Source: an uncultured Opitutia bacterium (GTDB taxonomy: Bacteria; Verrucomicrobiota; Verrucomicrobiia; Opitutales; UBA953). From it: 35,710 nt of DNA. The position numbers and the translations under genes were made by a program. Shown piece by piece: positions 1 to 35,710 of the stretch (positions within the stretch are counted from its first letter, which is position 1; each line of letters starts with the position of its first letter). The notes beneath the pieces were generated by a model. It was not told the origin of the DNA. It did no database searches and saw only the letters and a program-made list of their open reading frames with translations. The stretch covers positions 1 to 35,710 of the forward strand of contig CAINMU010000095.1 of the NCBI GenBank assembly GCA_903850885.1. The letters are read 5' to 3'.

Positions 1-11
1 GCGGAGGACAT
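1..11 (-). CDS. possible start of the gene after rpsG (partial, cut by window edge)
   Basis: A minus-strand ATG lies at 9-11 and opens a reading frame (Met-Ser-Ser-Ala) that leaves the window at once. In the usual str operon the order is rpsL, rpsG, fusA, so elongation factor G would be expected here, 45 nt after the rpsG stop. Only three to four codons are visible, so the identity rests on gene order alone. An AGG triplet about 10 nt upstream could be a weak ribosome-binding site. Confidence 0.3.
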
Positions 12-56
12 GGTCGGAACCTGCGGTTCGGCCTAAAGGTTAATCGTTGATAGGGG

Positions 57-530
57 TTACCAGCGGAGGTGAGCGAAGGCACGGTTGGCTTGAGCCATCT
101 TGTGCGTTTCTTCGCGCTTCTTCACGACGTTACCCGTGTTGTTATACGCATCGACGACTTCCGCCGCGAGGGCTTCGGACATCGTGGTTCCTTTACGGCC
201 AGCGGCCGCATCGACGACCCAGCGCAAGGCGATGCTGTTCTGGCGTTCGTGGCTGACTTCGACCGGCACCTGATAAGTTGCGCCACCAACGCGGCGGCTC
301 TTCACTTCAAGCTTCGGACGGCAATTTTCGAGAGCCCCCAGGAGCAATTCGACGGGATTACCTTTCATGAGCTTCTCGCTCACTTTTTCGATGGCTCCGT
401 AGACGATGCCTTGAGCGATCGACTTCTTGCCGGACTTCATGACGACATTGATGAGCTGGCTGACCAATGGGCTGCCATAACGGGCGTCCGGTAAATGGGC
501 GCGCTTGGTTGCTTTACGACGACGAGACAT
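57..530 (-). CDS. rpsG: 30S ribosomal protein S7
   Basis: Ribosomal protein S7 nucleates assembly of the 30S head by binding the 3' domain of 16S rRNA, and lies at the mRNA exit/E-site side. The 157-residue product has the typical length and the basic S7 N-terminus (MSRRRKATKR), followed by the conserved stretch with SGKKSIAQGIVYGA and, near residues 75-100, the RRVGGATYQVPVEV segment that contacts rRNA. The C-terminal half holds HKMAQANRAFAHLRW, also typical. It follows rpsL with a 34-nt gap on the same strand, the standard str-operon order. S7 is the autogenous translational repressor of this operon in E. coli; whether that holds here cannot be read from the sequence. Identification is secure. 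Confidence 0.97.
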   Translation of the reverse strand: MSRRRKATKRAHLPDARYGSPLVSQLINVVMKSGKKSIAQGIVYGAIEKVSEKLMKGNPVELLLGALENCRPKLEVKSRRVGGATYQVPVEVSHERQNSIALRWVVDAAAGRKGTTMSEALAAEVVDAYNNTGNVVKKREETHKMAQANRAFAHLRW

Positions 531-564
531 ATTCTAAGATTGAGCTAGGGATTACGGAAATGGA

Positions 565-948
565 TTACGCCTTCTTTTCCTTCGGACGCTTGACGCCGTA
601 CTTGGAACGGGAACGACGACGCTTTTCGACGCCGGAGCAGTCGAGAGGTCCACGCACGATGTGGTAACGGACACCTGGAAGATCTTTGACGCGACCCCCA
701 CGCACGAGGACGACGGAGTGCTCTTGGAGCTTGTGGCCTTCGTCCGGAATGTAAGAAATAACTTCCTGACCGTTCGTGAGGCGCACCTTGGCGACCTTAC
801 GTTGGGCGGAGTTAGGCTTCTTCGGAGTACGAATCATGACCTGCACACAAACGCCGCGGCGGAAGGGTGAGTTGTTCAAGGCCGGAGATTTGGACTTGGC
901 CTTGGGTTTGACCCGCGGATTGCGGACGAGTTGGTTGATGGTAGGCAT
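565..948 (-). CDS. rpsL: 30S ribosomal protein S12
   Basis: S12 sits at the decoding centre and affects tRNA selection and translational accuracy. The start is set at the ATG giving [12 protein letters not shown], the universal S12 N-terminus, rather than at a longer frame beginning at 984; a GAGG ribosome-binding site lies just upstream. This gives 127 residues. The two loops near the decoding site are present as [11 protein letters not shown] and [13 protein letters not shown]. The lysines and proline where streptomycin-resistance mutations map in other bacteria are the wild-type residues, so no rpsL-type resistance is predicted. One small oddity is Gln where most species have Leu in PNSA(L)RK. 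It is the first gene of the rpsL-rpsG unit. Confidence 0.97.
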
Positions 949-979
949 GGACCTCGGTAAATAGGGAAAAGAGTGTTTG

Positions 980-1007
980 GGCATATGTCCTCATGCCCCT
1001 CATGCAA
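980..1007 (-). promoter_or_regulatory. candidate promoter for rpsL-rpsG
   Basis: On the minus strand TTGCAT (1002-1007) is followed after 16 nt by TATGCC (980-985), a moderate match to a housekeeping -35/-10 pair. It would place the transcript start about 25 nt before the rpsL ATG. The -10 is poor, so this is a suggestion only; the divergent gap 949-1120 must hold a promoter for each direction. Confidence 0.25.
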
Positions 1008-1120
1008 GCGGAAAGTGCACGGATTTTAAGGTTTCTTTACCAGAGCACCTTATCGCCCGCCCTGCTGGCTTTTTTGAGCGGGACAATTATGTTCAGACAA
1101 CCAAAGATGCCCATCCTCCC

Positions 1121-2917
1121 ATGCCCTGCCCCCGTTCGACCTTTTATTTGCTGATCGCCATCGCCTGCGGGCATGACCGTGCGCTTGCCCAAGCCGCAGC
1201 AACCGCCCCCGCCCCTCTGGCAACCCCGAAAGCGGCGACAAACGTAGCCCAGGATGAACAATCCGACGCCGAAATCATCCTCCTAGCAGGCCTTCCGCTC
1301 ACTCAGCCCAAAGAGTCGATCCTGAGCTACACCCGGCAAACTTACATAAAAACCGACTTAATTAAGGACAAAGCCATTCAACAAATGGTCCGGATGGCGC
1401 TTTCAAAAATCGAGGATCAGCCCGAAAAAGCTGGGGAAATTCGCCAAGGACACCTCAATTTATTGTCCGACCTCTTCCTTAATCAGGCGATGGAGGCCCA
1501 AAAGCAGAATCGATTTGCCGATTTAGTGAAATTAATCCAAATATCGGTCCGTTGTAACCCCGCCAACGCTAAGGCTAAGTTGTTCTATGCCAACTTTTTA
1601 CACTCAAATATGGGGCGGACTGATGATGCTATCCAGACCCTGCGTCACGGTCTCGAATTTCTCAACGCCGATGACACTCTGGGGCGAGATTACTTGGAAC
1701 GTTATTTTCAGTTGCTGCAACTTCGCGAGCGCGATGCCGAGGTCATCGACCAAAGCTTAAAACTCCTCCAAGCCGGCAAGACCTTACCCCAACCTACCCG
1801 GGAAATTATTTCCCTGGCCGCCGCCACCTCGCTGTACTGGACGGGTAAATACCCCGAGGCGGTTAACATCATCAATTCAAGCAACTTAGATAATAGGGCC
1901 AATGGGTTACTGCTGAAGGCTAAGGCCCTCTTTGATGGCGGAAAATATCAAGACGCCGTCGCCTTGCTTGAGTCTAAAAGTTCTTCCTACAAAGGCGCGG
2001 CCCATGATGCGATTCTTTCACAACAGGCGCGCTTCCACATTCTCTTAGGCCAATCTAAAATCGCGCTGTCGGTCACGAATGACCGGATTGCGAGCGATGA
2101 AAAAGCCCCCTTCCCTCACATTCAAAAACTACAACTCCTCGACCGGATCGGCCTAAAAGATGACTACGATAAAGAGCTGCGACTGATTTCGGAAAACTTC
2201 GCAAACAACTCGGCGGCGATGATTGCGTTGGCTAATTTTGCCGCCGAAAAAGGCTACGATGGCCTCACGCTGGCGGTCGCTAACGTCGCCCAAAGCCAGG
2301 GCTTCGATCGGGCCACCTTTGCCGCCCTTCACCTCGAAGCCCTCCTCAACGCCAAACAGCCCGAACAAGTCATTCTTCAGTACCAGCAAGTCACCACCGC
2401 CGAACGGACGTTCTTCAAGTCTAACGAACCTCTTGTCCAAGCCCTGCTGGGTATCGCTTACCACGCCCGCACTAAAAAAGATGCGCTCGCCGCCAAGGTC
2501 GACCGGGATATCGGCGACCGTTATCTGAGTGAGTTCCTCAAATCAAAGGACCTCGGCCCCGAAGCCTTTCGTTCCGTGGGTCGACACCTCCGAGCCATCC
2601 GCGCGACGGACGCCGCCGTGCGCGTTTTGGAAGCAGGCATCTTGGCCCACCCCAAACATTCCCAACTGAGAGCCGATTGCATTCGCGCGCGGATTCTGGC
2701 CGGCCAAACGGACAGCTACGGCACGCGCAAATCCGTCGTCGAAGAATTGGAATTGCTCCTGACCCAACGCCGGCCTTCGCCCCTCATCTGGCAAGACGCC
2801 ATTTCGTGGTTACAGACCGAATCAAAATTACCCGCCGATAAAGCCCGTAAACTGCAAGCCCTGATGGCGCCCCTGGTCCGCAGCAACCTGGACCCTGAAG
2901 CCCTCGCCGGACGCTGA
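1121..2917 (+). CDS. secreted tetratricopeptide-repeat protein
   Basis: A 598-residue protein of unknown function. The start is the ATG at 1121 because it opens a plausible signal peptide (STFYLLIAIACG hydrophobic core, cleavage near ALAQA-AA); a longer frame from 977 has no such sense. After an Ala/Pro-rich linker the rest is helical and repeat-like: segments such as NPANAKAKLFYANFLHS, TDDAIQTLRHGLEFL, YWTGKYPEAVNII and DGGKYQDAVALLES have the spacing and the small/aromatic pattern of TPR helices, spanning roughly residues 110-560. TPR arrays usually scaffold protein-protein contacts; an envelope location is inferred from the signal peptide. It lies only 7 nt before sufE, so the two may be cotranscribed, though no functional link is evident. 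Codon use is visibly more A/T-rich than in its neighbours. Confidence 0.8.
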   Translation: MPCPRSTFYLLIAIACGHDRALAQAAATAPAPLATPKAATNVAQDEQSDAEIILLAGLPLTQPKESILSYTRQTYIKTDLIKDKAIQQMVRMALSKIEDQPEKAGEIRQGHLNLLSDLFLNQAMEAQKQNRFADLVKLIQISVRCNPANAKAKLFYANFLHSNMGRTDDAIQTLRHGLEFLNADDTLGRDYLERYFQLLQLRERDAEVIDQSLKLLQAGKTLPQPTREIISLAAATSLYWTGKYPEAVNIINSSNLDNRANGLLLKAKALFDGGKYQDAVALLESKSSSYKGAAHDAILSQQARFHILLGQSKIALSVTNDRIASDEKAPFPHIQKLQLLDRIGLKDDYDKELRLISENFANNSAAMIALANFAAEKGYDGLTLAVANVAQSQGFDRATFAALHLEALLNAKQPEQVILQYQQVTTAERTFFKSNEPLVQALLGIAYHARTKKDALAAKVDRDIGDRYLSEFLKSKDLGPEAFRSVGRHLRAIRATDAAVRVLEAGILAHPKHSQLRADCIRARILAGQTDSYGTRKSVVEELELLLTQRRPSPLIWQDAISWLQTESKLPADKARKLQALMAPLVRSNLDPEALAGR

Positions 2918-2924
2918 TTTACCT

Positions 2925-3344
2925 ATGAGCCTCGTCACGAAGCGCGCCGAGCTGGTGGCCGAACTTGAACCCTTTTCCGACCATCACGAACGCTTCCAAT
3001 ACGTGATTGATCGCGCGAAGCTAGCCCCCGCATTGCCATCTGAACTAAAGTTGGATGCGTTTCTAATCTCCGGTTGCACCTCCAATCTCTGGCTCGTGCC
3101 ATCGCTTGAAAGTGGCGCCTGCCGCTTCCGCTGCGATGCCGATTCGCTCATCACCAAGGGGATCGCGTCACTGGTCTGCGAATTTTACGATGGCGCCACG
3201 CCGGCTGAAGTAGCCGCGACTGATGCCGATTTCCTGGCCCAAGTGGGCGTGACGCAACACCTCTCGCCCAATCGCCGCAACGGACTCACCAATCTGGTCG
3301 GCAAAATTCGGAATTTCGGACGAGCCGCCTCCGCCACCTCCTGA
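2925..3344 (+). CDS. sufE: SufE family cysteine-desulfuration protein
   Basis: SufE accepts persulfide sulfur from the SufS cysteine desulfurase and passes it to the SufBCD Fe-S scaffold in the cytosol. The 139-residue product matches the family in length and has the signature ISGCTSNLWL, with the acceptor cysteine at residue 51, the same position as the active cysteine of E. coli SufE. The later segment (DADSLITKGIASLVCEFYDG) is the usual 'AD(S/A)xxxIVKGLxALL' region. No sufS or sufBCD gene is in the window, so the partner must be elsewhere. It is followed after 10 nt by ctaA, suggesting cotranscription of Fe-S and haem A functions. Confidence 0.93.
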   Translation: MSLVTKRAELVAELEPFSDHHERFQYVIDRAKLAPALPSELKLDAFLISGCTSNLWLVPSLESGACRFRCDADSLITKGIASLVCEFYDGATPAEVAATDADFLAQVGVTQHLSPNRRNGLTNLVGKIRNFGRAASATS

Positions 3345-3354
3345 TCTATTTTAA

Positions 3355-4320
3355 ATGTCCCTTTCATCGCCCGAACATTCCGTCAATGCCGAGCCACGCT
3401 CCGCCCTGCCGCAACGCGGATTATTCGTGCTGTGCCTGGCGACGCTTTTCTGGGCGATCCTGGTGCTTCAAGCCGGTGGCTTTACGACCAGCATCCATGC
3501 GGGCATGGCTTTCTTGGATTGGCCCCTTTCCAATGGTTCGGTCAATCCGCCTGGCTGGCTCACGGAGATCGATAAATTCGCCGAGCACTCTCACCGGCTC
3601 GCGGCGACCGTCCTTGGCTTATGCTGCATCGCGATAGCCGTAACGCATGCCCGCCGCGAACCACGCCAACGCGTCCGGCAAGCTGCTTACCTACTCGTGG
3701 CGCTCGTCGTCTTGCAAGGGGGTCTCGGCGGCTTCCGCGTGCTGCTTGATAAGTTAAATATCGGCGGCGATGGTAACCTTAAAGCCGTGACTTTTGCGAT
3801 CGCCCACGCGGTGAACGCCCAACTCACCCTCGGACTCCTCGCGCTGATCACTTTGATGCATTCGCGCAGTTGGGTCGTGGCGAATTCGCCGACTTTCCCC
3901 CGCCATCGTCTCGTCGGCAAAATCGCCCTCGGGCTTGTCTTCGGCGTGATCATCATCGGCGCCGTGATGCGGCAAAATCATTTTACGACCTGGGTCTCGT
4001 CTGGAAAGATTGCCGACCTCTTCCTGCCCGCTGGCGAAGGTTTAGGCTGGGCGGTCAACCTGCTCCACCGCGCCGGGGCCCTGATTGCTGGCTTAGCTGT
4101 ACTCACCTTCGCTATTTTAGGCGCACCTCAACTGCGCCGAAGCTTGCCGTTGGTTTTTCTCCTCGGGTTGCAAATAACCTTAGGCGTCATCAGCATCCAA
4201 TTGCCTCTTAATCCGCATGTCCGCACCGTCCACTTAGTGGTGGGGGCCGTCCTTTTTTCCACCCTGTGCGTGCAAGTTGCCCTCGCCCATCGCCGTGAGG
4301 GTTTTTTGGCCGAAGTATGA
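3355..4320 (+). CDS. ctaA: haem A synthase (COX15/CtaA)
   Basis: Haem A synthase oxidises the C8 methyl of haem O to a formyl group, giving haem A for aa3-type cytochrome oxidases. The 321-residue membrane protein has about eight hydrophobic segments in two four-helix halves. Conserved haem-ligand histidines are visible: EHSHR (Glu77, His78), His151 in IAHAVNAQ, His238 in NLLHRAG and His293 in RTVHLVVG. The first periplasmic loop lacks the cysteine pair found in the Bacillus CtaA type. It is followed after 52 nt by ctaB, which makes its substrate haem O. Oxidase subunit genes are not in the window. Confidence 0.93.
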   Translation: MSLSSPEHSVNAEPRSALPQRGLFVLCLATLFWAILVLQAGGFTTSIHAGMAFLDWPLSNGSVNPPGWLTEIDKFAEHSHRLAATVLGLCCIAIAVTHARREPRQRVRQAAYLLVALVVLQGGLGGFRVLLDKLNIGGDGNLKAVTFAIAHAVNAQLTLGLLALITLMHSRSWVVANSPTFPRHRLVGKIALGLVFGVIIIGAVMRQNHFTTWVSSGKIADLFLPAGEGLGWAVNLLHRAGALIAGLAVLTFAILGAPQLRRSLPLVFLLGLQITLGVISIQLPLNPHVRTVHLVVGAVLFSTLCVQVALAHRREGFLAEV

Positions 4321-4372
4321 GTGTCGATAGAATTGCCTTTAACCGAGGGCATAAAGCCGCCACCACCCCTGC

Positions 4373-5257
4373 ATGAGCGAACGCGCTGGATCCCTACCCG
4401 CCGCCTACTGGGAGCTGACCAAGCCCCGGCTGTCGCTTCTTTCCGTCCTCTCGGCGCTCGCCGGATATTTCTGCAGCGCCCCAAGGCAACCGACGGATCT
4501 TAAGGTACTCGCCGCGCTCGCGCTCGGTACGGCCCTCGCCGCCGGCGGGTGCGGTGCGATTAATATGTGGTGGGAGAGCGACGCCGACGCCAAGATGGAA
4601 CGCACGCGCCACCGCCCCATTCCCGCCGGCTTGATCAAACCCGGTGCCGCCTTGCTCTTCGGCATGCTTTCGCTGGCAAGCGGCGTCCTGATCGTCTGGA
4701 ACGGAGCCAATGCCCTCGCTGGCGCCCTCACGGCCGCGACGGCGATTTCTTATCTTTTCCTCTACACGCCCCTGAAGACCATGACCTCATGGTGCACGCT
4801 GGTCGGCTCGCTTCCCGGTGCCATCCCTCCCATCATCGGCACGGCGGCTAAATTAGGCCACATCGACGAGATGGGCTGGCTGCTCTTCGCGTTACTCTTC
4901 TTCTGGCAGGTGCCTCACTTCATGGCCTTGGCCGTCCTCTGGCGCGAGGACTATGCCCGCGGTGGATTTAAAGTCTCCACCGTCCAAGACCCTTCTGGCC
5001 GCTCCGCTGCGCTCTGGGCTCTCCTATTCATCATCCCGATGCTCTTCGTAGCCGGGGCTATCGCCACGATTTTCTTCCCCAACTGGACTAGCCCCTTCGT
5101 GTGGGTTTCCTTCCTGGCCGGCGCCTGGTTCTTCAAGCTGACGTTGGACTTCGCCGTTCCCGACCGCCGAGCCGCCGTGGCCAAACCTTTATTCTTCGCC
5201 TCGATCTTGTATCTACCTGTCGTCCTGTTGACTCTGACGCTGAACCGGATTTTCTAA
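4373..5257 (+). CDS. ctaB: protohaem IX farnesyltransferase (haem O synthase)
   Basis: CtaB attaches a farnesyl group to the 2-vinyl of protohaem, giving haem O, the substrate of the CtaA enzyme encoded just upstream. The 294-residue polytopic membrane protein belongs to the UbiA prenyltransferase superfamily. The first Asp-rich motif is seen as NMWWESDADAKMERTRHRP (near residues 63-81), which binds Mg-diphosphate, and the conserved YTPLKTMTSWCTLVGSLPGA region follows near residue 125. The start at 4373 gives AAYWELTKPRLSLL, the normal N-terminal pattern for the family. ctaA-ctaB adjacency supports an aerobic respiratory chain ending in a haem-A oxidase. Confidence 0.94.
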   Translation: MSERAGSLPAAYWELTKPRLSLLSVLSALAGYFCSAPRQPTDLKVLAALALGTALAAGGCGAINMWWESDADAKMERTRHRPIPAGLIKPGAALLFGMLSLASGVLIVWNGANALAGALTAATAISYLFLYTPLKTMTSWCTLVGSLPGAIPPIIGTAAKLGHIDEMGWLLFALLFFWQVPHFMALAVLWREDYARGGFKVSTVQDPSGRSAALWALLFIIPMLFVAGAIATIFFPNWTSPFVWVSFLAGAWFFKLTLDFAVPDRRAAVAKPLFFASILYLPVVLLTLTLNRIF

Positions 5258-5261
5258 GGCG

Positions 5262-5846
5262 ATGGAGGATGCCCGTGCAGAAAAAGCGCGCCTGCGACTT
5301 GAACTGAAAGCTCGACGCGCCAGCTTGACCGCCCGCGAACTCCAAGTCGCCGGCGACGCCTGCGCTCGGTTGATCGCACAACTCCCCGAATGGAAACAAG
5401 CCAAGGCAGTCTGTCTGTATGCGTCCTTGGGCGCCGAACTTTCCACCGAATCACTGCTCCAGATCGCCCTCTTGGAGGGTAAAATCTTAGTTCTTCCACG
5501 CGTGGCCAAGGCGTCGACCCTGACCCTTCACCGCGTCGCGGACGTGGCTGACCTGCGGCGCTCCAAGCTGGGTATTTTCGAGCCAGCCATCGATGCCGAC
5601 GAGATTCCGCTCTCGTCTGTCGGGCTGGTGCTAGTTCCTGGGCTAGGCTTTGACCGCCTGGGGCATCGCTTGGGGTACGGGGCCGGCTTTTATGACCGTC
5701 TGCTGGCGAAGTGCCCGAAGAAGACGTTCCTCCTCGGCCACGCCCACACCTTTCAATTCGGTTCATGCCTTCCGGCCGAACCTCATGATATTAAAGTTAA
5801 AGCAGTGGCCACCCCCCAGAGCATCATTCGCTGTCGAGTGCGTTAG
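5262..5846 (+). CDS. 5-formyltetrahydrofolate cyclo-ligase
   Basis: This cytosolic enzyme converts 5-formyl-THF to 5,10-methenyl-THF using ATP, returning the storage form of folate to one-carbon metabolism. The 194-residue product has the family length, an N-terminal basic helix (KARLRLELKARRASL) and the ATP/folate signature at residues about 120-145, seen as VPGLGFDRLGHRLGYGAGFYDR. The start ATG lies 4 nt after the ctaB stop, with an AAGGCG sequence overlapping that stop as ribosome-binding site, so translational coupling is likely. Gene names used for the family include ygfA, fau and mthfs. I saw no 6S RNA beside it, although that is a common neighbour in proteobacteria. Confidence 0.93.
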   Translation: MEDARAEKARLRLELKARRASLTARELQVAGDACARLIAQLPEWKQAKAVCLYASLGAELSTESLLQIALLEGKILVLPRVAKASTLTLHRVADVADLRRSKLGIFEPAIDADEIPLSSVGLVLVPGLGFDRLGHRLGYGAGFYDRLLAKCPKKTFLLGHAHTFQFGSCLPAEPHDIKVKAVATPQSIIRCRVR

Positions 5847-5891
5847 CAAGTTTGCCAAGCGGTCATATTTGTGTCCGTTGATGGGTTCCCG

Positions 5892-8800
5892 ATGTCCGCC
5901 TCCCGACCCGATGCCATTCGCCTACGCGGCGTTCGCCAGAACAACCTGAAGGGGTTCGATGTCGATATTCCGGTCGGTAAGTTAATCGCCGTGACGGGTC
6001 TGAGCGGAGCCGGAAAGTCTTCCCTGGTTTTTGACACGCTCCACGCCGAAGGCCAACGGCGTTACGTCGAGACGTTCAGTCCTTACGTCCGCCAATTCCT
6101 CGAGCTGCTTCCCTCACCCGCTTTAGATTCGGCCGAAAATGTCCGCCCATCCGTAGCTATCAAGCAAGGGAACGCGGTCCGGACCTCGCGGTCGACCGTC
6201 GGGACGATGACCGAACTCTGCGACTGGTTTAAAGTCTGGTTTGCGCATCGCGCCGAGCTGATTGATCCCGCCTCAGGCGAACGAATCATTCCGCGCGGGC
6301 CCGACGCCGCGTGGGAAGATTCATTACGCCGATTCCCCAACCAAGCGCTGTCCCTTGCCTTCGCCGTCCAAAAACCGGCGGAGTTAGAATGGAAGACCAT
6401 CGCCGAAGAATTCACGAAGGCGGGCTTCACGCGCGCCTTTGCCGGCCAAAACCGCCTCCGCCTGACGGAAGATGCGATTCCTAAATCCACAACGGAAATT
6501 CTCGTCATCCAAGACCGGGTCGTGATCACGGCTGACCAAACTTCACGCTTCCACGAAGCCGCCATGGCCGCCTTCCGCCTCGGCGGCGGACGGCTTCGGT
6601 TGCTCGACGATCAGGGCACCGAACTTTCACGCTACAGCGAAGCACTCGAATCTCCCATCGATGGCCGGAAATTCCGCCCAGCGACTCCGGCACTTTTTTC
6701 CTTCAATTCTCCAATCGGCGCCTGCCCAGAATGTCGCGGCTTCGGCCGGGTGATCGGCCTTGACTGGAAGAAGATCATCCCGAATCCGACAATCACCTTG
6801 GCCGAAGGCGCCATCGCCTGTTTCCAAGGGACCGTGTACGGCGAAAGCCAACGCGACCTTCTGAAAGCCTGCCGCAAAGCCGGTATCCCGCTGGATGTAC
6901 CCTGGAAAAAACTTTCCAAAGCACATCGTAAATTCGTCGAAGAGGGCGAGGCCACCTATGTCCCGGGCGAATGGGAATCAAAATGGTATGGCATCCGCGG
7001 CTTCTTCCGCTGGCTCGAATCCAGCACCTACAAGATGCACGTCCGCGTTTTCCTTTCCCGCTGGCGGGCCTACGAAGAATGTCCGAAATGTGCGGGTAAA
7101 CGTTTTTGCGCCGAATCGCTCTGGTGGAAATGGCAGGGCCGGACGTTACCCGATTTTTATTTGATGCCCGTCACCGCGCTTCGCCAATTACTTGCGCCGT
7201 TAGCCCCCAAAGACTCACGCCACCCTGCCGACCATGCGCTCGAAGCTATCCTGGCACGGCTCGGCTACCTCGAAGCCGTCGGCTTAGGCTACCTCGCCCT
7301 TGATCGTCTTTCGCGAACGCTTTCGGGCGGCGAAGTCCAGCGCGTCAATCTGACCTCCTGCCTCGGCGCCTGCTTAGCCGATACGGTCTTCGTGCTCGAC
7401 GAGCCGAGCGTCGGCATGCACGCCCGCGACCTCGCCCGCATGGTCGGGATCTTGCGCGGGCTGGTGGAACAAGGCAACACGGTGGTCGTCGTCGAACATG
7501 ACGAAGCTGTCATGCGAGCCGCGGATTGGCTGATTGAAATCGGCCCCAGCCCGGGAGCGGCCGGTGGTCATCTCATCTACCAAGGTAAACCCGAAGGTAT
7601 CCTAAAAGTAAAAGATTCCGCGACTGGCGGTTGGCTGTCCGGCAAACGCAAGCCGGTGGTGCGACCCCCTCGGACGGTCGACGACACGACGGCACGGCTG
7701 CGCGTGCAGGGAGCCTCGGTCAATAACTTGCAGGATTTCTCGTGCACCATTCCGCTCGGTCGCTTGGTCGGATTATGCGGGGTATCAGGTTCAGGAAAAT
7801 CAACCCTCCTCCACCAAGTCATCGGGCGGCGCGACCCGGAATCAGGCAACGACGGTCTCGAATCGAAATGGCTTCAATTCGACCGCGAGCCTTCCGAAGT
7901 CGCCTTGGTCGACCAATCGCCCGCGACGCGGACACCGCGCTCCAACCCGGCCCTTTACGTGGGCGCCTGGGATGCCATCCGTAATCTTCTCGGAAATTCG
8001 GCCGATGCGAAAGCGGCGGGCCTCACGCCTTCCCACTTTTCTTTCAATGCCGGCGAAGGCCGTTGTGAGCGTTGCGGCGGAGCGGGCTGGGAAACCGTCG
8101 AGATGCAGTTTGTCTCCGACGTGGCCCTGCCGTGTCCCTCCTGCCAAGGAAAACGTTTTCGCGACGAGGTCTTGGCTTTCCAGTTTGATGGTAAGTCGGT
8201 GGGCGACCTGCTCGCGATGTCGGTCACCGAGGCGCGTATCTTTCTTGGCGAGCGCACGCCGGCCTCATCTCAACTCGCCTGTCTCGAAGAAGTGGGCTTG
8301 GGTTACCTTTCATTAGGCCAACCGTTGACGACACTTTCGGGTGGCGAGGCTCAACGGCTGAAACTCGTCCGGTTTCTTTCTAAGATTGATACGCGAAAAA
8401 GCGGCGCCCTATTGCTGCTGGATGAACCGACGACGGGACTACACCGCGAAGACGTGGCGCGCCTCATCGGCCTTTTTCACCGCCTGACCGCCGCAGGCCA
8501 CTCGCTGATCGTCGTGGAACATCACCTCGACGTGCTCAAGTCCTGCGACTGGATCTTAGAAATGGGACCAGAAGCCGGGCCGGGCGGCGGACAATTAGTC
8601 GCGGAGGGAACGCCTGCCAAAGTGGCGACCGCCGGGACGGTCACCGGTAATTTCCTAGCCCAAGGCGAAGAAGCTTTCGCCAAACCCGGTACGACCAAAT
8701 CCAAACCCCGCCCGACCTCGATCTCACTCCGCGGCGCTCGCGAACATAATTTAAAGAATGTCTCGCTGGATATTCCGCACGGCTCTCTGACGGTGATGAC

Positions 8801-11414
8801 CGGTGTCTCCGGTTCGGGTAAGTCTTCTTTGGCTTTCGATATTCTTTTTGCCGAAGGCCAGCGACGTTTCCTCGAATGCGTTTCCGCCTACGCGCGACAG
8901 TTCGTCGAACAACTCTCCAAACCGGATATCGATTCGCTCACCGGCCTGCCGCCGACCGTAGCCATCGAGCAACGCATCACGCGAGGCTCGGCGAAATCAA
9001 CCGTAGCCACGGTCACCGAAGTGGCTCAATACCTGCGAGTACTTTTCGCCCGAGCTGGTATCCTGCACAGTCCCGTGTCCGGCGAACCTCTCGAAGAAAT
9101 GACCGAAGACGCGGTCGTCCGACTCGTCGTTCAGAAAATAAAAAGCCTCAAAAAAGGCTCGGTCCTGCTTGGCAGTCCGCTCGTGCGGGCCCGCAAAGGT
9201 CACCATCGCCCGCTCGCTGAATGGGCTGAATCCAAAGGGCTACGTCAATTACGCTGCGATGGAAAATTAACGCCGATTGAGGGCTTTGACGGCCTTGATC
9301 GCTACGGCGAGCATGATGTCGATGCGATTGTCGGAGAACTTAAATTCGACGGCACCATCCTTCTGCCCGATGAAACCGAAGAAGTCGGTGAAAAATCTTT
9401 GCGGACGCTTGTACGGCAAGCCCTGCAATTCGGCAAAGGCGCCTGCGTGTTGCTCAATGCTCACGGCGAACAAGTTGCGTTCTTCTCCACCTCGCGCAGC
9501 GACCCGGCGACCGGCGAATCCTACCCCGCTGTCGACCCCAAGCACTTATCCTGGAATTCGCCTCGTGGTTGGTGCCCGGATTGCCGCGGACATGGATTGG
9601 AAGTCGAGAAGTTTTCCGCCGACGAGGAGGAATCGCTGAATGAGAATGCGATCGCGGATCGCGTCGGCGAAGCGGCCTGCCCGACCTGTCATGGCGAGCG
9701 CCTGGGGCCCATCGGGCGTTCCGTTAAGCTGACCGGCGCGAAGGGCCGAAGCTTGTCCTTGCCCGGGCTGCTAAGACTTCAACCCGACGAATCCCTCAAT
9801 TTTCTCTCCACGCTCAAATTAGGCGTGCGGGAAAAAGCCATCGTTGACGCCCTTCTGCCGGAAATCGCCGCCCGTCTCCGCTTCCTTGATTCCGTCGGTC
9901 TGGGCTACCTCGCTCTCGATCGCGGAGCCGACACGCTTTCGGGCGGTGAAGCGCAGCGTATCCGTCTGGCCGCCCAACTTGGCTCCACCCTCTCGGGCGC
10001 GCTTTACGTTCTTGATGAACCTAGCATCGGCCTGCACCCGCGCGACAACGATCGCCTAATCGAATCCCTCCAAGGGCTTCGCGACCGCGGTAACACTGTC
10101 TTGGTCGTCGAGCACGATGAAGATACCATGCGCGCGGCCGATCTCGTGATCGACATGGGACCAGGAGCGGGCCTGCACGGCGGCGAAATCGTCGCCCAAG
10201 GAACCGCCAAGGCCTTGGAGAAACTTCCGGATTCGGTCACGGGTCGCTTTCTCCGCGAAGCCATTCCGCATCCGCTGCTGGGCGCACGCCGTCCGATCTC
10301 GGGTAAAGGCGCACCCGCAGAATGGATCAAACTCAAGCACGCCGCCTTACGTAATCTCAAAAACTTCGATGTCGAAATCCCCATCGGACGGCTCACCGTC
10401 GTATGCGGTGTTTCTGGCGCAGGCAAAAGCACTTTGGTCACCGACCTACTGGCGCCGGCGATCCGCCTGGCGGTCTCCAAGAAAAAGGAGAGCATCACCG
10501 GCAAGGAAGCCCTCGCGACGGTATCCCACCAAGGAAAGCCTGCTTTCCAAAACCTCACCGGCCTCAAAGGCTTCCGCCAACTTGTCGTCGTCGACCAAGA
10601 GCCGATCGGTAAGACCCCGCGCTCGACTCCTGCGACTTATATTGGGGCTTGGGATTTGATCCGTGATCGCATGGCTTCTCTGCCCGAATCAGCCATCCGC
10701 GGCCATGGCGCCGGTTTCTTTTCTTTCAACACCTCGGGCGGTCGCTGCGAGGCTTGCTCCGGCGCGGGTCGTATCAAACTGGAGATGAGTTTCCTGCCTG
10801 ACACCTACGTCGTCTGTGATGAGTGTGCCGGAAGCCGTTACGGGGTCGCCGCCAAGGCGATCCGCTGGAACGGAAAATCTGCCGCGGACTTACTGCTATT
10901 GACCTTTGAAGAAGCGGCTGAATTTCTTTCCTTTGATGCTAAGCTGCGCGACCTTTGTGGATTGATGGTCAAGACGGGCTTAGGCTATCTCACGCTCGGC
11001 CAAAGCAGCCCGACGCTTTCGGGTGGCGAAGCTCAACGCCTCAAGCTTGTCAGTGAACTGGCCCTCGGGTTGCCGACTTTCCGCGAACGTTCCCGCGGGC
11101 AGATTCGGCCCAATCTTTATATCTTGGAAGAGCCGACCATCGGCCTGCACCAATCCGACTGCCGACGCTTGATCGAGCTCCTGCACGCCCTCGTGGCGCT
11201 CGGCCACACCGTGGTCGTCATCGAACACCATCCGGACGTGATTGCCGAAGCGGATTGGGTCATCGAAATCGGCCCAGAAGGCGGCAATGGCGGTGGACAA
11301 CTCGTGCACGCGGGCGACCCGGAATCCCTGGCGGCCAACCGTCATTCGCCAACCGCTCCCGCCCTCGCGCTTGCTTTGTCGCGCGGCAAAGCGACCCCGA
11401 CTAAAGCCAAATAA
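5892..11414 (+). CDS. uvrA: tandem (double-length) excinuclease ABC subunit UvrA
   Basis: UvrA is the damage-sensing ATPase of nucleotide excision repair and loads UvrB. Normal UvrA has about 940 residues and two ABC ATPase sites; this one has 1840 residues and four, i.e. two UvrA units in one chain (junction near residue 935). Walker A motifs lie near residues 36 (GLSGAGKS), 630 (GVSGSGKS), 969 (GVSGSGKS) and 1504 (GVSGAGKS). Each has its own LSGGE signature: RTLSGGEVQR, TTLSGGEAQR, DTLSGGEAQR, PTLSGGEAQR. The Cx2C-x19-Cx2C zinc module is intact in the second ATPase of each unit. In both units the other zinc module has lost its first CxxC pair. The fourth Walker B reads YILEEPT instead of LDEPT. 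The second unit keeps a RARKGHH segment resembling the UvrB-contact region (E. coli KERKGEH); the first does not. I chose the ATG at 5892; a GTG at 5871 would add seven residues. Confidence 0.96.
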   Translation: MSASRPDAIRLRGVRQNNLKGFDVDIPVGKLIAVTGLSGAGKSSLVFDTLHAEGQRRYVETFSPYVRQFLELLPSPALDSAENVRPSVAIKQGNAVRTSRSTVGTMTELCDWFKVWFAHRAELIDPASGERIIPRGPDAAWEDSLRRFPNQALSLAFAVQKPAELEWKTIAEEFTKAGFTRAFAGQNRLRLTEDAIPKSTTEILVIQDRVVITADQTSRFHEAAMAAFRLGGGRLRLLDDQGTELSRYSEALESPIDGRKFRPATPALFSFNSPIGACPECRGFGRVIGLDWKKIIPNPTITLAEGAIACFQGTVYGESQRDLLKACRKAGIPLDVPWKKLSKAHRKFVEEGEATYVPGEWESKWYGIRGFFRWLESSTYKMHVRVFLSRWRAYEECPKCAGKRFCAESLWWKWQGRTLPDFYLMPVTALRQLLAPLAPKDSRHPADHALEAILARLGYLEAVGLGYLALDRLSRTLSGGEVQRVNLTSCLGACLADTVFVLDEPSVGMHARDLARMVGILRGLVEQGNTVVVVEHDEAVMRAADWLIEIGPSPGAAGGHLIYQGKPEGILKVKDSATGGWLSGKRKPVVRPPRTVDDTTARLRVQGASVNNLQDFSCTIPLGRLVGLCGVSGSGKSTLLHQVIGRRDPESGNDGLESKWLQFDREPSEVALVDQSPATRTPRSNPALYVGAWDAIRNLLGNSADAKAAGLTPSHFSFNAGEGRCERCGGAGWETVEMQFVSDVALPCPSCQGKRFRDEVLAFQFDGKSVGDLLAMSVTEARIFLGERTPASSQLACLEEVGLGYLSLGQPLTTLSGGEAQRLKLVRFLSKIDTRKSGALLLLDEPTTGLHREDVARLIGLFHRLTAAGHSLIVVEHHLDVLKSCDWILEMGPEAGPGGGQLVAEGTPAKVATAGTVTGNFLAQGEEAFAKPGTTKSKPRPTSISLRGAREHNLKNVSLDIPHGSLTVMTGVSGSGKSSLAFDILFAEGQRRFLECVSAYARQFVEQLSKPDIDSLTGLPPTVAIEQRITRGSAKSTVATVTEVAQYLRVLFARAGILHSPVSGEPLEEMTEDAVVRLVVQKIKSLKKGSVLLGSPLVRARKGHHRPLAEWAESKGLRQLRCDGKLTPIEGFDGLDRYGEHDVDAIVGELKFDGTILLPDETEEVGEKSLRTLVRQALQFGKGACVLLNAHGEQVAFFSTSRSDPATGESYPAVDPKHLSWNSPRGWCPDCRGHGLEVEKFSADEEESLNENAIADRVGEAACPTCHGERLGPIGRSVKLTGAKGRSLSLPGLLRLQPDESLNFLSTLKLGVREKAIVDALLPEIAARLRFLDSVGLGYLALDRGADTLSGGEAQRIRLAAQLGSTLSGALYVLDEPSIGLHPRDNDRLIESLQGLRDRGNTVLVVEHDEDTMRAADLVIDMGPGAGLHGGEIVAQGTAKALEKLPDSVTGRFLREAIPHPLLGARRPISGKGAPAEWIKLKHAALRNLKNFDVEIPIGRLTVVCGVSGAGKSTLVTDLLAPAIRLAVSKKKESITGKEALATVSHQGKPAFQNLTGLKGFRQLVVVDQEPIGKTPRSTPATYIGAWDLIRDRMASLPESAIRGHGAGFFSFNTSGGRCEACSGAGRIKLEMSFLPDTYVVCDECAGSRYGVAAKAIRWNGKSAADLLLLTFEEAAEFLSFDAKLRDLCGLMVKTGLGYLTLGQSSPTLSGGEAQRLKLVSELALGLPTFRERSRGQIRPNLYILEEPTIGLHQSDCRRLIELLHALVALGHTVVVIEHHPDVIAEADWVIEIGPEGGNGGGQLVHAGDPESLAANRHSPTAPALALALSRGKATPTKAK

Positions 11415-11529
11415 AGCACCAAGCGTCCCGGAGCCGAATGTTCTTTTTGACGAATCTCCCGCCACCGGTATCTTCCAAGCCTCACGGCTTGCCGCCCTGC
11501 GTTAACCCCCGATTATTATTAAAGATACC

Positions 11530-12282
11530 ATGAGTGCTTCGCGTATCCTTTTAGGGGTTAACATCGACCATGCTGCGACGTTACGCCAAGCCCGCTACCG
11601 CGGTCTGCACGCTTCGCCGCAGGCTGAGCCCAACCCGGTCGAATTTACCCGCGAAGCCCTCGCCGGCGGCGCGGATGGCATCACGGTACACCTTCGCGAA
11701 GATCGTCGCCATATCCAAGACGAAGACGTCTTGGCCATCGCCCGCTTACCCGGCGTTCGCCTCAACCTGGAAATGGCCTGCACCCCCGCGATGATTGATT
11801 TCGCGCGTCGGCTGCGCCCCGCCGCCGTCTGTCTCGTACCCGAATCACGGGAAGAAGTGACGACCGAAGGCGGACTTGAAGTGGCCGGGCAACTCGCCCG
11901 CGTCACCGAGACCGTTCGGGCTTTAGCTTCCGCAAATATCGAGGTATCCCTTTTCATCGGACCTGATGCTCCGCAGATTGAAGCGGCTAAAGCGACCGGC
12001 GCACCGGTCGTCGAACTTCACACGGGCGCTTTTGCCCATGCCTGGAAAACTCCGGCGGCGGCGCGCGAACTCGAGCGGCTGCGCCAAGGTTGCGAGTTGG
12101 CCCAAAGCCTCGGGTTGATGGTGAATGCCGGCCATGGCATTAATTATGATAATATCGGGGCCATCCTCACCTTGCCCCATTTGCATGAATTAAATATTGG
12201 CCACTCCATCGTCTCCCGGGCGCTCTTCACCGGCATCCGCAGCGCTGTCGCCGAAATGCAGGCTCATTTACGACGCCCATGA
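11530..12282 (+). CDS. pdxJ: pyridoxine 5'-phosphate synthase
   Basis: PdxJ condenses 1-deoxy-xylulose 5-phosphate with 3-amino-1-hydroxyacetone 1-phosphate to give pyridoxine 5'-phosphate, the last ring-forming step of the DXP-dependent vitamin B6 pathway. The 250-residue TIM barrel has the normal length. Family motifs are clear: LGVNIDHAATLRQAR at the N-terminus (phosphate and substrate binding, with the catalytic His), GADGITVHLREDRRHIQDED near residues 45-65, NLEMACTPAM, and the C-terminal VNAGHGINYDN and LNIGHSIVSRALF that close the phosphate site. Its last 4 nt overlap acpS (ATGA), the same pairing seen in many bacteria, so the two are almost surely cotranscribed and translationally coupled. 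Confidence 0.96.
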   Translation: MSASRILLGVNIDHAATLRQARYRGLHASPQAEPNPVEFTREALAGGADGITVHLREDRRHIQDEDVLAIARLPGVRLNLEMACTPAMIDFARRLRPAAVCLVPESREEVTTEGGLEVAGQLARVTETVRALASANIEVSLFIGPDAPQIEAAKATGAPVVELHTGAFAHAWKTPAAARELERLRQGCELAQSLGLMVNAGHGINYDNIGAILTLPHLHELNIGHSIVSRALFTGIRSAVAEMQAHLRRP

Positions 12283-12674
12283 AACTCGAAGGCGGCAATG
12301 TGATCGGCGTCGGGGTCGACCTGACCGAAGTCGCGCGCATCCGCGCCGCCCATCAAAGACACGGCGCACATTTCTTGGATAAGATCTTTACGGCCTCCGA
12401 ACAGAAAATCTGCCTCGCCAAAGCCGACCCCTATCCTTCTTTCGCCGCGCGCTTCGCCGCCAAGGAAGCCGTGAGCAAAGCTTTTGGTACAGGTATCGGG
12501 GCGGAATTTTCGCTCACCAGCGTGGCCATCCTCGGCGGCCCCGAAGGCGAACCGATAGTCGAACTCGATGCCAAAGCCCAAGCCTTACTCGTCAAGCGTG
12601 GTGCCGTGAAGGTTTTGGTTTCGTTGACGCACACCGACACCTTGGCCCAAGCTTTCGCGGTCTTGGTCAGCTGA
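12279..12674 (+). CDS. acpS: holo-[acyl-carrier-protein] synthase
   Basis: AcpS transfers 4'-phosphopantetheine from CoA to the serine of acyl carrier protein, activating fatty-acid synthesis. The 131-residue product has both family motifs: GVGVDLTEVARI near residues 8-19 (Mg-binding Asp) and FAARFAAKEAVSKAFGTGIG near residues 52-71 (catalytic Glu and Lys). The ATG overlaps the end of pdxJ by 4 nt. A 153-nt gap with no clear gene or terminator separates it from dprA. Confidence 0.95.
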   Translation: MKLEGGNVIGVGVDLTEVARIRAAHQRHGAHFLDKIFTASEQKICLAKADPYPSFAARFAAKEAVSKAFGTGIGAEFSLTSVAILGGPEGEPIVELDAKAQALLVKRGAVKVLVSLTHTDTLAQAFAVLVS

Positions 12675-12827
12675 CGAGGAAGCGGTTGAATTAGCCGTCG
12701 TCTGGCATGGATGCGCGGCTGATATTCTAAGGAGAAAACAGGGGGAAGAGGCGGTGAGAACTACCGACCTTCTTACTGAGTTATCCTCGGCCTTGCTGAG
12801 TTTACCGGACTCCTGCTCGCTGGTGAA

Positions 12828-13913
12828 GTGGTATCCATCCCCCATCAACCCCTCGCCCAACGCCTCTTGCTCAATGGCTTGGCCGGGGTGGGCCCGGTCA
12901 CCGTCCGGCGGCTGCTCGAGGCTTTTGGCAACGACCTCTCCTTGGCTCTCGCGGCGCCCTGCGAGCGGCTGCAACGCATCAAGGGCATCACTAAGATCGC
13001 CGCTGATGCCATCGCGCGCCGCGCGTTTGATTGGGAGAAAGAATTATCGGAAACGGAACGCTTGGGCTTCCGGTTGCTGACCGAAGAGTCGCCAGCGTGG
13101 CCAGCCTCGTTGGCCCAGCTCTGGGATCCGCCTCTGGTGCTTTACGCCGAAGGCGCCCAGGTGCCTGACGCCCGCTCGGTCTCGATCATCGGTTCGCGAC
13201 ATTGCACACCCTATGGAGCTTCGTTAGCTCGCTCCTTGGGGCGCGACCTCGCCAAAGAAGGTTGGTGGATTGTGAGCGGACTTGCGCGCGGGATCGATAC
13301 GGCCGCCCACGAGGGCGCGTTGGATGCGGCCGGAAAAACGGTAGCGGTCTTAGGGCATGGTCTCGATTTAACCTATCCACCCGAAGCCCTGAAAATCCGA
13401 CGACGTATCGTCGAACACGGATGCATCCTTTCGGAATTTCCCTTAGGCCGCCCGGCCGATCGCCAAAGCTTTCCGCAACGGAACCGCATCGTGGCCGCGC
13501 TGGCCCGTACCATCATCGTCGTCGAAACCGACATCGACGGCGGCAGCATGATCACCGCTCGTTTCGCTGGTGATCTGGGTAAGACAATCTGTGCGCTCCC
13601 CGGCCGGGCGGACAGTCCGGCGAGTCGTGGCTGCCACGCCTTGATTCGCGATGGTGCTACTTTGGTTTCGGGTGTGGATGAGATCCTCCAAGAGTTAGGC
13701 GAGTCGCGCGGATGCCCGGCGCTGCCGCTGGCGACCGAGGCGCCGGAGCACGTACGGTGGTTACGGCATTTCGCTGGCGGGACCGCCCATGATGCCGAAT
13801 CGCTCGCCACCACCGCCCACTGCGCCATCGCCGAAGCCGCCGTGATGCTGACGCTCTTGGAAATCCGCGGGATCTTGACTAGGCGCCCCGATGGTCGGCA
13901 CGAACGAATTTAG
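12828..13913 (+). CDS. dprA: DNA-processing protein DprA
   Basis: DprA binds incoming single-stranded DNA during natural transformation and loads RecA on it. The 361-residue product has an N-terminal helix-hairpin-helix/SAM-like region (NGLAGVGPVTVRRLLEAFG), then the Rossmann-like DNA-binding core with all expected motifs: SIIGSRHCTPYG, VSGLARGIDTAAHEGAL, FPQRNRIVAALA, GSMITARFAGDLGK and PGRADSPASRGCHALI. A C-terminal segment (about residues 300-355) fits the small winged-helix domain. The start is uncertain: a GTG at 12828 is used because an in-frame stop lies at 12777 and no ATG is available. Other competence genes are not in the window. Its stop is 1 nt from the stop of the convergent gene. 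Confidence 0.93.
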   Translation: MVSIPHQPLAQRLLLNGLAGVGPVTVRRLLEAFGNDLSLALAAPCERLQRIKGITKIAADAIARRAFDWEKELSETERLGFRLLTEESPAWPASLAQLWDPPLVLYAEGAQVPDARSVSIIGSRHCTPYGASLARSLGRDLAKEGWWIVSGLARGIDTAAHEGALDAAGKTVAVLGHGLDLTYPPEALKIRRRIVEHGCILSEFPLGRPADRQSFPQRNRIVAALARTIIVVETDIDGGSMITARFAGDLGKTICALPGRADSPASRGCHALIRDGATLVSGVDEILQELGESRGCPALPLATEAPEHVRWLRHFAGGTAHDAESLATTAHCAIAEAAVMLTLLEIRGILTRRPDGRHERI

Positions 13914-13914
13914 G

Positions 13915-14547
13915 TTACCGGTGAGGGTGGTTACCTTCGTTGGCCGGCATCGACGTCTGTAATTCGTCGCCCATCACCCAATCGATAATCGCCTTCGGTT
14001 TAGCAAAAAAATCGCGCAACCATGAACGCCAAACCCTGACCCCGGAGCCGAAACCCGCCGGGTAGGCCGAAGCGTTTAGTCCCGCGCGATCAGCAAGCCA
14101 AAGGGCCCGCACGCAATGCCAGTCCTGCGAAATAAAAACAATATGCTCTTGGGGATAATAAGCTTTCGCCCGGACCACCGAATCCAAAGTGCGCCAGCCA
14201 TAAGGATCTTCGATTAAGGGACACTTCACACCGGCGGCTTCCAATTGCTGAGCCATGGAAAGCGATTGCTCCATCAACCCCGAACAGACCACGGCTTTGA
14301 CTTTCGCCTGACGACAGAGCTCGATCGTCGCATCGATGCGCGGCTGATAGGTCCCCGTGGGCTCCCGTGATTCAGGCATGTATTGATTGGTGCCCAAAAG
14401 AATAACGATGGAGTCCGCCGGGACTTGGCTGGCATCGGTGGTGAGGCGGCCCCATCCCGCCGACCAGACCCACACGTTCGTTAGCACAAAGAACGCCGCG
14501 ATGCCCCCGAGAGTCCACCGGAGCGCTGTTTTGAAGATTCGAAGCAT
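13915..14547 (-). CDS. SanA/YdcF-like membrane protein (DUF218 family)
   Basis: A 210-residue protein with one N-terminal membrane anchor (about residues 13-31, GGIAAFFVLTNVWVWSAG) and a periplasmic DUF218 domain. The domain shows VILLGTN near residue 50, YQPRIDATIELCRQAKVKAVVCSG (close to the SanA pattern 'YYQYRIDAAxxLYxxGKV...SG'), DPYGWRTLDSVVRAKAYY and FISQDWHCVRALWLADRAG. SanA of E. coli influences envelope barrier function and vancomycin sensitivity; the chemical activity of the family is not well defined, and an envelope role here is inference. It runs convergent to dprA with a 1-nt gap; an imperfect inverted repeat (about 13916-13941) spans the shared end but has no T-tract. Confidence 0.85.
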   Translation of the reverse strand: MLRIFKTALRWTLGGIAAFFVLTNVWVWSAGWGRLTTDASQVPADSIVILLGTNQYMPESREPTGTYQPRIDATIELCRQAKVKAVVCSGLMEQSLSMAQQLEAAGVKCPLIEDPYGWRTLDSVVRAKAYYPQEHIVFISQDWHCVRALWLADRAGLNASAYPAGFGSGVRVWRSWLRDFFAKPKAIIDWVMGDELQTSMPANEGNHPHR

Positions 14548-14671
14548 TCCGTGAGCATTAGCGTGGTCAAATGAATGGCAAGGGGCTGATTATAGGTCAA
14601 TTTGTCTAAAATTAAGCATACTTCGTTTGTGTTAAGAGTGATATCGTTCAAATTGGTATTGCCCAGCCCTC

Positions 14672-14687
14672 TGGCACGAAATCTGCC
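14672..14687 (+). promoter_or_regulatory. sigma-54 (-24/-12) promoter candidate
   Basis: The sequence TGGCACGAAATCTGCC carries GG at 14673-14674 and GC at 14685-14686 with exactly 10 nt between, the invariant spacing of sigma-54 promoters, and a perfect TGGCACG upstream half. The gene just downstream encodes a sigma-54-dependent activator, which supports autoregulation. If used, the transcript would start near 14698, only 2-3 nt before the ATG at 14701, making an almost leaderless mRNA. Confidence 0.55.
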
Positions 14688-14700
14688 TACTTTTACTCAT

Positions 14701-16194
14701 ATGAGCCAAAATCCATCCGCAACTTCCGCTAAGATCATCGTCATCGATGATGATAAGGACCTGCGCTACTCGCTTCGTCGGGCTCTCTCGGGCTTGGGTC
14801 ACACCGTCCTCGAGGCCGATAGCGGCGAAAGCGGCGTGAGCCTCGCCAAGCGTGAACAGCCCGACGTTATTCTGCTCGATAACCGCATGGGCGGTATGAC
14901 CGGCATCGAAACTTTGCAAATGCTCCGCGGCGCCCAACCCCAGGCGATGGTGATCCTGATGACGGCTTTCGGCACGACTCAGACCGCCATCGAGGCCATG
15001 AAATTTGGTGCCTACGATTACGTCATGAAGCCGTTCGATCAGGCTAAACTGATCAACCTCGTGGACAAAGCCCTGTCGGCTCGGCGCGATTTGGCCAATG
15101 CCGGCAAGTCCGTAAAATCGCTCGTCAACCCAGCCGACTATAAAGAAGGCATCGTGGGAAGTTCTGAACCGATGCAGGAAGTTTTGAAGGCGATCGGTCA
15201 AGTCGCCGCGAGCGATGCGACCGTGCTCATCACGGGTGAAAGCGGCACGGGTAAAGAACTCGTGGCTCGCTGCATCCATCAGCACTCACTGCGCTCGAAG
15301 GGTCCCTTCGTCGCCGTCAATTGCGCGGCGATTCCGGAGAACCTAATCGAATCCGAACTCTTCGGACACGAGAAGGGCTCGTTTACGGGCGCGACGAACA
15401 TGAAGCCCGGAAAATTCGAGCTATGCGACGGCGGCACGATTTTCCTCGATGAAATCGGCGACATGTCACTGCCCACGCAGACCAAAGTCTTGCGCGCGAT
15501 CCAAGAAGGTGAAATCCAGCGCGTCGGCGGCACCGTGACGTTGAAAGTAAGCGTGCGCCTCGTGGCCGCGACTAACAAAGACCTCGAGGCCATGGTGGCG
15601 CTGCGTCAGTTCCGCGAAGATCTTTATTATCGCTTGAATGTTTTCCGCATCCGGCTACCCGCCCTGCGCAACCGCAAGGGCGACGTGCCTTTGCTCGTCG
15701 ACTTCATGCTCCAGCGCCAAGCGGCCGGGAAAAAGACCCACCCTAAACGCCTCTCCAGCGAAGCGCTCGTAGCTCTCCTCGCTTACGATTGGCCAGGCAA
15801 TGTCCGCGAACTCGAGAATGTGATCCAGCGCGCCAACGTCTTGGCCAAAGGAGAAACCATTCTCCCGAAAGACCTCCCGCAAGATGTGCTCACACCTCGC
15901 AAAGCCACCGTCGTAGCCGCGGCCCCCGAAGCAGCCCGACCCGCCGCCGATCCGACGATTGCCGCCATTTCTCCGGCACATCTTCTCCCCGCCTATGACG
16001 CGATCTATCGGCAGTGCCGGGTCGGCGACGCCAAGGGTATCCTGAATGTAATCGAGTTGGAAATGATTCGCCGGGCCATGGAAGAAACGCGCGGCAACCA
16101 ACTACGTTCGGCCATGATTTTGGGCATCAATCGCTCGACTCTTAAAAAGCGGCTGCTTGAGATGCGCGAGGCCGGCATCAAAGTTTTCACTTAA
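14701..16194 (+). CDS. NtrC-family sigma-54-dependent response regulator
   Basis: A 497-residue enhancer-binding transcription activator. The ATG at 14701 is chosen because the receiver domain begins ten residues later ([19 protein letters not shown]); a longer frame from 14602 would cross the promoter. Receiver domain, residues about 10-125, with phospho-acceptor Asp60 in [12 protein letters not shown]+ domain, about 155-385: Walker A GESGTGKE at 179-186, sigma-54 contact loop GSFTGA at 226-231 (Ser instead of the commoner GAFTGA), Walker [11 protein letters not shown] near 245. After an Ala/Pro linker, a Fis-type helix-turn-helix closes the protein ([20 protein letters not shown]). No histidine kinase gene is adjacent, so the signal is unknown. 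AtoC, ZraR and GlrR have the same layout; I cannot choose between them. Confidence 0.94.
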
Positions 16195-16233
16195 CCTTTG
16201 CCTTGGCCTAGCGGGGAAGTTGGATGAAGGGGT

Positions 16234-16887
16234 ATGACCACCCCCTCATCCCTCCGCCTCGCCTTGTTGGCCGCTGGAAGCTTGCTTCTGGCCACCGCCT
16301 CGGGCCTTGCAGGCGAAACCATCAACCTCTTCGACGGCAAATCCCTCGCTGGCTGGAAGGCCACCAAGACTGCACCCGAAGGTACTTATAAATTCGTCGA
16401 CGGGATTTTGGAAGTTCGCGGCGGTAGTGCCGACCACCTGTTCTACGTTGGCCCCGATGGTAAGGCGACCTTCACGAACTTCGACTTCAAGGGTAAGGTA
16501 AAAACCTACCCTGGGGCCAACTCTGGCATCTACTTCCACACCACCTACCAAGAAGAAAAATGGCCGAAGCTCGGCTTCGAGTGCCAGGTCAACGCCAGCC
16601 ATAAAGACATCAAGCGCACCGGCGGCCTTTATGCCGTGCAAGACGTCCTCAATACGCCCGCCGCCCCAGATAACGTTTGGTTCGAATACCACATCCGCGT
16701 CGAAGGAAAACATGTCCAAATCTGGATCGACGGAAAGCAGACCGTGAATTTCACCCAGCCCGAAAATTGGGTTCCACCCAAGGGCATGGATGGTCGTAGA
16801 ATTGGCTCCGGTACCTTCGCGCTGCAGGCCCACGATCCGACGTGCAAAGTCGACTACAAGGACTTCGTTGTCGAGCGTCTGCCTTGA
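16234..16887 (+). CDS. secreted DUF1080 (3-keto-disaccharide hydrolase-like) protein
   Basis: A 217-residue exported protein. The signal peptide is clear (LRLALLAAGSLLLATASGLAG) with cleavage near residue 26. The mature part is one DUF1080 domain of concanavalin-like fold: it opens with INLFDGKSLAGWKATK, continues with SGIYFHTTYQ, GFECQVNASHKDIKRTGGLYAV and NVWFEYHIRVEGKHVQIWIDGKQTVNFTQ, and ends FALQAHDPTCKVDYKDFVVERLP. Such domains are abundant in Verrucomicrobiota and Planctomycetota; some members hydrolyse 3-keto-glycosides. Activity here is inferred from the family only. A GGATGAAGGGG ribosome-binding site lies before the ATG. Confidence 0.88.
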   Translation: MTTPSSLRLALLAAGSLLLATASGLAGETINLFDGKSLAGWKATKTAPEGTYKFVDGILEVRGGSADHLFYVGPDGKATFTNFDFKGKVKTYPGANSGIYFHTTYQEEKWPKLGFECQVNASHKDIKRTGGLYAVQDVLNTPAAPDNVWFEYHIRVEGKHVQIWIDGKQTVNFTQPENWVPPKGMDGRRIGSGTFALQAHDPTCKVDYKDFVVERLP

Positions 16888-16894
16888 ACCGTTA

Positions 16895-17773
16895 CTAAGC
16901 TAAGGCGCCCTTAAGCGCTGCAATCAGGCGGGCCCTTACGGGTTCCGCCTTTTTTGTGAGCCGTCGCTGTTCGCTCTCGTAAGCGGAACGGCCCTCCGGC
17001 GTCTCGATGCATATCGGCTCCAAGCCTACCGCCGAAAAATCGTAAGGGCTCGCCCGCATATCCACCGCGCGGGCATCACGCGCGAGCTCGAAGCTGTCGG
17101 CCGCCAACTCCGAACTTACCCAAGGCTGCGCCTTCATCGTCCACTTATAAAGATCCATGGTGACATGCACGCATCCCGGCTGTTCGTTCTGCACGCGTTG
17201 CTCCAGCGTCGGCGTCAGACGATTCAACGGCCGCGCACCCGGCGTAAAGAAACGGAAGGCATCATAATGTGTGCAGCGGATGGCGGAAGCGCGCACCACG
17301 GCATCCGTCCCCTCGGCGCCCAGTCGCAGGGGCCAATCTCCGTGGCGCCGGTCGGCGGCTTGATTGAAAACCATCGCCCATTCGTGCAACCCGAAGCAGC
17401 CCAAGAAAGCTGGGCGTAAGGCGATCGCCTGGCTTAATTCCAGGGTGAAATTCAATCGGTGCCTTTCGGCATCGGTCGGCCGGACCACGTGCACCGTGCC
17501 ATCCGCCGAAAGCTCGAAACGATGACCATCCACCAGTTCGGCGGCATCTTCCAGCCCGACGCCTGCTCCGGGCGACCAACGTTGCAAGGCGGAGAAACGG
17601 AACGGGTAGTAGGTGAATAAAAAATCTTCCACCGGCTCCTTGATACCCAAGGCCGCCCTTTGCCGACGGGCCTCGATCAACGTCGCCGTGTGCGCCTCAT
17701 GCGCTGCGCGTCGAGCACGCCAATCGCTCGCCGAGAGGATCAGGCCGGCGGAATGTTCCGTGAGCTCGCTCAC
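16895..17773 (-). CDS. conserved protein of uncertain function
   Basis: A 292-residue cytosolic-looking protein with no signal or membrane segment. Its pattern (SDWRARRAAHEA, then EDFLFTYYPFRFSALQRWSPGAGV, LHEWAMVFN, HYDAFRFFTPGARPLN, CVHVTMDLYKWTMKAQPW, ARAVDMRASPYDFSAVGLEPICIET) resembles, from memory, a family found widely in Actinobacteria and often labelled '3-methyladenine DNA glycosylase'. I see no helix-hairpin-helix-GPD motif that would support a glycosylase, so I do not endorse that function. The start is taken as the GTG at 17771-17773, which overlaps the stop of the upstream gene as GTGA; a longer ATG frame begins at 17821. The His/Asp/Tyr-rich conserved blocks suggest an enzyme. 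Confidence 0.7.
   Translation of the reverse strand: MSELTEHSAGLILSASDWRARRAAHEAHTATLIEARRQRAALGIKEPVEDFLFTYYPFRFSALQRWSPGAGVGLEDAAELVDGHRFELSADGTVHVVRPTDAERHRLNFTLELSQAIALRPAFLGCFGLHEWAMVFNQAADRRHGDWPLRLGAEGTDAVVRASAIRCTHYDAFRFFTPGARPLNRLTPTLEQRVQNEQPGCVHVTMDLYKWTMKAQPWVSSELAADSFELARDARAVDMRASPYDFSAVGLEPICIETPEGRSAYESEQRRLTKKAEPVRARLIAALKGALA
16926..16955 (+). terminator. rho-independent terminator for the DUF1080 gene
   Basis: Arms AGGCGG (16926-16931) and CCGCCT (16945-16950) pair, with an inner CCC/GGG, followed by six T (16950-16955). It serves the plus-strand gene ending at 16887. It lies inside the 3' coding part of the convergent minus-strand gene. Confidence 0.65.
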
Positions 17774-18336
17774 TCGAAGCGACGGTGGAAAGTGGCGACC
17801 TTGATATATTTCTCCGCCCAACCTGGTAGCGACGCCAGTTCTGCGTCAGTCAAAGGCCGGATAATTTTGGCCGGAGCCCCCATGACCATAGTCCCCGGAG
17901 GGATGATGGTTCCTTTGGTCACCAAGGCATGGGCGCCGATGATCGAACGCGCTCCGACGACCGCCCCATCAAGCACCGTCGCATGCATGCCGATTAAGCA
18001 TTCATCACCGATGGTGCAGGCATGAATCATCGCCAGATGCCCGACCGTTACGCGGGCGCCGATTTTCGCCGGCAAGCCGTCGGCGACGTGCACCACGGCT
18101 CCATCCTGAATGTTAGTACCCTCTCCGATTTCAATGGGAGCCACGTCGCCACGCAAAACCGCACAAGGCCAGACGCTGGCCCGCGGACCGATAAGCACAT
18201 TCCCGATGACCACCGCCCGAGCGTGGACAAAGGCCGTGGCATGGACGGTGGGGCCTCGGGCCAGGTTGCGGGTGATTTCCCGTTCGAGCTCTTCGTCAGG
18301 GGTGCCAGCGGGGCCATTAGGGTGAAATGGGTTCAC
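17770..18336 (-). CDS. gamma-carbonic-anhydrase-like left-handed beta-helix protein
   Basis: A 188-residue hexapeptide-repeat protein of the gamma carbonic anhydrase / YrdA-PaaY group. The repeats are obvious (VVIGNVLIGPRASVWPCAVLRGDV, IEIGEGTNIQDGAVVHVAD, IGARVTVGHLAMIHACTIGDECLIGMHATVLDGAVVGARSIIGAHALV). The three zinc-ligand histidines of the family are present in AVVHVAD, TVGHLA and MIHACTIGD. The family includes true carbonic anhydrases and members with no detectable activity, so the reaction is not certain. The start is a GTG at 18336; there is no earlier ATG. Its stop overlaps the next gene by 4 nt. Confidence 0.88.
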   Translation of the reverse strand: MNPFHPNGPAGTPDEELEREITRNLARGPTVHATAFVHARAVVIGNVLIGPRASVWPCAVLRGDVAPIEIGEGTNIQDGAVVHVADGLPAKIGARVTVGHLAMIHACTIGDECLIGMHATVLDGAVVGARSIIGAHALVTKGTIIPPGTMVMGAPAKIIRPLTDAELASLPGWAEKYIKVATFHRRFE

Positions 18337-18430
18337 CCGCCCACGATGGGAGCGGGGGCGACCGCAGGAAAGAACGAACCTATCCCAATTGCGTCCTTAT
18401 ACTCAAAATCGGGACGACTTAGCCCTTTTT

Positions 18431-18469
18431 AAAGGAGTTTATGGCCTGGTGAACCACCCCTGCGGCCAT
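18431..18469 (+). promoter_or_regulatory. rplU leader with mini-ORF and hairpin
   Basis: A strong AAAGGAG ribosome-binding site (18431-18437) precedes ATG GCC TGG TGA, a three-codon frame Met-Ala-Trp at 18441-18452. The same stretch can fold, with ATGGCC (18441-18446) pairing to GGCCAT (18464-18469) and an inner TGGT/ACCA. It lies about 100 nt upstream of rplU, where other phyla have L21 leader regulation. Function is a guess; the rest of the gap 18337-18563 shows nothing else I recognise. Confidence 0.3.
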
Positions 18470-18563
18470 CCGGCTTCGCTCCAGACCGCCTCATTTACCC
18501 GTGACCCCTAAATTCCCCTTGCCAACCCCTCATCTGTCCGTTTGCTCCGACCTTCCGACAGCC

Positions 18564-18878
18564 ATGAAGGCCACATTTATCACCTCCGGTCGCCAATTCA
18601 CCGTCAAGCAAGGCGACATCCTCATCGTTAACCAGTACCCTGGTAAAAACGAAGGCGACGTCCTCACGTTTGACCAAGTCCTCCTCGTTGGAGAAGGCGT
18701 CGACGCCAAGATCGGCACCCCCACCGTCCCAGGCGCCAAGGTGACCGCTACCATTCTTGAAAACAAGCGCGGTGAGAAGATTCGTATCTTCAAGCACCGT
18801 CGCCGTAAGGGTTACTACCGTCGTCGCGGCCACCGCCAAGAGCTCTCGGTCATCAAGGTAGACTCTATTTCCGCTTAA
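18564..18878 (+). CDS. rplU: 50S ribosomal protein L21
   Basis: L21 binds 23S rRNA in the 50S subunit. The ATG at 18564 gives a 104-residue protein of normal length beginning [20 protein letters not shown], matching the family pattern 'I.TGGKQY.V..GD'. The basic C-terminal signature is clear in [31 protein letters not shown]. An upstream in-frame extension (from 18501) has no family resemblance and is not used. rpmA follows after 21 nt, the usual L21-L27 pair. Confidence 0.96.
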
Positions 18879-18899
18879 CCCCTTAAATCAGAAACTACC

Positions 18900-19169
18900 A
18901 TGGCAACAAAGAAAGGTGGAGGAACTTCAAGCAACGGACGCGATTCTCGCTCCAAGCGTCTCGGGGTTAAACTTTACAGCGGCGAATTCGCCACCGCTGG
19001 TTCGATCATCATCCGTCAACGCGGCACGCGCATGAACGCCGGTCGTAACGTCGGCATGGGTCGCGACCACACCCTTTTCGCCAAGGCCGATGGTCTGGTG
19101 AAGTGGGATGCTGAGCACCGCAAAGTCGAGATCGTTCCTACGGTCTCCACCTCCTGCTCCCTCTCGTAA
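18900..19169 (+). CDS. rpmA: 50S ribosomal protein L27
   Basis: L27 reaches into the peptidyl-transferase centre with its N-terminal tail. The 89-residue product starts [24 protein letters not shown], the classic form with no cleavable N-terminal extension of the Firmicutes type. Core motifs [26 protein letters not shown] follow. It ends the rplU-rpmA unit, with a strong terminator just after; obgE, a frequent third member, is not present. Confidence 0.96.
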
Positions 19170-19189
19170 GCCGAGAGTAAAGCGCCTTC

Positions 19190-19222
19190 AAGAAGCCGAC
19201 CACCAAGTCGGCTTCTTTGTTT
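19190..19222 (+). terminator. rho-independent terminator of rplU-rpmA
   Basis: A perfect 11-bp stem, AAGAAGCCGAC (19190-19200) with GTCGGCTTCTT (19207-19217), encloses a 6-nt loop and runs into TGTTT. It lies 20 nt after the rpmA stop. Confidence 0.85.
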
Positions 19223-19299
19223 CGCGGACGTACGATTAGACGATATCACCCCACCCCGGAAAGAGCTTCCGGGCTGCATGACGGACGCTCGTCAGGAGT

Positions 19300-19578
19300 C
19301 TAACCGGCCTGACGGCGATGGATGTTTTCCAGGGCTGACTGGAAAATCGATCGGGTCGAATCAGCATACACCGGATCGTGCACGACGTAGTCGCACACGC
19401 ACTCAAGTGCCCGGCGATGAACTCCACGCACGCGGCGAAGCGTGCTCAACTCGATGACGAGCATTTGGAGTTTCTCTAAGGACATGAGCGTGGTATCTGC
19501 CTCGGCTTCCTCACGGAAACCGTATTCTGGATCTTCATCCATCTCCCGATTAGAGGTGATGTATTGAGTTTGGTGCAT
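19300..19578 (-). CDS. small protein of unknown function
   Basis: A 92-residue frame starting MHQTQYITSNREMDEDPEYG. The acidic N-terminal third is followed by two helix-like blocks (TLMSLEKLQMLVIELSTLRRVRGVHRRALECVCDYV, then DPVYADSTRSIFQSALENIHRR). I do not recognise the family; there is no signal peptide or membrane segment. The open frame runs back to 19905 through the MATE coding region, but only the part from 19578 looks protein-like. A second in-frame ATG at 19542 would give 80 residues. It lies 95 nt after the MATE stop on the same strand, with a pseudo-palindrome between them. An inverted repeat (CCCGGAA/TTCCGGG, about 19256-19274) follows its stop. Confidence 0.55.
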   Translation of the reverse strand: MHQTQYITSNREMDEDPEYGFREEAEADTTLMSLEKLQMLVIELSTLRRVRGVHRRALECVCDYVVHDPVYADSTRSIFQSALENIHRRQAG

Positions 19579-19655
19579 TTGGGGTGCGACTCTAAGGGTA
19601 GCGCTGCTCCGCCCCCCGCAAAGCCAGCGGTTGTTAAGATTGGCCTGCCACCCTG

Positions 19656-19671
19656 TGTCAGTCGAGTGACA
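19656..19671. promoter_or_regulatory. 16-bp pseudo-palindrome (possible operator)
   Basis: TGTCAGTCGAGTGACA is palindromic apart from positions 6 and 11 and is centred on TCGA. It sits between the MATE stop and the 92-residue gene start. It could bind a dimeric regulator or form a weak hairpin; nothing in the sequence decides which. Confidence 0.3.
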
Positions 19672-19673
19672 GC

Positions 19674-21038
19674 CTAGGCGTCGACCCCAGCCTGCGCCGC
19701 CCGGCGAAACTTCCAGGTCATCGCGAGCGCGACGAGGATCAACCCGCTGGCGAGTGAAATCCAGATACCCACCGCACCCAAACCCCAGACCCCGACAGGC
19801 AAGCCGAACAACCGGAACCCAAACGGAAACGCCAAAGCCAAGGCCAGGGGTAGGCAGAAAAGCCAGTAGACCGTAAAGACGCTCCAGGACGCCCATGCCG
19901 CGCAATTCACCGAGCGCAGAAGGTAAGCAGCGACGACTTGAACGCCATCAAAGGGCGCCCAGACGGCGGCAAAGATCAGGAGCGTCGAAGCCAGCAGGGC
20001 GGTCTCGGTGCCAGCCACGCCATACGTCTGCATTAATAGGGGTCGCAGCAATACCAAGCCGAGCCCGTAGGCCAGCATGATGAGCCCGCCCAAGATGAGT
20101 GCGCCAAGACCGACCGCCTGGACCTTACGCGGATCTTTGGCGCCATACGCTTCGCCGACGCGAATCCCGGCGGCGATGCCGAGGCCGAGCGGCAGCATGA
20201 ACGCGGCCGAAGCGGTGCTGATGGCGACCTGATGGGCGGCCTGGGCCGTGGCGTTGATCCACCCGGCCATGACGGGGACAATCGCAAAGATGCCGACTTC
20301 GCTCAAGCTGTGCAGCCCCGCGGGCCAGCCGGTCTTCATGAGGCGCTGGAACACAGCCATCTGCAGGCCGTCCGCCCAGCGCACTTCGCCTCGGCCTGGT
20401 GTGAACCACAGGCCAATCAGCATTACTAAACGCGCGACAAGCGTGGCCCAACCGGCGCCCGCCAAACCCATCGGCGCGAAGCCCCAATGGCCGAACATCC
20501 AGAGCCAATTGAAAAAGATATTGGCCAGAATGCCGGCGCTCAGCCACGCGAGCGAAATCCAAGGCTGACGTTGCGAGTCGCGATGCCCACGCAGTGCATG
20601 GAACATGAGCCCGGGCACCATCGCCCACGACATGAGGATAAAAAACTCCTGCGCTTCAGCGGAAACGGCGGGCGATGAGCCCAGCAGCGGGATGAACCGA
20701 GCGGCACCGTGCGAGAGGATTGCCGCAACGACGCTGATGACGACGGCCAGCACCATGCCGTGCCGTAAAATCGCCGGCGAAGACTCCTCGACCCCAGCCC
20801 CATTGTCCTGCGACTGATACACGGCAATCGCGCCGACGACGCCGATGCCAAAGACATAAGGGATATAATTAAGATTCGATGCCAACGCCGAAGCCGCCAG
20901 CGCAGTCTCGCCGAGGTGGCCAGCCATCGCGACATCCACGACGAACATCAGCCCGTAGCCGAGCATCCCGAGCATAATCGGAATCGCCAGCTTGAGCGTG
21001 GGGCCGATTTCAGAACGGATGGTGGACGGCGTTTCCAA
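19674..21038 (-). CDS. MATE family efflux transporter (NorM-like)
   Basis: A 454-residue inner-membrane exporter with about 12 hydrophobic segments in two six-helix halves. MATE transporters expel cationic drugs, dyes or metabolites using a Na+ or H+ gradient. The N-terminal half shows AIPIMLGMLGYGLMFVVDVAMAGHLG, the usual 'P...' helix 1 followed by the D-(M/T)-(A/V)-M-(A/L)-G-(H/R) motif; the second half shows the matching PLGLGIAAGIRVGEAYGAKDPRK loop. The start is a TTG at 21036-21038, preceded by a G-rich site; no ATG is available before helix 1. It follows the dehydrogenase gene by 36 nt with no evident terminator, so it may be read from the same transcript. Substrate is unknown. Confidence 0.92.
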   Translation of the reverse strand: METPSTIRSEIGPTLKLAIPIMLGMLGYGLMFVVDVAMAGHLGETALAASALASNLNYIPYVFGIGVVGAIAVYQSQDNGAGVEESSPAILRHGMVLAVVISVVAAILSHGAARFIPLLGSSPAVSAEAQEFFILMSWAMVPGLMFHALRGHRDSQRQPWISLAWLSAGILANIFFNWLWMFGHWGFAPMGLAGAGWATLVARLVMLIGLWFTPGRGEVRWADGLQMAVFQRLMKTGWPAGLHSLSEVGIFAIVPVMAGWINATAQAAHQVAISTASAAFMLPLGLGIAAGIRVGEAYGAKDPRKVQAVGLGALILGGLIMLAYGLGLVLLRPLLMQTYGVAGTETALLASTLLIFAAVWAPFDGVQVVAAYLLRSVNCAAWASWSVFTVYWLFCLPLALALAFPFGFRLFGLPVGVWGLGAVGIWISLASGLILVALAMTWKFRRAAQAGVDA

Positions 21039-21074
21039 GCCCCCAGAAGGAAAGGTTTAGCCCGCTGAAGCGAG

Positions 21075-22556
21075 TCAGTTCTTCGGCAGGCGGTTTAGCG
21101 TGTAATACGCGTCCGCATGATCCAAAGATTCTCCGGACACCGAACGAATGCCGTCAGCGTGCAACTCGTGGATGTAAAGCTCGCGGAGGCCATCGACCTT
21201 GAGGCGCACGCTGAGCCCGTCCGCGGCGACCTTGGCGGAGACGATACCGTTCGGGGCCGACTGGATCTCGTCGCTGCCGTACGCGCTCGAATAAAAGAGC
21301 GTGTAGTTGGTCATGCGGTACGAGGCGATGTCCCCGGCGCGGGCGACATCGACGGGCTTGGTAAAGGTGAGTTCGAAGCCGTCGGGCTTGGCCTTCATCT
21401 CCTTGATGGCGAAGGGCACGGTGCCGTTGTAACGTAACCGTTGCAGGCCGTAGGCCTTGGTGCCGAGCGAAGACCAACCGCGACTGGTCATACCGACCAT
21501 AAGCGACCCATCCGGGGCAAAACTGAGACGCACGATGCCGGAGGCGAAGCCACCGACGAACGGGAAGCAGGCACCCTGGTACTCGCCCTCGACCTTCTCC
21601 AGGAAGACACGGCTGATTTTGGCGTCGGTGAACTCGGCGACGAACATCTGCCCGTCAAACGGCCCGAACTTGCCGCCCGCATCGCAGGTCGCGAGGTCGG
21701 TGCCGCTCCGGCCCACTTTGTTATAAGGCATCCAGACCGCGGGCGGACGCATCTCGGGCAGAGCCTTGAGCGCCTCAGGGTATGGACGCTTCTCGGGAAT
21801 CTTGGCCGAGAGCTTGAGCGGCGACTCGGGAAGGTTCTCGGAAGCAATGCCTTCGGGATTCAAGAAGAACGCACCTTTGCGCAGATGATAGATCGGGGTG
21901 GTCGGAATCCAAGTACCCTGCTGGTCGACGCAGAACATGTCACCGGCGAGGTTCGTGCCGAGTCCACAAGGTGAACGCATACCGGCCACCATGGGGACGA
22001 ACTTACCGTCTTGGCCAAGAATACCGCCCCAGCCGCGCCACGGTGCTTTGTTGTCGGCGTGATCGCCCATGTCGACGTTGAGCGTGACCCAGAGCTGTCC
22101 CAAGCCGTCGCGCTTGGGTCCGTAAGCATAACCGTGATAGGCGCCGGAGACGTTCCAGCCCGCGCCCGCGGTGAGGTATTCATCGGCGATGCCATCGCCG
22201 TCGGTATCGCGCAGACGCGTGGTCTCGGTACGCTGGGTGACGAGCAGGTCCTTGCCGTCGCGCAGGATGCCAAGCGGTTCATGCAGGCCAGAAGCGAAGA
22301 GCTTGTAGCTAACCTTGTCCGGCTTCGGATCGAGGACGCCGTCCAAAATCCAGACTTCTCCCTTACGGATGGTAAGCGCGAGTTTTCCGTCGGCGGTCCA
22401 GTCCATACCGCTGACCTCGAGTGCAAGACCATCGCCAGGCTTCCAATCTTTAGAGCGCGTATCGAGGACGGTACTCGCGGTCAGGATATCGGCGATGTCA
22501 TAGGACGCCGCGGAAAGCGAGGCGGCGGCAAAGAAAACTGCAAATAGGGTTTTCAT
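21075..22556 (-). CDS. secreted beta-propeller dehydrogenase (PVC membrane-bound dehydrogenase type)
   Basis: A 493-residue exported protein. The ATG at 22556 opens a signal peptide (MKTLFAVFFAAASLSAA). The body has the features of the glucose/sorbosone-dehydrogenase-like six-bladed propellers common in Planctomycetes and Verrucomicrobia: MDWTADGKLALTIRKGEVWIL, ASGLHEPLGILRDGKDLLVTQRTET, RDTDGDGIADEYLTAG, VSGAYHGYAYGPKRDGLGQLWV, GMRSPCGLGTNLAGDMFCVDQQGTW and GIVRLSFAPDGSLMVGMTSRGW. The C-terminus (IHELHADGIRSVSGESLDHADAYYTLNRLPK) is an Ig-like closing segment. Substrate and cofactor cannot be told from sequence; PQQ or haem electron acceptors are typical of relatives. It overlaps the cytochrome gene by 4 nt (ATGA), so the two are translationally coupled and probably form an electron-transfer pair. 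Confidence 0.85.
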   Translation of the reverse strand: MKTLFAVFFAAASLSAASYDIADILTASTVLDTRSKDWKPGDGLALEVSGMDWTADGKLALTIRKGEVWILDGVLDPKPDKVSYKLFASGLHEPLGILRDGKDLLVTQRTETTRLRDTDGDGIADEYLTAGAGWNVSGAYHGYAYGPKRDGLGQLWVTLNVDMGDHADNKAPWRGWGGILGQDGKFVPMVAGMRSPCGLGTNLAGDMFCVDQQGTWIPTTPIYHLRKGAFFLNPEGIASENLPESPLKLSAKIPEKRPYPEALKALPEMRPPAVWMPYNKVGRSGTDLATCDAGGKFGPFDGQMFVAEFTDAKISRVFLEKVEGEYQGACFPFVGGFASGIVRLSFAPDGSLMVGMTSRGWSSLGTKAYGLQRLRYNGTVPFAIKEMKAKPDGFELTFTKPVDVARAGDIASYRMTNYTLFYSSAYGSDEIQSAPNGIVSAKVAADGLSVRLKVDGLRELYIHELHADGIRSVSGESLDHADAYYTLNRLPKN

Positions 22557-24613
22557 TTCCAGAGATAGGTGAAAACGCGGCGGCCTTGGGCGGAGGATTC
22601 CTTCATATCGACTGCCATCCCCGCGGGATGCGTGATCGTCGGGGCAAAGTCCGGCGTGGGCACCCAAGTGACGGTGCGGCGAAGACCGTGCTCGATACCT
22701 TCGTAAGTCTCCTCGACCTTTACGCCGCGCTGTTCGTTGAGGAACGTCGGGTTACCCTTGGCATCGAGGCGGTAGCCGAGGAAATGGCCGACTGGCTTAG
22801 GCCAGGCGACGACTTGCGTGCCGATGGGCTTCTCAAAAGTCGGGAAGCGCGAGTACCAAGTCAGGTAGGCGTCGAAGAAGCGCCCCTTCCACGCGAGGCC
22901 AGGGCCGCCCTTGTCCCCGTCATAGGCGAGATGCACACCGGTCGGGAAGCCGACGAGGATCGCACGCACGCCCACGCCGTCGGTGAACGCGCGCTGTACG
23001 ACGGGCCGGTCTTTCGGAATAATCTCGAACTCTCCATTTCGATTTTGTGGAAACCCTTCGGGCTCGCCATTGGCGCTTTCGACGAACTTGAAGATCGAGG
23101 CGATCTGTTTGTCAGTATCGCCACCAAGGATGGCCGGATTGAAGGACTTCCCAGCCGGCCAGAACGACGGCATCAGCGTGCCGGCACGATAGGCCGCAGG
23201 ATTGATGAGGTACTCACGAAGCCAGCCTTCCTGGAGACGAGCGGCGATATTGCTGAGGTCAGGCCCCTGAATACCGAGCGAAGGACGATCGCCCCAACGG
23301 TGACAGGTGATGCAACCCGCCCCGCCTTGCGTGCCCATGAGCTTACGGCCGGCGGTGTCGTCGCCGCCTTCAAACTTGAGCGCAACACGCGCATCGGCAA
23401 CGCCGAGCAGCTTGCCGAGCTCAGCAGTGGCCGCACCATACTGCGGCATCTTGGTCTTTAGGTACGGCCGCACGCGATTTTCACCCAGTAAAACTTTGCT
23501 GAGCCATTCCGGACGCAGTTTACCACCAACGCCGGTAAGCGGAGGAGGATAACGGCCAGTATCGCCAAGATTATGATCGCCCTGGAAGTAAGGCTTACGC
23601 GCGGTATCAGGGCCACCCTGGCCATCACGTTCATGACAAGCGACGCAGTTGAGCGCCTGCAAGGTGAGGTCGGCGGCGAGTTTGGGTGAAGCCGTTTCAT
23701 CCTTCTTCGCGAGGAAGAGTTTTAGCGCAGCACACTGCGCCTCGGACAGCGCATAGCGCGGGCCCTTGGCGTGATCGGCGTCCAGGCAGCCGCCTTCGGT
23801 CTTCTTCAAGGCAACAGGCGCGGCGGCGGCATCCTTGGGTAGGTCGTGGCAAGCGGCGCAGCGGGCGGAGATGACGGCCTTACGACCCGCGATGGCGAGC
23901 GCCTTATCCGCGACGACACCGTCGATTGGGTTATCCAGACGTCCGTCGCTGCCCTGGAATTCGAGAAGGTAACCGGCGATGTCGATGGCGTCCTGCCGAT
24001 CCATCACGGTCTTTGGCATGCGCCCATCGGTGCGTACCTTCAGCGGATCGAGGATGAACGTGCCGAGGCTCTCGAGGCTATACTTCGCCTTCAGGTCGCC
24101 AAAGCCCACGCTGCGGTGCGTAAACTCGGAGGACTTGGGTAAACCTTCGGGCGGGACGAAATCCTTACCGGGAGCGTGACAGGCGACGCAACCCAGGGTG
24201 TTGAACAGCTCGCCGCCGCGAGCGCCGTTCACGTGCAGGATTTTCGCCGGACCCTTAGCGGCGGTCTTCGGCTTCAGTGAAGCGAGATAGTGCTCAATCG
24301 CGACGAGGGTCTTATCGTCGGCCTTGGCCAACACCTGCGGCATCACCGTGCCAGGATGGACCGATGCGGGATTGGCAATGAACTTGCGCAGCCATTCCGA
24401 ACGGACGCGCTGAGTGACCGTCGCGAGCGCGGGCCCGCGCAACGCCGGCAGACCGGTCTCGCCACCGTGGCAATTCACGCACCCGAGTTCGTTATAAAGC
24501 AGACGGCCACCTTCGGCCGTCGGCGTCGACGCGTGGAAGCGCTCGAAGCCGGTGACGAGGGGTTCGGCATACAGCGTCATGGCGCCCAGCACCAGTGCGA
24601 GGCGCACCATCAT
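22553..24613 (-). CDS. secreted pentahaem c-type cytochrome
   Basis: A 686-residue exported protein with five CxxCH haem-binding sites: CVNCH at residue 45, CVACH at 142, CAACH at 252, CVACH at 323 and CITCH at 434. Each heads a mono-haem cytochrome-c-like module, and possible axial methionines follow in GTVMPQV, RTDGRMPKTV, LKTKMPQYG and GTLMPSFWP. The last 220 residues carry no haem and resemble the closing domain of PVC cytochromes (LVGFPTGVHLAYDGDKGGPGLAWKGRFFDAYLTWYSRF). The start is the first ATG of an ATGATG pair at 24613, overlapping the upstream stop by 4 nt; it gives a short signal peptide (MMVRLALVLGAMTLYA). It probably accepts electrons from the dehydrogenase encoded next and passes them toward the respiratory chain. 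Confidence 0.92.
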   Translation of the reverse strand: MMVRLALVLGAMTLYAEPLVTGFERFHASTPTAEGGRLLYNELGCVNCHGGETGLPALRGPALATVTQRVRSEWLRKFIANPASVHPGTVMPQVLAKADDKTLVAIEHYLASLKPKTAAKGPAKILHVNGARGGELFNTLGCVACHAPGKDFVPPEGLPKSSEFTHRSVGFGDLKAKYSLESLGTFILDPLKVRTDGRMPKTVMDRQDAIDIAGYLLEFQGSDGRLDNPIDGVVADKALAIAGRKAVISARCAACHDLPKDAAAAPVALKKTEGGCLDADHAKGPRYALSEAQCAALKLFLAKKDETASPKLAADLTLQALNCVACHERDGQGGPDTARKPYFQGDHNLGDTGRYPPPLTGVGGKLRPEWLSKVLLGENRVRPYLKTKMPQYGAATAELGKLLGVADARVALKFEGGDDTAGRKLMGTQGGAGCITCHRWGDRPSLGIQGPDLSNIAARLQEGWLREYLINPAAYRAGTLMPSFWPAGKSFNPAILGGDTDKQIASIFKFVESANGEPEGFPQNRNGEFEIIPKDRPVVQRAFTDGVGVRAILVGFPTGVHLAYDGDKGGPGLAWKGRFFDAYLTWYSRFPTFEKPIGTQVVAWPKPVGHFLGYRLDAKGNPTFLNEQRGVKVEETYEGIEHGLRRTVTWVPTPDFAPTITHPAGMAVDMKESSAQGRRVFTYLWK

Positions 24614-25533
24614 GCCGTCTCGAGGATACACTTATCTAGATAGGCACGCGACTTGTTCACGGCCGCGGTGATTTCGCCAACGGTCGGCAAGATCGGGATA
24701 CCGCGTGGGGTCGGGTGCATGAAGATCTCGGCCACGCCCTTGAAGCGGACATCACGGAGGGCCTTGACGACGAGACGGTAGTCGAGGCCGCCGCCATAAC
24801 CCGGCAACTGCTGCAGCTCGATCTCCTTACTGGCCTGCTTGAAGATGCCTTCGGAATGCTCCTGGAAATAAATGAACGGGAGATTCTTCCCACCGGCGTA
24901 GCGGATGAGATCAGAAATTTGATCGTGCCACTCGTGCAGATGGTGCGGCGCAAAAGCGAGACCGAGATTCGGCGAGGTGTTCAGGTCTGCGAAAGCCTTG
25001 ATGGAATCGGGATGGTGCAGCGCCTGGTTGACGTGATTCTCGACGGCGATGGTGACGCCGAGTTCCGCGGCCTTGGCGACGTGCGGCTTCATGTCCTCGA
25101 GGAATTTCTTGATCGCAACCTTCGCTTCGGCACCTTGCGGATTCTTCGGCCCGACGCAGCCGCAAATGACAAGACTTCCGCCGTGCTTCTTCACCCAAGC
25201 CATCTCCTCTTGGAGTTTGAACGGGCCGAGCGGGTAACGCGTGCTGGAGCCGACGCGCACGCCGTGCTTCTTCAGTAAGACTGCGAAAGCTTCTTCGCCG
25301 AGAGCCGTAGCCTGTTCGCGCTGGTCAGCGTGTACCTTACACCAGATATCGAGCGACTCGGCGCCGACCTTGGCCACCTCGGGCAGGATGACGTCGAGCG
25401 GCATCGTGCCATAAAGGGCCGACGACAGCGTGTATCGGATCTTGAACTCGTCCTTGGTCTGAGCCCGAGCCGATAACGCCGCGAACACGGCGGCGGCAGG
25501 GACGGTACGCAGGAAGTCGCGACGGGAAAGCAT
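24610..25533 (-). CDS. Tat-exported sugar isomerase/epimerase-like TIM barrel
   Basis: A 307-residue protein of the xylose-isomerase-like TIM-barrel superfamily (AP endonuclease 2 fold). The ATG at 25533 opens a twin-arginine signal (SRRDFLRTVPAAAVFAALSARAQ), so it is exported folded. Metal-site candidates are visible: Glu in TIAVENHVN, His in LAFAPHHLHEW, His in FIYFQEHSEG and Glu in VAEIFMHPTPRG. Relatives isomerise or epimerise sugars, inositols or keto-sugars; the substrate here is unknown. The stop overlaps the cytochrome start (ATGA), and the gene begins 5 nt after the PfpI-like gene. Confidence 0.87.
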   Translation of the reverse strand: MLSRRDFLRTVPAAAVFAALSARAQTKDEFKIRYTLSSALYGTMPLDVILPEVAKVGAESLDIWCKVHADQREQATALGEEAFAVLLKKHGVRVGSSTRYPLGPFKLQEEMAWVKKHGGSLVICGCVGPKNPQGAEAKVAIKKFLEDMKPHVAKAAELGVTIAVENHVNQALHHPDSIKAFADLNTSPNLGLAFAPHHLHEWHDQISDLIRYAGGKNLPFIYFQEHSEGIFKQASKEIELQQLPGYGGGLDYRLVVKALRDVRFKGVAEIFMHPTPRGIPILPTVGEITAAVNKSRAYLDKCILETA

Positions 25534-25538
25534 CGGAA

Positions 25539-26225
25539 TTATTTTTGGTCGCGTTGCGCTTCGAGCATCTTGATCCAAGGCCCAACGAAGGAACCGTGGT
25601 CATGGAAGGTACGGCCGCTGACCATGTTGCCGTCGATGACGACCGGGGCGTTAACGAAGATGCCGCCGCAGACTTCGAGGTCGAACTTGCACTTGGGCAC
25701 GGTGGCCATGTGCAGGCCCTTCACGATGCCGGCGCGGGCAACAATCTCGACGCCATGGCAAACGCTCATCATCGGCTTCTTGTGTTCCCAGAACCAGCGG
25801 GTCGCCGCGAGGAGGGCTTCATCTTCACGAAGATACTCGGGGCCGCGGCCACCACTGAAGAAGATGCCGGCGTATTCCTCGGGCTTGATGTCCTTGAAAG
25901 CGATATCGCAGTTGATCGTGTAACCTTCCCATTCCTTGGTAATCGTCCAACCTGGCTTCACCTCATGGAGCACGGTCTGATAAACGCGCTTATCGATGGA
26001 AGCGAAGACCGGCTGGAAGCCGGCTTCTTGCAGGCGGTAGACCGGATACATCGTATCCAGCAGCTCGGTGGCGTCGCCGATGATCACGAGCACCTTCGGC
26101 TTGTTGGCGTTCTCGGGCTTGTCGGCGCCCGAAGAGATCGCGGATTGGTTGTGGTTGTCGACGAGAGCGGCGGAAGCCAGAGCGCAAAGTCCGAGCAGGC
26201 CGACGGTGAGGAGGCGGAGTTTCAT
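25539..26225 (-). CDS. secreted DJ-1/PfpI family protein
   Basis: A 228-residue protein with a signal peptide (MKLRLLTVGLLGLCALASAA) from the ATG at 26225, then a class-I glutamine-amidotransferase-like fold of the DJ-1/PfpI family. The core begins KPKVLVIIGDATELLDTMYPVYRLQEAGF, continues with YAGIFFSGGRGPEYLRED and has the nucleophile elbow KPMMSVCHGVEIVARAGIV with Cys156 followed by His157. DJ-1 relatives include glyoxalases, deglycases and chaperones, and the activity cannot be assigned. Export is unusual for the superfamily but recurs in PVC bacteria. It is the first gene of the coupled cassette; a 64-nt gap upstream must contain the promoter. Confidence 0.87.
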   Translation of the reverse strand: MKLRLLTVGLLGLCALASAALVDNHNQSAISSGADKPENANKPKVLVIIGDATELLDTMYPVYRLQEAGFQPVFASIDKRVYQTVLHEVKPGWTITKEWEGYTINCDIAFKDIKPEEYAGIFFSGGRGPEYLREDEALLAATRWFWEHKKPMMSVCHGVEIVARAGIVKGLHMATVPKCKFDLEVCGGIFVNAPVVIDGNMVSGRTFHDHGSFVGPWIKMLEAQRDQK

Positions 26226-26289
26226 AGGGTTGCGGGGATAGTCCATAAAGAGACCCACCCGTCCATCCACTAGTTCCGTAAAATCTGAA

Positions 26290-27360
26290 CTATTGGTTCA
26301 ATCCCACCACGTCTTCGGGCTCAGCCCAGGCGAAAACGGTGGCTTTGGAACCCGCTCGCTGACGAGGATTAGCTTCCGCAATCTTAAGCACCACTCCCCG
26401 CGGTGTCTGAAAATCATGCAGCGAGATATCGCCTTGAAAGAGCGACCGGGTGATGGCCCCGGCAAAGGCGTTCTCGTCCGGTGCCATGAAATCGATTTTA
26501 AGGCATTCGGGCCGGATACAGATCGTGATTTTATCGCCTTCACCCGGTGCGTCATCCGGCGTCGCCAAAGCGCCACGCACTTCGCCGATGACGGTATCGG
26601 CGACGAACTCGCCCGCGCCGACGTGTTTCACTTTACCCGCGATAAGATTGGCCGAACCGAGGAACGTCGCCGTCCAGCTATCGATCGGCCGACGGTAAAG
26701 ATCGATAGGTATGCCAGACTGGACAATCCGCCCCTGCCGCATGATCGCGAGCCGATCGGCCATCGCGAAAGCATCCTTCTGATCATGTAAGACACAAAGG
26801 ACGGTGAGTCCCGTCGTGCGGACTAATTCGCGGATCGATTCCCGGACTTCGACGCGCGAAGCCGCATCCAAATTACTCAGAGGCTCATCGAGCAAAAGGA
26901 GTTTGGGACGCAAGGCGAGCGCCCGCGCCAAGGCGACGCGTTGCTGCTGCCCGCCCGAAAGTTCTTGCGGCCGATGCTTGGCCCAACCCTCTGCGCCCAC
27001 CGCTCGCAAAGCCTCCAAAGCACGCTGTTGGATTTCCGCCGGCGTTAGGTTCGACCCTTCCAACGCGAAGGCAGCATTCTCTAAAACCGTCAGATGCGGA
27101 AAGAGCGCATAGTTTTGATGCACGAAAGCGATGGCACGCTCGGCGGGTGAAAAGAAACCCCACTCTCGACCGTCGTAAGTCAACTTGCCGCCCTGAGGCT
27201 CAAGCTGACCGGCCAGCACTTTAAGCAGGGTCGTTTTGCCGCTACCCGAGGGCCCCAGGAGGCAACAAAGCGACCCAGCCTCGATAGACAAATCGACCCC
27301 GGCCAAGATTTCGGCGGTTCCTAATAAGCGGCGGAGGGCGGTGATACTGACGGCGGGCAC
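26290..27360 (-). CDS. ABC transporter ATP-binding protein (PotA/FbpC-like)
   Basis: A 356-residue ATPase of the class that drives import of polyamines, iron(III), sulfate or molybdate. Motifs in order: Walker A LLGPSGSGKTT near residue 35, Q-loop FVHQNYALFPHLTVLENAAF, signature ELSGGQQQRVALARALA, Walker B LLLLDEPLSNLD, and H-loop VLCVLHDQKDA. After about residue 235 a C-terminal TOBE-like regulatory domain follows (FLGSANLIAGKV...ITICIRPECLKI...FQGDISLHDFQTPRG). The start is a GTG at 27358-27360. No permease or binding-protein gene is adjacent, so it is an orphan in this window and the substrate is unknown. A short inverted repeat, TGAAC/GTTCA (26286-26300), overlaps its stop. Confidence 0.92.
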   Translation of the reverse strand: MPAVSITALRRLLGTAEILAGVDLSIEAGSLCCLLGPSGSGKTTLLKVLAGQLEPQGGKLTYDGREWGFFSPAERAIAFVHQNYALFPHLTVLENAAFALEGSNLTPAEIQQRALEALRAVGAEGWAKHRPQELSGGQQQRVALARALALRPKLLLLDEPLSNLDAASRVEVRESIRELVRTTGLTVLCVLHDQKDAFAMADRLAIMRQGRIVQSGIPIDLYRRPIDSWTATFLGSANLIAGKVKHVGAGEFVADTVIGEVRGALATPDDAPGEGDKITICIRPECLKIDFMAPDENAFAGAITRSLFQGDISLHDFQTPRGVVLKIAEANPRQRAGSKATVFAWAEPEDVVGLNQ

Positions 27361-27491
27361 ACCCCAACCTAGGTGGAAGACAGCCGATGGCGCAAGGTCG
27401 GTCAGCAGGCCGGCCCCGGTGAATGATTTCCACGCCCCTTCGCCTGCTCACGCTTGCCACGGGCAAAGTTTAGGGCAAGGTTTCCTCTCCC

Positions 27492-28100
27492 ATGCGTAAC
27501 GACGACGAAGACGAGGACGAGAAGACTCCAGCCGCCCCGAAAGAGGCCTCGCCGAGCGCCATGCTCATCCAGAAAAAATTTCTCGAACAACGGAAAATCT
27601 TCCTCTGGGGCGGTGTCGATGACGCTTCCGCCAAGGACATCGTGGAAAAACTCCTCTTCCTCGAAAGCGACGCCCCGGGCAAAGAAATCATTTTCTACGT
27701 CAGCACCCCGGGTGGCTCCATCACCGCCGGCATGGCCGTCTACGACACCATCCGCCTCATCACCTCGCCCGTCAAAGTGATCGTCACCGGCATGGCGGCC
27801 TCGATGGGCTCGATCTTACTCCAAGCCCCCAAGAAGAAAGGCAACCGCCTACTCTTCCCGCACGCGCGGGTCATGATTCACCAGCCGCTCATCATGGGTC
27901 GCATCCAAGCCCCCGCCGTGGATATCCACATCCAAGCCCAGGAAATGGAACGCATCCGCTCGGAGCTGAACGAGATCCTCGCCAAGGCTTCGAAACAGAA
28001 ATTAGAAAAGGTCATCAAAGATACCGACCGCGACTTCTACATGACCGCCGAAGAAGCCATTGAATATGGCCTCGCCGACGGCATCGTGACGGAGCTCTAA
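27492..28100 (+). CDS. clpP: ATP-dependent Clp protease proteolytic subunit
   Basis: ClpP forms the barrel-shaped cytosolic serine protease that degrades proteins fed by Clp ATPases. The 202-residue product has the catalytic triad: Ser104 in GMAASMGS, His130 in VMIHQPL, and an Asp in the DTDRD segment near 177-181. Other family features are STPGGSITAGMAVYDTI, the handle region after residue 140 and the C-terminal AEEAIEYGLADGIV. The N-terminal 25 residues are acidic and low-complexity and are probably a removed propeptide. No clpX or tig gene is adjacent; instead two unrelated proteases follow at 15 and 10 nt spacing. It could be one of several ClpP paralogues in the genome. Confidence 0.94.
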   Translation: MRNDDEDEDEKTPAAPKEASPSAMLIQKKFLEQRKIFLWGGVDDASAKDIVEKLLFLESDAPGKEIIFYVSTPGGSITAGMAVYDTIRLITSPVKVIVTGMAASMGSILLQAPKKKGNRLLFPHARVMIHQPLIMGRIQAPAVDIHIQAQEMERIRSELNEILAKASKQKLEKVIKDTDRDFYMTAEEAIEYGLADGIVTEL

Positions 28101-28115
28101 TCCGACCGCACGCGC

Positions 28116-29003
28116 ATGGGCATCGGCGACCGAGCCTATATGCGAACGCCGCCGGCGGCGCGCGAACCTTTGTCCGCGACGGTCTGGACGCTCGGGGTGC
28201 TGTTGGTGTTCTTTATTGCGGAACTCATCCAAGAGTCGGCCGGCGCCCACTTCCTCAAGAGTTTTGAACTCGCCGAAGCCCAGCCCCGTATCTGGCAATG
28301 GCTCACGCACACTCTGCTCCATGACGGCTTCTGGCACCTCTTGGGCAACGCCCTCGTGCTCTGGTGGACCGGCGCGATTGTGGAAAATACTTATGGCCGG
28401 AAAGTCTTCTTCACCGTCCTGCTCTCCGGCGTCCTCGCCGGCGCGAGTCTCTGGTGGCTCACGGGCCTCGGCGGTGCCCGAGCCGGAAGCAGTCTCATCG
28501 GCATCTCCGCCGGCGTTTACGCCCTGATGCTCGTCGCCCTACTCGATAAGCTCGAACATCAGATCACGGTTCTCTTATTTTTCTTCTTACCCGTGACGCT
28601 CAAGGTGCGCTGGGTCTTGGCGGTCACAGGCCTGATCACGGCGCTCGGCTGGATCTTTTCCGAACTGCCCTCACGGCACGTCTGGAGCGGCTGGGCTCCG
28701 GCATGGTCGGACACCATCGCCCACTCCGCCCACCTCGGCGGGCTGATCTTTGGCTGGTTCGCCTGGCGGCGATTAAATCGGACAAATGAAGGCCCGAGCT
28801 ACGCTCACCTTCAAATGGAGACTTACGCCCCGTCCCCCGACCTCGAAGCCAAACCGAGGCTGGAATCGCTTTCTTCCCCCAGTAAAGCCCAAGCCCGCGC
28901 CCAACTGGACGGCCTTTTAGACAAGATTTCCGCCGGGGGATTCGGCTCGCTCACCCCGGAAGAGAAACGCAAACTCGAAGACCTCAGCGCCCGCCTCCGC
29001 TGA
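28116..29003 (+). CDS. rhomboid family intramembrane serine protease
   Basis: A 295-residue integral membrane protease with about six transmembrane helices. The catalytic pair is present: Ser131 in IGISAGVYAL (family GxSx) and His206 in HSAHLGGLIFGW, with the oxyanion-supporting Asn78 in HLLGNALVLWW. The L1-loop region is seen as IWQWLTHTLLHDGFWHLLGN. After the last helix a cytosolic tail ends in LDGLLDKISAGGFGSLTPEEKRKLEDLSARL, a small helical domain seen on many bacterial rhomboids. Rhomboids cut transmembrane segments of substrates; none can be named here. It lies between clpP and prc in one apparent operon. Confidence 0.92.
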   Translation: MGIGDRAYMRTPPAAREPLSATVWTLGVLLVFFIAELIQESAGAHFLKSFELAEAQPRIWQWLTHTLLHDGFWHLLGNALVLWWTGAIVENTYGRKVFFTVLLSGVLAGASLWWLTGLGGARAGSSLIGISAGVYALMLVALLDKLEHQITVLLFFFLPVTLKVRWVLAVTGLITALGWIFSELPSRHVWSGWAPAWSDTIAHSAHLGGLIFGWFAWRRLNRTNEGPSYAHLQMETYAPSPDLEAKPRLESLSSPSKAQARAQLDGLLDKISAGGFGSLTPEEKRKLEDLSARLR

Positions 29004-29013
29004 ACCCCTATTT

Positions 29014-31236
29014 ATGCGCAGACTCTTCACCCTTTTTCTCGCCTGCAGCGCGGCCCTAGCCGCCGCCGCCCCGGAAGCCTTCACGACCAACGAGGCCATG
29101 CAGAAGGAAACCCGGGCCACCACGGTGCTCCTCGAGAAGCTCCACATCAGTAAGAAAGATATGTCAGCGGTGGACATGAATAGCGTGCTCAAGACTTACT
29201 GCGAGAGCCTCGATCCGGCGAAAATGTATTTCACCGCCGAAGAGGTGGATGAGTTCATCAACCGCTACGGCAAGACGCTGGACCTCTACCTCCAACGGGG
29301 CAACCTGACCCCCGCCTTCGAGATCTACGCCCTTTTCAAGAAGAAGGTCGGTGACCGCACCCAGGCCGCTCTCCTTGCCCTCGACAAGCCCATCGACCTG
29401 AATGAACCGGGAACCTTCGGCATTGAACGCAAAAAGTCCAATTGGCCTGAAGATCAGGCCGCCGCCGATGCCTTGTGGTCGAAGCGGCTCCGCCTCGACA
29501 TGCTCTCCGAGCTCTTAGGTGAAGATCGGCAGAATTCTCCGCGCGCCGACAGCACCAAGCCCAAAGCCGCCAAAGAAACCGGTATTCCGGAAATCACGCC
29601 CGAAAAGACCGCAGAAGCTGTCGCCCGCCTCAAGAAACGCTACGACAAGACCCGGACCTACCTCAATTTCGACCAATACGAAGTCGAAGAGATTTTCTTG
29701 AATTCCTACTCCAGCCAGTACGACCCGCATTCGACGTTCTTCTCCCAGCAGTCTTTGGAAGAATTCGAAATCGCCATGCGCAATTCGCTCTGCGGTATCG
29801 GCGCCACGCTCGCCGACGAAGACGGCGTCTGCGTCGTGAAGGACATCTTGCCCGGCGGTCCGCTCGAAATCTCCGGCCAAGTTAAACCCGGCGATAAGAT
29901 CATCGCCGTCGGCCAAGGCGAAAAAGGCGAGATGGACGATATCGTCGGCATGCGCCTGAATAAGGCGATCTCCCGCATCCGCGGCACCCAAGGCACCATC
30001 GTCCGATTGCTCGTCGATATGGCCACCGGCGGCCGCAAGACGGTCGTGCTCAAACGCGACCAGATCAAGTTGGTCGGGCAGATGGCTTCCGCCCGTTGCT
30101 TCGATGTCCCCAACGGCGCCACGACCATCACGCTCGGCGTCATCGACCTTCCCGCTTTCTACGGCAAGAATCCCGATGGCACCGGCTCCAGTCCTTCCAA
30201 AGACATCGAGCAGCTGATCGGCAAACTCAAGAAGATGGGCATGAAAGCCCTCATCATGGATCTCCGTAAAAATGGCGGCGGCCTGCTCACCGAGGCCGTC
30301 GATATTTCCGGACTGTTCATCCCCAAGGGCTCCGTCCTCCAAGTCCGCGACAGCCAAGGCCGCTCCGAAGACTATCGCGACGAAGATGAAAAAGTCGCCT
30401 GGAACGGCCCGCTGGTGGTGCTGACTTCCAAACTCTCGGCTTCGGCTTCCGAAATCTTCGCCGGAGCGATGCATGATCACCGCCGCGCGATCATCGTCGG
30501 CGACGTGACGACCCACGGCAAAGGCTCCGTCCAGAACATCATCGAGCTGAGCCGCTTTGATAAGAATCTTAAGTCCGCGGTGAAGGTGACGATTCAGAAA
30601 TGGTATGCGCCCAGCGGCTCCTCCATCCAACTCAAAGGCGTACCGGCCGATATCGTGGTGCCTTCCGTTTTCTCCGTGATGCCGGTGGCCGAATCTGACC
30701 TCGATCGCCCTCTGCCCTGGGATTCCGTGACGCCCACGCTCACCAAGCCCGACGAAGGCGACTGGCTTAAGGCCAAGCTCTCCGATGAGCTCATCAACGA
30801 ACTCAACACTTCCAGTGGCCGTCGCCAAGCGGAGCTTCCCGAATTCCTGACGCTCAACCGCTCCATCGATTGGACGAAGAACCGCCAAGGTCGCAAAGAG
30901 GTCTCCCTCTCGCTCGACCAACGCCGCCAAGAGCGCAAAGATGACTTAGAATTCCGTGAGCAGATCCGCAAAGACCTCTCGACCTATGCGCTCAAGGATT
31001 TCAAGTCGCGCGACGTGAAGCTCGATGACGCCATCGAACAAGAAAAGAAAGAAGGACCCGAGTGGACCAATAAATCCAAGCGCTCGAACCGGATGCGCGA
31101 CACGTTGGAAGATGAAGATTGGCCCGAATACGACATCCAGCTCCACGAGGCCGTGCGCATCGCCGCCGACTGGTCCCTCATCCTCGACACCAAAGCCGTC
31201 GCGACGGCCCACCCTTCCGCCAAGAAGGTAAAATAA
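29014..31236 (+). CDS. prc: tail-specific (C-terminal processing) protease Prc
   Basis: A 740-residue S41 protease of the periplasm that trims or degrades proteins from unstructured C-termini. A signal peptide opens it (RRLFTLFLACSAALAAAA). The N-terminal helical region is followed by a PDZ domain near residues 258-340 (GIGATLADEDGVCVVKDILPGGPLEISGQVKPGDKI), then the protease core with the catalytic Ser in SASASE (475-480) and Lys503 in THGKGSVQ. The C-terminal region (ELPEFLTLNRSIDWTKNRQGRKEVSLSLDQRRQERK) matches the extra domain of Prc rather than the shorter CtpA. A candidate adaptor (NlpI-like) is not seen. It is the last of three consecutive protease genes and ends at a strong terminator. 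Confidence 0.94.
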   Translation: MRRLFTLFLACSAALAAAAPEAFTTNEAMQKETRATTVLLEKLHISKKDMSAVDMNSVLKTYCESLDPAKMYFTAEEVDEFINRYGKTLDLYLQRGNLTPAFEIYALFKKKVGDRTQAALLALDKPIDLNEPGTFGIERKKSNWPEDQAAADALWSKRLRLDMLSELLGEDRQNSPRADSTKPKAAKETGIPEITPEKTAEAVARLKKRYDKTRTYLNFDQYEVEEIFLNSYSSQYDPHSTFFSQQSLEEFEIAMRNSLCGIGATLADEDGVCVVKDILPGGPLEISGQVKPGDKIIAVGQGEKGEMDDIVGMRLNKAISRIRGTQGTIVRLLVDMATGGRKTVVLKRDQIKLVGQMASARCFDVPNGATTITLGVIDLPAFYGKNPDGTGSSPSKDIEQLIGKLKKMGMKALIMDLRKNGGGLLTEAVDISGLFIPKGSVLQVRDSQGRSEDYRDEDEKVAWNGPLVVLTSKLSASASEIFAGAMHDHRRAIIVGDVTTHGKGSVQNIIELSRFDKNLKSAVKVTIQKWYAPSGSSIQLKGVPADIVVPSVFSVMPVAESDLDRPLPWDSVTPTLTKPDEGDWLKAKLSDELINELNTSSGRRQAELPEFLTLNRSIDWTKNRQGRKEVSLSLDQRRQERKDDLEFREQIRKDLSTYALKDFKSRDVKLDDAIEQEKKEGPEWTNKSKRSNRMRDTLEDEDWPEYDIQLHEAVRIAADWSLILDTKAVATAHPSAKKVK

Positions 31237-31258
31237 TCTTCCCGATAGGGAATGAACT

Positions 31259-31283
31259 GCCCGCCGCTTGAGGCGGGCTTTTT
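31259..31283 (+). terminator. rho-independent terminator after prc
   Basis: GCCCGCC (31259-31265) pairs with GGCGGGC (31272-31278) around a 6-nt loop, followed by five T. It lies 22 nt after the prc stop and closes the clpP-rhomboid-prc unit. Confidence 0.9.
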
Positions 31284-31324
31284 GTTGGCTTGGCGAGACG
31301 CCCGGTGCGCAGCATTTTAAACCC

Positions 31325-32503
31325 ATGGGTCTGCTTGAAAATCCTTACTTCCTCGCTGCGTTGACCCTCGTAGCCGGACTCATCGTCGCTCGCCGTCGCC
31401 AGCCCGGTGCCTGCCTGTACGTCCGACGTCATGATGGGGACCTCGGAGCGAGCTCCGTCCAACTCCATACGTTGACCAACCAGCACGGCATGAGTGTGAG
31501 CCTGAGCGATTTCGGGGCGACGCTCACTTCCGTCCGCGTCCCCGACGTCCGTGGGGTGATTGGCGAAATCACCCTGGGGCACGACCATCTCCGGGGCTAC
31601 GTGGAGCAAAATTGTTTTCTCGGCAGTTCCGTCGGCCGCTACGCCAATCGAATCGCCGAAGGTAAGTTCAGCATCGACGGGCAAGCGTTCAGCCTGGCAG
31701 CTAATAATAATGGGCAACATCTCCACGGCGGACTCGTCGGATTTGACCGTAAGATTTGGCAGGCCAAAGCGAAACGGACAGACGAGGGCCAGAGCGTAGC
31801 GTTCACCTACGTCAGTCCCGCCGGCGAAGAAGGCTACCCCGGCAAGCTTGAGGCGACGATCACCTATACCCTACTCGACGATCGTAACGAGTTGCAGATT
31901 CAGTTTTCGGCGAGCACCGATGCGCCGACGATCTGTAACCTCACCAACCACGCCTTTTTCAATCTCGCCGGCGAAGGTACCGCCCTGCGCCACCGCATCC
32001 AGATTTTCTCCGAACGCTTTGCGGCGGTAAATCCTTCGCTTATCTCAACAGGCGAACTGCAAAACGTCGAAGGTACGCCGTTTGACTTCCGTTCGCCCCA
32101 TGCGACCGGCGAACGCATCGGTGCCTCGCATATCCAACTCCAACGCGCCCGCGGCTATGATCATTGCTATGACCTGGGTGCCGGACGCCAACTCAAGCTC
32201 GCGGCCCGCGTCAGCGAGCCCAGCTCGGGACGCATCATGGAGTTGCTGACGGACGCGCCGGGATTGCAGTTTTATTCCGGCAACTTCTTGGACGGCACCA
32301 TTCAAGGACGCTGGCCAAGACCGTTTATGTTTCGCGATGGTTTCTGCCTCGAGCCCGGACTCTTTCCGGACTCCCCGAATCAGCCCGCCTTCCACCGCCT
32401 CGGTTATCCGAGCGGTATCCTGCGCCCCGGTGAACAGTACGCGCATAAACTTGTGTTCCGTTTCGGAGTAATGAGGGTGGGGCAGCACCGCGTGCTGCCC
32501 TAG
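31325..32503 (+). CDS. membrane-anchored aldose 1-epimerase (galactose mutarotase)
   Basis: Interconverts alpha and beta anomers of aldoses such as galactose and glucose. The 392-residue product starts with an uncleaved-looking hydrophobic helix (residues about 8-22, YFLAALTLVAGLIVA) followed by RRR, so the catalytic domain may be tethered to the membrane; most GalM proteins lack this. The GalM fold shows GATLTSVRVPD, GRYANRIAEGKF, NNNGQHLHGG, the acid His209 in NLTNHAFFNLAG, FDFRSP, and the catalytic base Glu343 in GFCLEPGLFPDSPN. The natural end is near KLVFRFGV; the last seven residues (386-392) and the TAG stop are encoded by a repeat hairpin. The symporter gene faces it across the repeat region, so a sugar-uptake link is possible. 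Confidence 0.92.
   Translation: MGLLENPYFLAALTLVAGLIVARRRQPGACLYVRRHDGDLGASSVQLHTLTNQHGMSVSLSDFGATLTSVRVPDVRGVIGEITLGHDHLRGYVEQNCFLGSSVGRYANRIAEGKFSIDGQAFSLAANNNGQHLHGGLVGFDRKIWQAKAKRTDEGQSVAFTYVSPAGEEGYPGKLEATITYTLLDDRNELQIQFSASTDAPTICNLTNHAFFNLAGEGTALRHRIQIFSERFAAVNPSLISTGELQNVEGTPFDFRSPHATGERIGASHIQLQRARGYDHCYDLGAGRQLKLAARVSEPSSGRIMELLTDAPGLQFYSGNFLDGTIQGRWPRPFMFRDGFCLEPGLFPDSPNQPAFHRLGYPSGILRPGEQYAHKLVFRFGVMRVGQHRVLP
32480..32503. repeat. single-hairpin repeat, copy B1 (overlaps galM stop)
   Basis: GGGCAGCAC (32480-32488) and GTGCTGCCC (32492-32500) form a perfect 9-bp stem with a 3-nt loop. The same hairpin recurs at 33047-33067 and, with GGTCAGCAC arms, at 32859-32879. The epimerase reading frame runs through it and stops at the TAG just after the right arm. 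Confidence 0.85.
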
Positions 32504-32521
32504 TCGCCTTTGCCTCTTAAA

Positions 32522-32577
32522 GGTAGGGCTGACCACCCAAAGTCAGCCGCGGTTGAGCGAAGGCGCTCAACCCTACC
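32522..32577. repeat. double-hairpin repeat, copy A1
   Basis: A 56-bp element bounded by GGTAGGG and CCCTACC. Inside are two hairpins: GGCTGAC/GTCAGCC, and GGTTGAGCG/CGCTCAACC with an AAGG loop. The outer ends also pair, so the whole can fold as a three-way junction. Similar copies lie at 32790, 35120 and 35661. Confidence 0.88.
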
Positions 32578-32591
32578 CGATACATCACATG

Positions 32592-32745
32592 GTAGGGACA
32601 GGCTTTCGGGTGTCAGGTCCCGGGCCTCAGGTTTCGGGTACGGGTTATCAGGTTCGGGCGCCAGGTTCGGGACCCGTACCCGTACCTGTACCAGAATACC
32701 TGAACCTGGTTCCCGATTGCCGAGACCTGGGACCTGAGAATAGAT
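32592..32745. repeat. degenerate CAGGT/CGGG tract with imperfect inverted repeat
   Basis: Variants of TCAGGTTCGGG recur several times in one orientation (32613-32670), then the complementary pattern (CCCGTACC, CCTGAACC, CCTGGGACCTGAG) appears at 32672-32738. Thus the left half can pair imperfectly with the right half, for example TCAGGTCCCGGG with CCTGGGACCTGA. No coding potential is convincing here. Confidence 0.65.
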
Positions 32746-32754
32746 GCAGCATGA

Positions 32755-32791
32755 GTTGACCGGTTTATCAGTTGACCAGAAATGCAATGGG
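32755..32791. repeat. octamer tract O1 plus ATGCAATGGG block
   Basis: Three 8-nt units (GTTGACCG, GTTTATCA, GTTGACCA) are followed by GAAATGCAATGGG, which joins directly to double-hairpin copy A2. The same architecture recurs at 35308 and 35618. Confidence 0.75.
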
Positions 32792-32845
32792 TAAGGCTGA
32801 CCACCCTTGGTCAGCCGCGGTTGAGCGAAGGCGCTCAACCCTACC
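32790..32845. repeat. double-hairpin repeat, copy A2
   Basis: A 56-bp copy bounded by GGTAAGG and CCCTACC. Hairpins are GGCTGACC/GGTCAGCC (8 bp) and GGTTGAGCG/CGCTCAACC (9 bp). The second hairpin is identical to that in A1; the first differs only in the loop and one stem base. Confidence 0.88.
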
Positions 32846-32857
32846 TAAGATACAGCT

Positions 32858-32885
32858 AGGTCAGCACGCAGTGCTGACCCTACCC
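32858..32885. repeat. single-hairpin repeat, copy B2
   Basis: GGTCAGCAC (32859-32867) pairs with GTGCTGACC (32871-32879) around GCA, then CCTACCC follows. It is the B hairpin with a compensatory change (GC to TC on the left, GC to GA on the right) that keeps pairing. Confidence 0.82.
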
Positions 32886-32889
32886 TTAA

Positions 32890-33041
32890 AGAGAAGGGAC
32901 AGGGCTAGGGTCAGGGACAGGTTTCAACTCTTTGGGGCAGACACAGGAACAGTCGCAGGAAATTTTCCGAAGCTGCCACCCGAAGTTTGTATCTACCTTT
33001 GCACCTTTGCACAGGCCGCAGGCCGATTTGCACTTTTGCAC
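32890..33041. repeat. GGGACAGG tract, TTTTCCGAA block and TTTGCAC octamers
   Basis: Short motifs recur: GGGACAGG and close variants at 32896-32922; CAGGAAATTTTCCGAAG (32956-32972), matched by CAGGAAGTTTTCCGAAC at 35191-35207; and direct octamers CTTTGCAC (32997-33004, 33005-33012), then AGGCCGC/AGGCCGA, then TTTGCAC (33027-33033) and TTTTGCAC (33034-33041). I see no gene here. Confidence 0.6.
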
Positions 33042-33044
33042 AAC

Positions 33045-33072
33045 TAGGGCAGCACGCGGTGCTGCCCCTACC
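33045..33072. repeat. single-hairpin repeat, copy B3
   Basis: GGGCAGCAC (33047-33055), loop GCG, and GTGCTGCCC (33059-33067), followed by CTACC. The stem is identical to B1. Confidence 0.85.
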
Positions 33073-33082
33073 TCGCGCAGAC

Positions 33083-33108
33083 GGATGCGATGTCATCACA
33101 TCCCTACC
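33083..33108. repeat. hairpin after the symporter stop (GGATGCGATG type)
   Basis: GGATGCGATG (33083-33092) pairs with CATCACATCC (33094-33103) with one mismatch, followed by CTACC. The minus-strand symporter stop TAG (33104-33106) lies in the CTACC border. The hairpin directly follows that stop and could help end or stabilise the transcript. Confidence 0.7.
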
Positions 33109-35011
33109 CCCTACTCTTCGCCTCTTCCCTCGCCTGCGAAGCCGTGCTGTCCGCCCAGAGCTGACGGGTGACTTTAAGTAAGGCGTAGCCGCTCACGACC
33201 AAGACGGCCGTGAGAATCCAGGCCATGCGCAACCGCGATGGATCGCCCGAGGCGTAGAGAAAATTACCGATGGCAAAAAGCGCTGACCAGATGACGACAC
33301 AACCCGCGATCCAGCCGACGAAGGCCGCTCCGCTGCGATTCTCGGTCGCGACTTCCACCTCCGTGACTCCCGCTGCTGCCCGTATCGCCTTCCAACCCGG
33401 ACCCGCAGGCTTCACTTTGCGGTAAAAGGAAATCAGGGTGGCCGGATCGGTCTGGGGGCCGACATAAGCGGTGATGAGCCAAGCCAGCGTGGTTATCCCG
33501 ACCTGCACCATCGTCACGGTCGCAAAATCCGCCTTAGGCATCATGAGCGGCACCACTAACGAAGTCACGAGTGACATCACCATGGCCACGATTTCGCACC
33601 AAGCCGAGACCCGCCACCAGAACCAGCGCGCAATATAGATGAGCCCGGTCCCAGCGCCAATCGAAAGCAGGATCTGGAACGCTTGCTGCGCCGATGAAAG
33701 CGTCAAGCTAAGCAAAGCAGCGACAACGTAGAGCAAGACCGTCGAGAGGCGACCCACGTTAACATAGTGCCCCTCCGACCCGTCTTTCTTGATGAAGCGG
33801 CGGTAAAAATCGTGCACCAAATAAGATGACCCCCAATTGAGGTGCGTCAGGATCGTCGAAGAGTTCGCCGCCAAGAGGCCTCCAATCATCAATCCGACGA
33901 AGCCCACCGGGAGGAATTTCAGCATCGCGGGGAAGGCGGAGTCATGGCCGATGAGCGCGGGGTCCGCGTTCGGGAAGGCTGACTTGATCGCCGCAAGGTC
34001 CGGGTAGACGATGATCGAACAAAGCGCGGTGATGATCCAAGGCCAAGGCCGCAAGACGTAGTGAGCGATATTAAAGAAGAGCGTGCCGCCGAGGGAGTCC
34101 TTCTCGGATTTCGAGGCCAGCATACGCTGGGCGATATAGGAACCGCCGCCAGGCTCCGAGCCCGGATACCAGTTCGCCCACCAGCTAATCGCGATCGGCA
34201 TGATAAAAATCATCAGCGCCAATTCCAGCATCGTGAAGTTAGGCAACAGATCGAGGATGGGCTGACCCTTGCCGTCCGAGGCCGACATCACCGGCCTGCC
34301 GGCCGTCGTCACGACCTGCTGCGTCTTGAGCTGGATCACCAACGCCTTCAAGCCGGCCCAGCCGCTGGCCTCGCCCGTGAGACGGCGACCGACTTCCACG
34401 AGGGAGAACCAAGCGGCGGCGAAGACCGCGGTCATCTTGATGAAGAACTGGATCATATCGATGACCAGCACGCCCCAAAGCCCCGAGTGCGCCGCGAAGA
34501 CCACGTTCAGAATGCCGCAGATCACGATCGTCTGCCACGATGGCATCCCGAAAAGGATATTGGCGATTTTACAGGCGGCGAGCGTCACCATCCCCATGAT
34601 GAAACAGTTAAAGAATAACCCGAGGTAGACGGCCCGGAATCCGCGCACCACCGAAGCCTCCTTGCCGGAATAGCGGTGCTCATAAAATTCCAGATCCGTC
34701 ATCACTCCCGAACGGCGCCACAACCGCGCGAAGAAGAAAACCGTCGCGACCCCAGTCAGCACGAAGGCCCACCACTGCCAGTTGCCGGCGACGCCATACT
34801 TGCGCACCTGCTCGGTCACCCAGTTCGGGGTGTCGGACGAGAATGTCGTCGCGACCATCGAGAGACCGGCGAGCCACCAAGGCACCGAGCGGCCGGAGGC
34901 GAAGAACTCGGCAGTGCTGCCGCCCGATCGCTTGGCGAAGAACAACGCAGGGACGAAACAAATCAGAATCGTTGCTGCGACGATTATCCAATCAAGCAGG
35001 GTGATATTCAT
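33104..35011 (-). CDS. sodium:solute symporter (SSS/SGLT family)
   Basis: A 635-residue inner-membrane transporter with about 14 hydrophobic segments, of the LeuT fold. The ATG at 35011 (MNITLLDWIIVAATILI) is preferred over an upstream frame because helix 1 starts at once. Family features: FFASGRSVPWWLAGLSMVATTFSSDTPN near residues 36-63 (helix 1, part of the Na+ and substrate site), a long loop near residues 225-265, and the conserved SSTILTHLNWGSSYLVHDFYRRF segment corresponding to helix 8 with Na2-site serines. The substrate is unknown; sugars are plausible given the facing aldose epimerase, but related PVC transporters are uncharacterised. The last residues (KSRG) and the stop fall in repeat sequence. 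A poor promoter candidate (TATAAG on the minus strand, about 35074-35079) lies upstream. Confidence 0.92.
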   Translation of the reverse strand: MNITLLDWIIVAATILICFVPALFFAKRSGGSTAEFFASGRSVPWWLAGLSMVATTFSSDTPNWVTEQVRKYGVAGNWQWWAFVLTGVATVFFFARLWRRSGVMTDLEFYEHRYSGKEASVVRGFRAVYLGLFFNCFIMGMVTLAACKIANILFGMPSWQTIVICGILNVVFAAHSGLWGVLVIDMIQFFIKMTAVFAAAWFSLVEVGRRLTGEASGWAGLKALVIQLKTQQVVTTAGRPVMSASDGKGQPILDLLPNFTMLELALMIFIMPIAISWWANWYPGSEPGGGSYIAQRMLASKSEKDSLGGTLFFNIAHYVLRPWPWIITALCSIIVYPDLAAIKSAFPNADPALIGHDSAFPAMLKFLPVGFVGLMIGGLLAANSSTILTHLNWGSSYLVHDFYRRFIKKDGSEGHYVNVGRLSTVLLYVVAALLSLTLSSAQQAFQILLSIGAGTGLIYIARWFWWRVSAWCEIVAMVMSLVTSLVVPLMMPKADFATVTMVQVGITTLAWLITAYVGPQTDPATLISFYRKVKPAGPGWKAIRAAAGVTEVEVATENRSGAAFVGWIAGCVVIWSALFAIGNFLYASGDPSRLRMAWILTAVLVVSGYALLKVTRQLWADSTASQAREEAKSRG

Positions 35012-35119
35012 AAACGAACGGGGTAACAATGTTCTCATTCAGTCCCGCTCGGGTAGCAACCGACTTCCCCCGGCTTATATGAGCAGATAAGAGCATTAGT
35101 GCATGAGCCTTCGCATCTA

Positions 35120-35173
35120 GGTAGGGCTGACCGGCCCGGTCAGCCGCGGTTGAGCGGGCCGCTCAACCCTACC
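35120..35173. repeat. double-hairpin repeat, copy A3
   Basis: A 54-bp copy bounded by GGTAGGG and CCCTACC. Loops differ from A1/A2 (GGCCC in the first, GGGCC in the second), while the stems GGCTGACC/GGTCAGCC and GGTTGAGC/GCTCAACC are kept. Stem conservation with loop change argues that the structure matters. Confidence 0.87.
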
Positions 35174-35307
35174 TTAAATTCAAGGGACAGGGGCAGGAAG
35201 TTTTCCGAACCTGATTGCCGAAGCCGATGGCCGAAGGCTGGAACGCCGATACCCGAATGGCCGATGCCCAGTTGGCCGTCACCCGTCACCTGCAATGGCA
35301 GAGACAA
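35174..35307. repeat. GCCGAT/GCCGAA-rich degenerate tract
   Basis: After AAGGGACAGGGGCAGG and the TTTTCCGAA block, the motif GCCGAA or GCCGAT recurs about six times (35217-35270), giving an irregular direct repeat. GAACCTGATTGCCGA here resembles GAACCTGGTTCCCGATTGCCGA in the other repeat region. No gene is evident. Confidence 0.55.
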
Positions 35308-35352
35308 GTTGATCCGTTGATTAGTTGGCCAGTTGGCAAGAAATGCAATGGG
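35308..35352. repeat. octamer tract O2 plus ATGCAATGGG block
   Basis: Four exact 8-nt units: GTTGATCC, GTTGATTA, GTTGGCCA, GTTGGCAA (35308-35339), followed by GAAATGCAATGGG (35340-35352). It joins a different hairpin from the one that follows O1 and O4. Confidence 0.8.
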
Positions 35353-35469
35353 TAGGGGCGCGACGGCGTCGCGTCCGTTCGCAGCGCAAGGCACGATGAG
35401 ACGGGCAACCTATCCCGATCCTACAAAGTCGGTTCGCCTACGGACGCCACGCAGGGGCGCCCCTACCTT
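35351..35469. repeat. GGTAGGGG-bounded element with GCGCGAC hairpin
   Basis: The element starts GGTAGGGG, forms a hairpin from GCGCGAC/GTCGCGT (about 35357-35375), and runs to GGGGCGCCCCTACC (35454-35467), which repeats the inverted border. It is a longer member of the same bordered repeat class with an unrelated interior. Confidence 0.65.
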
Positions 35470-35508
35470 AAAGACAATTAGCCAACAGCCGAAGAAGACC
35501 GGGGGCCA

Positions 35509-35662
35509 GAGAGATACAAAGTTAGTTGATTGGTTGATCAGTTGGCCAGTTGGCCAGGGATACAAACGAGAGGCCCGGAGGCCCAGAGGCTCGGTGGACC
35601 AGAACAATACAACGTTAGTTGATTCGTTGACCAGTGGGCCAGTTGACAAGGTATGCAATGGG
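35509..35662. repeat. tandem pair of octamer tracts O3 and O4
   Basis: Two related units of about 60 bp. O3: GTTGATTG, GTTGATCA, GTTGGCCA, GTTGGCCA (35525-35556). O4: GTTGATTC, GTTGACCA, GTGGGCCA, GTTGACAA (35618-35649), then GGTATGCAATGGG. Each is preceded by a CCAGA...ATACAA...GTTA lead-in. The unit period is exactly 8 in all copies. Confidence 0.78.
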
Positions 35663-35710
35663 TAGGGCTGACCACCCTTGGTCAGCCGCGGTTGAGCGAG
35701 GGCGCTCAAC
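35661..35710. repeat. double-hairpin repeat, copy A4 (cut by window edge)
   Basis: It begins GGTAGGG directly after the O4 ATGCAATGGG block and carries GGCTGACC/GGTCAGCC and GGTTGAGCG with loop AGGG before CGCTCAAC; the window ends before the CCCTACC border. Confidence 0.85.

Follow-up and report, generated by a model that had tools for sequence, protein, structure and literature searches.

The window, which is the whole stretch of 35,710 nucleotides analysed, carries near its right end a gene for a sodium:solute symporter (SSF, PF00474; 33104..35038, minus strand) that lies between two arrays of short repeats. The non-coding flanks of this gene sum to about 1.27 kb.

The array on the side of the epimerase gene begins with a single hairpin with a GTGG tag (at 32477) and the stem GGCAGCAC (32477..32503, plus strand), in which a CTAG provides the codon that ends the epimerase ORF. 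It is followed by the first copy of a head-to-head REP pair A/B with the tags outside (32523..32576), by a tract of three octamer units (32754..32777, plus strand) and by a 13-nt joint, AGAAATGCAATGG (32778..32790, plus strand), which leads into a tag (here GTAA, at 32791) and the second copy of the A/B pair (32791..32844). A single REP with the stem GGTCAGCAC (32859..32883, minus strand), the first TTTTCCGAA block (32963..32971, plus strand) and a single REP with the stem GGGCAGCAC (33047..33071, minus strand) come next, and a REP with the stem GGATGTGATG (33083..33107, minus strand) abuts the symporter stop codon.

Beyond the symporter gene lie the third A/B pair, with GGCC loops (35121..35172), the second TTTTCCGAA block (35201..35209, plus strand), a tract of four octamer units (35307..35338, plus strand), the 13-nt joint AGAAATGCAATGG (35339..35351, plus strand) and a head-to-head REP pair with spacer (35352..35466), composed of a GGGCGCGAC arm (35352-35376, plus strand) and a GGGCGCCCC arm (35442-35466, minus strand). 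A four-unit tract without a tag after it (35524..35555, plus strand) is followed by a further four-unit tract (35617..35648, plus strand), the 13-nt joint AGGTATGCAATGG (35649..35661, plus strand) and the fourth A/B pair (35662..35710), which is truncated by the contig end and is whole in the relative L095. The four double hairpins, the four octamer tracts, the ATGCAATGG joint (three times in the window) and the two TTTTCCGAA blocks reported in an earlier note were all recovered, as was its observation that the joint is followed twice by the A hairpin and once by the GCGCGAC hairpin. Its three single hairpins are likewise present, and its list missed the REP at the symporter stop codon and the second arm of the GCGCGAC pair.

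REP elements

The hairpins are GTAG-tagged REP elements that occur singly or in head-to-head pairs (REPINs/BIMEs) and belong to several stem families. They have an unpaired GTAG at one end of a stem-loop and agree with GTAG REPs in stem and loop size, copy number, intergenic position and head-to-head dimers. The double hairpin folds as single-stranded DNA (z = -6.6).

In keeping with the cassettes proposed in the earlier note, the modules have dozens of further copies genome-wide. A 115-base query from the window gave 52 matches in the 2.34-Mb genome, and the pattern of stem B gave 47 forward and 45 reverse matches (reversed control 0), which correspond to about 47 sites because the pattern is nearly palindromic. 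A second REP pattern has about 79 genomic sites, with 4 in its control. Since these matches, the 56 octamer chains of the genome (0 in block-shuffled sequence) and its 18 period-8 runs (0 in the control; 0 to 4 for other periods) exceed their controls, the modules are not a product of chance; the repeat copies are related to each other, so that p-values overstate their independence.

A strict search (stem 8-12, loop 2-8, compared with 5-13 bp and 2-20 nt in the criterion for GTAG REPs) yielded 161 REPs in own-genome stretches chosen for repeats, REPs with less than 45 nt upstream being left out, and 138 of these are intergenic with genes called by a simple ORF rule. A looser search for tag plus hairpin hit 232 of 484 tag sites vs 131 of 556 in shuffled sequence (two-base blocks permuted), and because of this high background only the strict set was counted. 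REP pairs at most 5 bp apart are head-to-head in 22 cases and head-to-tail in one; up to a distance of 120 bp, 42 head-to-head, 37 head-to-tail and 11 tail-to-tail pairs were counted. No match at Rfam gathering scores was obtained in the window, and membership in an Rfam RNA family was discarded.

Transposase genes

The search for a REP-associated transposase suggested in the earlier note revealed two RAYT-like genes in the genome, each with REPs on both sides. RAYT1 scores 86.1 bits, above the cut-off of 80 for the NCBIfam model REP_Tyr_transpos, and RAYT2 just below it with 75.8 bits; both exceed the cut-off of Pfam Y1_Tnp, and their closest solved relative is TnpArep 4er8. The genome thus contains IS200-like HUH/tyrosine transposases surrounded by REPs, as in REPtrons. 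One REP arm beside RAYT1 (GGTTGACC) is identical to an octamer variant. Y1_Tnp was found in 7 of the 15 genus genomes with the joint-plus-tag pattern and in 12 of the 22 without it, all counted on incomplete genomes; there is no association between leader presence and transposase presence among the genus genomes. Of the 127 REPs that lack a leader, 80 have CT or CA at a distance of 4-8 nt from the tag on its upstream side (40% for comparison), an indirect sign of cleavage at best, and CA stands at -6/-5 relative to GTAG in most joints. One studied TnpAREP reportedly cuts at a CA dinucleotide.

Octamer leader and joint

The leader consists of octamer units of the form NGTTGRYY, followed by the 13-nt joint AGRRATGCAATGG and directly by the GTAG tag. 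Of the octamer chains, 23 of 56 stop exactly 13 nt before a tag. An octamer pair lies upstream of 34 of the 161 strict REPs (vs 1.7% of random sites), 25 of these leaders being in one phase and 9 out of phase, and 127 REPs have no upstream octamers. Polarity runs from gene to REP in 26 blocks vs 1, and leaders precede 17 of 43 nine-letter stem starts, i.e. many REP stem families. In a set of 83 octamer-type ends, which was enriched by ends from the matches listed and excludes the named loci L095-L174 and duplicate contexts, 65 continue into a tag and 18 lack a canonical one, several of the latter standing before degenerate tags. These untagged ends were considered as empty targets, but an empty site is indistinguishable from the loss of a REP. 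In C126 two octamer chains reach a tag without a REP stem after it.

The octamer tract is no free cassette, because it keeps a set distance, phase and direction relative to the REP tag that follows. Folding elements were ruled out for the tracts (z -0.3, -0.9 and -1.6 for three tracts), as were transcription-linked signals: the gene strand relative to the leader is the same in 18 cases and opposite in 15, i.e. independent of it. Carriage by viruses was rejected after the joint-plus-tag pattern gave no exact match in the database of viral contigs (viral_contigs).

Within the genus a tract query matches 27 of 37 genomes, whereas it matches none of 20 genomes from other families; the octamers are thus an addition, restricted to this genus, to a known kind of REP, in agreement with the earlier remark that they are unusual for REPs.

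Comparison with known systems

The combination of GTAG REPs and RAYT is already known, among others from Opitutus terrae, whose GTAG families are included in a description of GTAG-tagged REPs with RAYT/TnpAREP (REPtrons; PMC3733652). The elements covered there share the GTAG tag, a perfect stem of 8-9 bp that closes a short loop, and head-to-head pairing at a distance of 1-2 bp; they too are numerous, mostly intergenic and present around the transposase gene. The octamer leader with its 13-nt joint, which is specific to the present genus and precedes part of its REPs, is not described in the available text of that account. Inverted REP pairs, also present here, are the likely replicating unit of BIMEs and of the REPINs of Pseudomonas fluorescens, for which the sections seen of PMC3116915 also describe ordered clusters with repeated flanking sequence; those flanks belong to tandem clusters, whereas here one dispersed, polar leader stands before many REP families. 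As in the neisserial intergenic mosaic elements, NIMEs (PMC9778887, in extract), dispersed palindromes alternate with other repeats in intergenic mosaics tied to rearrangements. The NIME palindromes (dRS3, ATTCCC(N)8GGGAAT) are, however, of the CGTC type, a type of REP without a dedicated transposase according to the excerpted PMC3733652, whereas the present palindromes have GTAG tags, other stems and RAYT genes in the genome.

No comparable signal 5' of the GTAG guide was found in the open-licence papers searched on REPs, REPINs, RAYTs and octanucleotide repeats; no paper was found there on octanucleotide repeats in intergenic DNA of bacteria, and none of the papers listed for REPs, BIMEs and RAYTs mentions octanucleotides. 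The short tandemly repeated repetitive (STRR) heptamers of cyanobacteria resemble the octamers in that they are degenerate tandem repeats of short period, scattered over the intergenic regions of one lineage; their period is 7, and they are not known to have a fixed link to REPs.

Variation between relatives

Orthologous gaps with modules mostly differ between the relatives compared as examples, with exceptions, although the flanking genes are 90-97% identical, and whole gaps may differ. The share of the own gap sequence recovered in a relative has a median of 31% for 10 gaps with modules (three of which involve G025 gaps containing runs of N, and one of which, C77, is fully conserved) vs 99% for 4 gaps without modules, gaps below 60 bp on both sides, above 4 kb, non-collinear or lacking hits in both flanking ORFs being left out. 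The epimerase gene still adjoins the symporter gene in 19 of 57 symporter loci, across a gap of 26 to 741 bp; 12 of these loci contain strict REPs. The module content of the locus differs in sister genomes, as expected for mobile cassettes, but L095 retains the sequence to the right of the symporter, with 638 of 644 positions identical, vs 1795 of 1908 in the gene itself.

At C17 the segment that runs from GTAG to CTAC is a REPIN of one family in one genome and of a different family in the relative, next to a joint and octamers that are retained. This is the one clean exchange; two others (C62, C42) are partial, and at C62 the REP pair differs with the joint retained. Inner octamers vary between relatives while the joint is kept. 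A 3.9-kb block of C17 has the opposite relative orientation in G001, and in C17 its ends carry 177-bp inverted arrays.

Origin of the arrays

The available evidence supports the earlier interpretation of the modules as mobile, REP/BIME-like cassettes. Either of the two processes that it names, mobilisation or recombination, may have moved them: the modules are multi-copy and RAYT genes are present, but no transposition event was seen. The explanation that we favour, and to which we give about an even chance, is that the arrays consist of RAYT-type REPINs, that the leader adjoins the mobile unit without being part of it, and that transposition together with recombination accounts for the turnover. 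The exchangeable unit would be the REPIN from GTAG to CTAC, and RAYT would cut a few nucleotides 5' of GTAG, as the CA in most joints suggests on sequence grounds; the 13-nt spacing before many REP families and the exchange at C17 suggest that the cut lies close to the tag. After such a cut the leader would stay behind, beyond the border of the mobile unit, as a flank at which REPINs dock time and again; leaders, REPINs and neighbouring genes might be shuffled further by recombination among the repeats. This explanation is weakened by the lack of an observed transposition event, by the small share of REPs with octamers in front (34 of 161), by the absent association of joint pattern and Y1_Tnp, by the 9 leaders out of phase, the 18 ends lacking a canonical tag and the two C126 chains, and by the conservation of the C77 gap and of the symporter flank in L095. 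We are rather doubtful of the wider proposal that leader and joint form a docking address of tandem repeats that the genome keeps apart from the mobile unit and that serves any REP family, so that REPINs of several families could be both inserted and exchanged there and the intergenic spaces would act as interchangeable sockets.

A possible, if somewhat unlikely, account is that the mosaics arise mainly when dispersed repeats recombine homologously or undergo gene conversion, be it inside one genome or between lineages, and that RAYT was needed only long ago. The symporter flank shared with L095, the reversed C17 block with its inverted arrays, the differences of entire gaps and the independent occurrence of joint pattern and Y1_Tnp all agree with it; the exact GTAG-to-CTAC exchange and the fixed spacing speak against it, although both could also result from recombination within short stretches of common sequence. 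The coupling of leader and tag in spacing and phase, the 65 of 83 ends that run into a tag and the inward-pointing leaders on both sides of some REP clusters (C11, C62, C136, C46, C57) would also suit a longer non-autonomous element in which leader, joint and REP travel together. This is improbable given the leaderless majority of REPs, the many stem families behind leaders, and the joints that stay while the REPIN (C17, octamers included) or REP pair (C62) changes.

We regard it as very improbable that replication stalls at REP hairpins and by slippage forms the octamers on site at the hairpin base. Tracts do point toward the REP on either side, and the REP arm next to RAYT1 equals an octamer variant, but the joint is retained while inner octamers change, and identical octamers and joints are found again beside unrelated REPs and in other genomes of the genus, which argues for common descent. 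Hardly credible is a maintenance of the modules as regulatory or transcript-end elements for an RNA function: the mostly intergenic placement fits, and REPs as RNA elements are discussed in the part of PMC3733652 at hand, but the leader strand is independent of the gene strand, the tracts do not fold, the window has no Rfam match at gathering scores and module content varies among relatives.

Many intergenic gaps of this bacterium are patchworks of small hairpin repeats that are probably mobile. The spread of REPs and their placement by the transposase are described as poorly understood in PMC8266576. In this genus a single joint precedes REPs of many stems at a constant distance, and a REPIN has been exchanged at the tag between close relatives, which opens both the choice of targets and the limits of the mobile unit to testing. 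The genus is suited to the study of intergenic turnover, as differing gaps lie beside 90-97% identical genes, including those for surface polysaccharides. Polysaccharide genes occur in C11, C42 and C62; a restriction of the mosaics to such genes was dropped because tracts in C126 adjoin the genes for pyruvate kinase and exonuclease VII.

REP hairpins and RAYT genes

The hairpins on both sides of the symporter gene (33104-35038, minus strand) consist of units that begin with a GTAG tag, followed by a stem with a GG start and a CC end and a short loop. Stretches of the own genome selected for repeats contain 161 strict REPs, counting only units preceded by 45 nt or more of sequence, and 138 of these are intergenic, at a non-ORF share of 18% in the same stretches. 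REPs at most 5 bp apart are arranged head-to-head in 22 cases and head-to-tail in one, while those at most 120 bp apart form 42 head-to-head, 37 head-to-tail and 11 tail-to-tail pairs. The nine-letter stem starts fall into 43 kinds, most commonly GGTTGAGCG (25 REPs), GGCTGACCA (18), GGGCAGCAC (16) and GGGCGCGAC (14). In the whole genome the GGTTGAGCG stem has about 47 sites (control 0) and GTAGGGGCRSSAC has 79 (control 4).

A Pfam Y1_Tnp search of the own genome (2.34 Mb, 152 contigs, completeness 96%) delivered two genes. RAYT1 on contig C73 (155 aa) reaches 86.1 bits with the NCBIfam model REP_Tyr_transpos (cut-off 80), and RAYT2 on C149 (166 aa) reaches 75.8 bits, below the cut-off; the two share 46% identity over 140 residues. 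For RAYT1, one relative with a solved structure was found, TnpArep, 4er8 (E 2e-7). Upstream of RAYT1 lie a pair of the A and B stems known from the window's double hairpins and a GGTTGACC REP, and an A REP overlaps its 3' end; RAYT2 is surrounded by GGATGACC, GGGCGTGCG and GGGCGACCG REPs. Both genes with their surrounding REPs are REPtrons in the sense of PMC3733652, and that paper already records GTAG REPs from this phylum, in O. terrae. The hairpins in the window, whose arrangement the earlier note had likened to REP/BIME systems, are REPs, and the REP, REPIN and RAYT part is a further instance of the known type.

Octamer leader

Probably new, and not found in the open-licence literature searched, is an octamer leader whose joint, phase and polarity are fixed. 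The 178 kb of selected sequence contain 56 chains of NGTTGRYY units, shuffled copies of it none; for 23 of the 56 the distance from chain end to tag is exactly 13 nt, and many of the remaining chains run into another chain. By eye, the octamers are graded from AGTTGAYY over NGTTGAYY, AGTKGGCC and NGTTGRCA to the joint AGRRATGCAATGG. An octamer pair lies upstream of 34 of the 161 REPs, compared with 1.7% of positions drawn at random from these stretches. For 25 of the 34 the end of the pair is separated from the tag by 5, 13, 21, 29 or 37 nt, which is a single phase. The 34 leader-bearing REPs represent 17 stem starts. At C136:148-275 a tandem block has a repeat unit of 48 bp.

Merging yielded 47 octamer blocks, of which 26 lie between a 5' gene and a 3' REP and one has the reverse order; seven have REPs on both sides, two have genes on both sides and 11 adjoin a contig or stretch end, and in five of the 47 the midpoint lies within an ORF. 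The gene 5' of a block is on the same strand in 18 cases and on the opposite strand in 15, and inward-pointing leaders flank a REP cluster in five contigs (C11, C62, C136, C46 and C57). From this polarity, the strand counts and the inward-pointing leaders it follows that the leader belongs with the REP and not with the gene. No folding of the octamer tracts as single-stranded DNA was detected (z -0.3, -0.9 and -1.6). The GGTTGACC arm of the REP directly upstream of RAYT1 (stretch L019, 1563-1590) equals a common variant of the leader octamer.

Among 57 genomes, 37 from the genus and 20 from other families, a 185-bp tract query (E 1e-5) matched 27, all within the genus, and gave 0 matches in the 20 others. 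The pattern of octamer end, joint and tag was found in 15 of the 57 genomes, every one in the genus (reversed control 0 of 57). Of the 37 genus genomes, many of them incomplete, 19 have a Y1_Tnp match (E 1e-3), namely 7 of 15 with the joint-plus-tag pattern versus 12 of 22 without it; this distribution gives no support to the idea that the leader depends on a resident RAYT.

Turnover between relatives and proposed mechanism

An aldose 1-epimerase gene is within reach of the symporter in 19 of 57 symporter loci (L095-L151), with gaps of 26 to 741 bp between alignment ends, 12 of which contain at least one strict REP. Where gaps between orthologous flanking ORFs (mean nucleotide identity at least 85%) were compared, a median of 31% of the own gap sequence was recovered in the relative's gap for ten gaps that carry REPs or octamers and have flanks of 90-97% identity, three of these being comparisons with genome G025 that include runs of N. 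One of the ten, C77 versus G001, is fully conserved. For the four gaps without REPs or octamers the median is 99%; both samples are small.

The own genome and G001 carry different pairs at C17:4476-4529, A/B in the former and GCGCCAC/GCGCGAC in the latter; the two align well as far as GTAGGG and again from CCCTACCCATTGCATTTCT across about four octamers, and poorly from there until close to the next gene. Between C62 and G025 the REPs differ, the joint is retained and the inner octamers are absent. C42 and G010 have the first REP and spacer in common and differ in the second arm and the sequence past CTAC.

TnpAREP cuts at CT, in one system at CT and CA, both 5' and 3' of the REP, and GTAG contributes to site choice, according to PMC8266576. 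CT or CA begins or lies at positions -8 to -4 from the tag in 80 of 127 leaderless REPs, compared with 40% of five-base windows farther upstream, and 62% of the 34 leader-bearing REPs have CA at -6/-5. A RAYT may cut at CT/CA just 5' of GTAG; such a cut would leave the octamers outside the mobile unit, which would fit both the REPIN exchange beside a retained joint and the presence of leaders before many REP families.

Rearrangements and the symporter locus

Segments C17:5853-9744 and C17:10213-13900 have the opposite relative orientation in C73 of G001 (L064 versus L249), and the first is bounded in C17 by inverted arrays of 169-177 bp with 90% identity; the difference could be a real inversion or a misassembly of either genome. 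Surface-polysaccharide genes separated by mosaics are ordered differently in G007 and G027, where the cytidylyltransferase gene adjoins a SIS-domain gene, than in G010 and G025, where it adjoins a UDP-glucose/GDP-mannose dehydrogenase gene (L069, L070, L237, L238, L245, L248); the own assembly is broken at that place. The window's own contig, C95 (35,710 bases), ends within a repeat, and matches of this repeat lie at most about 15 bases from an end of C17, C142, C55, C69 and C141, as expected where assembly breaks at repeats.

The symporter protein has its closest named relatives in Verrucomicrobia/Opitutales metagenome genomes (identity 97% and 96%), whose isolate names suggest a lake habitat. 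Its gene is flanked by non-coding DNA, 600 bp up to the epimerase ORF and 672 bp up to the contig end. The right flank (35039-35682) matches locus L095 at 638 of 644 positions and the gene at 1795 of 1908; because the array is closer to L095 than the gene, this suggests that it was recently shared or converted. At 32477-32503 a REP-like hairpin lies at the end of the epimerase ORF and its CTAG supplies the stop codon; the aligned sequences, inspected by eye, show the same in L095 and an earlier stop in L096. Further degenerate short-period tracts (GTGCAAAGGTGCAAA, CAGGTCTCGGG, GTGACACGTGGACAAGG and AAACCGGAGACCGG) recur between genes, in L063 and L061-type intergenic stretches and in the window at 32599-32740 and 32995-33045.
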